A DNA stretch of 64,000 nucleotides from contig NZ_CP018911.1 of NCBI RefSeq assembly GCF_004000605.1, positions 868,001 through 932,000 on the forward strand, given 5' to 3'. The notes under the pieces were generated by a model, which made no database searches, was not told the origin of the DNA, and was given only the letters and a program-made list of their open reading frames with translations. A program made the translations under genes and the position numbers. Origin of the DNA: Glycocaulis alkaliphilus. Its GTDB lineage: Bacteria; Pseudomonadota; Alphaproteobacteria; Caulobacterales; Maricaulaceae. Within the stretch, counting starts at the first letter, position 1. The number at the start of each line of letters is the position of its first letter. Positions 1 to 64,000 of this stretch are shown here, in pieces.

Positions 1-1
1 C

Positions 2-439
2 CTGCGCGGCGCGGCGACGCGCCTCTCCCAGCTTGGCGCGCGCATGCATCCCGACCACCGCGCTGAACTGGCGGCGACCGAGGTCTTGTACGCGCCCTTT
101 GGCGGCATCTCGCACCCGGAGCGGGCTTTCCTGGCCCTGACAATCCATCATCGCTATGCCGGCAAGCGGCCAAGGCCGGAAGAATGCCCGTCGCGCCGCA
201 TGCTGGACGACGCGCAGGAGGAGGCCGCACTGCAGCTGGGCTATGGCATCAGGCTTGGCTCGGCCCTGTCGGGCGGTTCGGCGGGCGTGCTGAAATTTTT
301 CACGCTTGCCCGGGCGGAAAACCAGCTGGTGCTCGGCATGGAAAAGGGGCGCGAAGACCTGGTGGTCGAGAGGGCGTTCTCGCGGTTTGAATCGCTGGCC
401 AGCGTGCTCGGGCTCAAGGCGGTGCTTGATCCCGCCTAG
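2..439 (+). CDS. ppx: Ppx/GppA family phosphatase, C-terminal part (5' truncated by window edge)
   Basis: The reading frame is open from the first bases, so the N-terminal catalytic part lies outside the window; about 145 residues remain. The segment around HPERAFLALTIHHRYAGK and the closing part with a VVERAFSRFESLASVLGL-like helix resemble the C-terminal domain of alphaproteobacterial exopolyphosphatase/guanosine pentaphosphate phosphohydrolases, which hydrolyse polyphosphate or pppGpp in the cytoplasm. The TAG stop lies in a CTAG shared with the stop of the convergent RNase D gene, so the two genes overlap by four bases. The family call comes from the C-terminal domain alone; which substrate is used cannot be told. 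Confidence 0.8.
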   Translation: MRGAATRLSQLGARMHPDHRAELAATEVLYAPFGGISHPERAFLALTIHHRYAGKRPRPEECPSRRMLDDAQEEAALQLGYGIRLGSALSGGSAGVLKFFTLARAENQLVLGMEKGREDLVVERAFSRFESLASVLGLKAVLDPA

Positions 440-1593
440 TCTTCCAGCTCGATGGCAACGACCTTGCCGTTTTCGAGTATCAGCGCCAGCTCGCCGCGCT
501 TCAGCTTCAGGGCCGCCTCGCCAAACACCTTGTAGCGCCAGCCGGAGAGGGCAGGCACGTCGGCCTTGTCGCTTGCGGCGATCTGCTCAAGGTCCGGCAC
601 GGTGGCGATCAGGCGCGGCGCAACGCCTTCCTCTTCGGCCACGACGCGCAGGAACACTTTGAGCAGCTCCACGACCGGCCCGATATTGTTAGGCAGATGG
701 TTCTGGCGGGCGAGCTTTGGCGCATGCTTTTCCGGCGCGGCCATTGCCTCTTGCATCATCGCGATCAGGCGCTCGGCAGGCTTGGAGCGTTCAAAGCCCT
801 TGGGCACAGCGCGCAGCGCGGCGAGCTGCTCCTGGGACACCGGCGCGGACTGCGCCAGCTCGTAGAGCCCGTCATCCTTCATCACGCGGCTGCGCGGGAT
901 GTCGCGGGTCTGCGCCTCGATCTCACGCCAGCGGGCGGCGGCCTTCATCGCCGCCAGCCATTTGGCGGTTGTCTTGCGGGGCTTCAGCCGCTTCCACGCA
1001 TTCTCCGGGTCCATCCGGTAGGTCTCCGGATTGGTCAGAAGGCGCAGCTCTTCCTTCAGCCATTCCTCGCGGCCCGACTGCTCCAGCTTCTCCTGCAGGA
1101 TGGGGTAGAGCTTGTGCAGATGGGTCACATCAGCCAGCGCGTACTCGGCCTGCTTGTCCGAAAGCGGGCGGCGCGACCAGTCGGTGAAGCGCGAGCCCTT
1201 GTCGATCTGCTCGCCCAGCAGCTCGCGCACCAGATTGTCGTAGGAGATGGAATCGCCAAGCCCCACGGCGGCGGCGGCGATCTGGCTGTCGAACAGGGGC
1301 TCGGGGATAAGCTCTCCGCCCTTGTGGAAGAATATCTCCAGATCCTGCCGGCAGGCATGAAACACCTTCACGGTGTCCTTTTTGCGCAGCAGCTCCAGAA
1401 ACGGCGCCAGATCAATGCCCTCCGCCAGAGGGTCGATCAGCAATTCCGCCTTCGAGCCAGCCGCCTGTATCAGGCACAGCTGCGGCCAGAACGTGCTTTC
1501 GCGCATGAACTCGGTGTCAACCGCAACAAAGCGGTCCTGGCCTAGCACCTTGCAGGCATTGGCCAGTGCATCGGTTGTTTGAATCAGCTCCAT
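436..1593 (-). CDS. rnd: Ribonuclease D
   Basis: A 385-residue 3'-5' exoribonuclease of the DEDD superfamily, which trims 3' ends of tRNA and other stable RNA precursors. The exonuclease motifs are visible: VAVDTEF (D26, E28), the VFHACRQDLE segment near residue 90 and YALADVTHL near 165. A DWSRRPL block precedes the third motif. The C-terminal half is helical and fits the HRDC domains of RNase D. I chose the start at MELIQTTDAL because this matches family N-termini; a longer frame exists upstream but would run close to the next gene. It is the last gene of a leftward set with the transporter and acyltransferase. Confidence 0.93.
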   Translation of the reverse strand: MELIQTTDALANACKVLGQDRFVAVDTEFMRESTFWPQLCLIQAAGSKAELLIDPLAEGIDLAPFLELLRKKDTVKVFHACRQDLEIFFHKGGELIPEPLFDSQIAAAAVGLGDSISYDNLVRELLGEQIDKGSRFTDWSRRPLSDKQAEYALADVTHLHKLYPILQEKLEQSGREEWLKEELRLLTNPETYRMDPENAWKRLKPRKTTAKWLAAMKAAARWREIEAQTRDIPRSRVMKDDGLYELAQSAPVSQEQLAALRAVPKGFERSKPAERLIAMMQEAMAAPEKHAPKLARQNHLPNNIGPVVELLKVFLRVVAEEEGVAPRLIATVPDLEQIAASDKADVPALSGWRYKVFGEAALKLKRGELALILENGKVVAIELED

Positions 1594-1637
1594 GAGTCCA
1601 TCGCTTAGCGCGCCGAAAGCCATTTGGCGAGCGGGCT

Positions 1638-2942
1638 TTACTCTGTGTACCGGCCCGGCCGCATCATCCGCCACAGGGCGAACAGCCCGGCAAAGCCGGA
1701 CACCACGGCGATATAGCCAAACGCCGCCTGCAGAGGCAGGGCGAGCAGGGCAATGGCGAACAGGGTGAACTGGCCAAGGCTGGCCGTTGCGGCATTCATG
1801 ATCCCGCCCGCCGCGAGTATGCGCCCGCGCACCTCCGGCTTGGCCCGCCTCTGCGCCATCGCCTGCAGCGGCACGACGAACAGGCCTGCACTGACTGCAG
1901 ACAGGGCCAGCGCGGCAAGGATGGGCCAGTTGCCGGGATCAGCGAGGAACACATCAGCACTGGTAAGGCTGTCAGGGTCTGGCTCTGGCCAGCCCAGCGT
2001 GGTCAGGGCAACAAAGCTGGGGAAGATCACCAGGCCAAACGCGCCGATAACGGTGAAGATCAGCGCGTCCTGGCCGCGCGTAAACACGCCGCACATTATC
2101 GCTCCTATAGCCGCACCGACGGTGAAGAGGGCCGTGAGTGCAAGCCCCACCGTCTCGTCTCCGCCCAGCACGGCTGCGGTGAAGAGCGGCATCAGGGTGA
2201 GGACGGATGCCGCCAGCATCCAGAACCAGGCAGCGCCGAGCAGGGGGCGCAGCACGTCTGGCGCACGGAAGGCAAAGCCCAGCACCTTCCCGGTCTGCGC
2301 GATGATGTTCCAGCTGATCTTGAGGTCCGGCGAATCGGCAGGTGCCGGCTTGTTCAGGCACATGATGAGCCAGCCGATGACAGCAACCCCGACCAGCGTC
2401 GCTGACAGTATGAAAGCAGCGTCCTCGCGCACCACGAAGACCACCGCCAGCGCCGCGCCCGCCAGTATGGCGACATTGAGCGAGCCGGAGACGAGCGCAT
2501 TGCCGGTCACCAGCTCCTTGCCCTCCAGCAGGGTTGGCAGGGCAGAGTTTCGTGCTGGTGCAAAGAAGGCCGATTGCATGCCCATGAAGAACAGCACGAT
2601 CACCAGCAGCAGGCCGCTATTCAGGAAGAACCCGATGGCAGCCGCGATCATCAGCAGGATTTCGATGAGCTTGGTCCGCCGCATGATGAAGACGCGGTCA
2701 TACTTGTCGGCCACCTGACCGGCCACCGACGAGAACAGGAAGATAGGCAGGGTCAGCGCGGTCGCGGCGATGGGCACCATCAGTTCGCGCTCCAGGCCAA
2801 ATACGGTCAGGCCCTGGAAGGTGGCGAGATTGACCAGCGCGAAGCGGAACAGATTGTCGTTAAAGGCGCCCAGAGCCTGCGCGGCCATAAGCGGAGCGAA
2901 ACGCCGCTGCACCATGAGGCGCGCGGCAACAGCAAGGCCCAT
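1638..2942 (-). CDS. MFS transporter, LplT-like (putative lysophospholipid transporter)
   Basis: A 434-residue multi-pass inner-membrane protein with about 12 hydrophobic segments. The N-terminal QALGAFNDNLFRFALVNLATF stretch is the GAFNDNxF signature of LplT and of the transporter part of fused Aas-type proteins, which flip lysophospholipids inward for re-acylation. The start lies 3 bases after the stop of the upstream acyltransferase, so the two are probably translated together, and the pairing supports a membrane phospholipid repair role. A generic MFS drug exporter is the alternative; the substrate is inferred from family and context only. Confidence 0.8.
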   Translation of the reverse strand: MGLAVAARLMVQRRFAPLMAAQALGAFNDNLFRFALVNLATFQGLTVFGLERELMVPIAATALTLPIFLFSSVAGQVADKYDRVFIMRRTKLIEILLMIAAAIGFFLNSGLLLVIVLFFMGMQSAFFAPARNSALPTLLEGKELVTGNALVSGSLNVAILAGAALAVVFVVREDAAFILSATLVGVAVIGWLIMCLNKPAPADSPDLKISWNIIAQTGKVLGFAFRAPDVLRPLLGAAWFWMLAASVLTLMPLFTAAVLGGDETVGLALTALFTVGAAIGAIMCGVFTRGQDALIFTVIGAFGLVIFPSFVALTTLGWPEPDPDSLTSADVFLADPGNWPILAALALSAVSAGLFVVPLQAMAQRRAKPEVRGRILAAGGIMNAATASLGQFTLFAIALLALPLQAAFGYIAVVSGFAGLFALWRMMRPGRYTE

Positions 2943-2945
2943 CGG

Positions 2946-3671
2946 TTATCCTTCCCCATTTCCGGCGCGTATCAGCTCGGCTGTGCGCCCTTCTATTATC
3001 TCTTCAAGCTGGCGCATGAAGGCCTCCTTGTCTTCGCCCGGCTGTATCGGTTCGAGGAACTCCACCACCACGGTGCGCGGACGCTTGATGAAGGCCTTCC
3101 TGTCCCAGGCAAGGCCAAGATTCGTGGCGACCGGCACGACAGGACGGTCCAGATCATGAGCCAGATGATACACGCCCTTCTTGTAGGGGTGCTTCTCGCC
3201 TGGCGCTGACAGATGGCCTTCCGGGTAGATCAGCACATGGCGCTTGTCTGACTTCAGACGCCTCATGCCGTCTTCTATCCGGGCGCGGGCCGCTTCGCCG
3301 CCCTGATTGGAGAGAACGACCGCGCCGGCCTTGTTCAGGATGAAGCCGATCAGCGGAAACTTCACCAGATGGTCACCGGCGACAAAGGCGAGCGGGCGCA
3401 CCGTCGCCACCATGATGAGCGGATCGCCCCAGCTTTGATGCTTCGCGGCGATCACGCTGGGCGCGCGGCCGAGATGGTGCGTTCCACGCAGATCAATGCG
3501 GATGCCGGCAAGGAAGCGCATCAGAAACGCTATCGTGCGGCCATAGCTGAAAATGCCGAAGCTGAGCGGTCGTTTGCCCGGCAGAATAGCCAGGATCGTG
3601 CAGATGACGGCAAAGCTGATCGTCACCAGCCAGTAGGCGATTTCGAACAGCAGGCTTCTGATGAGCTTCAT
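2946..3671 (-). CDS. plsC: 1-acyl-sn-glycerol-3-phosphate acyltransferase (PlsC family)
   Basis: A 241-residue membrane-associated acyltransferase that esterifies lysophosphatidic acid or another lysolipid with an acyl chain. A hydrophobic N-terminal segment (residues 6-30) is followed by the catalytic HX4D motif, HQSWGD (H78, D83), and by YPEGHLSAPGE, which corresponds to the EGT-type substrate-binding motif. I chose the internal start MKLIRSLLFE, as the extra upstream residues look non-coding. It is the first gene of the leftward set plsC-transporter-rnd. With the LplT-like neighbour it may re-acylate imported lysophospholipids instead of making phosphatidate de novo. Confidence 0.88.
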   Translation of the reverse strand: MKLIRSLLFEIAYWLVTISFAVICTILAILPGKRPLSFGIFSYGRTIAFLMRFLAGIRIDLRGTHHLGRAPSVIAAKHQSWGDPLIMVATVRPLAFVAGDHLVKFPLIGFILNKAGAVVLSNQGGEAARARIEDGMRRLKSDKRHVLIYPEGHLSAPGEKHPYKKGVYHLAHDLDRPVVPVATNLGLAWDRKAFIKRPRTVVVEFLEPIQPGEDKEAFMRQLEEIIEGRTAELIRAGNGEG

Positions 3672-3834
3672 GGTTTGCGATTCCGGACTGCGCCCGGCCC
3701 AGCCTAACGGTTCATCCCGCAAAGCCAATGAGGGGCCTGAGCGCCTCCCGCCGTATCCAGACGATTAGCGCTTCATCAAGCATGAGCGGGCAGGTTGTGT
3801 GCTTCAAGTGTTCTAGCTGACAGGCGCGTAGCCC

Positions 3835-4314
3835 ATGAGTTTGACGGTCGAGATGCCGGCGCCGGATGCGCTCCGGGCCGCCAATATCCATCCCGAGACC
3901 GGGTTGGCGACAGATTACCTCAACCATTTCAATGAAGTGGTGATGCTGCTCGACATGCTGCCCGGCATGCCCGATTGCGCGGACGACGTGCTTGGCTGGG
4001 AGCCGTGCAGCTATGAGGCCCATTTTGAGCGTACCGGCTATAGCGGGCGCGAGACGGTGATCGCCGCCTGGCATGCGGCGCCGCGCGCCGTGCGGGCCCA
4101 TTTCGAAACTCTGGTCTCGGCGCTGGACGACATCATTGCCGACCTGCAGGAGCGCGTGCGCGCGGGTGATTTCAGCGGCGCGGCTGAGGCGGCGCGCAGC
4201 GAGGCTGAGCCCCTGCTGGCGGCAGCGCGTGCGGCAGTCCACGGCCATGTGACGGGTGAGATTGATCCGGACCAGAATGCGGGTCAGGCGAGTGTGGATG
4301 CGTTGTTTGGTTAG
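3835..4314 (+). CDS. Conserved-looking hypothetical protein, 159 aa
   Basis: I do not recognise this family. The product is soluble and acidic with no signal peptide or membrane segment. Its N-terminal half has the feature-rich stretch ATDYLNHFNEVVMLLDMLPG and a DDVLGWEPCSYEAHFERTGY segment; the C-terminal half is mostly helix-forming, alanine- and glutamate-rich. The gene stands alone between the divergent plsC set and the convergent symporter. The TAG stop coincides with the first bases of the 332-bp repeat, so the original C-terminus may have been preserved or slightly altered by the insertion. Codon use is typical of neighbours, which supports a real gene. Confidence 0.7.
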   Translation: MSLTVEMPAPDALRAANIHPETGLATDYLNHFNEVVMLLDMLPGMPDCADDVLGWEPCSYEAHFERTGYSGRETVIAAWHAAPRAVRAHFETLVSALDDIIADLQERVRAGDFSGAAEAARSEAEPLLAAARAAVHGHVTGEIDPDQNAGQASVDALFG

Positions 4315-4645
4315 GGCCTGTCCTCATAAAGGTTTCGGGCCCCGGAGCGAACTTTGGTTCGCTCCGACTCTTTGCTAAGTGAGGCAAGCGGCTTGCAGCC
4401 GCTTGCCGGGGCGTAGCGGATTTGGTTCCTGACAAGGAAAGACGACCGCCGTGGAGTATTCCTCCACAAGGGCGGCTCGACGCGGTCAGGGGTGAAATCC
4501 GCCGCGCCTCGAAGAGGTATGGCGAAAATCGCCCACTCTTGCGTCGCACTCCCTCGAAAGGGGAATACCCTTCCATCGGGCCTGCTCCTGATACTGAACG
4601 ATTTTCGCACATATCACGCTCCAAACCCTTTATGAGGACAGGCCC
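4314..4645. mobile_element. 332-bp structured repeat with terminal inverted repeats, copy 1 (MITE-like)
   Basis: The ends are near-perfect inverted repeats of about 21 bp beginning GGGCCTGTCCTCATAAAG. A second copy of exactly the same length lies at 55123-55454, about 90% identical by eye. No transposase is encoded. The interior folds into perfect hairpins: a 9-bp stem at 4344-4365, a 9-bp stem at 4384-4406 and a 6-bp stem at 4451-4467. The flanks are TTAG on the left (4311-4314) and CTAG on the right (4645-4648), as expected for a short duplicated YTAG target. The left TAG is the stop of the 159-aa gene and the right one is the stop of the convergent symporter. A non-autonomous derivative of an IS5-like element is my best guess. 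Confidence 0.8.
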
Positions 4646-6021
4646 TAGGCTCGGGACTGCTGCTGGACTGCCATGCTGGCCAGTCCCACGGCCACATAGC
4701 CCGCCAGAGCGGCGAGCATCGAGAACAGGAAGGCGCCGGGTATCTCGAACACGAAATCACCCAGCCAGATAGCCAGAAGCCCGCTGGCCAGGGCGGCCAG
4801 CGCCGACCATTCTCCGCCAAACTGGCTGCGTATCCCGATCAGCAGCGAGACCAGCAGGCCTGCCGATCCCAGCGACGAGGCCAGCTCTACCAGCCCGTAA
4901 ATCGTCTCGCCTGTTGTAGCGACAATGTAGGCCATCACGCCCGCAACGACTGTAAAGCCACGCGCGGCCAGCAGTTTCTCCTCTGGCGAGGCTTTGGTGC
5001 GCACCCGGCTGTAGAGGTTCTCCGTGGCCAGGCCGGAGACGGCCAGAAGCGCGGAATCCACCGTCGACAGCACGGCAGAGAACAGCGCTCCGGCAAACAC
5101 CACGAAGAGGGCGCTCGGCAGAAGGTCCATGGCGAGGTTGGGCAGGAAGAGATCGCCTGCCTCCGGGTCAAAGCCGAGGCCGGGGCCGACAAGCCCGAAC
5201 AGGACCGGGAAGAAGCCGACAACCAGGTAGAGCCCGCCCGCCATCAGCCCGCCGCGCACGGCGATCTTTGCCGATTTCGAGCCGAGGAAGCGCGCGATCA
5301 TCTCCTGCGCCACGATCGATCCCAGAATCGGAATGGCGAAGGCGTCGAGGCGCTCCAGCCAGCTTTCGCCTGGTGCGATGAGCACAAGCTGTGACGGGTC
5401 GATCAGGGCCATGGCTTCGTCAAACCCGCCTGCCCGTCCGAACAGCGCGAAGGTGAGGATGATGAGGCCGGTCAGCACCACCGCACTCTGGAGAATGTCG
5501 GTCACGACATCGCCCAGCAGGCCGCCCAGCAGCGTGTAGCAGATGACGAGGAGGCTGGCCCCCACCAGCGCCCATCCCACCGGCAAATCGCTGGCCACGG
5601 CAATGATGGAGGCGAGCGCCAGTAATTGCGCCGCCGCCCAGATGATGGAGGTGGGGATGGAGACGCAGGCAGAGGCAATTTCAGCGCGCGGGCCGAAACG
5701 GTCCCGGAAGAAATCGGCAAGCGTGAGATAGCCTTTTGCGCGCAACTGCCCGGCGACGAACAGCGCCGCCACGATCAGGCAGATGGCATAACCCACTGGC
5801 TCAGCGCGCGCGCCTGAGAGCCCCTCATCGGCGATGGTGGCTGTGGAGCCCATAATGGTCTCGCCGCCAAACCAGGTGGCAAACACCGAAATGCCGACCG
5901 CCCAGAAGCCCAGCCTGCGGCCCGCCACCAGATAGTCGGTATGCGTGCTCATCTTGCGCGATGCCCACAGGGCAATGCCAAGCTGGATAAGGATGTACAG
6001 GATGAGCGCGGCGAGAATCAT
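4645..6021 (-). CDS. Sodium:solute symporter family protein
   Basis: A 458-residue, very hydrophobic inner-membrane protein with about 12-13 transmembrane segments, of the SSS (solute:sodium symporter) family. Family-like features are YLVAGRRLGFWAVGISVFATWFGGET near residue 30, LTLADFFRDRFGPR near 100 and STVDSALLAVSG in the second half. It would import a small solute with sodium, but the substrate cannot be read from sequence. Its stop codon lies in the terminal YTAG of the 332-bp repeat, so the element separates it from the convergent 159-aa gene. It stands alone, running away from the AidB-like gene upstream. Confidence 0.88.
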   Translation of the reverse strand: MILAALILYILIQLGIALWASRKMSTHTDYLVAGRRLGFWAVGISVFATWFGGETIMGSTATIADEGLSGARAEPVGYAICLIVAALFVAGQLRAKGYLTLADFFRDRFGPRAEIASACVSIPTSIIWAAAQLLALASIIAVASDLPVGWALVGASLLVICYTLLGGLLGDVVTDILQSAVVLTGLIILTFALFGRAGGFDEAMALIDPSQLVLIAPGESWLERLDAFAIPILGSIVAQEMIARFLGSKSAKIAVRGGLMAGGLYLVVGFFPVLFGLVGPGLGFDPEAGDLFLPNLAMDLLPSALFVVFAGALFSAVLSTVDSALLAVSGLATENLYSRVRTKASPEEKLLAARGFTVVAGVMAYIVATTGETIYGLVELASSLGSAGLLVSLLIGIRSQFGGEWSALAALASGLLAIWLGDFVFEIPGAFLFSMLAALAGYVAVGLASMAVQQQSRA

Positions 6022-6068
6022 GGGCGTCCCCCGAAGCCTTGAATCTGCCGTTCGCAGACAAATTCCGA

Positions 6069-7727
6069 CTAGACTGCCAGCCGCCCGCGCTCAATCAGTT
6101 TTTCGGTGTCGATCTGCCCATGGCCCGCGCCCAGCGTGGTCGACTGGCTGGCAATACGCCGGGCGAGGAAGGCGTCTGATGCCGCATCCAGCCCGGCATC
6201 CATCAGGGCAAGGGCTGAGAGAGCCAGCGCCGCTTCCTCGCTGAAGCGGCGCGCATCGGCCTCGCCAATGCCGCCCGCCAGTGAAGCCTCGATGCGGCCA
6301 ATCAGGGCATCGAGCGCCGCATTCTGCCCTTTGCCGCGCGCCAGATAGGCCAGCAGCGCCTCACGGCTCTCAGGGTCGCGCGAAAGCGCGCGCAGCGTGT
6401 CGAGGGCGATGACATTGCCCGACCCTTCCCAGATGGCATTGAGGGGGCTCTGGCGGAACATGCGGGGCAGGGGCGATTCTTCTACAAAGCCCGCACCGCC
6501 ATGGGCCTCCATCGCCTCATAGACGAGATAGGGCGCGCGCTTGCAGATCCAGTATTTCGCGATGGGGGTGAGGATGCGCGCCAGCGCTGCCTCGTTCGGA
6601 TCGCTGGCCATGGTGTCAAAGGCGTGCGCCACACGAAAGGCGAGCGCCATCGCCGCTTCGGCTTCCATGGCCAGTTCCGCCAGCACTTCGCGCATCAAGG
6701 GCTGGTCGATCAGGCGGCGCTGGAAGGCGGCGCGGCGGTCGGCATGCCAGATGGCGTGAAAGCTCGCGGTACGAATGAGGCCCGCTGACCCTGCCAGGCA
6801 ATCAAGGCGCGTGTGATTGACCATGTCGATAATGGTGCGCACGCCGCGTCCGGGCTCGCCCACGCGGCGGGCATAGGCGCCGTGATATTCGATCTCCGAG
6901 GAGGCATTGGAGCGGTCGCCGAGCTTGTCCTTCAGGCGCTGTATCTCGATTGTATTGCGCGTGCCGTCGGGGCGCCAGCGCGGCACCAGAAAGCAGGAGA
7001 GGGCGGCGCTTTCGCCCTCGCCCTCATAGGCAAGGGTGAGGAAGCCATCGCTCATCGGGGCCGAGCAGAACCATTTATGCCCGGTCAGCTCCACCTCGTC
7101 CCCGCCAATGCTGACCGCGCGGGTCTCGTTGGCGCGTACATCCGAGCCGCCCTGTTTCTCGGTCATCGCCATGCCGATGGTCAGGCCCGCCTTTTCGGCC
7201 ATCGGCTTCATGGCCGGGTCGTAGGCGCTGGCGGTTGCGCCGCTGATCCAGTCTGTGGCCCAACCGGCATGACGCAAGGCAGGCACGCAGGCATAGGTCA
7301 TCGACATCGGGCAGCACACACCCGCATCGGCATGACCCATCAGCATCAGCAGGGCCGAATGCAGTGTATGCGGCGCGGTGTCTGTGTCCCAGGCGGCTGC
7401 CGAGACGCCCGCTTCCAGACCGGCACGCATCAGTTGATGGTAGGCGGGGTGGAACTCCACCTCGTCAATGCGGTGGCCAAAGCGGTCAAAGGGCTTGAAT
7501 TTTGGCGGGTTTTCGTTGGCCTGACGGCCCCATTCCTGCACTTCAGCCGAGCCCATCCGCGTACCGAAGGCCGAGAGATGGTCGCGGTGGGCATCGCCGC
7601 CATTGCGGCTCACGGCATCTCTCAGCACGCGGTCCGCGCTGAACAGATTGAGCCCGCTCAACGGTTCGGACTGGTTGAAGACGCTATGGGTGCGCAGCTC
7701 GCTGCGCGGCGCGTGGGGCTGTGTCAT
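6069..7727 (-). CDS. aidB: AidB-like acyl-CoA dehydrogenase family flavoprotein
   Basis: A 552-residue FAD protein matching E. coli AidB along its length as remembered: the HSVFNQSEPLSGLNLFSAD N-terminus, the FHPAYHQLM block, GMAMTEKQGGSDVRANET (the acyl-CoA dehydrogenase signature), GHKWFCSAPMSD, RLKDKLGDRSNASSEIEY and SPLNAIWEGSGNVIALD. In E. coli AidB is part of the Ada adaptive response to alkylation damage, binds DNA and has weak dehydrogenase activity. Here no ada or alkB neighbour is present, so a role in alkylation defence is inference. The start is well placed before the HSVFNQ motif. It is downstream of the methyltransferase gene but separated by a palindromic repeat. Confidence 0.88.
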   Translation of the reverse strand: MTQPHAPRSELRTHSVFNQSEPLSGLNLFSADRVLRDAVSRNGGDAHRDHLSAFGTRMGSAEVQEWGRQANENPPKFKPFDRFGHRIDEVEFHPAYHQLMRAGLEAGVSAAAWDTDTAPHTLHSALLMLMGHADAGVCCPMSMTYACVPALRHAGWATDWISGATASAYDPAMKPMAEKAGLTIGMAMTEKQGGSDVRANETRAVSIGGDEVELTGHKWFCSAPMSDGFLTLAYEGEGESAALSCFLVPRWRPDGTRNTIEIQRLKDKLGDRSNASSEIEYHGAYARRVGEPGRGVRTIIDMVNHTRLDCLAGSAGLIRTASFHAIWHADRRAAFQRRLIDQPLMREVLAELAMEAEAAMALAFRVAHAFDTMASDPNEAALARILTPIAKYWICKRAPYLVYEAMEAHGGAGFVEESPLPRMFRQSPLNAIWEGSGNVIALDTLRALSRDPESREALLAYLARGKGQNAALDALIGRIEASLAGGIGEADARRFSEEAALALSALALMDAGLDAASDAFLARRIASQSTTLGAGHGQIDTEKLIERGRLAV

Positions 7728-7785
7728 GGATGCAGTTTTGCGCGTTCAGTGCCCCGGCGTAAAGCGGGGAGGCGCTTTTCCCTGA

Positions 7786-7876
7786 TCCTTCGAGACGTTC
7801 GCTTCGCTCACCCTCAGGATGAGGGAAAAGCGCAACTACACCCTCATCCTGAGGGGCCGAAGGCCGTCTCGAAGGA
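7786..7876. repeat. Palindromic intergenic repeat (TCCTTCGAGACG family), copy 1
   Basis: The segment starts TCCTTCGAGACG and ends with its complement CGTCTCGAAGGA, enclosing a second inverted pair built on CCCTCAGGATGAGGG and CCCTCATCCTGAGG. It lies between two leftward genes, shortly after the end of the methyltransferase gene. A related copy lies at 44889-44985. This is the type of REP-like intergenic palindrome common in alphaproteobacteria, probably transcribed as a long hairpin. Confidence 0.85.
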
Positions 7877-7888
7877 CGAGGGTGTAAT

Positions 7889-8746
7889 TCAGGCCGGATT
7901 GATACGCGGATCGTGCCGGGAGGCTTCATAGAGTGCCACCGCCGCGGCATTGGATACATTCAGACTCTCTGCTTTCGGTCCCATCGGGATGCGCGCCAGC
8001 ACATCGCAATGATCGGCCACGCGCGGGCGCAGCCCTTTGTCCTCGGACCCCAGCACGATGACGAGACCCGTCGTGCGGCCCATCGTGTCAGCGCCGGTCT
8101 GCACGGCGGCTGCGAGCGCCATCTCCGCTTCGCCTGCCAGCCCGATCACATAGCGGCCCTCGTCGCGGAAGCTTTTCAGCGTATCGGCGATATTGGTGAC
8201 TTCCACATGGCCGACTTTCTCCGCGCACCCGACCGCGCTCTTGCACACCGTGCCGAAGAGGGGCGGGGATTTGCGGTCCTGCATGATGATGGCGCGCGCG
8301 CCAAATGCCGCAGCCGAGCGGAAGATCGCGCCGACATTGTGCGGATCGGTGATCTGGTCGAGCACGACCAGAAGCCCGTGCGTCGGGTTCAGCACCGCCT
8401 GCATGGGCTCGGCGTCCAGCGCTTTGGCCTTTAGTGCGAAACCCTGATGCACAGCGGTATCCGGCAGGCGCGCGCTGATGTCGGACGGCTCTTCGATTTG
8501 CGGTTCGATGAGCGCGCGCATCGCCTCATCGAGACCTTTCGCGCTGTTACGCGTGACATGCAGCGATAGCAGGGTGCGTTTGGGATTGGCCAAAGCGGCC
8601 AATACCGCATGGCGGCCCCATATCCACCCCTCGCCGGGAGGCAGGGCGTCGCCGCGTTGACGGGCGGGCTTGCGGCCCTGTCCACGGCCCTGTGCGCGAG
8701 CGTGTGCGAAAGCCGGTTTCGAGGTGTTGCGCTGTTCAGGGGCCAT
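7889..8746 (-). CDS. rlmB: TrmH/SpoU family RNA 2'-O-methyltransferase (RlmB-like)
   Basis: A 285-residue SPOUT-fold methyltransferase. It has a lysine/arginine-rich N-terminal tail, then a substrate-binding domain starting GEGWIWGRHAVLAAL, then the catalytic domain with the three SpoU motifs: NVGAIFRSAAAFG, LVIVLGSEDKGLRP and IPMGPKAESLNVSNAAAVALYE. Such enzymes methylate ribose of 23S rRNA (RlmB at G2251 in E. coli) or tRNA; the RlmB assignment is the most likely but not proven. I took the start at MAPEQRNTSK because the longer open frame runs back over the tRNA-Tyr gene. It diverges from the tRNA-tuf unit. Confidence 0.88.
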   Translation of the reverse strand: MAPEQRNTSKPAFAHARAQGRGQGRKPARQRGDALPPGEGWIWGRHAVLAALANPKRTLLSLHVTRNSAKGLDEAMRALIEPQIEEPSDISARLPDTAVHQGFALKAKALDAEPMQAVLNPTHGLLVVLDQITDPHNVGAIFRSAAAFGARAIIMQDRKSPPLFGTVCKSAVGCAEKVGHVEVTNIADTLKSFRDEGRYVIGLAGEAEMALAAAVQTGADTMGRTTGLVIVLGSEDKGLRPRVADHCDVLARIPMGPKAESLNVSNAAAVALYEASRHDPRINPA

Positions 8747-8871
8747 AAGTATAAGTCGCGTCCCGGCTTTACGAGGCAGCCTCGTTAGGACGCCCGGCGC
8801 ATCCGCGCAAGAGCGTTTCTGACAAGGCCCAATCGCAAGGCCCGGCCGGTCCGCCCGGTAGCTGGCGACCC

Positions 8872-8957
8872 GGAGGGGTGGGAGAGTGGTTAAATCCAGC
8901 AGACTGTAAATCTGCCCGCGCAAGCGTACGCTGGTTCGAATCCAGCCCCCTCCACCA
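8872..8957 (+). tRNA. tRNA-Tyr (GTA)
   Basis: A class II tRNA: acceptor arms GGAGGGG/CCCCTCC, a long variable arm (CCCGCGCAAGCGTACG region), T-loop GGTTCGAATCC and an encoded CCA tail. The anticodon GTA is at 8906-8908 in the loop between CAGAC and ATCTG. It heads the tRNA-Tyr, tRNA-Gly, tuf unit, as in many Proteobacteria. Confidence 0.97.
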
Positions 8958-9070
8958 GCCATCGTCCGCAAAGCGGGCTCTGGCTGATCAGGCCGCAATC
9001 CCCTGGCCGGGAAATATCTCGCCACGGGAGCGGCCAAACGCTAGCATTGCGGATGCGCAGCTCGCGCGGC

Positions 9071-9144
9071 GCGGGTGTAATTCAATGGTAGAATGTCAGC
9101 CTTCCAAGCTGAATATGTCGGTTCGATCCCGTCCACCCGCTCCA
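9071..9144 (+). tRNA. tRNA-Gly (TCC)
   Basis: Acceptor arms GCGGGTG/CACCCGC, D-arm with AATGGTAGAAT, anticodon stem TCAGC/GCTGA with loop CTTCCAA giving anticodon TCC at 9103-9105, and T-loop GGTTCGATCCC. CCA is encoded. It lies 113 bp after tRNA-Tyr and 162 bp before tuf, so it is probably co-transcribed with both. Confidence 0.97.
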
Positions 9145-9206
9145 TCTACCCGCCCGGTGCAAGGTTACAGGCTGCAAGCAGGCGGCAAGGCTTGCGCGCA
9201 AACCCC

Positions 9207-9234
9207 TTGCAATAGCCCGTGACGGGCGCTATCC
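9207..9234 (+). promoter_or_regulatory. Candidate sigma70-type promoter before tuf copy 1
   Basis: TTGCAA and CTATCC are separated by 16 bp, about 70 bp before the tuf start, followed by a GC-rich stretch. This could add transcription to that from upstream of the tRNAs. It rests on pattern only. Confidence 0.3.
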
Positions 9235-9306
9235 CGCCCCGTCAGTTAACCCGGGCAGTGCTGCATGCGCTGCCTTTCCAGCAAGTTGCGACGAGGACAA
9301 GGCGCG

Positions 9307-10482
<1,176 letters not shown>

Positions 10483-10539
10483 GGAGAATCGCGCGTTCGC
10501 CCCGGCGAATCGCGAAACACCCGGAACTTGCGTTTCAGA

Positions 10540-10574
10540 CCGGCCCGGAGCAGCGCTCCGGGCCGGTTATTTTT
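10540..10574 (+). terminator. Rho-independent terminator after tuf copy 1
   Basis: A perfect 11-bp GC-rich stem (CCGGCCCGGAG with its complement), a 5-base loop and a TTATTTTT tract. It isolates the tRNA-tuf unit from the receptor gene downstream. Confidence 0.93.
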
Positions 10575-10799
10575 ATGCCTAATGGCAAATTTCCCCCGGC
10601 GCCCCCGGTTTGATGACCTTTTTGCAACAGGTCGTGGGCGAACATGTGTCAGGGCCGCACCAAGCGCTTGGCGGTTTATGAAGTTTCCGCAATGGTAGGC
10701 TCAAGCGAGGCTGTGAAAGGCCCGCTGATCCGCATATGCGGGTTCGTGGCTTAGAGCCTCGTTAAATCCGACTGCCTTTAAACCTAAAGGGGAAACATC
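10575..10799 (+). promoter_or_regulatory. Upstream region of the TonB-dependent receptor
   Basis: About 225 bp follow the tuf terminator without a gene, so the receptor's promoter must lie here. A perfect 12-bp palindrome, CCGCATATGCGG at 10730-10741, about 60 bp before the start, is a possible operator. A good SD (AAAGGGG) precedes the GTG start. I could not find a convincing -35/-10 pair or a Fur box. Confidence 0.4.
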
Positions 10800-13655
10800 G
10801 TGAAAAAGTGGAACAAGGAAGCGCTCCTGCGGACTTCGGTCCTCGCAAGCTTCGTTGCGGCCAGTGCCGCGGCGGCGCCTGCGCTCGCGCAGGAAGACGA
10901 AGAAGGCGCGCAGCAGCGCGATCGTATCGTCGTCACCGGTTCGCGTATCGCGCGCTCCGACTTCAGCTCCGAATCGCCGGTCTCGGTGATTACGGGTGCT
11001 GACATCCAGCAAGCTGGTAACCTGGACCTCGGTCAGGTCCTGCGTGAGCAGGTCGCCGTTGACTCTGGCGGCTTCAGCGCCTCGTCCAACCTGTCGGGCG
11101 GCGGTGCATCGACCATCTCTCTGCGTGGCCTCGGCGCTGCGCGTACGCTCACCCTTCTGAATGGCCGCCGCGTCGCGAACTTCGCTGACGGCCTCCAGAA
11201 CCGTGCGAACGATCTCGGCTTCATTCCGTCTGCGATGGTCGAGCGGGTTGAAATCCTGCGCGATGGCGCGTCTGCCGTGTACGGCGCTGACGCCGTTTCG
11301 GGCGTGGTGAACATCATCCTGCGCAACGATTTCGAAGGTTTCCGCGTGTCGGGTCAGTATGGTCAGTCAGGCCAGAGCGACTACGACCAGTACCAGATCG
11401 AAATGGTCATGGGTGGCAACTTCAACCGCGGTAACATCGTTGTGTCCGCTGGCTATTCCTACACCGACATGGTGCCGCAGCGTAACCGCGACTGGGCTGC
11501 CAATGCGGTGTCGGGTCTGTTCAACTTCCCGAGCGGCAACCAGCCCTTCCTCGTGACGGGTTCGGGCGCGCACCCGGGTGGCCAGGTTTCGTTTGCCGAT
11601 GGCAGCTCCTGGTGCACAAACCCGATGGCTCTCGGCGGTGACGGCCGGACCAATGTGGCTGGCACGCTCGCATGCCCGGGCACTGCTCTTGCCAACGCCG
11701 CAGCGTATCCGACTGCTCCCAACGCGGGCAATCGCTACGACTACGCGTTCGTCCAGTCGATCCTCAACGGGTCTGAGCGTCTGAACGCCACCCTTTACGG
11801 CACCTATGATGTCGCCGACGACATCTCTGCGTTCCTGGAAGTCCAGTACGCGCAGCGCCGCAGTAACAACGTTCTCGACGGCAACCCGGTTTTTGCCGGC
11901 TCGGGCACTGCAGCCTTCCCTGAGGGCTGGGTGATCGCAGCTGACAACCCGCACAACCCGAATCCGGGCGTTCGTGCGGTCATGACCATGCGTCCGACGG
12001 ACACGATCGGGCCGCGCAACCAAGAGGTCATCGCCAACAATATCCGTCTGGTGACCGGCCTTCAGGGTCTGACCTTCGGCTTCGACTGGGAAGCGTCGTA
12101 CATGTACGCGCGGACCGACTCGACGCTGACCACGGACTCGACGTTCAACCTGGCCCGCGCCAACCGGATTTCTGATCCGGCGGCTTGTGCCCTTGATCCG
12201 CTCTGCGTTGCCGTCACGGCTAGCACGGGCGGTGCCCTGGATGCCTACCGTCCGGGCAACTGGACTGAAGAGCAGATCCAGTACATGCGTCAGATCGCGA
12301 CGAGCACGTTTGCGGAAGACATCAACGCCGTGAACTTCTTCTTCGGCCGTGACATCTTCACGCTTCCTGCTGGTGAAGTCGGTTTTGCCGCCGGTTACGA
12401 GTATCGCCGGGAAACGTTTGCGTTCCGTCCTGACCAGGTAACGGCCTCGGGCGAGTCGGTTGCAAACCAGACCTTCCCGACCAATGCCAGCTACTACACC
12501 CACGAAGTGTTCGCCGAGGTCAACGTGCCGCTGATCCGCGACCAGCTTCTGGTTCAGGAGCTGAGCCTGAACGCCCAAGCGCGTTACTTCGACTATTCGA
12601 CCTTCGGTTCGGATAGCGTGTACAAGCTGGGTCTCAACTGGGTGATGACCGACGATGTCCGTATTCGTGGTACGTACGGCACGTCCTTCCGCATCCCGAC
12701 GCTGGTCAACAGCTTCTCGGGCGGTACGGTTTCGTTCGATTTCCTGAACGACCCGTGTGACGCTGGTCAGATCAACGCCAACCCGACCCGTCAGGCTAAC
12801 TGCTTGGCTGGCGGCCCGCTTGGTGTGACGCCTGGCTTCACCCAGGCAGCTCCGCAGATCCCGGTTCTTGCCGGTGGTTCGGCGGCGTTTGGTGTCGATC
12901 TTGAGCCGGAACAAGGCACCACCTGGACGATCGGCGCGGTGTTCACCCCGTCGCAAGTCCCGGGCCTGCGCTTCTCGATCGACTACTACTCGATCGAAGT
13001 CGATAACTTCATCGACAGCCTCGCTCTGCAATCGGAAGTCCTCAACGCCTGTTATGACAGCGTAGGCCTTTCTGATCCGGCTTGTACCGCGTTCACGCGT
13101 GACCCGAGCTCGCAGCAGCTGCAAGGGTTGGCTCGCTTCCCGCTCAACCGGGATGTGACGCTGGAATCGCGCGGCTTTGACTGGGCGGCGGAGTACACCT
13201 TCGACCTGGCCAACCTGTTCCGTGCCGACTCCGACATGGGCTCTCTGCGCCTGACGCACGAAGGTACTTACAAGACTGAGCTGAACATCGGCTCGGCCCC
13301 CGGCAACTATGGCGCCGGTGGCGCGTCACCTGAGTACCTGCTGCTGTTTGGTGCGGACTGGAACTACCGTGAGTTCGGCCTTGGCTGGCGCACGCGTTTC
13401 ATCCCGAGCCTGAACGACCCGCGTTACGATGGTCGTAACTTCCTGGGCTATGACGACGTGGACTCCAACACGATCCACGATGTCCGCGTCCGTTGGGAAG
13501 CTCGTCCGAACACGCAGATCCTCTTCGGTGTGAACAACGTGTTCGACCAGGATCCGCCGTACGCATTCGACACGGGTACCAACACCATCACCGGCCTCTA
13601 CGGCTCTTCGGTGATCGGCCGTTACTTCTTCGGTCGCATCACGCAAGAGTTCTAG
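10800..13655 (+). CDS. TonB-dependent outer-membrane receptor
   Basis: A 951-residue outer-membrane transporter. A Sec signal peptide ends around PALAQ (residue 30), followed by the TonB-box-like region RIVVTGSRI, the plug domain (SPVSVITGADIQQAG, SLRGLGAARTLTLLNGRR, VERVEILRDGASAVYGADAVSGVVNI) and a long beta-barrel ending in RITQEF with the terminal aromatic needed for BAM insertion. The type resembles the large TonB-dependent receptors of Caulobacterales and sphingomonads that take up oligosaccharides, peptides or siderophores; the ligand is unknown. GTG start with a strong SD. Codon use is like that of the highly expressed genes around it. Its own promoter region and terminator make it a separate unit between tuf and tRNA-Trp, where many Proteobacteria have no such gene. 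Confidence 0.93.
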   Translation: MKKWNKEALLRTSVLASFVAASAAAAPALAQEDEEGAQQRDRIVVTGSRIARSDFSSESPVSVITGADIQQAGNLDLGQVLREQVAVDSGGFSASSNLSGGGASTISLRGLGAARTLTLLNGRRVANFADGLQNRANDLGFIPSAMVERVEILRDGASAVYGADAVSGVVNIILRNDFEGFRVSGQYGQSGQSDYDQYQIEMVMGGNFNRGNIVVSAGYSYTDMVPQRNRDWAANAVSGLFNFPSGNQPFLVTGSGAHPGGQVSFADGSSWCTNPMALGGDGRTNVAGTLACPGTALANAAAYPTAPNAGNRYDYAFVQSILNGSERLNATLYGTYDVADDISAFLEVQYAQRRSNNVLDGNPVFAGSGTAAFPEGWVIAADNPHNPNPGVRAVMTMRPTDTIGPRNQEVIANNIRLVTGLQGLTFGFDWEASYMYARTDSTLTTDSTFNLARANRISDPAACALDPLCVAVTASTGGALDAYRPGNWTEEQIQYMRQIATSTFAEDINAVNFFFGRDIFTLPAGEVGFAAGYEYRRETFAFRPDQVTASGESVANQTFPTNASYYTHEVFAEVNVPLIRDQLLVQELSLNAQARYFDYSTFGSDSVYKLGLNWVMTDDVRIRGTYGTSFRIPTLVNSFSGGTVSFDFLNDPCDAGQINANPTRQANCLAGGPLGVTPGFTQAAPQIPVLAGGSAAFGVDLEPEQGTTWTIGAVFTPSQVPGLRFSIDYYSIEVDNFIDSLALQSEVLNACYDSVGLSDPACTAFTRDPSSQQLQGLARFPLNRDVTLESRGFDWAAEYTFDLANLFRADSDMGSLRLTHEGTYKTELNIGSAPGNYGAGGASPEYLLLFGADWNYREFGLGWRTRFIPSLNDPRYDGRNFLGYDDVDSNTIHDVRVRWEARPNTQILFGVNNVFDQDPPYAFDTGTNTITGLYGSSVIGRYFFGRITQEF

Positions 13656-13683
13656 AACCAGCGATTGGTACTGGACTTTGGGG

Positions 13684-13712
13684 AAAGGCGGGCTTTATGC
13701 CCGCCTTTCTTC
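13684..13712 (+). terminator. Rho-independent terminator after the TonB-dependent receptor
   Basis: A 10-bp stem, AAAGGCGGGC with GCCCGCCTTT, a 5-base loop and a short T-rich tail (TTTCTTC). The following ~220 bp to tRNA-Trp hold no recognisable gene and probably carry the promoter for tRNA-Trp-secE-nusG. Confidence 0.85.
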
Positions 13713-13934
13713 ATTCTGGGGTGCAGCTTGCCCGCTCCAAGGGCGCCTTTGCCCCTCATGGCGCCGGCCGGAAACATGGCTTCCTGCCGGGTGTGGATAA
13801 AAAATGTGATTTAACCGCTCAGAAGGGTTTTCACGGGCGCCGCAAACCGCTACAAGGCGCGGCTCAAAGGACGGGTTTGGCCGTCCGGCGCGTGGCATCA
13901 GTGCGCACCGGGCGGTTTTGCATTGGACTTTGAT

Positions 13935-14010
13935 AGGGGTGTAGCTCAGCTGGTAGAGCGGCGGTCTCCAAAACCGCAGGCCGGGGGTTCGAGCCCCTCC
14001 GCCCCTGCCA
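13935..14010 (+). tRNA. tRNA-Trp (CCA)
   Basis: Acceptor arms AGGGGTG/CGCCCCT, D-arm TAGCTCAGCTGGTAGAGC, anticodon stem GCGGT/ACCGC with loop CTCCAAA giving anticodon CCA at 13968-13970, and T-loop GGTTCGAGCCC. CCA is encoded. It directly precedes secE, as in most Proteobacteria. Confidence 0.97.
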
Positions 14011-14066
14011 GTTGCAAGGTGTGCGCGATGATCCCGCGCACCCGGTATTAGAGTTTGAAAGAGGCT

Positions 14067-14363
14067 ATGGCAAAAGCAGGCAAAACCCGTCAGCCGGCGC
14101 GCGCAGGCGCATCCGGGCAGGGCAGTGGCAGCGCTTCTGCCGCCGGTTCCGCTGCGCCCGTGCGCAAGAAGCCGTTCAATCCGTTCCGTTTCATCGGCGA
14201 GGTCCGTCAGGAGGGCCGCAAGGTCACCTGGACCAGCCGCAACGAGACGATCGTGTCTTCGATCTTCGTGCTGATCCTGTCGGTTATCGCCGCCATCTTC
14301 TTCTTCGGTGTCGATTCGCTGATCGGCCTGATCGTCAATTTCCTGCTCGGCCTGGGAGCCTGA
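14067..14363 (+). CDS. secE: Preprotein translocase subunit SecE
   Basis: A 98-residue protein of the SecYEG channel. A low-complexity basic N-terminal tail (KAGKTRQPARAGASG) leads to the conserved amphipathic segment FIGEVRQEGRKVTWTSRNET, followed by a single membrane helix (SIFVLILSVIAAIFFFGVDS). This is the one-helix form usual outside E. coli. I chose the ATG at MAKAGK; an in-frame TTG lies four codons upstream. nusG follows after 5 bp, and tRNA-Trp lies just upstream. Confidence 0.94.
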   Translation: MAKAGKTRQPARAGASGQGSGSASAAGSAAPVRKKPFNPFRFIGEVRQEGRKVTWTSRNETIVSSIFVLILSVIAAIFFFGVDSLIGLIVNFLLGLGA

Positions 14364-14368
14364 TACGC

Positions 14369-14902
14369 ATGTCGGCCAAGTGGTATATTGTTCACGCCTA
14401 TTCAAACTTCGAGAAGAAGGTTGCAGACGCCATCCGTTCCGAGGCGGCGCTGAAGGGCCTGACGGACAAGTTCGAGGAGATCGTGGTCCCGACCGAAGAG
14501 GTCACGGAAATCCGCAAGGGCCGCAAGGTCAACACCGAGCGCAAGTATTTTCCCGGCTATGTGCTGGTGAAAATGGACATGACGGATGATGCCTATCACC
14601 TCGTCAAGAACACACCGAAAGTGACGGGCTTCCTCGGCTCCGGCGCGCGCCCGCTTCCCGTTCCGGAAAGCGAAGTGCTGCGCATCATGGGCAAGATGGA
14701 AGAGGATGCGGAAAATCCGCGCCCGACCGTCTCCTACGAAATCGGCGAGACTGTACGTGTTACCGATGGCCACTTCTCCAGCTTCAACGGGATCGTTGAA
14801 GAGGTTGATGAGGGCCGCTCGGTGCTGAAGGTCGCGATCAATATTTTCGGCCGGGCAACGCCGGTCGAGCTCGAATACAGCCAGGTGGAAAAAGCCAGCT
14901 GA
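14369..14902 (+). CDS. nusG: Transcription termination/antitermination factor NusG
   Basis: A 177-residue protein with the NGN domain (KWYIVHAYSNFEKKVADAI, YFPGYVLVKMDM, VTGFLG) that binds the RNA polymerase clamp and a C-terminal KOW domain (GETVRVTDGHFSSFNGIVEEVD) that contacts Rho or ribosomal S10. It suppresses pausing and couples transcription with translation or Rho. It is co-transcribed with secE and lies 139 bp before rplK, the standard order. Confidence 0.97.
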   Translation: MSAKWYIVHAYSNFEKKVADAIRSEAALKGLTDKFEEIVVPTEEVTEIRKGRKVNTERKYFPGYVLVKMDMTDDAYHLVKNTPKVTGFLGSGARPLPVPESEVLRIMGKMEEDAENPRPTVSYEIGETVRVTDGHFSSFNGIVEEVDEGRSVLKVAINIFGRATPVELEYSQVEKAS

Positions 14903-15041
14903 CTGTAACAATGGTGCGGGAGGGTCCGGGAAAGTCCATTCCGGGTCCGTTCACCGCGCCACCCGCGCTTTTCAACGTCCCGCAAGGGCGGTGGAAAGCA
15001 TCTTGTAACCGGGGCACGCCCCGACAAAGAGTGACAGGGAT

Positions 15042-15473
15042 ATGGCCAAGAAAATTACCGGCTACATCAAGCTGCAGGTTCCCGCCGGAGCCGCTAACCC
15101 CTCGCCGCCGATCGGCCCGGCGCTGGGTCAGCGCGGCGTGAACATCATGGAATTCTGCAAGGCGTTCAACGCCAAGACGCAAGAGATGGAAAAAGGGATG
15201 CCCATCCCGACCATCATCACCGTCTACCAGGACAAGTCGTTCACCTTCGAGACGAAGACGCCGCCGGCGAGCTTCCTTCTGAAAAAGGCCGCCAAGGTTC
15301 AGAAGGGCAGCGCCACGACGGGCAAGTCAGGCCCGATCGGCAAGATTTCGCGCGCCCAGTGCCGTGAGATCGCGGAACTGAAGATGAAGGATCTCAACGC
15401 CAACGATCTGGATCAGGCGACGAGCATTATCGAAGGCTCGGCCCGGTCCATGGGCCTGGAAGTGACGGGGTAA
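15042..15473 (+). CDS. rplK: Ribosomal protein uL11
   Basis: A 143-residue protein of full family length that binds the GTPase-associated centre of 23S r[23 protein letters not shown] is the standard N-terminus with the proline-rich [20 protein letters not shown] region; the C-terminal RNA-binding domain ends [11 protein letters not shown]. The 139-bp leader after nusG may carry the L1 autoregulatory site known for rplKA operons, but I could not define it. rplA follows after 6 bp. Confidence 0.98.
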
Positions 15474-15479
15474 GCGGAT

Positions 15480-16193
15480 ATGGCTAAAATCGCAAAACGT
15501 GTTGCCGCCAGCCGCGAAGGCCTCGACCGCAACAAGCTTCATTCGATCGACGATGCCGTGGCTTTCGTGAAGTCGAAAGCCGGCGCCAAGTTCGACGAGA
15601 CCATCGAGATCGCCGTCAATCTGGGTGTTGACCCGCGTCACGCCGACCAGATGGTGCGCGGCGTCTGCCCGCTGCCGAACGGCACGGGCCGTACGGCCCG
15701 CGTGGCTGTGTTCGCCAAAGGCCCGAAGGCTGAAGAAGCCAAGAAGGCCGGTGCGGACATTGTCGGCGCCGAGGACCTGGTGGAGACCGTTCAGGCCGGC
15801 AATATCGACTTTGACAAGGTGATCGCCACCCCGGACATGATGCCGCTCGTCGGCCGTCTGGGTAAGGTGCTCGGCCCGCGCGGCATGATGCCGAACCCGA
15901 AAGTGGGCACGGTGACCATGGATGTTGCCAAGGCCATCGAGCAGTCCAAGGGCGGCGCCGTGGAATTCCGCGTCGAAAAGGCCGGGATCGTCCATGCCGG
16001 TGTTGGCAAGGCGAGCTTTTCTGCCCAGCAGATTTCGGAAAACATCCGTGCCCTGCTTGAAGCCCTCAACAAGGCCAAGCCGGCCGGTGCCAAGGGCCAG
16101 TATATCCGTAAGATCTCGCTCAGCTCGACCATGGGTCCGGGCGTGAAGATCGACGTGGCCGAAGCCAGCAGCGGTGCGCCCGCAGCTGCGTAA
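15480..16193 (+). CDS. rplA: Ribosomal protein uL1
   Basis: A 237-residue protein of the mobile L1 stalk that helps release of deacylated tRNA. The conserved blocks [40 protein letters not shown] and [15 protein letters not shown] are intact. L1 generally represses its own rplKA message. It follows rplK closely and is separated from rplJ by a 331-bp leader. Confidence 0.98.
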
Positions 16194-16524
16194 CTGAAGT
16201 TAGAAGTTTCCAGGGCCGGGTTTTACCCGGTTCTGGCGGCTGGTTTGCCGGGCTTGCCCGGCGCATCAGCCACCTGTCCGAGACCGCAGGGGCGGGAAGG
16301 GGGCTTGCCGCCTTTCCGCTTAATCTCAACGACGGCCCTGCGCAGACGGGAGTACGAAAATACCTGTTTATCGCGTGTCATGCGCGGCAAGCGGCGTCAT
16401 TTCGTTCCCCGGACAGGATACATGGCGGGGGTGAGCGCGCTCCGGGATGGTCCCGGAGAAAAGCGGCGTCCCCATCACCGCAAGATGACCGGGTGGTCCG
16501 GTCATCCTGTAACGGGAGACCGCA
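16194..16524 (+). promoter_or_regulatory. rplJL leader region (L10-type leader)
   Basis: A 331-bp gene-free stretch between rplA and rplJ. It is rich in inverted repeats: GGGCCGGG/CCCGG near 16213, GCCGGGC/GCCCGGC near 16247 and several GC-rich stems down to the SD (GGGAG) of rplJ. In bacteria this position holds the mRNA structure bound by the L10-L12 complex for translational autorepression, and often a promoter. The role is inferred from position and structure; I did not match a consensus. Confidence 0.6.
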
Positions 16525-17040
16525 ATGGAGCGAGCCCAGAAAGTCGAAGCTGTCGATGCCTATAAAGGCATTTTCGCCGGCGCCGGCTCGGTAGTGATTG
16601 CTCACTACTCCGGACTCACTGTTGCGGAAATGACGTCTCTGCGTGCCGAACTTCGTAAGTCCGGCGGGCAGTTGAAGGTTGTGAAGAACCGTCTGGCCAA
16701 GATTGCCCTTAAAGGCTCTCCGGCTGAAGGCGCTGCCGACATGTTCACCGGACCTGTCGCCATTGCCTACGCCGAAGACCCTGTTGCGGCACCGAAAGCC
16801 ACTGCGGACTTTGCCAAGAAGAACGAGAAGCTCGTTCTGATCGGCGGGTTCATGGACGTTACGGTTCTTGATGAAGGCCAGGTCAAGGCTCTTGCCACCA
16901 TGCCGTCTCTGGACGAGCTGCGCGGCAAGCTGATCGGTCTCATCCAGGCGCCCGCCACGAAGGTCGCAGGGGTTGTTCAAGCCCCCGCCGGCCAGCTGGC
17001 CCGCCTGCTTCAGGCCTATGCAGACAAACAGGCTGCATGA
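16525..17040 (+). CDS. rplJ: Ribosomal protein uL10
   Basis: A 171-residue protein that anchors the L7/L12 stalk to 23S rRNA. The N-terminal RNA-binding part (MERAQKVEAVDAYKGIFAGA, LRKSGGQLKVVKNRLAKIA) and the C-terminal helix that carries L12 dimers (QLARLLQAYADKQAA) are present. SD GGGAG precedes the ATG. It is probably feedback-regulated through the long leader; rplL follows after 50 bp. Confidence 0.97.
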   Translation: MERAQKVEAVDAYKGIFAGAGSVVIAHYSGLTVAEMTSLRAELRKSGGQLKVVKNRLAKIALKGSPAEGAADMFTGPVAIAYAEDPVAAPKATADFAKKNEKLVLIGGFMDVTVLDEGQVKALATMPSLDELRGKLIGLIQAPATKVAGVVQAPAGQLARLLQAYADKQAA

Positions 17041-17090
17041 CGCCGTCTCCGCATCTCTAGTGACAACGCATTCAAACAGGACTGAAAACC

Positions 17091-17471
17091 ATGTCGAAAC
17101 TCGAACAACTCGTGGAAGACCTTTCCAGCCTGACCGTGCTGGAAGCTGCTGACCTCGCCAAGCTTCTCGAAGAGAAGTGGGGCGTTTCCGCTGCTGCTCC
17201 GGTGGCCGTGGCCGCTGCTGGCGGCGCTGCTGGCGGTGAAGCCGCTGCTGCGGAAGAGAAGACTGAATTTGACGTGATCCTCGTCACCGCCGGTGACAAG
17301 AAAATCAACGTCATCAAGGAAGTCCGTGCCATCACCGGTCTTGGCCTGAAAGAAGCCAAGGACCTGGTGGAAGCCGGTGGCAAGGCCGTCAAGGAAGGCG
17401 CAGCCAAAGCCGAGGCCGAGGCCATGAAGAAGCAGCTCGAAGAAGCAGGCGCTACTGTCGAGCTGAAGTAA
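17091..17471 (+). CDS. rplL: Ribosomal protein bL12 (L7/L12)
   Basis: A 126-residue stalk protein that recruits translational GTPases. It has an N-terminal dimerisation domain ([28 protein letters not shown]), an alanine/glycine-rich hinge (about residues 36-58) and the globular C-terminal domain with [21 protein letters not shown]. It lies between rplJ and rpoB, separated from rpoB by 232 bp with two hairpins. Confidence 0.98.
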
Positions 17472-17511
17472 GGATCAGGGCCGTTCGCGGTTCCTGACAC
17501 AACGATCCGGC

Positions 17512-17538
17512 GGGCGTGTGGCTTAGAGCCACGCGCCC
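17512..17538 (+). promoter_or_regulatory. Hairpin in the rplL-rpoB spacer (possible attenuator or processing site)
   Basis: An 11-bp stem (GGGCGTGTGGC with GCCACGCGCCC, one G-T pair) around TTAGA. It lacks a T tract. A second 7-bp hairpin, GGGACGC/GCGTCCC, lies at 17643-17661. In E. coli the rplL-rpoB spacer carries an attenuator and an RNase III site; a similar role here is inference. Confidence 0.5.
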
Positions 17539-17703
17539 GTTGGGGCGTTTCAAGTTTCGTCTGGCATTCCGGTCTGCCCCGGGTGTGTCAGGTCAGGGTG
17601 GCAAGCCCCCTCATGCTTGTTGCCACTTTCACCGGGGCGGGCGGGACGCATTTCGCGTCCCCGTAGGACGATGCCGGGCTATAGCCTGGCAAAGGGAGCG
17701 GAA

Positions 17704-21783
<4,080 letters not shown>

Positions 21784-21862
21784 GCCGCTAGCGGCCAAAC
21801 TGTGATCAGGTGGCAGGGCTCGCCCTCAGGGCCCCGCCACCGCCACCGTCAAGGAGACGGAC

Positions 21863-26071
<4,209 letters not shown>

Positions 26072-26100
26072 TAGCCTTTACTGGTTGGGAAATGAGGTCA

Positions 26101-26135
26101 GGGCCGCCGGGATTCCCGGCGGCCCTTTCCGTTTT
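26101..26135 (+). terminator. Rho-independent terminator after rpoC
   Basis: A perfect 11-bp stem GGGCCGCCGGG with its complement, loop ATT, then TTTCCGTTTT. It closes the beta operon. Confidence 0.93.
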
Positions 26136-26192
26136 ATGGCGGGGCTGATCTGGCGCGTGTGAACGGGGTGTAAAAATCCCCTCATGCGTCTC

Positions 26193-26221
26193 TTGACGCG
26201 GGCAGGTCAGATCAGTAGGTT
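26193..26221 (+). promoter_or_regulatory. Probable promoter of the str operon
   Basis: TTGACG at 26193-26198 and TAGGTT at 26216-26221, 17 bp apart, fit the alphaproteobacterial housekeeping promoter pattern. It lies between the rpoC terminator and rpsL, leaving a ~200-bp leader with no recognisable gene up to the rpsL start at 26427. Confidence 0.55.
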
Positions 26222-26426
26222 CCGCGCTCGTTTTCAGGGGTGAGCCGTAACCTCTGCCCGAGGCAAGTGCCAAGGCCAGGTTAGACGTCGCCTGAAACAA
26301 CGACATTATTCAACACCGTCCGTGGGCGTGAGCAGTGAGGCTCCCGTCCGGCGGCCGGGTTTACGCGCTTGCGGGGTCCTTCGCCGGACTCCAATGCGCA
26401 TTGGGATCAAGGACGGACGTAGCTGC

Positions 26427-26798
26427 ATGCCTACGATTAACCAGCTCATCCGCAAGCCGCGGAAAGACAAGCCGAAGCGCAACAAAGTGCCTGCGCTCCA
26501 GTCGTGCCCCCAGCGGCGCGGTGTATGCACGCGCGTGTACACCACGACCCCGAAGAAGCCGAACTCGGCGCTTCGTAAAGTGGCCAAGGTGCGCCTGACC
26601 AATGGCTACGAAGTCGTGAGCTACATCCCCGGTGAGGGCCACAACCTTCAGGAGCACTCCGTGGTCCTGATCCGTGGTGGCCGCGTGAAAGACCTTCCCG
26701 GTGTCCGTTACCACATTCTGCGCGGCGTTCTGGATACCCAGGGCGTCAAGGATCGCCGTCAGCGCCGCTCGAAGTACGGCGCGAAGCGTCCGAAATAA
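26427..26798 (+). CDS. rpsL: Ribosomal protein uS12
   Basis: A 123-residue decoding-centre protein, exact family length. [13 protein letters not shown] is the usual start; the open frame extends upstream but without homology. The streptomycin-related loops [12 protein letters not shown] and [13 protein letters not shown] are wild type. It is the first gene of the str operon, 12 bp before rpsG. Confidence 0.98.
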
Positions 26799-26810
26799 GG
26801 AGAGATCTGG

Positions 26811-27281
26811 ATGTCCCGTCGTCACCGCGCAGAGAAACGCGAGATTCTGCCTGATCCCAAATTCGGTGATCGCGATCTCACGAAGTTCATGAACTACATC
26901 ATGGTAGACGGTAAGAAATCCGTCGCCGAGCGCATCATTTATGGCGCGCTGGAAATCGTTGAAGAAAAAGCCAAGCGCGAGCCGGTCCGCGTGTTCCACG
27001 ATGCTCTGGGCAATATCGCTCCGGAGATCGAGGTGCGCTCACGCCGCGTTGGTGGTGCGACCTACCAGGTTCCCGTCGAGGTGCGTCCGGATCGCCGCAA
27101 GGCTCTGGCCATCCGCTGGCTGGCGGCCGCGGCCCGCGCCCGCAACGAAAACACGATGCGTGAGCGTCTGGCTGGCGAGCTTCTCGATGCTGCGTCCAAC
27201 CGCGGCACGGCTGTGAAAAAGCGTGAAGACACGCACCGCATGGCCGAAGCCAACCGCGCCTTCTCGCATTACCGCTGGTAA
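26811..27281 (+). CDS. rpsG: Ribosomal protein uS7
   Basis: A 156-residue primary binder of the 16S 3' major domain. The [20 protein letters not shown] start and [16 protein letters not shown] block are typical. In enterobacteria S7 is the translational repressor of the str operon. SD AAGGAGAG precedes the ATG; fusA follows after 38 bp. Confidence 0.98.
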
Positions 27282-27319
27282 TTCCGGCTAAACGAACGAT
27301 CACGCAAGGACCTCTCCCC

Positions 27320-29395
<2,076 letters not shown>

Positions 29396-29448
29396 GGCGT
29401 GAACAGTTAGCCCTTCGGGTTGTAAACGAAAAAGAGTGAGTAGAGAAA

Positions 29449-30624
<1,176 letters not shown>

Positions 30625-30717
30625 ACGAAACTGAACAAGAGAAGATGGAAGAGGCCGGGCGGCGTGAAACGCTGACCCGGCCAGACTTCCCAAGGAACCA
30701 GGAACGGGACCGGAGCG

Positions 30718-31032
30718 ATGGCACAAACCAACATCCGCATCCGCCTCAAGGCGTTCGATCACCGCGTGCTGGATACGTCCACGCGCGAGATCGTCTCGAC
30801 GGCGAAACGCACAGGCGCACAGGTGCGCGGGCCTATCCCGCTGCCCACGCGTATTGAGCGTTTCACGGTGCTGCGGTCCCCGCACATCGATAAGAAATCA
30901 CGCGAGCAGTTCGAGATCCGCACGCACAAGCGTGTCCTCGACATCGTGGACCCGACCCCGCAGACCGTGGACGCGCTGATGAAGCTCGACCTGTCGGCCG
31001 GCGTGGATGTCGAGATCAAGCTGGGAGCTTAA
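30718..31032 (+). CDS. rpsJ: Ribosomal protein uS10 (NusE)
   Basis: A 104-residue protein of the 30S head that also serves as NusE in antitermination. It has the family segments [47 protein letters not shown] and the [15 protein letters not shown] end. The SD lies in CCGGAGCG. It begins the S10 operon, continuing from the str operon with no terminator in between apart from the small spacer hairpin. Confidence 0.98.
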
Positions 31033-31036
31033 GCCA

Positions 31037-31855
31037 ATGAGCCAGGCTCAAAACCTGCGCACGGGCGTCATCGCGAAGAAGATGGGCATGACCCGTATTT
31101 TCGCCGAGGACGGCTCGCACATTCCGGTGACGGTGCTGCACCTTGACGGTGTCCAGGTCGTTGCCCAGCGCACGAATGATCGTGACGGCTACACCGCGCT
31201 GCAACTGGGCGCCGGCAAGGCCAAGGTGAAGCGCGCGACGAAAGCCGATCGCGGTCACTTTGCCAAGGCGGCCGTCGAGCCCAAGCGCAAGCTGGTCGAG
31301 TTCCGCGTCAGCGAGAGCAATCTCATTGATGCCGGCGCCGAGATCACGGCTGACCACTTTGTCGAAGGCCAGAAGGTGGATGTTGCCGCCCTGACCATCG
31401 GTAAGGGTTTTGCCGGTGCGATGAAGCGCTGGAATTTCGGCGGTCTTCGCGCCACGCACGGCGTGTCCGTCTCGCACCGTTCGCACGGTTCGACCGGCCA
31501 GCGTCAGGATCCGGGCAAGGTGTTCAAGGGCAAGAAAATGGCCGGCCATCTCGGCCAGGAGCGCGTGACCACGCAGAACCTCGAAGTGGTTCGCGTCGAT
31601 GTCGAGCGTGGCCTCATTCTGGTCCGCGGCGCGGTACCGGGCTCGGCAGACAGCTGGGTCGAAGTGCGCGACGCCGTGAAAGGCGCCGGTGTGGAAGGCC
31701 TGGCTTTCCCGGGCAAGTTCCGCATGGGTGATGAGCCCAAGGCGGTAGACAATCCCGCGCCCGGTTCCGAGGAAGCCGAAATGGTTGCTGAGGGCGCGCC
31801 GGTTGCAGATGCGCCTGCCGTTGACACGGCGGGTGAAGAGGACGCCAAGTCATGA
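31037..31855 (+). CDS. rplC: Ribosomal protein uL3, with an acidic C-terminal extension
   Basis: A 272-residue protein near the peptidyl-transferase centre. The core is typical: [42 protein letters not shown], with Gln in the GQRQ segment where the PrmB methylation site lies. The last ~45 residues after KFRMGDEP are Ala/Glu/Asp-rich and exceed the ~210-residue E. coli length; such tails occur in other alphaproteobacteria. I chose [10 protein letters not shown] as the start, 4 bp after rpsJ. It overlaps rplD by four bases (ATGA). Confidence 0.97.
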
Positions 31856-32490
31856 AACTCGATGTAATCACCCTGGATGCCGGCAAGGCAGGCTCGGTTG
31901 AGCTCAGCGACGACATCTTCGCCATTGGCGAAGTGCGTGCTGACCTCCTGCAGCGCGCCGTGAAGTGGCAGCTTTCGCGCCGCCAGGCCGGTACGCACCG
32001 CGCCAAGGAGCGCGCCGAGATCGCCCGCACGGGCAAGAAGTTCGGCCGCCAGAAGGGCGGCGGTTCGGCCCGCCACGGTTCGCGCCGCGCCCCGATCTTC
32101 GTCGGCGGTGGCAAGGCGCACGGCCCGAAAGTGCGCAGCCACGCGACCGAGCTTCCCAAGAAGGTCCGCGCTCTGGCCCTGAAGCACGCTTTGTCGTCGA
32201 AAGCGGGTTCATCCTCGCTGATCGTGCTGGACGAGGCGCGCCTTGACGAGCCGAAAACGGCCGCGCTGAAAGCGCAGTTCGCCAAGCTCGGCCTGACCAA
32301 CGCGCTCATCATTGATGGTGAGACGCTGGACGAGAACTTCGCGCTCGCCGCGCGCAACATCCCGCATGTGGATGTGCTGCCCGCGCAAGGTCTGAACGTC
32401 TATGACGTGCTGCGCCGCGACACGCTGGTGCTGACGAAGTCGGCGGTCGAGAAGATCAATGAGCGCTTTGCCGCCAAGGAGAGTGCGTAA
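31852..32490 (+). CDS. rplD: Ribosomal protein uL4
   Basis: A 212-residue exit-tunnel protein with the extended loop containing [33 protein letters not shown]. In enterobacteria L4 autoregulates the S10 operon. It begins inside rplC and its stop shares one base with the rplW start. Confidence 0.97.
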
Positions 32491-32783
32491 TGGCTTCGCC
32501 CAAGCACTACGACACGATTATCGCGCCGGTGATCACCGAGAAGGCGACCCTGCTCTCTGAAGAGAACAAGGTTGTGTTCAAGGTCCCGCTGGCCGCGACG
32601 AAAAAAGACATCACCGAGGCCGTTGAAGCGCTGTTCAAGGTCAAGGTGAAAGCGGTCAACACGCTGCGTCAGAAGGGCAAGACCAAGCGCTTCCGGGGCA
32701 TTGAAGGCCGTCGCGACGATATCAAGAAAGCGGTGGTTACCCTCGAAGAGGGCCATTCCATCGACGTGAGCACGGGCCTGTAA
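32490..32783 (+). CDS. rplW: Ribosomal protein uL23
   Basis: A 97-residue protein at the tunnel exit, docking site for trigger factor and SRP. It has the [18 protein letters not shown] start and the [19 protein letters not shown] segment. It starts within the stop of rplD (TAATG), implying coupled translation. Confidence 0.97.
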
Positions 32784-32810
32784 GGGCGCGCGCTTGAAGG
32801 AGTTTGAACC

Positions 32811-33647
32811 ATGGCGCTGAAGACATTCAAGCCGACCTCGCCTGGCCGCCGCGCTCTTGTGCTGGTGGACCGGTCCGAGCTGCACGCCGGCAAGCCGGAA
32901 AAGACGCTGGTCGAAGGCCTGCGCCGTACCGGCGGACGTAACAATACCGGGCGGATCACCGCCCGCCGCCGCGGGGGTGGAGCCAAGAAGCTTTACCGCC
33001 TGATCGATTTCAAGCGCCGCAAGTTTGACGTGCCCGCCACGGTCGAGCGCCTTGAGTATGATCCGAACCGCACGGCGTTCATCGCCCTCATCAAGTATGA
33101 GGACGGCGAACTGGCCTATATCCTGGCGCCGCAGCGTCTGGCCGCCGGTGATCGCGTGATCGCCAGCGCCAAGGCTGATGTGAAGCCGGGCAACGCCATG
33201 CCGCTGAAAACCATCCCGGTCGGCACCATCATCCACAATGTGGAGATGAAGCCGGAAAAGGGCGGCCAGATTGCCCGCTCCGCCGGTGCCTATGCACAGC
33301 TGGTCGGCCGTGAAGCCGGCTACGCCCAGGTCCGCCTGATGAGCGGCGAGCTGCGCAAGGTCAATGAGAACTGCATGGCCACGATTGGTGCGGTGTCGAA
33401 CTCCGACCACCTCAACATCAATCTGGGCAAGGCCGGCCGCAACCGCCATCTTGGCAAGCGTCCGTCCGTGCGCGGCGTGGCCATGAACCCGGTCGATCAC
33501 CCCCATGGTGGTGGTGAAGGCCGTACCTCCGGTGGCCGCCACCCGGTGACCCCGTGGGGCAAGCCGACCAAAGGCCGCAAGACCCGCCGTAACAAGGCGA
33601 CCGATAAATTCATCATCCGTTCGCGCCACGAGCGCAAGAAACGCTAA
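32811..33647 (+). CDS. rplB: Ribosomal protein uL2
   Basis: A 278-residue primary 23S binder needed for subunit joining and peptidyl transfer. The conserved regions [36 protein letters not shown] and the C-terminal [28 protein letters not shown] are intact, including the essential His of HPHGGG. SD AAGGAG. Confidence 0.98.
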
Positions 33648-33664
33648 GGGAGCGACCGACCGTC

Positions 33665-33943
33665 ATGCCCCGTTCTGTATGGAAAGGTCCGTTTGTAGAC
33701 GGATACCTCCTGAAGAAAGCCGATGCCGCCCACGAAGCTGGGCGCAAACAGGCTATCAAAACCTGGTCGCGCCGCTCGACCATCATGCCGCAATTTGTCG
33801 GCCTGACCTTCCAGGTCCACAACGGGAACAAGTTTGTTCCGGTTCTGGTGTCCGAGGACATGGTCGGCCACAAGCTGGGCGAGTTTGCGCCTTCGCGGAC
33901 CTATTACGGTCACGCGGCGGACAAGAAAGCCAAGAGGAAGTAG
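33665..33943 (+). CDS. rpsS: Ribosomal protein uS19
   Basis: A 92-residue protein of the 30S head. [43 protein letters not shown] and [13 protein letters not shown] are typical. Order rplB-rpsS-rplV as in the standard S10 operon. Confidence 0.97.
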
Positions 33944-33947
33944 CGCG

Positions 33948-34328
33948 ATGGGCAAGGAAACCAATCCCCGCCGCGTGGCTGAGAACGAGGCGCGCGCCAA
34001 GCTGCGGATGATCCGCATCAGCCCGCAAAAGCTGAACCTTGTTGCCGCGATGATCCGTGGCAAGAAGGTGGAGCGTGCGCTGAACGATCTGGCCTTTTCA
34101 CGCAAGCGCGCTGCCGCCGACGTGAAGAAGGTCCTGGAGTCGGCCATCGCCAACGCTGAGAACAATCACGGCCTCGATATCGACAGCCTCGTCGTGTCGG
34201 AAGCCTATGTCGGCAAGAACCTTGTGATGAAACGCTTCCGTGCCCGCGCCCGCGGCCGTGGTGCGAAAATCCTCAAGCCGTTCTCCGAGCTGACGATCGT
34301 CGTTCGCGAAGTCGAGGAGGCCGCGTAA
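33948..34328 (+). CDS. rplV: Ribosomal protein uL22
   Basis: A 126-residue exit-tunnel protein. I placed the start at [28 protein letters not shown], 4 bp after rpsS; the longer open frame overlaps rpsS. The tunnel loop [26 protein letters not shown] is wild type with respect to known macrolide-resistance deletions. Its final base starts rpsC. Confidence 0.97.
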
Positions 34329-35032
34329 TGGGACAGAAGATTAATCCGATCGGCCTGCGCCTCGGCATCAACCGTACCTGGGAATCGCGCTGGTATGCGC
34401 GCGGTGAAGAGTATGCGACGCTTCTTCATGAAGACCTGAAGATCCGCAAATTCCTCCAGGAAAAGCTGAAAGCAGCCTCGATCTCGAAGATCATCATCGA
34501 GCGTCCGCACAAGAAGTGCCGCATCACCATCTACACGGCGCGTCCGGGTGTGGTGATCGGTAAAAAAGGTGCCGACATCGAGAAGCTGCGCCGCGAAGTC
34601 GCCAAGATGACGGACGCCGAGGTGTTCCTGAACCTGGTCGAAGTGCGCAAGCCGGAAACCGACGCCAACCTGGTCGCCGACAGCATCGCCCAGCAGCTCG
34701 AGCGCCGCGTGGCGTTCCGGCGTGCGATGAAACGTTCCATGCAGTCCGCGATGCGCATGGGCGCTCTTGGCTGCAAGATCATCTGTGCCGGCCGTCTGGG
34801 CGGCGCCGAGATCGCGCGTTCGGAACAGTACAATGAAGGCTCGGTGCCGCTGCACACGCTGCGCGCCGACATTGATTACGGCTTCGCCGAAGCGAAAACC
34901 GCGATGGGCATTATCGGGATCAAGGTCTGGATCTACAAAGGCGAGATCATGGAACACGACCCGATGGCGTCCGAGCGCCGTATGCAGGAAACCGGCGAGC
35001 AGCGGACCCGTTCGGGCCGCCAGAACGCCTAG
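34328..35032 (+). CDS. rpsC: Ribosomal protein uS3
   Basis: A 234-residue protein of the mRNA entry site, with the KH-type motif [18 protein letters not shown] and the C-terminal [12 protein letters not shown]-like segment ([15 protein letters not shown]). Translation is coupled to rplV through a TAATG overlap. Confidence 0.97.
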
Positions 35033-35059
35033 GGCCAGGGCCAAGAGGGAGTTTGAAAG

Positions 35060-35485
35060 ATGCTTCAACCGAAGCGCACAAAATTCCGGAAGGCCCACAA
35101 GGGCCGTATCCACGGAAACGCGAAGGGCGGCTTCACGCTCAATTTCGGCTCGTACGGGCTGAAAGCTGTTGAACCTGAGCGCGTCACGGCGCGCCAGATC
35201 GAGGCCACCCGCCGCGCGATCACCCGTCACATGAAACGGGCTGGCCGCGTCTGGATCCGCATTTTCCCGGATGTTCCGGTTTCGAAAAAGCCGACCGAAG
35301 TGCGGATGGGTAAAGGTAAGGGTTCCCCGGAATACTGGGTGGCCCGCGTTAAGCCCGGCCGCATCATGTTTGAGATTGACGGTGTGCCGGATGCGGTTGC
35401 GCGCGAAGCGCTGCGCCTTGGCGCCGCGAAGCTGCCGATCAAGACCCGTGTCGTAACCCGTCCGGGCGAGCAGGGAGCTGAGTAG
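35060..35485 (+). CDS. rplP: Ribosomal protein uL16
   Basis: A 141-residue 50S protein contacting A-site t[48 protein letters not shown] and [18 protein letters not shown] are diagnostic; the Arg of [10 protein letters not shown] near residue 82 region is where YcfD-type hydroxylation acts in E. coli. Confidence 0.97.
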
Positions 35486-35489
35486 CGCG

Positions 35490-35693
35490 ATGGAAATGCA
35501 AGACGTACGCGCCATGACCGATGACCAGCTCCAGGACAACCTCCTGAAGCTGAAGAAAGAACAGTTTAACCTGCGCTTCCAGCAGGCCACGGGCCAGCTG
35601 GAAAACACGGCGCGGTTCTCCAAGGTGCGCAAGGATATTGCTCGCCTGAAGACCGACATGCGCCGGCGCCAGATCGAAAAGCAAGGGAGCTAG
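35490..35693 (+). CDS. rpmC: Ribosomal protein uL29
   Basis: A 67-residue protein at the tunnel exit. It has the two-helix pattern with [20 protein letters not shown] and [14 protein letters not shown]. Four bases separate it from rplP and three from rpsQ. Confidence 0.96.
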
Positions 35694-35696
35694 GCG

Positions 35697-35933
35697 ATGC
35701 CGAAGCGCGTATTGCAAGGCGTCGTGGTCAGCGACAAGCAGGCCAAGACCGTTGTTGTGAAGGTGGAGCGCACATTCCTGCACCCGCTTCTTCGCAAGAC
35801 GGTTCGGCGTTCGAAAAATTATCATGCCCATGACGAGGCCAACGCCAAGAAAGTCGGCGACACAGTCCAGATCCAGGAATGTGCGCCCAAATCGAAGCTG
35901 AAGCGGTGGGAGGTCGTCTCCGACCAGGCGTAA
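35697..35933 (+). CDS. rpsQ: Ribosomal protein uS17
   Basis: A 78-residue primary 16S binder with [27 protein letters not shown] and the KNYHAHDE segment. It is the last gene of the S10 set; a 46-bp spacer precedes rplN. Confidence 0.96.
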
Positions 35934-35979
35934 GCCGGGTTTGGAGAAGGTCGTTTCCTAGTTCTAACGGAGGATCACG

Positions 35980-36348
35980 ATGATCCAGATGCAATCCAAT
36001 CTGGACGTGGCCGACAATTCCGGGGCCCGCCGCGTGCAGTGCATCAAGGTGCTGGGCGGAGCCAAGCGCCGTTATGCCGGCGTAGGCGACATCATTGTCG
36101 TCTCGGTCAAGGAAGCCACGCCCAAGGGACGGGTGAAAAAAGGTGACGTGCGCAAGGCTGTCGTCGTGCGCACCGCGCGCGACATCAAGCGCCGCGACGG
36201 CTCCGTCATCCGTTTCGACACGAATGCCGCTGTGCTCCTGAACAATAACATGGAGCCGCTCGGCACGCGTATCTTCGGCCCGGTTCCGCGCGAGCTGCGG
36301 GCGAAGAACCACATGAAGATCATCTCGCTGGCGCCGGAGGTGCTGTAG
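35980..36348 (+). CDS. rplN: Ribosomal protein uL14
   Basis: A 122-residue subunit-interface protein; exact family length. [27 protein letters not shown] and the terminal [24 protein letters not shown] match all bacteria. It opens the spc set; SD GGAGG. Confidence 0.98.
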
Positions 36349-36350
36349 TC

Positions 36351-36665
36351 ATGGCTGCGAAGATCAAGAAGGGCGACAAGGTCGTCATCCTGGCTGGCCG
36401 CGACAAGGGCAAGACCGGGGAAGTGACAAAAGTGGTCCCGTCAGAGAACCGCGTGTTCGTGGGCGGCGTGAATATGGTCAAGCGCCATAACCGCCCGACC
36501 CAGACCACGCTTGGCGGTATCGAGGAAAAGGAAGCCCCGATCCACGTTTCCAACGTGGCTCTGGCCGACCCCAAATCCGGCGAAGCGACACGTGTCGGCT
36601 TCGAGGTGCGGGACGGCAAGAAGGTCCGGGTCGCGAAAAAATCTGGTGAGGTCATCAATGGCTGA
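36351..36665 (+). CDS. rplX: Ribosomal protein uL24
   Basis: A 104-residue assembly-initiator protein with the KOW motif [23 protein letters not shown] and [11 protein letters not shown]. It overlaps the start of rplE by eight bases. Confidence 0.97.
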
Positions 36666-37218
36666 GACCGCGACATATGAGCCGCGCCTGAAGACGCGCT
36701 ATCGCGAAGAGATTCGCGCGCGTTTGAAGGAGAAGTTCGGCTACACGAACGACATGCAGATACCCCGTATTGACAAGATTGTCATCAATATGGGCGTCGG
36801 CGAGGCTGCACAGGACTCCAAGAAGCTCCAGGGAGCTCTGGCTGACCTGGAAGCGATTGCCGGTCAGAAGCCGGTCGCCACGCGTGCCACGAAGTCCATC
36901 GCGGGCTTCAAGCTGCGTGAAGGCCAGCTGATCGGCGCGAAGGTGACTTTGCGCCAGGACCGCATGTACGAGTTTCTCGACCGCCTGGTCACCATCGCCC
37001 TGCCGCGCGTCCGCGACTTCCGCGGGCTCAATGGCAAGAGCTTTGATGGCAACGGCAATTACGCGATGGGCATGAAAGAGCACATCGTGTTTCCCGAGAT
37101 CGACTACGACAAGGTCGAAAAAGTGCGTGGCATGGACATCGTCGTGTGCACCACCGCGCGTAACAATGAAGAAGCGAAGGCCCTGCTGGCCGAGTTCGAC
37201 TTTCCGTTCGCGAACTGA
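36658..37218 (+). CDS. rplE: Ribosomal protein uL5
   Basis: A 186-residue 5S rRNA-binding protein with [37 protein letters not shown] and [27 protein letters not shown] chose [11 protein letters not shown] as the start; an upstream in-frame codon would lie deep inside rplX. The 8-bp overlap with rplX implies coupled translation. Confidence 0.97.
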
Positions 37219-37269
37219 CGCAGCAGGAACGCAGGCCCATCCCGGGTCCGCACGCAGGAGATGAATTGA

Positions 37270-37575
37270 ATGGCAAAGAAGAGCGCAACCGAGCGTAATG
37301 CCCGTGTCCAGCGTCTGGCCAAGCGGTATCTGGCCAAGCGTCAGGCACTGAAGGCTGTCGCGCGCGACACGTCGCTGCCCGTCGAAGAGCGGTTTGCAGC
37401 CCAGCTGAAGCTGGCTGCCCTTCCGCGCAACTCGGCCCCGACCCGCATCCGCAACCGGTGCAAGGTTTCGGGCCGTCCGCGCGGTTACTACCGCAAGCTG
37501 AAAATGTCCCGTATCGCGCTTCGCGAGCTGGGTAGCCACGGCCTGATCCCAGGCCTGGTCAAGTCGAGCTGGTAG
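37270..37575 (+). CDS. rpsN: Ribosomal protein uS14, zinc-free form
   Basis: A 101-residue S14 of the long, cysteine-poor type: the family CxxC pairs of zinc S14 are absent. It ends with [48 protein letters not shown]. Confidence 0.97.
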
Positions 37576-37588
37576 GGAGGGCAAGCCA

Positions 37589-37987
37589 ATGTCGATGATC
37601 GATCCGCTCGGTGACATGCTCACCCGCATCCGTAACGCGCTCATGCGCCGGCGCACCAATGTGGTGACGCCCGCATCGAAGCTGCGCCAGCGTGTGCTCG
37701 ATGTCCTGCTCGAAGAAGGTTATATCCGCGGCTATTCAGAGTCGCTGGATGCTGACGGCTTCAAGCAGTTTGAAATCGAACTGAAATATTATGAAGGCGC
37801 GCCTGTGATCTCCGAGATCAAGCGCGTTTCCAAGCCGGGCCGCCGGGAATACTCCAAGGCCAGGGATCTTCCGCTCGTTCAGAACGGGCTCGGGATTGCC
37901 ATCGTTTCCACGCCGCGCGGTGTGATGAGCGATGCGTCAGCCCGCGCCCAGAATGTCGGCGGCGAGATTCTCTGCCACGTCAGCTAA
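37589..37987 (+). CDS. rpsH: Ribosomal protein uS8
   Basis: A 132-residue central-domain 16S binder; in enterobacteria it represses the spc operon. It has [17 protein letters not shown] and the closing [33 protein letters not shown]. Confidence 0.97.
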
Positions 37988-38001
37988 GGGAGGCATGATC
38001 C

Positions 38002-38538
38002 ATGTCACGTCTGGGCAAATTGCCGGTCGGCCTTCCTAGCGGAGTGAGCGCGACCATTGCCAACGATACGGTGAAGGTAAAGGGTCCCAAGGGCGAGTTG
38101 TCGCTCATTGTGTCCAACCTGGTCACCATTACTGAAGCCGAGGACAAGTCGCTGGTTGTGAAGCCGGCTGATGAGTCGACCCGTGCCCGCGCCATGTGGG
38201 GCACGACGCGCGCCAACATCGCCAGCATGGTGAAAGGCGTGTCGGAAGGTTTCGAGCAGAATCTCGAACTGGTCGGCGTCGGTTACCGCGCTGCGTCGCA
38301 GGGCCGCGATCTCAAGCTGTCGCTTGGCTTCAGCCACGAAGTGATCTACACGCCGCGTCCCGGCATCACGATTACTGCTCCCAAGCCCACCGAGATCAAG
38401 ATCGAAGGGGCTAACAAGCAGGAAGTCGGCCAGACTGCGGCCGAGATCCGCAAGTATCGTCCGCCGGAGCCCTACAAGGGCAAAGGCATCCGTCTTGCCG
38501 GCGAATATGTCCGCCGGAAAGAAGGCAAGAAGAAGTAG
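38002..38538 (+). CDS. rplF: Ribosomal protein uL6
   Basis: A 178-residue two-domain protein near the sarcin-ricin loop. [39 protein letters not shown] and the terminal [28 protein letters not shown] are typical. Confidence 0.97.
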
Positions 38539-38552
38539 GGAACCGTCAGGTC

Positions 38553-38915
38553 ATGAAATCGTCTCGCGAAAAGATGCAACGCCGCGCGCAGCGTACGCGC
38601 TCGCGGCTTGCCAAGTTCTCGGGCGGCCGTCCGCGCCTGTCGGTCTTCCGCTCGTCCAAGCATATCTACGCCCAGATCATCGACGATGCGAACGGCGCCA
38701 CGCTCGCCGCGGCTTCGACCCTCGAAGCCGATGTGCGCGGCGGCAAGCCGGCTGGCGCCAATGTCGAGGCGGCTGCCGCTGTCGGCAAGCTCGTCGCCGA
38801 GCGCGCCAAGGCCAAGGGCCTTACCGATGTCGTGTTTGATCGCGGCGGTTACATTTATCATGGGCGCATCAAGGCGCTCGCAGATGCTGCCCGCGAGGGC
38901 GGCCTGAACTTCTAG
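38553..38915 (+). CDS. rplR: Ribosomal protein uL18
   Basis: A 120-residue 5S rRNA-binding protein with [23 protein letters not shown] and [26 protein letters not shown]. The upstream spacer is 14 bp. Confidence 0.97.
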
Positions 38916-38924
38916 GAGAGCGCC

Positions 38925-39521
38925 ATGGCTCGGGAAGACCAACGCGAAGGCCGGGGCGGGCGCGACCGCCGCCGCCGCGACGAGGAGCCGGAAAGCGAAC
39001 TCGTCGACAAGCTCGTCCACATCAACCGCGTTGCCAAGACGGTGAAGGGCGGCCGGAACTTCCAGTTCGCCGCTCTCGCAGTTGTTGGCGACCAAAAGGG
39101 CCGTGTCGGCTTCGGACAGGGCAAGGCGCGCGAAGTGCCGGAAGCCATCCGCAAGGCGACCGAAGAGGCCAAGAAGACCATGGTGCGCATTCCGCTGCGC
39201 GAAGGCCGGACGCTGCATCACGATGCAAACGGCCGCTGGGGCGCTGGCAAGGTCACGCTGCGTGCGGCGCCTCCGGGCACCGGCATCATCGCAGGCGGCC
39301 CGATGCGCGCCGTGCTGGAAAGCCTGGGTGTTCAGGACGTGGTGGCCAAGTCGGTCGGCTCGTCCAACCCCTACAACATGATCCGCGCCACGTTCGACGC
39401 GCTCAAGGGGCAGAACAGCCCGCGCACGGTTGCGTCCAAGCGCGGCCTGAAAGTGGCCGATATTGTCAATCGCCGGAATGACGGTGCCAGCGCACCTGAA
39501 GCCGTCGACAGCCAGAGCTAG
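38925..39521 (+). CDS. rpsE: Ribosomal protein uS5
   Basis: A 198-residue accuracy-related protein. A charged N-terminal tail ([23 protein letters not shown]), usual in alphaproteobacteria, precedes the double-stranded-RNA-binding domain [20 protein letters not shown] and the domain with [37 protein letters not shown]. Confidence 0.97.
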
Positions 39522-39532
39522 GAATACCGGCC

Positions 39533-39724
39533 ATGGCCAAGAAAACAGTCATCGTGCGTCAGACGGGCAGCCATATCCGCCGCCCCAAAGACCAGCTGCA
39601 GACGCTGACCGGGCTCGGCCTGGGGCGTATCGGCAAACAGCGCGAGCTTGAGGATACGCCGTCTGTGCGCGGCATGATCGCCAAGGTCGCCCACCTGGTA
39701 GAAATCGTCGAGGAGCGCGGCTAG
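39533..39724 (+). CDS. rpmD: Ribosomal protein uL30
   Basis: A 63-residue protein, with [42 protein letters not shown]. Sits between rpsE and rplO as in other spc operons. Confidence 0.96.
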
Positions 39725-39755
39725 GGCCGCGCCATCCTTGATAAGGAGAATAGTC

Positions 39756-40232
39756 ATGCGTCTGAACGAACTGCGGGATAATCCCGGCGCGGTGAAAGAA
39801 CGCACCCGCGTGGGTCGCGGCATCGGCTCGGGCAAGGGCAAGACCGGCGGCCGTGGCGTCAAGGGTCAGAAATCGCGCTCTGGCGTTGCCATCAAGGGCT
39901 TTGAGGGCGGCCAGATGCCGCTTCACCAGCGCCTGCCCAAGCGCGGCTTCACCAAGCCGAACCGTGCAAAGTTTGCCGAAGTCACGCTCGGCCGCCTGCA
40001 AAAGGCGATTGATGCGGGCAAGCTGGACGCGAAAGCGGCTGTCGATGCCGACGCGCTGATCAGGGCCGGCGTTATCCGCCGCGCCAAGGACGGCGTACGC
40101 ATTATCGGCGGCGGCGAGTTCAAGGCCAAGCTTTCCATCACGGCGGCTGGCGCGTCGAAGCCTGCCATCGCTGCGGTGGAAAAAGCTGGCGGGTCGATCA
40201 CCCTGCCGGCCCCCAAAGACAGCGAAGCCTGA
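39756..40232 (+). CDS. rplO: Ribosomal protein uL15
   Basis: A 158-residue late-assembly protein. The start [41 protein letters not shown]-type N-terminus is canonical (here described by its motifs [13 protein letters not shown] and [10 protein letters not shown]); SD AAGGAGAA. The gene is followed by a hairpin before secY. Confidence 0.97.
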
Positions 40233-40242
40233 TGCGGTTTAC

Positions 40243-40274
40243 TGGACGGCTCCCCAGATGGGTTGAGCCGTCCA
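40243..40274 (+). promoter_or_regulatory. Hairpin between rplO and secY
   Basis: A perfect 10-bp stem, TGGACGGCTC with GAGCCGTCCA, around a 12-base loop, followed by a weak T-poor tail (ATTCCGTCC). It could lower read-through into secY or stabilise the upstream mRNA. It is not a full terminator, because secY-adk depend on the same transcription. Confidence 0.5.
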
Positions 40275-40320
40275 ATTCCGTCCTGGCCTAACCGGGACCG
40301 CAAGGGAGCGAGACCAGCCC

Positions 40321-41670
40321 ATGGCATCTGCCGCAGAACAACTTGCCGCTAACATGAATTTCGGCGCGTTTGCCCGCGCCAAGGAGCTGCAAAAGCGGCT
40401 CCTCTTCACGTTGTTCGTGCTGATCATCTACCGCGTGGGCACCTATATCCCCATGCCGGGCATTGATCCGGACGTGTTTGCCGGTGCCTTCCAGCAGCAG
40501 CAGCAAGGCATTCTGGGCGTCTTCAACATGTTTTCCGGCGGCGCCGTTGAGCGTATGGCGATCTTCGCCCTCAACGTGATGCCGTATATCTCTGCCTCGA
40601 TCATCATGCAGCTCATGGCCGCCACCGTGCCGAGCCTGGAGCGCATGAAGAAGGAAGGCGGCGAGCAGGGCCGCAAGCAGATCAACCAGTATTCGCGTTA
40701 TCTGACGGTCGTTCTCGCGATGCTGCAGGCCTTTGCCATCGCCGTGTCGATGGAAAACCCCGATCCGACGACGGGTGCCACCATCGCGATCGATCCGGGC
40801 TGGTTCTTCCGCATTACGGCTGTTGTCTCGCTGGTTGGCGGCACGATGATGCTGCTCTGGCTGGGTGAGCAGATTACGGCGCGGGGCGTGGGTAACGGCA
40901 TCTCGCTGATCATCTTCGCCGGCATTATTGCAGAAATGCCGCGTGCGCTCTTCCAGACGCTGGAGCAGGGCCGTACGGGCAACCTTTCTGCAGGGCTCAT
41001 CATCGCGATGATCCTTGGCATCATTGCCGTGCTGGTGTTTGTCGTCTTCATGGAGCGTTCGCAGCGGCGATTGCTCGTGCAGTATCCCAAGCGCCAGGTC
41101 GGCAACCGCATGATGGGCGGTGAGTCCAGCTTCCTGCCGCTCAAGCTGAACACGGCGGGCGTGATCCCGGCGATCTTCGCCTCCTCGCTCCTGCTGCTGC
41201 CGGCGACGATTGCGGGCTTCTCCGCCGACACCGGGCCTGACTGGCTGCGCACGGTGACGGCGCTGCTTGGCCCGGGCCAGCCGCTCTTCATCATCTTCTA
41301 TGCGTCGATGATCATCTTCTTCACCTTCTTCTACACCTCCATCGTCTTCAATCCGGAAGACACGGCGGACAATCTGAAGAAGTATGGCGGCTTCCTGCCC
41401 GGCATCCGTCCCGGCAAGCGCACCGCCGAGTATATCGACTTCGTGCTGACGCGCCTGACCGTTATCGGGGCGGCCTATCTGACCTTCGTGTGTGTGCTGC
41501 CTGAAGTGCTGCGTGCGGAGCTGGACATCCCCTTCTATATCGGCGGCACGGCCCTGCTCATTGTCGTGTCGGTGACCCTCGACACCGTCTCCCAGATCCA
41601 GTCCCACCTGCTGGCACACCAGTATGAGGGCCTGATCAAGAAGACGAAGCTGAGGGGCCGCAAGCGATGA
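40321..41670 (+). CDS. secY: Preprotein translocase subunit SecY
   Basis: A 449-residue inner-membrane channel protein with about ten membrane segments. Features: RLLFTLFVLIIYRVGTYIPMPGID at helix 1, the plug region FNMFSGGAVERMAIFALNVMPYISASIIMQL, and NTAGVIPAIFASSLLLLP. It forms the Sec channel with SecE and SecG. It overlaps adk by four bases (ATGA), so translation is coupled. Confidence 0.98.
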   Translation: MASAAEQLAANMNFGAFARAKELQKRLLFTLFVLIIYRVGTYIPMPGIDPDVFAGAFQQQQQGILGVFNMFSGGAVERMAIFALNVMPYISASIIMQLMAATVPSLERMKKEGGEQGRKQINQYSRYLTVVLAMLQAFAIAVSMENPDPTTGATIAIDPGWFFRITAVVSLVGGTMMLLWLGEQITARGVGNGISLIIFAGIIAEMPRALFQTLEQGRTGNLSAGLIIAMILGIIAVLVFVVFMERSQRRLLVQYPKRQVGNRMMGGESSFLPLKLNTAGVIPAIFASSLLLLPATIAGFSADTGPDWLRTVTALLGPGQPLFIIFYASMIIFFTFFYTSIVFNPEDTADNLKKYGGFLPGIRPGKRTAEYIDFVLTRLTVIGAAYLTFVCVLPEVLRAELDIPFYIGGTALLIVVSVTLDTVSQIQSHLLAHQYEGLIKKTKLRGRKR

Positions 41671-42230
41671 ACATCATCCTGTTCGGACCACCCGGCGCGG
41701 GCAAGGGAACCCAGTCCAAGCGCCTGGTCCAGTCACGCGGCTGGGTCCAGCTTTCCACCGGCGACATGCTGCGCGATGCGCGCAAGGCCGGTACTGAGCT
41801 GGGTAACCGTGTGGCCGGGATCATGGATCGCGGCGAGCTGGTGTCCGACGAGATTGTCATCGCCCTGATCAATGAGCGTCTGCCTGAGGCAGACGCCGCC
41901 GGGGGTGCCATATTCGACGGCTTCCCGCGCACGGTTCCCCAGGCTGAAGCGCTCGACAGGCTGCTGGCGGAACGCAGCAGCCCGATCGCAAAAGTTGTCC
42001 GCCTTGTGGTTGACCAGGACGAGCTGGTCGCACGGGTGGAAAAGCGCGCTGCCGAGGAAGGCCGCGCGGATGACACGGTTGATGCCTTCAAGGTCCGCCT
42101 GAAGGCCTATAACGATCAGACGGCCCCTCTGATTCCTTTCTACACCGGCCAGAACAAGCTGGTGGATGTGGACGGGATGGGCTCGATGGACGAGGTTTCC
42201 GCCCGCATCAATGCGGCGTTGGATGCATAA
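41667..42230 (+). CDS. adk: Adenylate kinase, short-lid form
   Basis: A 187-residue kinase (ATP + AMP to 2 ADP). P-loop GPPGAGKGTQS at residues 7-17, STGDMLRDA AMP-binding region and DGFPRTVPQA are present. The lid is short: the long zinc-type insertion is missing, consistent with 187 residues against 214 in E. coli. The secY-adk-rpsM order is common in alphaproteobacteria. Confidence 0.97.
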   Translation: MNIILFGPPGAGKGTQSKRLVQSRGWVQLSTGDMLRDARKAGTELGNRVAGIMDRGELVSDEIVIALINERLPEADAAGGAIFDGFPRTVPQAEALDRLLAERSSPIAKVVRLVVDQDELVARVEKRAAEEGRADDTVDAFKVRLKAYNDQTAPLIPFYTGQNKLVDVDGMGSMDEVSARINAALDA

Positions 42231-42442
42231 GGCCCGTGCGCACGCTGCAAGGCATGTGTGCGGGGGAGTGAGTTTTGTGGAGTGGCGGCGCTAAAGCCCG
42301 GTTGACGGGTATGGCATCGGCACTATAAGAAGCGCCCTTCGCTCTGAGGGGCCGGCCACGAGGCAAGGCGCGCGCAATGTGTGTCGCGCCCTGTACGTGT
42401 CGGTTTCTTTTGCGCGCGGCATATTGAACAGGGAGTAGCGTT

Positions 42443-42811
42443 GTGGCCCGCATAGCTGGCGTCAACATTCCGACGAACAAGCGCGTAACGATCGCGCTTC
42501 GCTATATTCACGGTATCGGCCCGGCCATGGCGCGGGAGATCTGTGAGAAGGTAGGCATTCCGTCTGAAAAACGGGTTAACCAGCTTACCGATGCTGAAGT
42601 GCTTCAGATCCGCGAAACGATCGATGCTGGCTATATGGTCGAAGGTGACCTGCGCCGCGACACGGCCGTGAACGTCAAGCGTCTCATGGACCTTGGCTGC
42701 TATCGCGGCCTGCGCCATCGCCGCGGCCTGCCCGTGCGCGGTCAGCGTACCCACACCAATGCCAGGACCCGTAAAGGTCCGGCCAAGCCGATTGCCGGCA
42801 AGAAGAAGTAA
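42443..42811 (+). CDS. rpsM: Ribosomal protein uS13
   Basis: A 122-residue head protein at subunit bridge B1. [25 protein letters not shown] and the basic C-terminus [26 protein letters not shown] are canonical. GTG start with SD GGGAG. It begins the alpha set after a 212-bp spacer that probably holds a promoter. rpmJ (L36), present between secY and rpsM in enterobacteria, is absent here. Confidence 0.97.
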
Positions 42812-42823
42812 GGACCAGGCGCA

Positions 42824-43213
42824 ATGGCCAAGGAACCGACACGCGTACGCCGCCGCGAGCGCAAGAATATCACCTCCGGCGTGGCGCATGTGAATGCCAG
42901 CTTCAACAACACGATGATCACCATCGCCGATGCCCAGGGCAACGCGATTTCCTGGTCGTCGGCCGGCACGATGGGCTTTAAAGGGTCGCGCAAATCGACC
43001 CCTTATGCCGCCCAGATGGCCGCTGAAGATGCGGGCCGCAAGGCGCAGGAACACGGCGTGAAGACCCTTGAAGTCAAGGTGTCGGGCCCCGGTTCGGGCC
43101 GCGAGTCGGCTCTGCGTGCCCTGCAGTCTGTCGGGTTCACGATCACGACGATCCATGACGTGACGCCGATCCCGCACAATGGCTGCCGTCCGCCGAAGCG
43201 CCGCCGCGTCTAG
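42824..43213 (+). CDS. rpsK: Ribosomal protein uS11
   Basis: A 129-residue platform protein lining the mRNA exit. [43 protein letters not shown] and the end [14 protein letters not shown] are diagnostic. Confidence 0.98.
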
Positions 43214-43330
43214 TTTATCCCGGAGCCGCGCGTCACTCGCCGCGGCTCCGGTACAGTTTAATGTGTCGCGCGCTGGCATCGGGCAAATCGGCCTGATACC
43301 GGGCGCGCCTTTCGCTTGAAGGGACGTTCC

Positions 43331-44350
43331 GTGATCGAGAAGAACTGGCAGGAACTAATCCGTCCGATGAAGCCCGTCGTTCAGGCTGGCCATGATGCTG
43401 CGCGCAACGCCAAGATCGTTGCCGAGCCGCTTGAGCGCGGTTTCGGCATGACGCTCGGCAATGCGCTGCGCCGCGTGCTGCTGTCCTCGCTCCAGGGTGC
43501 GGCGGTGACTGCTGTCCAGATCGACGGCGTGCTCCACGAGTTCTCGTCGATCCCCGGTGTGCGTGAAGATGTCACCGACATCGTGCTGAACCTGAAACAG
43601 GTTGCCCTGCGCATGCATGGCGAAGGCCCGCGCCGCGTCGTGCTGCGCAAGAGCGGCCCCGGCGAGGTGACGGCTGGTGATATCGAGGAAACGGCAGACA
43701 TCGAGGTCATCAATCGTGACCACGTCATCTGCACCCTCGACGAAGGCGCGAGCCTGCGCTTCGTGCTGACGGTCAATACCGGCAAGGGCTACGTGCCCGC
43801 CGAGCGTAACCGCCCGGAAGACGCGCCCATCGGCTATATCGCCATCGACGCGCTCTACAGCCCGGTCAAGCGCGTGGCCTACCGCGTGGAAAACACCCGC
43901 GAAGGCCAGGTGCTGGACTATGACAAGCTCATTCTCGACATCGAGACCAATGGCGCTGTGACGCCGGAAGACGCCGTGGCCTATGCTGCGCGTATCCTGC
44001 AGGACCAGTTCCAGATCTTCGTGAACTTCGAGGAGCCTTCCGAGGCCCGTGGTCCGGAAGACGATGCGCCGTCGCTCGACTTCAATCCGGCCCTCCTCAA
44101 GAAGGTGGACGAGCTGGAGCTGTCTGTGCGCTCGGCCAACTGCCTGAAGAACGACAATATCGTCTACATTGGCGACCTCATCCAGAAGTCGGAATCGGAA
44201 ATGCTCCGCACGCCGAACTTCGGCCGCAAGTCGCTCAATGAGATCAAGGAAGTGCTGGCCCAGATGGGGCTGCACCTCGGTATGGAGGCGCCCAACTGGC
44301 CGCCGGAAAATATCGAGGACCTGGCAAAGAAATTCGAGGATCAGATCTAG
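43331..44350 (+). CDS. rpoA: DNA-directed RNA polymerase subunit alpha
   Basis: A 339-residue protein. NTD assembly region: [36 protein letters not shown]; linker near residue 235; alpha-CTD with [27 protein letters not shown] and [23 protein letters not shown], the UP-element and activator-contacting part. GTG start, giving [12 protein letters not shown], as in Caulobacter-type RpoA; an in-frame TTG five codons upstream is less likely. Between rpsK and rplQ. Confidence 0.97.
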
Positions 44351-44395
44351 GCAGGCCGCCGCGAGGCGCCTTGCCCGGAGTGAAGGAGACATCCC

Positions 44396-44812
44396 ATGCG
44401 TCACGGGAATGGATATCGCAAGCTCAACCGCACCGCGTCCCACCGGCGCGCCATGTTCGCCAATATGGCGGCTTCGCTGATTGAGCACGAGCAGATCGTT
44501 ACGACCCTGCCGAAAGCCAAAGAGCTGAAGCCCATCATGGACAAGCTCATTACGCTGGCCAAGAAGGGTGATCTGCACGCCCGCCGTCAGGCAATCGCGC
44601 AGATCCGCAACAAGGATCAGGTGTCCAAGCTGTTTGCCACGCTCGGCCCGCGCTATGGCGAGCGCAATGGCGGCTATACCCGCGTTCTCAAAGCCGGCTT
44701 CCGCCATGGCGACAACGCGCCGATGGCTGTCATCGAGCTGGTTGACCGCGATGTGGACGCCAAGGGCGCTGTCGACCGCGCCCGCGCCGAAGAGTTCGCT
44801 GGCGAGGAATAG
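44396..44812 (+). CDS. rplQ: Ribosomal protein bL17
   Basis: A 138-residue tunnel-exit protein. [42 protein letters not shown]-type N-terminus, seen here as [16 protein letters not shown] and [15 protein letters not shown]. It ends the alpha operon and is followed at once by a strong terminator. Confidence 0.97.
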
Positions 44813-44834
44813 GCTTCACGCCAGACCAGACCAT

Positions 44835-44866
44835 AAAAGCCCCGGTGGAAACACCGGGGCTTTTTG
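44835..44866 (+). terminator. Rho-independent terminator closing the ribosomal super-cluster
   Basis: A 13-bp stem AAAAGCCCCGGTG with its complement, tetraloop GAAA, then a TTTTTG tail; the A-rich 5' arm makes it effective in both directions. Confidence 0.95.
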
Positions 44867-44888
44867 TTGTTTGCGAGGTTAGCCCTCG

Positions 44889-44985
44889 TCCTTCGAGACG
44901 CTCGGTTCGCTCGCCCTCAGGATGAGGGCTTCCAGCTATCGCGCCCCTCATGCTGGGGAGGCTTCGTAGAAGCCGTCTCGAAGCA
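44889..44985. repeat. Palindromic intergenic repeat (TCCTTCGAGACG family), copy 2
   Basis: Begins TCCTTCGAGACGCTCGG and CCCTCAGGATGAGGG as in copy 1 at 7786-7876, and closes with CGTCTCGAAGCA. The right half is more diverged (CCCTCATGCTGGGGAGG). It occupies most of the gap between rplQ and the protease gene. Confidence 0.8.
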
Positions 44986-45087
44986 CGGGGGGCTCCCCCT
45001 TACCGCACTTGTAACCTTCAGCCTCTGTTCAGCCGCATTCGCACACCTTAAATCGGTCGGGAGAGAAGTGTGAGGGAGCACGCATCC

Positions 45088-46530
45088 ATGAACTGGAAAC
45101 TGCCAGCCATTTGTGTGGCGCTGATCGCCGGGTTTGGTCTTGCTGCCATGGCGGTCAATCCGGCCAATGGTCAGGAAGAGACCCTGGCAGGCGCAGGCAG
45201 CCCGGAGCGCACGCTGCCACTATCACGCGCCGACCTGCAGCTTTCGTTTGCCCCTGTGGTGCGCAGCGCAGCACCGGCGGTGGTGAATGTGTATTCGCGC
45301 CGCGTGGTGGCCGATCAGAACCCGTTCGCTGGCGATCCGATGTTTGAACGCTTTTTTGGTCGTCAGGCGCCGCGTCAGCGCGAGGTGCAATCGCTTGGCT
45401 CAGGCGTGATCGTGGACGGGGCAGGCCTTATCGTCACCAATAACCACGTGGTTGCTGGCGCGCAGGAATTGCGCGTGGTTCTTTATGACCGGCGCGAGCT
45501 GGAGGCGGAAATCCTGCTGGCCGACGAGCGCACAGACCTGGCTGTGCTGCGTGTTGTCACCGACGAGCCGCTGCCTGTCCTGCCTTTCGATCTGTCCGGT
45601 TCGGCGGAAGTGGGTGATCTGGTCCTCGCCATCGGCAATCCGTTCGGCGTCGGTCAGACCGTGACCTCCGGCATCGTGTCGGCGCTGGCCCGTACCGATG
45701 TCGGGATCACCGACTATGCCTTTTTCATCCAGACCGATGCGGCCATCAATCCGGGTAATTCCGGCGGGGCGCTGGTCAACATGAATGGCGAGCTGCTGGG
45801 CATCAACACGGCGATATTCTCGCGCTCTGGCGGGTCGCAGGGCATCGGTTTTGCCATTCCTGCAGAGATGGTGCGCAGCGTGGTTCAGGCCGCGACGCAA
45901 GGCGGAGAGCTGGTGCGCCCCTGGCTGGGCGCGCGCCTGCAGCCGGTGACCAGCGACATCGCGCTTTCCATGGGTTTTGATCGCCCGCGCGGCGCGCTGG
46001 TGGCCGATGTCTATCCGGGCGGGCCAGCCGACCGGGCACGGTTGCGTCAGGGTGATGTGATCCTCTCGGTGGACGGCGCAGAAGTGAATAACGAAGCGGC
46101 GGTCCGCTTCCGCTTTGCTACGCGGGCCATTGGTGACGAGGCCGTTGTGCGCGTCATGCGCAATGGCGAGGAGCGCAACCTCACCGTCACCGCGGCAGCG
46201 CCTCCCGGTGACCGCGAGGGCGAACGCGTGGTGCTGGAGGGGCGCAATCCCTTCCAGGGCGCCGAGGTGGTGGAGCTGTCTCCAGCCTTCAATGAAGCCA
46301 ACGGGATGGATCCGTTCACCGATGGGCTGATCGTCACGCGCGTCCAGCGGCGCTCTGCGGCCGAGTTTTTCGGCTTCCGGCCCGGTGACCGTGTCCTCAG
46401 CGTCAATCAGCGCGCTGTGAGCAGTCTTCGCGAAATCCAGCGCGAGCTGGCGCGCAACGATGATGCACGTGAATGGCCGGTGGAGATCGAACGGCGCGGG
46501 GAACGTTTCGCACGTACATTGCGCCTCTAG
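45088..46530 (+). CDS. DegQ/HtrA-like periplasmic serine protease
   Basis: A 480-residue Do-type protease. The N-terminal signal/anchor (residues 1-29, ending ANGQ) targets the periplasm. The trypsin-like domain carries the triad H120 (TNNHVV), D150 (RTDLAVL) and S225 (PGNSGGAL). Two PDZ domains follow, the first around VADVYPGGPADRARLRQGDVI and the second around GLIVTRVQRRSAAEFFGFRPGDRVL. It degrades or refolds misfolded envelope proteins. I chose the ATG with SD GAGGGAG; an in-frame GTG lies six codons upstream. The pairing with rarA downstream is seen in other alphaproteobacteria. Confidence 0.92.
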   Translation: MNWKLPAICVALIAGFGLAAMAVNPANGQEETLAGAGSPERTLPLSRADLQLSFAPVVRSAAPAVVNVYSRRVVADQNPFAGDPMFERFFGRQAPRQREVQSLGSGVIVDGAGLIVTNNHVVAGAQELRVVLYDRRELEAEILLADERTDLAVLRVVTDEPLPVLPFDLSGSAEVGDLVLAIGNPFGVGQTVTSGIVSALARTDVGITDYAFFIQTDAAINPGNSGGALVNMNGELLGINTAIFSRSGGSQGIGFAIPAEMVRSVVQAATQGGELVRPWLGARLQPVTSDIALSMGFDRPRGALVADVYPGGPADRARLRQGDVILSVDGAEVNNEAAVRFRFATRAIGDEAVVRVMRNGEERNLTVTAAAPPGDREGERVVLEGRNPFQGAEVVELSPAFNEANGMDPFTDGLIVTRVQRRSAAEFFGFRPGDRVLSVNQRAVSSLREIQRELARNDDAREWPVEIERRGERFARTLRL

Positions 46531-46561
46531 CGTATCCCAGCAACATGCTTCGGCGGAGCGG

Positions 46562-46694
46562 TGTCCTCCCCCGTTTACGGGGGAGGTGTCAGCGAAGCTG
46601 ACGGAGGGGGGAGCTTTTATTGAACAATCCCCCCCTCGGCCCTTCGGGCGTTCGAAGCTTCGCTTCTCACCCCGCCCGTAAACGGGGGGAGACA
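46562..46694. repeat. Palindromic repeat of the CCCCCGTTTACGGGGG type
   Basis: The 5' arm TGTCCTCCCCCGTTTACGGG is mirrored by CCCGTAAACGGGGGGAGACA at the 3' end, with an inner segment containing GTCAGCGAAGCTGAC and TTCGAAGCTTCG palindromes. It lies between the protease and rarA. This looks like a dispersed intergenic palindrome unrelated to the other two repeat families here. Confidence 0.8.
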
Positions 46695-46754
46695 TCGCAG
46701 CGACTCTGACCGGCGCGATTGCGCGCGGGCCTGGCGAGCGCCACACTTGCGTCC

Positions 46755-48062
46755 ATGTCAGACCTTTTCCAATCCGCCGGCCTTGAAAGCGACGCCCCGC
46801 GTCCGCTGGCCGACCGTCTGCGTCCGCAATCGCTCGATGAGGTGGTGGGGCAGGATCATGTGCTGGGGCCTGACAGCCCGCTGGGGCGCATGCTGGCGCA
46901 GGGGCGGCTCTCCTCGATCATTCTCTGGGGCCCGCCGGGCGTCGGCAAGACCACTATTGCCCGCCTGCTGGCCGAGGCATCGGGGCTGGAGTTTCACCCG
47001 CTCTCTGCGGTGTTCTCCGGCGTTGCGGATCTGAAAAAGGCCTTCGAGCACGCGCGTGGCCGCCGCGCGGCGGGCAAGGGCACGCTGCTGTTCGTCGATG
47101 AGATACACCGCTTCAACCGCGCGCAGCAGGATGGCTTCCTGCCCGTGGTGGAGGAGGGGGTGGTGACGCTTGTCGGCGCGACCACCGAAAATCCCAGCTT
47201 TGAGCTGAATGCGGCGCTTCTGTCGCGCTGCCAGGTTCTGGTGCTGAAACGCCTGGATGAGGGCGCGCTGGAGCTGCTCTTGCAGCGGGCGGAAGCGGCA
47301 GAGGGTCATGAACTGCCGCTGTTAGCCGACGCCCGCGAGGCGTTGATAGCGATGGCGGACGGGGATGGGCGCTATCTGCTGAACCTCGCCGAGGAAGTGC
47401 TGCGGCTGGAGCCTGAAGCCCCGTTGTCCACGCCGGAGCTCGGTAAATTCCTGCAGCGCCGCGCGCCCGTCTATGACAAGGACCGCGAGGAGCACTACAA
47501 TCTCATCTCCGCCCTGCACAAATCGGTGCGCGGCTCAGACCCCGATGCGGCGCTCTACTGGCTGGCGCGCATGCTGGGGGCTGGCGAGGATCCGCTGTTT
47601 CTGGCCCGGCGCATCGTGCGCATGGCCAATGAGGATATCGGCCTTGCCGACCCGACCGCCATTCACGCCGCGCTGGCGGCCAAGGAAACCTATGATTTCC
47701 TCGGCAGCCCGGAAGGCGAGCTGGCGCTGGCGCAGGCGGTGGTGCATCTCGCCTGCGCGCCCAAGTCCAATGCCGTCTACGTGGCATGGAAGGCCGCCCA
47801 GCGCCTTGCGGGAGAGACCGGCTCGCTGATGCCGCCAGCGCACATCCTCAACGCGCCAACCCGCCTGATGAAGGATCAGGGCTACGGCAAGGGCTATGAA
47901 TACGATCACGATGCGCCCGGCGGCGTGTCGGGTCAGGACTATTTCCCGGACGCCATGAAAGACCGCCCGCGCCTGTATGAACCGAAGGACACAGGGCGCG
48001 AAGCCGCCATTGCCGAGCGGCTGGCGCGCTGGAGGGCGTTGCGGGAGAAGAGGCGGGGCTAG
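46755..48062 (+). CDS. rarA: Replication-associated recombination protein RarA (MgsA)
   Basis: A 435-residue AAA+ ATPase acting at stalled replication forks. [19 protein letters not shown] is the family N-terminus, Walker [10 protein letters not shown] starts at residue 60, Walker B is [11 protein letters not shown], sensor 1 GATTENPSF, and the C-terminal tetramerisation part contains [33 protein letters not shown] took the start at [11 protein letters not shown], which avoids the repeat upstream. It follows the protease gene in the same direction. Confidence 0.95.
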
Positions 48063-48099
48063 TATTGCGCCCTTGTTCTCTTCATACCGCCCAACCCGG

Positions 48100-48231
48100 C
48101 GCAGTATCGAAGCATTTATGGATGATAGGACGGTGCCTTAAATTACAATAATTCAATATATTTCTGAAACTTAACTTTTTATTGCGTTGGATGTTTGGCA
48201 GTAGCGGCCTTCAGTAAAACGGGGGTTTGCC
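48100..48231 (+). promoter_or_regulatory. AT-rich upstream region of the serine hydrolase
   Basis: Around 48138-48190 the sequence falls to very low GC (TTAAATTACAATAATTCAAT, then AACTTAACTTTTTATTG), unlike anything else in the window. It probably holds the promoter of the hydrolase gene and might mark acquired DNA. No defined -35/-10 pair can be picked with confidence. Confidence 0.4.
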
Positions 48232-49323
48232 GTGAAAAACATCTTACTTCTCCTGGGTGCCGGATCTGTTCTTCTTGCGAGTGCTGCCGCGACGGCCCGT
48301 CCTGCAGAGCAGTCGGAGCTGGATCTGGATTCTGCTGTGGCTCCCTATTCTGATACTGGCGAGTTCAGCGGAGTGGTCATGCTGGGTCGGGGTGGCCGCG
48401 AGATATGGAGCGGCGCCTATGGCATGGCGAGTGTTGAGCTCTCTGTGCCGAGCCAGCCGCAGCTGCGCTACAAGCTGCATAGCAGCTCGAAGTCCATTCT
48501 CGCGGTGGCGGTGATGCGTGCCGTGGATCAAGGCCGGCTGGATATTGACGCCCCGCTCTGCATCTATCTTGATCCGTGCGCGCAGACTTGGGGGGCGATC
48601 ACGCTGCGGCATCTGCTGAGCCACACTTCCGGGATCGCAGACATCACCAATGACATGGTCGACGGCTGGAGAGGCGATATCGCCAGCACGATCGCAGCCC
48701 TCTATGACGACCTTTCAGCGCGACCGCTGGAGTCTGTGCCGGGTGAGGTGTTCAGCTATTCCAATTTCGGCTTCACGCTCATCTCGCTGGTGCTGGAGCA
48801 GCAGTACGACATGCCCATCCATGACGTACTGCGCGTAGAGGTCTTCGAGCCGGCAGGCATGGTATCGGCCAGTCTTGAAAGCCCGCCTGAGACGGGTCTG
48901 ATGTATGATGGCCACCGCATAGAGCCTTTGGCCGTGCCTGGTTATAACGGACGCCCGGACCACCTGCAGCAAGCCTACTCCAAGATGTATGTCATTCCCG
49001 GAGCCGGCGGCGTTGTGGCCAGTGCGCAAGACTGCATCAGCTTCCTGCATGCAGTGTTCGAGGGCGATCTGATAAGCGAGGCTGCCCTGGCGGACATGCT
49101 GACGGTTCCTTTCCCGGATGCATCCGATGTCTATGCGCTGGGCTGGGTTGTCGGTGAAGCCCGGGGGGAGCCGGCCTACGGTCACAGTGGCGGCAATAAT
49201 GGTTTCATTGCCTATCTTCAGTATCGGCAGACCGACGGTCTGGCACTTGTACTGCTGTCCAATCGTGGCTTTACGCCACTACGTGACATGTTGAGCGACA
49301 TCCGGATTGCATTGGACGAATGA
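48232..49323 (+). CDS. Serine hydrolase, beta-lactamase/PBP4-like fold
   Basis: A 363-residue exported enzyme. A signal peptide (about residues 1-23, ending ATARP) precedes a class C beta-lactamase/esterase domain with S84-S85-S86-K87 (SxxK), Y176-S177-N178 (YxN) and H318-S319-G320 replacing the KTG box. Such proteins include D-amino-acid peptidases, esterases and beta-lactamase relatives; a true beta-lactamase is unlikely given HSG. GTG start. It stands alone behind the AT-rich region, with codon use a little less biased than its neighbours. Confidence 0.85.
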   Translation: MKNILLLLGAGSVLLASAAATARPAEQSELDLDSAVAPYSDTGEFSGVVMLGRGGREIWSGAYGMASVELSVPSQPQLRYKLHSSSKSILAVAVMRAVDQGRLDIDAPLCIYLDPCAQTWGAITLRHLLSHTSGIADITNDMVDGWRGDIASTIAALYDDLSARPLESVPGEVFSYSNFGFTLISLVLEQQYDMPIHDVLRVEVFEPAGMVSASLESPPETGLMYDGHRIEPLAVPGYNGRPDHLQQAYSKMYVIPGAGGVVASAQDCISFLHAVFEGDLISEAALADMLTVPFPDASDVYALGWVVGEARGEPAYGHSGGNNGFIAYLQYRQTDGLALVLLSNRGFTPLRDMLSDIRIALDE

Positions 49324-49406
49324 TGACCGGCCGCGAAAGCTCTTGCGAACTCCCCTGTTTCTGAAATGAGACCTCCTGCTTTTCATTTCACGGGGAGGGC
49401 AGTGGA

Positions 49407-49499
49407 ATGAAAGGCGAAAAGCTCCATATCGTTATTGGTCTTGTCTATGCGCTCGCGGGCATGGCGCTCGGCATGGTGATGGCCGAACCGGCCGTTTAG
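49407..49499 (+). CDS. Small 30-residue membrane protein
   Basis: An ATG with an excellent SD (GGGGAGGG, 5-12 bp upstream) opens a 30-codon frame ending in TAG. The product is MKGEKLH followed by a single hydrophobic helix (about residues 8-26, IVIGLVYALAGMALGMVMA) and a short polar tail. It is flanked upstream by an 8-bp inverted repeat (TGAAATGA/TCATTTCA, 49362-49390) and downstream by a 12-bp perfect hairpin, so it may be its own transcription unit. I do not recognise the family; function unknown. Confidence 0.55.
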   Translation: MKGEKLHIVIGLVYALAGMALGMVMAEPAV

Positions 49500-49520
49500 C
49501 CGCATAGGGATACGCAAAAG

Positions 49521-49550
49521 GGCAAGGCCGCCAGACCCGGCGGCCTTGCC
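49521..49550 (+). terminator. Hairpin after the small membrane protein gene
   Basis: A perfect 12-bp stem GGCAAGGCCGCC with its complement around a 6-base loop. No T run follows, so it may be a Rho-linked or weak terminator. Confidence 0.55.
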
Positions 49551-49581
49551 AGCGCGTATTCGCGAGCCTAACCACTAACCC

Positions 49582-49965
49582 ATGCAACACCTCCTTCTCA
49601 TCGCTGCGGGCGGCGCGCTTGGGGCGCTCGGACGTTACGCGCTGGCGGCCTTTGTCGACGGGCGTCTGGGCGGCAGGTTTCCGTGGGGTACGCTGGCGGT
49701 CAATTTCACAGGCGCTGCCCTGATCGGCCTGCTGGCCGGGCTATGGTTGTCAGAAGGCGGTGCGGCGGGCACGGCCTGGATATTTCTCGTGATCGGTGTG
49801 CTGGGCAGCTACACGACCGTGTCGTCCTTTTCCTTGCAGGCGCTGGAGCTGTTTCAGGCGGGCCGCATCGTGGCGGCTGGCGCGCTGGCCCTCCTGTCGC
49901 TTGCGGGCTGTCTGATGCTGGCAGCAGGCGGGTTTGCTCTTGTGACGGGGCTGGCAGGCGCATGA
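49582..49965 (+). CDS. crcB: CrcB/Fluc fluoride channel subunit 1
   Basis: A 127-residue protein with four membrane helices. It carries the family segments GGALGALGRYAL near the N-terminus, NFTGAALIG (conserved Asn) and GSYTTVSSFSLQ, corresponding to the GGxTTFSTF region with the Phe partly replaced. Fluc channels export toxic fluoride and work as antiparallel dimers. It overlaps the second crcB gene by ATGA, so the two are probably heteromeric partners. No fluoride riboswitch pattern is seen upstream. Confidence 0.92.
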   Translation: MQHLLLIAAGGALGALGRYALAAFVDGRLGGRFPWGTLAVNFTGAALIGLLAGLWLSEGGAAGTAWIFLVIGVLGSYTTVSSFSLQALELFQAGRIVAAGALALLSLAGCLMLAAGGFALVTGLAGA

Positions 49966-50360
49966 AGGCGCGCCCTTCCATCCTGCTGGCAGTGGCCGCG
50001 GGTGGCGCGCTCGGCGCACTCACCCGCTACGCAGTTGCGCTGGCGCTCGCGGGTGGTGATTTGCCGTGGGGAACGCTGGCAGCCAACGCGTGTGGTTCCC
50101 TGCTGATCGGCCTCTATGCCGGCGCGATGGTGTGCGGGCGGATTAAGCCCGGCCTGGTGCAGCGGCATTTCGTGGTGACGGGATTTTGCGGCGGGTTCAC
50201 CACTTTTTCCATCTTCAGTCTTGAGATTGTTCTGCTTGCCCAGGCGGGTGAGGCGGGTCCGGCCCTTCTCTACCTCGTCCTGTCGATCGTGCTGTGGCTT
50301 GCTGGCGTGGCTGCGGGCTGGAAGCTGGCCGGTGCGCGGTTGCGTCCGGTCCGTCCCTGA
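49962..50360 (+). CDS. crcB: CrcB/Fluc fluoride channel subunit 2
   Basis: A 132-residue, four-helix channel subunit with GGALGALTRYAV, NACGSLLIG and the more typical GFCGGFTTFSIFSLE motif. I took the ATG overlapping the previous stop. Paired CrcB proteins occur in other bacteria and form dual-topology heterodimers; homodimers of each are also possible. Confidence 0.92.
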   Translation: MKARPSILLAVAAGGALGALTRYAVALALAGGDLPWGTLAANACGSLLIGLYAGAMVCGRIKPGLVQRHFVVTGFCGGFTTFSIFSLEIVLLAQAGEAGPALLYLVLSIVLWLAGVAAGWKLAGARLRPVRP

Positions 50361-50420
50361 GCGCCGTCAGCAGAGCGTCCGTCTTGCAGGCGGGCCTGCG
50401 CGGCACTATCCCTTCGCGCC

Positions 50421-51404
50421 ATGAGCAAGGTTGAAATCCGCACCGTGGCCCCCGATGAGGCCGACATTCGCCTCGACCGCTGGTTCAGGCGTCATTTCCC
50501 CCATGTCACGCATGGCGCGCTGGAAAAGCTGCTGCGCACCGGGCAGGTGCGTGTTGATGGCGGACGGGTGAAGGGTAATCACCGGCTGGAGGCGGGTCAG
50601 GAAATCCGCATTCCGCCGCTGCCTGCGCCGGGTGAGGCTGCGCCGCCCAAGACCATCAGCGCCGAGGACAAGGCGTTCGCACGCTCCATGGTGCTCTATG
50701 AGGATGATACGCTCATCGCGCTGAACAAGCCGCCGGGCCTGCCCGTGCAGGGGGGCTCTAAAGTGGTGCGCCATTTGGACGGCCTGCTGGACGCGTTCGG
50801 CACTGGCGACAGGCGCCCGCGCCTCGTCCACCGGCTCGACAAGGATACGTCCGGCGTGATCGTGGTGGCCAAGGGCGCATCACATGCGGCTACGCTGGCG
50901 GCCCTGTTCAAGGGACGTGATCTTGAAAAGACCTATTGGGCGATCGCTCTGGGCATCATGATGCCGCGCGCGGGCGAGATCACCGGCTATATGAAGAAGA
51001 CGGCTTCCACACAGGGCGACCGCGAGCTGATGGTCGCTGCCCGCCATGGCGAGGAAGGCGCGCAATACGCGCTTACCCGCTATGCCACCGCAGATGAGGC
51101 GGGCCGCCGGGCAAGCTGGGTGGTGCTGCGCCCCGAGACGGGCCGGACCCACCAGCTGCGCGTGCATCTGGCCGCTGCCGGTCACGCCATTCAGGGCGAC
51201 GGGAAATATGTGTGTGACGTGCCGCCGCTCGGCGGGGTGTCGCAAAAGCTGCACCTGCATGCGCGCAAACTGGTTATCCCGCGCGAAGGCAAGAAGCCGC
51301 TCGTGCTCGAGGCGCCGCTACCCAAACACATGGCTGACACGTTTGAGGCGCTGGGCTTTGATGCCGGGATGGATATGCGCGCGATAGAGGCCCAGCTGGC
51401 ATGA
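50421..51404 (+). CDS. RluA-family 23S rRNA pseudouridine synthase (RluC-like)
   Basis: A 327-residue enzyme. An S4 RNA-binding domain (residues ~15-70: IRLDRWFRRHFPHVTHGALEKLLRTGQVRVDG) precedes the pseudouridine synthase domain with the catalytic motif RLVHRLDKDTSG (Asp140) and GRTHQLRVHLAAAGHAI. It isomerises uridines in large-subunit rRNA. First gene of an ATGA-linked set leading to the TPR protein, HAD phosphatase and ATP12 chaperone. Confidence 0.92.
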   Translation: MSKVEIRTVAPDEADIRLDRWFRRHFPHVTHGALEKLLRTGQVRVDGGRVKGNHRLEAGQEIRIPPLPAPGEAAPPKTISAEDKAFARSMVLYEDDTLIALNKPPGLPVQGGSKVVRHLDGLLDAFGTGDRRPRLVHRLDKDTSGVIVVAKGASHAATLAALFKGRDLEKTYWAIALGIMMPRAGEITGYMKKTASTQGDRELMVAARHGEEGAQYALTRYATADEAGRRASWVVLRPETGRTHQLRVHLAAAGHAIQGDGKYVCDVPPLGGVSQKLHLHARKLVIPREGKKPLVLEAPLPKHMADTFEALGFDAGMDMRAIEAQLA

Positions 51405-53194
51405 GTGTAACGCTGCAAACCATCTTTGCTGCATACACGGCCCGCAACTATGCGGCTGCCCAAGGCATGATGAACAGCTACCGTGCGGCAAACCCTGAGA
51501 CGGCCCAGTCTGCTCATTTGCAAGGGCTAATCTCCCGCCGTCTCGGAGATATTGACGGTGCTCTGGGGTGGATGCGCCACTCACTGCGTCTCGATCCCGG
51601 CAATCATGAGTATCTCAACAATTATGCCGGGTGCCTGCTTGCCGCGGGGCGGTCGGCCGAGGCAGCAGATGCTTGGAAGCAAGCTGCCAAAGCCCGCCCC
51701 GCTGAGGCGGTTTATGCTGAGGGGCTGGTGAGTGCCCTAAGTGCCAGCGGAGATCACCAGGCCGCCGAGCGCGCTGCGCGAGCGCTGACGGCCGGATCAG
51801 GTGCGTCACGCTCCAATAGCTGGGTAGCGGCAGCAAAAGCGTACTATGCGGCCGGCATGTACCTGGAAGCAATATCGGCTTTTGAAAAGGCGGCCGATCT
51901 TGGCGGCGATCCAGCGTCCTGCCTGGCAGGACGGATCGACGCCCTGGCTCTGATGGACAGGACGGACGAACTTGCCGCGATGCTGGACGAACAGCCGGCA
52001 TCGCTTCGCGGCCATGTCTCTGTGCAGTCGGCTTGCGCCCGTGCGACATTCCTTGCCGGCAAGCCGAGCGACGCTGTCCGGATGTTTCAAGATATCTGGT
52101 CGCGCCAGGCAACCATCAGTACTTTCCGCGATCTCGCGCAGGCCTTGTGGACGGCTGGCAAGACAGAAGAGTTTGAAGCCCTCATTGAGTCCGTCGCGAG
52201 AACCGGGGATCCCGCTTTCGTAGCGGTAGCTGCTGACTGCCTTTACCAGATCGATCGTCATGCCGACGCGCTTGCGCTGCTGGCGCGATTACCCGAGGCA
52301 TCGCTGGCGAGTCCCCAGATCGCCGGCCTGAGGGCTATTGTGCTTCAGGGCATGGGTGAGGGCGAACAGTCGCTTGAACTTGCGCGTATCGACTATGCGG
52401 CCCGGCCGCACGATAGCGGCTGCGCGACAAATCTTGTTGTTTCACTGCTGATGACCGGGGCCTACGGCGAGGCCGATGAGCTTATATCGAAGTTCCGCTC
52501 ACGCTACCCGCTGGACCAAGGCTGGCTGGCCTATCAGGCAACGCTATGGCGTCTGACTGACAATCCGCAATATCGCAAGCTCTACGACTATGAGCGGTTT
52601 GTGAGAGCTTACCACCTGCCGGGCTGCGACGGTTATCCCGATGGCGAAAGCCTGAACTCGGCATTGAAAAGCGTGCTTGAGGCACGTCACGTCCTGGCCC
52701 GCAGCCCATTCAACCAGTCTCTTCGCAACGGGATACAGACACCGCGAAGCCTCTTGTGTGATCCGTCTCCGGCTGTCAGGGCCTACCTCTCCGCTCTTAG
52801 AGGGCCCATCTCCCAGTATCTGAACGAGATCGGACGTGACAAAAACCATGAATTGACCTGCCGCAATACCGGCAAGTTCCGCCTGTCAGGGTGCTGGTCT
52901 GTCAGGTTGTATGGCGGTGGCCGCCATGTGAACCATTTTCATCCGGCAGGCTGGATCAGCTCGGCCTATTATGTCGATGTCCCAAGCAGCACGGTCAGTG
53001 GTGATCGCAAGGAGGGCTGCATCAAGTTTGGAGAACCGTCGTTCAAAACGGCGCGGCCGGCACCCGCTGAACACTGGGTGAGGCCCTCTCCCGGATTGGT
53101 GGTGCTGTTCCCGTCGTATATGTGGCACGGCACCGAGCCAATTCTTGCAGGCGAGAGCCGCATGACCGCCCCGTTTGATGTTGTACCCGAATGA
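51401..53194 (+). CDS. TPR-repeat protein with a C-terminal 2OG-Fe(II) oxygenase-like domain
   Basis: A 597-residue cytoplasmic protein without a signal peptide. Residues ~30-370 are degenerate tetratricopeptide-like helices (for example LDPGNHEYLNNYAGCLLAAGRSAEAADAW). The last ~130 residues resemble the Pfam 2OG-Fe(II) oxygenase family found behind TPRs: HVNHFHPAGWISSAYYVDVP (H512, H514) and LVVLFPSYMWHGTEPI (H576) would bind iron, and a late Arg in GESRMT would bind 2-oxoglutarate. A canonical HxD pair is not clear, so activity is uncertain. It overlaps both neighbours by ATGA. The hydroxylation target is unknown. Confidence 0.75.
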   Translation: MSVTLQTIFAAYTARNYAAAQGMMNSYRAANPETAQSAHLQGLISRRLGDIDGALGWMRHSLRLDPGNHEYLNNYAGCLLAAGRSAEAADAWKQAAKARPAEAVYAEGLVSALSASGDHQAAERAARALTAGSGASRSNSWVAAAKAYYAAGMYLEAISAFEKAADLGGDPASCLAGRIDALALMDRTDELAAMLDEQPASLRGHVSVQSACARATFLAGKPSDAVRMFQDIWSRQATISTFRDLAQALWTAGKTEEFEALIESVARTGDPAFVAVAADCLYQIDRHADALALLARLPEASLASPQIAGLRAIVLQGMGEGEQSLELARIDYAARPHDSGCATNLVVSLLMTGAYGEADELISKFRSRYPLDQGWLAYQATLWRLTDNPQYRKLYDYERFVRAYHLPGCDGYPDGESLNSALKSVLEARHVLARSPFNQSLRNGIQTPRSLLCDPSPAVRAYLSALRGPISQYLNEIGRDKNHELTCRNTGKFRLSGCWSVRLYGGGRHVNHFHPAGWISSAYYVDVPSSTVSGDRKEGCIKFGEPSFKTARPAPAEHWVRPSPGLVVLFPSYMWHGTEPILAGESRMTAPFDVVPE

Positions 53195-53883
53195 ATACCC
53201 TGAAACTTGCCGTGTTCGATGTCGATGGCACGCTCATAGACAGCCGGGAGATCATCCACCGGGCGATGGACCGTGCCTTCACGCGCGCCGGACTTGGCGA
53301 GATGCCCTATGACCGGGTGCGCACCATTGTAGGCCTTGAGCTGTCAGAGGCCATTGGCCGTCTCGCACCGGCGGACATTGGCCATGAGCGCCTCTTGCTC
53401 CTGTGCAATTACTACAAGGAAGCCTTTGTCGAGCAGCGCGCTGATCCCGGCTTTGAGGAGCCGCTTTATGCGGGCGCGCTGGAGACGCTGGAGCGTCTGA
53501 GCGATGAGGGCTGGCTGCTGGGCGTCGCCACCGGCAAGGCGCGCAGAGGGCTCGACATCGTATTTGGCCATCATGGCCTGCATCGCTATTTCCAGACCCT
53601 GCAGACCGTCGATCACGGCGTCGGCAAGCCCAATCCGCGCATGGTGCTCGACGCGATGGCCGAAACTGGCGCGCGCCCGGAAGAAACGGTTGTGATCGGC
53701 GATACGAGCTTTGACATGCTCATGGCCCGTTCTGCGGGCACGACTGCCCTTGGGGTAAGCTGGGGCTTTCATACAGCAGATGAAATTGCCTCTGGCGGTG
53801 CCCATGAGATTCACGACAGCTACGACACGCTCAATGGCGCATTGAGCCGGTTTGTGCCGGCGGGGGAAGAGGTTTCACGATGA
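53191..53883 (+). CDS. HAD-superfamily phosphatase (phosphoglycolate phosphatase-like)
   Basis: A 230-residue hydrolase. Motif I FDVDGTLID has nucleophile D10 and acid/base D12; motif II GVATGKARRG; the later motif VIGDTSFDMLMARSAG binds magnesium. The alpha-helical cap of subclass IA lies between. The substrate is uncertain (phosphoglycolate or another small phosphate ester). It overlaps the TPR gene and the ATP12 gene by four bases each; its pairing with a pseudouridine synthase and ATP12 chaperone recurs in alphaproteobacteria. Confidence 0.88.
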   Translation: MNTLKLAVFDVDGTLIDSREIIHRAMDRAFTRAGLGEMPYDRVRTIVGLELSEAIGRLAPADIGHERLLLLCNYYKEAFVEQRADPGFEEPLYAGALETLERLSDEGWLLGVATGKARRGLDIVFGHHGLHRYFQTLQTVDHGVGKPNPRMVLDAMAETGARPEETVVIGDTSFDMLMARSAGTTALGVSWGFHTADEIASGGAHEIHDSYDTLNGALSRFVPAGEEVSR

Positions 53884-54620
53884 GCATGTCCAAGGCGAAG
53901 GCGGAAAACCGCCCTTTGCCCAAGCGTTTCTATTCCGAGGCCAGCGCGGGGCCTTCGGGCGATGGCTGGGCCATACTTCTTGACGGCCGCCCGGTGAAAA
54001 CGCCTGAGCGCCATGTGCTGGCAGCTCCTTGCGAGACGCTGGCCGTGGAGATGGCGGCTGAGTGGGATGCGCAAGCCAAACATATTGATCCTTTCACCAT
54101 GCCGCTGACCCGGCTGGCTCATGTGGCTATTGACCGTATGGAAGCGGCGCGCGCGGCCGCGGCAGAGGAAATTGTCCGGTTTGCGGGAACAGACCTCTTG
54201 TCCCATCGCAGTGACGATCCTGAGCTTGCTGCCCGCCAGGCCGCTGGCTGGGACCCGCTGCTGGAATGGTCTGCAAAGGCGCTGGAAGCCCCGCTGAAGA
54301 GCGCGGCGACACTGTTGGCACTAGAGCAGCCGGAGGCCTCTCTGGCCGCTCTGCGGGCCCGTGCGGGCGCGCTGGACAACTGGCGGCTGACGGCACTGAC
54401 CAGCGCTGTCCCCCTTCTGGGGTCTGCCGTGCTCGGTTTTGCGCTGCTCGAAGCCGAGATCGATGGCGAGCTGGCTTACATGCTTTCGCGGCTGGATGAG
54501 GACTATCAGGCCGAGCGCTGGGGCGAGGACAGCGAAGCCGCCGAGGCCGCCGCCAACCGCAAGCGTGACCTTCTTGCCTGCGAGCGCGTGTTCCGCCTGC
54601 TGGATGAAGCAGACGTTTAG
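53880..54620 (+). CDS. ATP12-family F1-ATPase assembly chaperone
   Basis: A 246-residue protein with the ATP12 features RPLPKRFYSEASAG, DGWAILLDGRPVKTPERHVLAAP, AEWDAQAKHIDPFTMPLTRLAH and RFAGTDLLSHRSDD. In mitochondria and alphaproteobacteria ATP12 binds free F1 alpha subunit before hexamer assembly. It ends the pseudouridine synthase operon. Confidence 0.92.
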   Translation: MSMSKAKAENRPLPKRFYSEASAGPSGDGWAILLDGRPVKTPERHVLAAPCETLAVEMAAEWDAQAKHIDPFTMPLTRLAHVAIDRMEAARAAAAEEIVRFAGTDLLSHRSDDPELAARQAAGWDPLLEWSAKALEAPLKSAATLLALEQPEASLAALRARAGALDNWRLTALTSAVPLLGSAVLGFALLEAEIDGELAYMLSRLDEDYQAERWGEDSEAAEAAANRKRDLLACERVFRLLDEADV

Positions 54621-54670
54621 ACTTCCTTCATCGGCCGCAACGATGCTTGGCGCAGATTTGCACCGGGATA

Positions 54671-55123
54671 ATGGCCATGAAGCCTGTTCAGCTCTTTCTT
54701 GCGAGCCTTCTCGCGCTGACCGCCGCTGCCGTGGCGCAGGCCCAGTCGCGCGGGTTTGAGGTGCCAGCCGACCATACCGCGCTGATTCGCCTGCCGGGCG
54801 ATGCCGCCGCCATTGTAATTGGTAATCCCAATATAGCCGACGCGACGCTCTATGATGCGCGTACCATCTTCGTGACGGGCCGTGTGTTCGGCCGAACCAA
54901 CATGATCGCGCTCGATGATAATGGCCGGGTGCTCTACACCTCGGACCTGCTGGTCACCCAGTCGGGCCGGGGCAGCGTCCAGGTTTTCCGCAATACCGAA
55001 CGCCACAGTTATGTGTGTGCGCCGGAATGCCAGGCCGTGCCAGTGATCGGGGATGCATCGGACTGGTTCTCCGGCGTGTCGGGCCAGCAGGCCAACCGTA
55101 CGGCGGTTGGTGGCGGGCGTTAG
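54671..55123 (+). CDS. Secretin N-terminal-domain protein (pilus assembly, CpaC N-domain-like)
   Basis: A ~150-residue exported protein. The signal peptide (LFLASLLALTAAAVAQAQ) leads to ~80 residues FEVPADHTALIRLPGDAAAIVIGNPNIADATLYDARTIFVTGRVFGRTNMIALDDNGR, the N0/N1-like domain that precedes the secretin in CpaC/RcpA. A short Cys-bearing tail follows (CAPECQ). It resembles the N-terminal part of CpaC at 58343. I took ATG at MAMKPVQLF; a TTG lies eight codons upstream. Its TAG stop coincides with the start of repeat copy 2. Confidence 0.8.
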   Translation: MAMKPVQLFLASLLALTAAAVAQAQSRGFEVPADHTALIRLPGDAAAIVIGNPNIADATLYDARTIFVTGRVFGRTNMIALDDNGRVLYTSDLLVTQSGRGSVQVFRNTERHSYVCAPECQAVPVIGDASDWFSGVSGQQANRTAVGGGR

Positions 55124-55454
55124 GGCCTGTACTCATAAAGGTTTCGGGCCCCGGAGCGAACTTTGGTTCGCTCCGACTCTTTGCTAAGTGAGGCAAGCGG
55201 CTTGCAGTCGCTTGCCGGGGCGTAGCGGATTTGGTGCCTGACAAGGAGAGACGGCCGCCGTGGAGCACTCCTCCACAAGGCCGGCTCGACGCCGTCAGGG
55301 AGAAAATCCGCCGCGCTCGATAAGAGTATGGCGAAAATCGCCCACTATTACGTCGCAGCCCCTCGAAAGGGGGATGCCCTTCCTTGGGGCCTGCTCCTGA
55401 TATTGAACGATTTTCGCGCATATCACGCTCCAAACCCTTTGTGAGGACAGGCCC
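55123..55454. mobile_element. 332-bp structured repeat, copy 2 (MITE-like)
   Basis: Same length, orientation and termini as copy 1 at 4314-4645. Changes keep the hairpins: in the second stem a C-to-T change turns a G-C into a G-T pair, and in the third hairpin both changes are in the loop. The left flank is TTAG (55120-55123), again supplying the stop of the upstream gene; the right flank CTCG does not match, so the target duplication is imperfect or lost. It separates the secretin-N-domain gene from the TadE-like gene. Confidence 0.8.
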
Positions 55455-55548
55455 TCGACATCACGCTTTCTTAACCAGGTTTTTTCACCGCGAATTAAGC
55501 GCGCTGCGCGATACTGCCGCCAGTGCAGTCTTGCGGGGAGATCGCAGC

Positions 55549-56094
55549 GTGTTTCTGAAGAGTCCGGTTAAGCGCCTCGCCAGGCGGATGGCAGACGACA
55601 AGAAGGGCGCGACGGCCGTCGAGTTCGCAATGGTTGCGCTGCCATTCCTTGTTCTGCTGGGCGCCATTATCGAAACCGCCCTCATCTTTTTTGCCGGCAT
55701 GATGATGGAGCACGGGCTGTCGCAATCGGCCCGCGAGATACGCACCGGACAGCTCCAGCTGGCAGGCGGCTCGCCAGAGGCGTTCAGAAACTCTGTCTGC
55801 AGCCGCTCGGCGGGTTTGCTGCGGTGTGAGCGTTTACGCATTGATGTGCGCACGCTGGAAAGCTTTGGCGGCGCGACCTCCCTGCCAGTCGACGAAAACG
55901 GGATGGTCGATGTCGGCGAGATCAGCTTCCTGCCCGGTAATCCGGGCGAGATAGTGCTGGTGCGGGCCTATTATGACTGGCCGCTTATCGTCCCCAATCT
56001 GGGGCTGGGGCTTGCGAACATGGCGGGCAATCGCCGGCTTCTGACGGCGACCGCCGCGTTCCGCAACGAGCCGTTCCAGGAGGCGCTGCAATGA
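55549..56094 (+). CDS. TadE-like pseudopilin
   Basis: A 181-residue protein. A short basic leader ends in DDKKGATAVEFAMVALPFLVLLGAIIETALIFF, the prepilin-like processing region with the conserved Glu at +5 and one membrane helix; the rest is periplasmic with a Cys pair (CSRSAGLLRCE). TadE proteins are processed by the CpaA/TadV peptidase and help Flp pilus assembly. GTG start with SD GGGGAG; the open frame extends upstream into the repeat, which I treat as non-coding. Overlaps the next gene by ATGA. Confidence 0.85.
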   Translation: MFLKSPVKRLARRMADDKKGATAVEFAMVALPFLVLLGAIIETALIFFAGMMMEHGLSQSAREIRTGQLQLAGGSPEAFRNSVCSRSAGLLRCERLRIDVRTLESFGGATSLPVDENGMVDVGEISFLPGNPGEIVLVRAYYDWPLIVPNLGLGLANMAGNRRLLTATAAFRNEPFQEALQ

Positions 56095-56810
56095 TGGCCT
56101 TCAAGCTGATTTCAACACTTGCTGCGGACCGCCGGGGTGTGTCGGCAGTGGAGTTTGCGTTGATAGCGCCATTGCTGATCACGCTCTATGTGGGGATCGT
56201 CCAGCTTACGCTCGGCCTGTCTGCTGACCGCAAGCTGACAGCGGCTGCGAGCACGATTGCGGACCTGGTCGCCCAATCTGACATTGTGAACGATGTGGCG
56301 TTCGGCGACATCCTGGCTGCGGGGGAGGCTGTCATGCAGCCTTATTCGACGGCCAACCTGGTTGTGCGCGTCTCATCGCTGAGCGCCGATGCGCAGGGCA
56401 ACCCGTCACTTGAATGGAGCCAGGGCAGGGGCACCAATCCACGCGCCGCCGGTGATCTGCCGCCTTTGCCAGCTGGCGTGCTGTTGCCCGGTGGCGGCGT
56501 TGTCGTCGTGGAAGCCGACTACACCTATCACACACCGCTGTCGGGAAGCGGGCTTGGCCAGTTCAATCTGACCGAAACCGTCTATATGCGGCCCCGCCGC
56601 GTCGGGTTCGTCAGTGGCGAGTGGCAACCTGATGAACCGCAGGATCCGGGAAGTGGCGGCGGATCGGGCACTGGAAGTGACTCAGGCGGCGGCAATGATT
56701 CCACACCGTCCCCTGAGCCAGACCCTGCTCCTGCTCCAGAGCCAGAGCCAGAGCCGGCCCCCAATCAGTGCCGCTATACCGGCATTCTCGCTATCTTGTT
56801 CTGCCGTTAA
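56091..56810 (+). CDS. TadE/TadF-like pseudopilin with Gly/Ser- and Pro/Glu-rich tail
   Basis: A 239-residue protein with DRRGVSAVEFALIAPLLITLYVGIVQL as the pseudopilin-type segment (conserved Glu), a periplasmic domain, then a low-complexity tail: GSGGGSGTGSDSGGGND followed by PSPEPDPAPAPEPEPEPAP, then NQCRYTGILAILFC. The tail could span peptidoglycan or serve as a flexible linker. SD AGGAGG before an ATG-ATG start; either codon may be used. Co-translated with the preceding gene. Confidence 0.82.
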   Translation: MMAFKLISTLAADRRGVSAVEFALIAPLLITLYVGIVQLTLGLSADRKLTAAASTIADLVAQSDIVNDVAFGDILAAGEAVMQPYSTANLVVRVSSLSADAQGNPSLEWSQGRGTNPRAAGDLPPLPAGVLLPGGGVVVVEADYTYHTPLSGSGLGQFNLTETVYMRPRRVGFVSGEWQPDEPQDPGSGGGSGTGSDSGGGNDSTPSPEPDPAPAPEPEPEPAPNQCRYTGILAILFCR

Positions 56811-56897
56811 CATAGCGGGCGAGGGCATCGGCCCGGCGCGCCATGCACCCAATCTTAAGCCTGTTATGATGGTCTGGCCGTCTCAGGAACTGAAGAT

Positions 56898-57413
56898 GTG
56901 CCGGGCGTGATGCTGATCTATTTTTGCGTGAGTGCTGCAATTCTGCTCACCCTTCTGGCCGCGCTGGAAGACGTGCGGCGCTTCACAATCTCCAACTGGA
57001 TACCCGGCGCACTGATTGTTCTCTGGCTGGTGTATGTGCCCTTCTCCGGGCTCAGCTGGCAGGGCGCTGGCCTTAACCTGCTCACAGGGGTTGGCGTGCT
57101 GGCGCTGATGATGGCGCTGTGGATGCCGGGCTGGCTCGGCGGCGGTGACGCCAAGCTGATTGCCGCGCTCGCCCTCTGGTTTGGCTGGCCGTCCGTTCTC
57201 ACCTTCCTGCTTCTGGCGATGATCTGCGGCGGCGTTCTGGCGGCGGCATTGCTGGCCGCGCGCCGCTTCGCGCCGGCGCTGCCCATGTCGCCTGAGCGCC
57301 TTGCCGCCAGCCCGCTGGCGCATGGGGCGCCTGTACCCTATGGCGTGGCCATAGCGGGCGGGATGCTCTGGGCGTTGCCGCATTCCCCGCTGATGGCGGC
57401 GTTTGCCGGTTAA
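56898..57413 (+). CDS. cpaA: Prepilin peptidase CpaA/TadV
   Basis: A 171-residue inner-membrane aspartic protease that removes leaders from Flp-type pilin and pseudopilins. Active-site Asp residues sit in LEDVRRFTISN and in GGGDAKLIAALALWFG (GxGD motif); about six hydrophobic segments. The N-terminal methylase domain of PilD-type enzymes is absent, as usual in Tad loci. GTG at 56898, GTG at 56907 or ATG at 56910 could be the start. An 87-bp gap follows the TadE-like gene. Confidence 0.9.
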   Translation: MPGVMLIYFCVSAAILLTLLAALEDVRRFTISNWIPGALIVLWLVYVPFSGLSWQGAGLNLLTGVGVLALMMALWMPGWLGGGDAKLIAALALWFGWPSVLTFLLLAMICGGVLAAALLAARRFAPALPMSPERLAASPLAHGAPVPYGVAIAGGMLWALPHSPLMAAFAG

Positions 57414-57430
57414 CGTCTCAGTGACCGAAC

Positions 57431-57445
57431 TGGCACATTCCCTGC
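57431..57445 (+). promoter_or_regulatory. Candidate sigma54 promoter upstream of cpaB
   Basis: TGGCACATTCCCTGC has the GG and GC of a -24/-12 element 10 bp apart and the full TGGCAC. It lies about 100 bp before cpaB. A CtrA-like TTAA-N7-TTGA follows at 57471-57485. Both rest on pattern matching only. Confidence 0.35.
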
Positions 57446-57545
57446 GCGGGACATATCCCATCGCCGATAATTAACGCGGCCTTGAGGTTTTGCCGGTGAA
57501 ATCAGGCACAACTGCCTTTTCGCGCCGAGGGATCCGCGAGCTGCC

Positions 57546-58346
57546 ATGAACGCCACCCGTATAGCCATTCTCGTCGCTGCCGGTCTGGCCGCAATCGTTG
57601 CGGCCTTCTTCGTGCGTAACGCCATGCAGCCGCAGGTGATCGAGCGCACGGTAACAGAAGCCCCTGTGGCGGAAGCACCTGCCGTCAGGGTGCTGGCAGC
57701 GCGCTCTGATCTGGCCATGGGCCGGCGCGTGGCGCCCGGCGACCTCTACTGGCAGCCCTGGCCCGAAGAGGCCATCTCGCCCACCTATATCCGCGAATCA
57801 GCTGACCGCGAGGCAGTGAACAGGCTCGCAGGTTCGGTTGTGCGCGCTGCCATCGCGCAAGGAGAGCCGATAACAGAGCGCCGGCTGGTGGCGCCCGGCT
57901 CCAGTGGCTTCATGGCTGCGGTAATTTCGCCCGGCATGCGCGCGATTGCCGTGCCGACATCGGCTCGCGCCGGCGCTGGCGGCTTCATCCTGCCCAATGA
58001 CCGGGTTGACCTGATTGTGACGACGCAGGGCGAGCACAACAGCTTTTCCGCGCAAACCCTGCTGGAAAACGTACGTGTTCTGGCGATTGACCAGTCCTTC
58101 TCCGAGGATGGTTCGGGCGCGGTGGTTGGCTCCACCGCCACGCTGGAAGTGACACCCGCTCAGGCGCGCGTGGCCGCTCAGGCTATCGCGGGCGGAACGC
58201 TCACGCTCTCGCTGCGCAGCCTTTCCGATGCAGACGAACCATCTGCCGAAGCGGGGGAAGTCACCGAAGGCGGGCAGCGCGTGGTGCGCGTTTTCCGTTA
58301 CGGGCGTGAGGAGCGTGTAGCGCTCAGCGCGCGGGGAGGGGAATGA
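57546..58346 (+). CDS. cpaB: Flp pilus assembly protein CpaB/RcpC
   Basis: A 266-residue protein with an N-terminal membrane anchor (residues ~5-25) and a periplasmic SAF-type region starting VRVLAARSDLAMGRRVAPGDL, then GMRAIAVPTSARAGAGGFILPNDRVDLIVT. It links the secretin to the inner-membrane parts of the Tad machine. It overlaps cpaC by four bases. Confidence 0.9.
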   Translation: MNATRIAILVAAGLAAIVAAFFVRNAMQPQVIERTVTEAPVAEAPAVRVLAARSDLAMGRRVAPGDLYWQPWPEEAISPTYIRESADREAVNRLAGSVVRAAIAQGEPITERRLVAPGSSGFMAAVISPGMRAIAVPTSARAGAGGFILPNDRVDLIVTTQGEHNSFSAQTLLENVRVLAIDQSFSEDGSGAVVGSTATLEVTPAQARVAAQAIAGGTLTLSLRSLSDADEPSAEAGEVTEGGQRVVRVFRYGREERVALSARGGE

Positions 58347-59818
58347 TGGCAGCGAGATTTCTGGCCACGCTGGCGGCGCTTGCGCCGTTATTGCTGTGTG
58401 CCCCGGCCTATTCGCAAGGCGCAGGTGTGGAGCGGACCAACACGCTTCAGGTGACGATCCGCCAGCCCGGCGAGGGTCCGGTGTCAGAGCGCATTACACT
58501 GCCCCTCGGACAGGCCGCCGTGATCCATCTGCCCGTTGACGCCGCCGACGTGATGGTCGCCAACCCGGCTGTTGCTGACGCCGTGGTGCGCACGCCCACC
58601 CGCGCTGTATTGCTGGGTCAGGGTGTCGGGCGCACCAATGTTTTCTTTTTTGATGGTGATGGCGCGCTGATCCTTGATCTGGCGGTGCGTGTCGAGCGCG
58701 ATATGGACGGGTTGAGCGATGCGCTGCGGCGCTTCGTGCCCGATGGCCGTATCGCCGCTGAATCGATGAACGCCAATATCGTCCTGTCCGGAACGGTGCC
58801 CTCTGCCAGTGCCGCAGACACCGCCCTGCAGGTGGCGCGCCGCTGGGCTGATGACCCGGAGCAGGTGATCTCTTTTCTGACCGTTGAGGGGCGCGATCAG
58901 GTGCTCTTGCGTGTGCGCATTGTGGAAATGCAGCGTACGCTGGTGCGCCAGCTCGGCATCAATCTGAGCGCCAATCTGAATACGGCCAGCCCGACGGTAA
59001 ACCGTATCGACACTGAAAACGCTTTCGGCCTGGCAGGCAGTGCGCTTGGCGGGCTGACGGGCCGGGCCGATCTGCTCAATGCTCTCGGAGCAAACACGCG
59101 GCTGGGAGCGACCTTCGCGGCATTGGAGCGTGTCGGTCTGGTGCGCACGCTAGCCGAGCCGAATCTCAGCGCGATTTCCGGTGAGTCGGCAAACTTCCTG
59201 GCGGGCGGCGAGTTTCCCGTGCCTGTCGGACGTGATCGCGACGGTAATATCACGATTGAATACAAGCCGTTTGGCGTCGGCCTTGGCTTCACGCCCGTGG
59301 TTCTGTCGGAGGGGCGTATCTCCTTGCGTATTTCCACCGAGGTCTCCGAGCTGTCCAATCAGGGTTCGATCACGCTGGGGGGCAGCACGCAGACCGATGC
59401 GGACGGCAACGTCATTGGCGGCGTCCCGGCGCTGACCATTCCCTCGCTGACCGTGAACCGCGCGGAAACGACCGTGGAGTTGCCCTCCGGCGGCAGTCTG
59501 GTCATTGCCGGCCTGATCAAGGAAGAAACCCGGCAGGCCATGGACGGCGTTCCCGGGGTAGAGCGCCTGCCCGTTCTGGGCGCGCTTTTCCGCTCGCGCG
59601 ATTTTGCCAATAGCGAAACCGAGCTGGTGATTGTCGTCACCCCCTATCTGGTCGATCCGGCAAATCCGAACGAGCTTTCGTCGCCCGGCGACGGGTTTGA
59701 GCCTGCCTCGACGGCGGCACACGTCTTTCTTGGCCGCCTGAACCGTGTCTACGCCGCGCCGGGTGCGCAGGTGGAAGGGCAGGGCTGGACCGGCCCTGTC
59801 GGCTTCAGCGTGGAGTAG
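58343..59818 (+). CDS. cpaC: Flp pilus secretin CpaC/RcpA
   Basis: A 491-residue outer-membrane secretin. Signal peptide (ends ~residue 24, AYSQG); N-terminal domain GQAAVIHLPVDAADVMVANPAVADAV, similar to the separate protein at 54671; a BON-like region with VLSGTVPSASAADTALQVARRW; and the secretin core LVRTLAEPNLSAISGESANFLAGGEFPVPV, ending TELVIVVTPYLVDP. It forms the pilus exit pore. Its ATG-ATG start overlaps the cpaB stop. Confidence 0.93.
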   Translation: MMAARFLATLAALAPLLLCAPAYSQGAGVERTNTLQVTIRQPGEGPVSERITLPLGQAAVIHLPVDAADVMVANPAVADAVVRTPTRAVLLGQGVGRTNVFFFDGDGALILDLAVRVERDMDGLSDALRRFVPDGRIAAESMNANIVLSGTVPSASAADTALQVARRWADDPEQVISFLTVEGRDQVLLRVRIVEMQRTLVRQLGINLSANLNTASPTVNRIDTENAFGLAGSALGGLTGRADLLNALGANTRLGATFAALERVGLVRTLAEPNLSAISGESANFLAGGEFPVPVGRDRDGNITIEYKPFGVGLGFTPVVLSEGRISLRISTEVSELSNQGSITLGGSTQTDADGNVIGGVPALTIPSLTVNRAETTVELPSGGSLVIAGLIKEETRQAMDGVPGVERLPVLGALFRSRDFANSETELVIVVTPYLVDPANPNELSSPGDGFEPASTAAHVFLGRLNRVYAAPGAQVEGQGWTGPVGFSVE

Positions 59819-59822
59819 CGCC

Positions 59823-60476
59823 ATGATGATCAGAGCCATCTGCCTGACTTTTGCCGCGGCTTTTGCGATGAGCGCCTGTGCGTCGGCGCCCCGCGAGCTG
59901 CCGCGCGCCACCGCCATGGCTGAGACGGTACGCGTGGAGATGCCCGTTGATCCGCGCGATAATGGCCTGACATGGGCCCAGCTGGAACTCATCGAGGCAC
60001 TGGCCGGTGAGTACAAGGCGCGAGGCCATGGGCCTTTCGTCATCTCCTACCCCCAGAATGCCGGTAATGCCGAAGCGGCGCTGGGCGCAATCGCCGATGT
60101 GCGCACTGCGCTCTACGGCCACGGGCTGGACTGGCGCCAGATCGGCGGCGGCGCCTACGAAGCCGGCGGCTATGTTCAGGCGCCTGTCGTCTTTTCCTTC
60201 ACCCGCTACCGCGCCGTAGCGCCGGAGTGCGAGAACCGCTGGAGCGATGTGCGCAATGCCCGTCCGGGCGGGCGCTGGGGCGGGTTTGGCTGCGCCACCG
60301 AGCAGAATATTGCGGCCATGGTCGCTGATCCGCGTGATCTTGTGACCCCGCGCACCTTCGATGATCCCGATGCCGCCCGCCGCCAGACGGTTCTCGACCG
60401 CTGGCGTCAGGGCCAGTCCACCACAAGCGAGCGCAGCGCCAGCGAGAGCGGCACTGTCAGCCGCGCCGTTGAATAG
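59823..60476 (+). CDS. cpaD: Flp pilus assembly lipoprotein CpaD
   Basis: A 217-residue protein with a lipoprotein signal (CLTFAAAFAMSAC, lipid Cys near residue 19) and the CpaD-type closing FGCATEQNIAAMVADPRDLVTPRT. It is thought to be an outer-membrane pilotin-like partner of the secretin. I chose the first of two adjacent ATGs after the cpaC stop. The C-terminal ~30 residues are Ser-rich. Confidence 0.88.
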   Translation: MMIRAICLTFAAAFAMSACASAPRELPRATAMAETVRVEMPVDPRDNGLTWAQLELIEALAGEYKARGHGPFVISYPQNAGNAEAALGAIADVRTALYGHGLDWRQIGGGAYEAGGYVQAPVVFSFTRYRAVAPECENRWSDVRNARPGGRWGGFGCATEQNIAAMVADPRDLVTPRTFDDPDAARRQTVLDRWRQGQSTTSERSASESGTVSRAVE

Positions 60477-60506
60477 TCAGACCGTCCAGCTGGAACCAGA
60501 CATACG

Positions 60507-61928
60507 ATGACACAGGCCAGACCATACGAAGATGACGGGTTCGATGCCGGGGATGAATTCCTGGGCGACGACTTTTCCACGCCGTCAGACCCGTTTCTGG
60601 ATGCCGCCACGGTTGAGGCGCGCCTGCGCGGCGAGATCGCCGGTGCCGCTGACCCGTTTGACGAGCCCTTGCAGCCTGTCCCGCAACCGGCTGGAACATC
60701 CGGGTTTGGCGCAAAGCTGGCTGCGGCCAACAGGACTGCGCCTGATTTCATCAGCGAGGCAGACCCCGCGCCCAGCCGCCCGCGCGTCGAGGCGCGCGCC
60801 TCTGACTTGTCAGCTGTCTCGCCGGGGCTCTACGGCGAGGTTGATGCTGATGCCGGTGATGTGATCCAGCCGGTGCCGCGTATCTCCATCGAGGCGTTCT
60901 GCGAGCGTCCGGAAACCGGGGCGCTCATCCATAACGCTGGCGCGGACCGGCGGCTGGCACGCGCTCACGTCAATGTCGAGCTCGGCGGGCTGGCAGGCGC
61001 CATTGAGCGCTTTCATGACGAATCCACGCCGAACCTGCTGATTATCGAGACCGGCATGCGCGGGGCGCAGCTTTTTGCCCAGCTGGACGAGCTGGCCTCG
61101 GTCTGCGACGGCGATACGCGTATCATCATTATCGGCGCGGCCAACGACATCGCGCTTTACCGCGAGCTGATGCGCCGGGGCGTGAGCGAGTATCTCGTGC
61201 CGCCGATGACGCCGCTGCACCTGATCCGCACCATCTCCGGCCTGTTTGTGGATCCCGATGCCCCGTTCGCGGGCCGTTCGATTGCCTTTATCGGTGCCAA
61301 GGGCGGGGTTGGCTCGTCCACGATTGCGCACAACATCGCCTGGTGCATGGGCGAGCTGCAGCACATGGACACGGTGCTGGTCGATCTCGATCTCAGCTTT
61401 GGCACTGCAGGGCTGGATTTCAACCAGGACCCGGCCCAGACCATCGGCCATGCACTGGCCGATCCGGACCGGCTGGACGACGCGCTTCTCGACCGCCTGC
61501 TGGTCAAGTGCGGCGAGCGCCTGAGCCTCTTTTCCGCGCCTGCAACGCTGGAAAGTGACTGGGATTTTGGCTCCGAAGCGTTCGAGACCGTGCTGGAAAA
61601 GGTCCGCCGTCAGGCGCCTTATGTGGCGCTGGACCTGCCGCACGCCTGGTCGCCCTGGGTGCGCCGCACGCTTCTCTCGGCAGAGCAGGTGGTGGTCACG
61701 GTCACGCCCGATCTGGCATGCCTGCGCAACGCCAAGAATCTGTTCGATCTGGTGCGCCAGAACCGGCCCAATGACGAACCGCCAAAGGTCATCGTCAACA
61801 TGGCCGGGTGCCCGAAAAAGCCCGATATTCCGCTCAAGGACTTCTCCGATGCACTGGGTACCGCGCCCCTTCTGGTGCTGCCCTTCGAGCCTGCGCTGTT
61901 CGGGCGGCAGCCAATAACGGCCAGATGA
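60507..61928 (+). CDS. cpaE: Pilus assembly ATPase CpaE (MinD/ParA-like), ending early by frameshift
   Basis: A 473-residue protein as read. A ~130-residue acidic, low-complexity N-terminus precedes a response-regulator-like domain (LLIIETGMRGAQLFAQLDELA) and a ParA/MinD ATPase domain with deviant Walker A GAKGGVGSST from residue 263 and VDLDLSFGTAGLDFNQDP. CpaE places the pilus machine at the pole in Caulobacter. The frame ends PFEPALFGRQPITAR*, whereas relatives continue with an ANNGQMIAEVD-type segment, which is present in the -1 frame. So one G appears lost (or is bypassed) in the GGG at 61902-61904. Confidence 0.85.
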   Translation: MTQARPYEDDGFDAGDEFLGDDFSTPSDPFLDAATVEARLRGEIAGAADPFDEPLQPVPQPAGTSGFGAKLAAANRTAPDFISEADPAPSRPRVEARASDLSAVSPGLYGEVDADAGDVIQPVPRISIEAFCERPETGALIHNAGADRRLARAHVNVELGGLAGAIERFHDESTPNLLIIETGMRGAQLFAQLDELASVCDGDTRIIIIGAANDIALYRELMRRGVSEYLVPPMTPLHLIRTISGLFVDPDAPFAGRSIAFIGAKGGVGSSTIAHNIAWCMGELQHMDTVLVDLDLSFGTAGLDFNQDPAQTIGHALADPDRLDDALLDRLLVKCGERLSLFSAPATLESDWDFGSEAFETVLEKVRRQAPYVALDLPHAWSPWVRRTLLSAEQVVVTVTPDLACLRNAKNLFDLVRQNRPNDEPPKVIVNMAGCPKKPDIPLKDFSDALGTAPLLVLPFEPALFGRQPITAR

Positions 61929-62062
61929 TCGCAGAGGTCGACGCCAAATCGAAGGCGGCTGACGGATTTGCCCATGTGGCCAGCCAGCTTACAGGGCGCA
62001 GCTCCGCGCCGGTCCGCCAGCAGCGTTCAGGCCTGAAATCACTGTTCGGGCGCAAAGGTTAG
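61904..62062 (+). pseudogene. cpaE: Displaced C-terminal segment of CpaE (-1 frame)
   Basis: Reading from 61904 in the shifted frame gives AAANNGQMIAEVDAKSKAADGF, then LTGRSSAP and a basic end LKSLFGRKG, the expected CpaE C-terminus. Its TAG stop lies 16 bp before cpaF, a normal operon gap, whereas the in-frame stop at 61928 leaves a 150-bp gap. Possible readings: base-call error, recent mutation or programmed -1 slippage. Confidence 0.75.
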
Positions 62063-62078
62063 AGGCAGCAGGCAAGGC

Positions 62079-63560
62079 ATGTTCGGCAAGCGCACCACCG
62101 CTCCACAGCCCACCCCGGCAGCGCCCCCTGCCAGCGCCGCGCCTGCGCCTGCCGCACGCCCGGCGCCATCTGCCCAGCCACGCCCGCGCCCCGCTGCACC
62201 CGCGCCCCAGCCGCGCGCCAGCGCTGCGCCGCAGGCCGCCAGCAAACCCAAGCCCCGCCCTGCCGTACAGGTCGGTCAGGAACGCTCCGCCGAGTACTAT
62301 GCGATCAAGACGACGATCTTCAACGCGCTGATCGATACGATTGACCTTGGCCAGCTCGCTCGCCTCGACAACGCCACGGCGGCGGAGGAAATCCGCGACA
62401 TCGTCACCGAGATCATCTCGATCAAGAACGTGGCTATGTCGATCGCGGAGCAGGAAAACCTGCTGCAGGACATCTGCAATGACGTTCTGGGCTACGGGCC
62501 GCTGGAGCCGCTTCTGGCACGCGACGATATTGCCGACATCATGGTCAATGGCGCGGGCGATGTGTTCATCGAGGTCAATGGCCGCGTCCAGAAGACAGGT
62601 ATCCGCTTCCGCGACAATGGCCAGCTGATGAATATCTGCCAGCGCATCGTGTCCCAGGTGGGACGGCGCGTGGATGAAAGCTCGCCGATCTGCGATGCGC
62701 GCCTTGCCGATGGCTCGCGCGTCAACGTCATCGCGCCGCCGCTGGCGCTTGATGGCCCCACGCTGACGATCCGGAAGTTCAAGAAAGACAAGCTGACCAT
62801 GCAGCACCTGGTCGATTTCGGATCGATCACGCCCGAAGGCGCCAAGGTGCTGCAGATCATCGGCGCATCGCGCTGCAACGTGCTCATCTCCGGCGGTACG
62901 GGCTCGGGCAAGACGACGCTGCTGAACTGCCTGACCGGCTTCATCGGGGAAGAAGAGCGCGTCATCACCTGTGAAGACGCCGCCGAGCTGCAGCTGCAGC
63001 AGCCGCACGTGGTACGTCTTGAAACCCGTCCGCCCAATCTGGAGGGCACGGGCCAGGTCACGATGCGTGATCTGGTCAAGAACTGCCTGCGCATGCGCCC
63101 CGAACGCATCATCGTTGGCGAGGTGCGCGGTCCCGAAGCCTTTGACCTGCTGCAGGCGATGAATACCGGCCATGACGGCTCCATGGGCACGCTGCACGCC
63201 AACTCCCCGCGTGAAGGGCTGTCGCGCATCGAGTCCATGATCACGATGGGCGGCTACAACCTGCCGACCAAGACCATCCGGGAAATGATCTCCGGCTCGA
63301 TTGACGTGGTGGTGCAGGCTGCGCGCCTGCGCGATGGGACGCGCAAGATCACCCACATCACCGAGGTGCTCGGCATGGAGGGGGATGTCATCGTCACCCA
63401 GGATCTCTTTGTCTACGAGATCACAGGCGAGGACGAACACGGCAATATCACCGGCCGTCACGTCTCGACGGGCATCGCCCGTCCGAAATTCTGGGACCGG
63501 GCCCGCTATTTCGGTCTGGAACGCGAACTGGCCGCCGCTCTCGACGCCTCGGAGGCCTGA
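62079..63560 (+). CDS. cpaF: Pilus assembly ATPase CpaF/TadA
   Basis: A 493-residue type II/IV secretion ATPase. A Pro/Ala-rich N-terminal ~65 residues lead to the N-domain (YYAIKTTIFNALIDTIDLGQLARLD) and the motor with GGTGSGKT at residues 272-279, the Asp-box-type GEEERVITCEDAAELQL, Walker B region RPERIIVGEVRGPEAFDLLQAMNTGHDGSMGTLHAN (His included). It powers pilus extension and retraction. tadB follows after 6 bp. Confidence 0.96.
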   Translation: MFGKRTTAPQPTPAAPPASAAPAPAARPAPSAQPRPRPAAPAPQPRASAAPQAASKPKPRPAVQVGQERSAEYYAIKTTIFNALIDTIDLGQLARLDNATAAEEIRDIVTEIISIKNVAMSIAEQENLLQDICNDVLGYGPLEPLLARDDIADIMVNGAGDVFIEVNGRVQKTGIRFRDNGQLMNICQRIVSQVGRRVDESSPICDARLADGSRVNVIAPPLALDGPTLTIRKFKKDKLTMQHLVDFGSITPEGAKVLQIIGASRCNVLISGGTGSGKTTLLNCLTGFIGEEERVITCEDAAELQLQQPHVVRLETRPPNLEGTGQVTMRDLVKNCLRMRPERIIVGEVRGPEAFDLLQAMNTGHDGSMGTLHANSPREGLSRIESMITMGGYNLPTKTIREMISGSIDVVVQAARLRDGTRKITHITEVLGMEGDVIVTQDLFVYEITGEDEHGNITGRHVSTGIARPKFWDRARYFGLERELAAALDASEA

Positions 63561-63566
63561 CGCGCC

Positions 63567-64000
63567 ATGGGCGATCTCTCCTTCATCATCGCTGCCATCG
63601 CCGCCTTCGTGGCCGTGGCCGGCGTCGGGATTGCCTTTACCAGCGGCGGCAACAAGCGTCAGGCCCAGCGCGTGCAGATTGCCGTCGGCGCGCCCTTGCA
63701 GGCCGGCAGGCGCCAGACCAGTGCGCTCGACCAGACGGCGCAGAAAAAACGTCAGGTGCAGGAAACGCTGAAAGAGCTGGAAGAGCGCCAGAAGGCTGCG
63801 CGCAAACGGGCTCTCACCTTGCGTGCGAAGCTGGAGCAGGCAGGTGTCAGCTGGACACCGCAACATTTCTGGATTGCGTCAGCCGTAATCGGCGTCCTGG
63901 CGGCGTTTGTGGTCTTTGCAGCCGGCATGAACGTACTCATAACACTGTCCGCGGGCTTTGTTGCCGGGCTGGGCCTGCCTCGCTGGATCGTCGGGTTTCT
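63567..64000 (+). CDS. TadB-like inner-membrane platform protein, 5' part
   Basis: The window ends inside this gene, leaving about 144 residues. It has an N-terminal membrane segment (SFIIAAIAAFVAVAGVGIAF), a charged coiled-coil-like stretch (KKRQVQETLKELEERQKAARKRALTLRAKLEQAG) and the start of the next hydrophobic hairpin. The size, position after cpaF and this layout fit TadB/CpaG of the Tad system. Confidence 0.85.
   Translation, partial: MGDLSFIIAAIAAFVAVAGVGIAFTSGGNKRQAQRVQIAVGAPLQAGRRQTSALDQTAQKKRQVQETLKELEERQKAARKRALTLRAKLEQAGVSWTPQHFWIASAVIGVLAAFVVFAAGMNVLITLSAGFVAGLGLPRWIVGF

Follow-up and report, generated by a model that had tools for sequence, protein, structure and literature searches.

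A putative non-autonomous element of Glycocaulis and its relatives with an inverted pair of hairpin modules, exchangeable ends and frequent placement at stop codons

The window (the whole stretch of 64,000 nucleotides of DNA of Glycocaulis alkaliphilus, a member of the Maricaulaceae, that was analysed) carries two copies of a 332-bp repeat, which is classed here from its sequence as a candidate non-autonomous element (MITE): it is short, has terminal inverted repeats, a TA duplication and empty sites in relatives, and contains no transposase gene. In the explanation that we propose, this element has a two-arm core that is conserved and ends that can be exchanged, and is probably moved in trans by IS711-like (DUF4096 plus DDE) transposases. 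Compared to an earlier reading of the window made from the letters alone (hereafter the sequence-only reading), the inverted pair of hairpin modules and the interchangeable ends are new.

Copy 1 (positions 4314 to 4645, + strand) and copy 2 (55123 to 55454, + strand) had the lengths and coordinates given in the sequence-only reading, and they aligned over the whole length with 92% identity (E 8e-134). The ~21-bp inverted ends described there were likewise recovered, the two arms matching at 20/21 positions in copy 1 and at 18/21 in copy 2; the left terminal inverted repeat of copy 1, GGGCCTGTCCTCATAAAGG, was located at 4314 to 4332 (+), and the right one at 4627 to 4645 (-). The ORF lists of both copies showed no transposase, as had been stated, and the interior was indeed rich in hairpins: the + strand of copy 1 folded at -180.7 kcal/mol vs -121.8 (sd 5.1) for shuffles. 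Between its ends, copy 1 was composed of (i) two extra hairpins (4344 to 4365 and 4383 to 4407, together 4344 to 4407, +), found only in the 332-bp form; (ii) the first copy of a hairpin module (arm II, 4409 to 4505, sense on +), matched at 4406 to 4505 by R1, a covariance model built on the right arm, with 36.2 bits and E 8.9e-9; (iii) a small hairpin without strand (4506 to 4518), separating arm II from arm III; and (iv) the second copy of the module (arm III, 4519 to 4617, sense on -), which scored 110.5 bits with R1 and was itself in the training set. In copy 2, arm II (55218 to 55314, +) was placed by alignment alone and went unreported by R1 at E<=1, and arm III (55328 to 55426, -) was found by R1 and was also in the training set. 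The genome search that the sequence-only reading had proposed showed that more than two copies exist: the window's chromosome (3.02 Mb) had five elements, the two in the window and three more, and the genome also had one mini-element, L014 (G000:C1:2671953). The 332-bp form was a minority: in a set of 25 copies drawn from the genus plus one neighbouring genome (G012), 5 had the two extra hairpins, and most other copies were ~262-270 bp.

The interior of the element proved to be a single ~100-nt hairpin present twice, in inverted orientation; its stems covaried strongly, and bases in its loops were conserved (AGGAG..CGACG). Alignment A2 (24 copies) contained 83 consensus pairs, 38 of them with at least one sequence altered on both sides, and in its outer stem the paired positions changed together nearly everywhere. 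R1 also detected left arms, inverted, and R2 (a model of the left arm) detected right arms. Applied to 80 loci chosen from matches, R1 found an arm or two at E<=1e-7 in 78 of them, 99 arms in all. In the alignment of these 99 arms (A6), which was fitted to R1 and thereby leans towards the model's pairs and G-U, 30/31 pairs changed on both sides, 92.6% of the cells paired, the covariation score was 0.742 vs <=0.128 for slid structures, and the sense reading had 184 G-U vs 48 A-C (one mostly G-U pair omitted). In the model-free alignment of the Glycocaulis group, the left arm (II) was strand-biased (G-U 24 vs A-C 5), and the right arm (III) was without strand bias (G-U 8 vs A-C 10). The antisense reading of an arm also scored with R1, by hairpin shape alone (23.7-27.9 bits), and it reached up to 30.8 bits in the window, where arm II of copy 1 scored 36.2 bits and that of copy 2 went unreported; the relation of arm to arm is therefore weak in the window itself and draws its support from other genomes. 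Profiles based on sequence only connected the two arms weakly.

The distribution of the module was wide: R1 matched 30/137 genomes of the family (8/19 genera) at E<=0.001 and 35/398 genomes sampled from the order (14/59 genera) at E<=1e-4, the window's genome being included in both counts. Rfam 15 at its gathering score gave no match in either window copy, and a permissive Rfam search of four loci gave three matches (E 0.014-0.4), all to unrelated eukaryotic or viral families and all outside the elements. Elsewhere in the window, an Alpha operon ribosome binding site (Rfam RF00140) was reported at 42379 to 42475 (+), slightly over the gathering score. The module was not found in 17 loci bearing insertion sequences, where the best match (E 0.34) lay outside the insertion sequence and L187 was an insertion-sequence end alone. 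A separate locus, L223 (G158:C6), had a single module with its own inverted repeats and TA borders (~130 bp), possibly a one-arm form.

Two readings of this core were weighed. We lean towards a role as RNA, favoured because the loop bases are conserved and the inverted pair gives a sense copy from either side: the core probably acts as RNA, read-through from either neighbour meeting one sense module first, and the most likely putative role is that of a stable, harmless 3' structure for read-through transcripts. The other reading, possible although short of probable, is a plain MITE, the interior of which folds as an old, decayed inverted repeat with no RNA function, its arms being kept matched via quasi-palindrome correction in replication. 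It would account for good folding, since long inverted repeats fold well regardless of use, as well as for the existence of mini-elements of ~25-70 bp, which are expected from between-arm deletions; the outer stem without strand bias (G-U 13, A-C 11) and the scoring of antisense arms by R1 also agree with it. It is opposed by the conservation of the unpaired stretches AGGAG, CAAGG, and CGACG over the 99 arms, by the 867/3023 cells changed on both sides in these arms with inner stems covarying like the ends, and by the finding that one model, R1, matches two non-overlapping inverted arms in 21/80 loci, both often at 45-58 bits.

The ends of the element were sought at 114 places, of which 99 gave ends and 15 none, and 87 elements were kept after leaving out nine loci judged mis-bounded by eye, one element of <180 bp, contig-edge cases, and arms below 11/16. 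These counts include two places set at a wrong position of their locus: L215, which was among the loci left out as mis-bounded, and L226, where the true place showed no ends. Among these 87 elements, the ~18-bp ends fell into 25 types around one core (complete linkage at 5 of 18). The two arms matched at 16.8/18 positions within a copy and at 8.4 between end types, the within-copy match being partly by construction, in that the end finder accepts an element only if its arms are complementary and a TA borders at least one of them. Under single linkage (4 of 18) the ends collapsed to 7 groups, and this near-total merging means that the ends form a partly continuous spectrum. Core and end identities disagreed in both directions: (i) copies L032 and L075 of G003 had a core identity of 0.90 and an end identity of 0.38, and (ii) L077(-) of G003 and L034 of G002 had an end identity of 1.0 at the compared positions and a core identity of 0.62. 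This two-way disagreement suggests that ends were swapped between elements rather than drifting slowly. Long and short core forms were each found with two end types (L001, L032, L020, and L075). Judged by their sequences, the ends appear to be borrowed from several insertion-sequence lineages.

Several related arrangements were observed around these ends. L077 of G003 contained two elements with different end types (1047-1312 and 1643-1909), 330 bp apart. Locus L215 (G031:C53) contained, near 1095-1192, clean 16/16 ends GGGTCTGAACCCTAGTAGG, i.e., a further copy, probably of another end type, outside the counts given here. Mini-elements that were nearly ends alone were found at L014, L030, L113, L184, L189, L192, and L281, and they are probably products of deletion between arms; L030, the only one scored for its flanks, had stops of long ORFs on both sides. 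Like ends around another hairpin core, i.e., one end set with several cores, were seen in L278-L280, L282, and L283 (G157 and G042) and in L096 (G056), these elements being 161-163, 289, and ~138 bp.

As for possible partners, searches with PF01609 and PF13340 showed DUF4096-bearing insertion sequences in 8/25 chosen genomes, examples of which also had the DDE domain. The candidate partners were 806-870 bp long and had a DUF4096 part plus a DDE part, which were in two reading frames in L185 and L069. Ends of GG type could be set for 18/30 insertion-sequence loci returned, and the end comparison used 11 of these plus L185 (12 in total), with L301 and L308 left out for their AGAG-type ends. Over the 25 end types, the mean best match to insertion-sequence ends was 12.7/18 vs 11.6 (sd 0.17) for column shuffles (0/2000), and with 7 single-linkage representatives 9/1000 column shuffles reached the observed match. 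The closest matches, each 17/18, were GGGTCCAGACTCATTCAG with L296, GGGTCAGGACCTATTAAA with L305, and GGTCATACACTCATAAAC with L294, followed by matches of 16/18 with L293 and L294; at the other extreme, 8/25 end types reached <=10/18. In G003, an insertion sequence (L317) was present alongside an element copy (L041) that has similar ends.

An insertion sequence with the same ends as the repeat had been named by the sequence-only reading as something to look for, and similar-ended ones were indeed present in the genus and the family, the exact end type of the window copies being unmatched among them: its best match was 13/18, with L298 of G001. PF01609 (DDE_Tnp_1) and PF13340 (DUF4096) had no match in the window's genome, and because no such insertion sequence is present there, the window's copies may be stranded without a matching partner. 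When the genus and the family were searched for an autonomous partner with exactly the window's ends, the matches examined proved to be copies of the element, ends standing alone or in mini form, isolated sites of a chance-like kind, and one other element, L096. Family-wide searches with alternative end types gave mostly two-mismatch matches near the control rate for the first type, insertion sequences and more elements for the second, and more elements for the third. By eye, GACTC (GANTC, the CcrM site) was noted at one end only of the insertion sequences L291, L294-L296, L298, L304, L305, L317, and L185, with a counterpart such as GAACCC, TACCC, or GACCT at the other end; a coupling of transposition with the cell cycle is conceivable for them.

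The borders of the window copies were refined by comparison with their neighbouring genes and with empty sites in relatives, as the sequence-only reading had suggested, and empty CTAG sites were found for both copies. Copy 1 is flanked by TA duplications (4312-4313 and 4646-4647) and lies between a gene for a 159-aa protein with no Pfam family (3835 to 4314, +), the stop TAG of which (4312-4314) ends on the first base of the copy, and a sodium:solute symporter family gene (4645 to 6021, -), the stop TAG of which takes in the last base of the copy. In L047, from a Glycocaulis MAG that is a sister genome, this site is empty and is a single CTAG formed by two overlapping stops of the same convergent pair (the genes for the 159-aa protein and the symporter); the symporter protein was 96% identical in L044 and 77% identical in L047. 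Copy 1 occupies the same site, between both genes, in the window (L001) and in G003 (L026). Copy 2 follows a gene for a pilus formation N-terminal domain (T2SS-T3SS_pil_N) protein (54647 to 55123, +), the stop TAG of which ends on its first base; its left TA (55121-55122) is kept, its right TA is lost (CCC|TCGA) with no adjoining stop, and a gene for a TadE-like protein (55549 to 56094, +) lies downstream. The corresponding site in G003 (L341) is an empty CTAG lying between the same two genes, pilus to its left and TadE to its right. All three protein-coding flanks named earlier thus end in TAG, the TA of each stop belonging to the flank and the G being the outermost base of the element; the earlier placement of the border at an outermost YTAG stands as to the adjoining stops, with the border itself corrected to the TA.

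The proposal of a non-autonomous element targeting YTAG was borne out for its non-autonomous nature and for a target preference, and the target was redefined as YTAR with TA duplicated. TA flanked both sides in 62/87 elements, and 54 of these 62 had YTAR (CTAG 20, TTAG 15, CTAA 15, and TTAA 4; others 8). TAA stops were therefore also used as targets, turning into TAG. With ORFs counted mechanically on joined flanks rather than taken from annotated genes, 34/53 YTAR insertion sites began the stop of an ORF >=80 codons long, vs 65/756 of the remaining YTAR sites in these flanks; for stops on both strands, the counts were 15/53 and 5/756, respectively. The excess was seen both in flanks of >58% G+C (22/28 insertions on stops vs 35/140 other YTAR sites) and in flanks below 58% G+C (12/25 vs 30/616).

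The idea that the target occurs mainly at stop codons did not hold, as 32/96 YTAR sites in the window (elements included) were stops; CTAG was observed 24 times there vs 219 expected from base composition (two elements included). Rarity of YTAR in coding sequence explains part of the stop bias; since YTAR sites are not mainly stops, target rarity alone is insufficient, and the elimination of harmful insertions is probably a further contributor. The excess at stops, above all at those common to opposing genes, fits the removal of harmful insertions; an extra targeting signal is a possibility. It could also be held that the repeat is a resident regulatory or terminator element, i.e., a bidirectional 3' end under host selection rather than a mobile parasite, which would suit the 15/34 stop-codon sites with stops on both strands and the retention of copy 1 by two species at one shared site; this reading is improbable in view of the TA duplications, the empty sites of copy 1 in L047 and of copy 2 in G003, and a copy 1 with no T run and a single weak terminator-like match near the shuffled rate (1 vs mean 0.5). 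In copy 1, neither the promoter scan nor the terminator scan exceeded chance.

In the mechanism preferred here, that of an element moved in trans, a transposase would recognise the ends, insert the element at YTAR, and duplicate the TA. A stop starting at the target TA, whether TAG or TAA, would be turned into TAG because the element begins with G, and convergent genes with a common site would both retain their last residue; insertions at other places would mostly be removed by selection. The core would be kept while the ends are exchanged, probably via recombination between elements having the core in common, so that one core can ride several insertion-sequence lineages. A fuller version of this account, which we put forward tentatively and rate at somewhat under an even chance, regards the core as a selfish unit: a new structured-RNA family built as an inverted pair with one sense copy per strand, persisting across the order by swapping ends to fit whichever IS711-like transposases are available, using stops, chiefly convergent ones, as safe sites, and being transcribed within host mRNAs. 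A conserved core without trace in the scanned insertion-sequence loci retains its structure between ends that are similar to those of several insertion sequences, and insertion into a target with which stop codons begin would be near-silent for two genes together. If the hairpin works as RNA, a new structured module has been added to host 3' ends; if it does not, the element offers a clear case for asking how repeat arms change together.

No description of this repeat or of Glycocaulis MITEs was found in a literature search limited to open-licence papers. MITEs are usually viewed as descending from a single insertion sequence and as having a single set of ends. IS711/IS6501 of Brucella belongs to the IS427 group of the IS5 family. 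According to a review, insertion sequences are the main source of MITEs. The element was compared by description with five known systems. IS711 (842 bp) is described as having two overlapping ORFs, duplicating TA within YTAR, and having experimentally shown transposition (PMC2266754 and PMC3163539); the element shares with it the TA in YTAR, and the candidate partners have DUF4096 plus DDE parts, but IS711 encodes its own transposase, while the element encodes none. The palindromic repeats Bru-RS1 and Bru-RS2 of Brucella are likewise linked to IS711, but their description reports them as insertion hot spots of IS711. The intergenic repeats of Caulobacter and Brucella known as CIR (PMC2229807), structurally the nearest of the published repeats consulted, resemble the element in being alphaproteobacterial and intergenic and in having two structured arms with a linker and terminal TA, but membership in these CcrM-associated repeats is very unlikely, because CIR as described are ~110 bp, bear GANTC, and have no 5'-3' closing stem, whereas the element is mostly 262-332 bp with a closing stem, and GANTC was found in the core of only 11/89 copies (the 89 copies resulting from a looser filter). 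RUP of Streptococcus pneumoniae, outlined in the same source (PMC2229807), is similarly non-autonomous and TA-targeting with ends resembling a resident insertion sequence, but it is 107 bp long, has IS630-Spn1 as its partner, and in that outline shows no inverted pair of hairpin modules. Finally, the Tn3-derived miniature elements (TIME; PMC4133298) are described as 262-bp, non-autonomous, moved in trans, and giving rise to mosaic derivatives, in all of which they parallel the element, and they differ from it in having Tn3-family ends.
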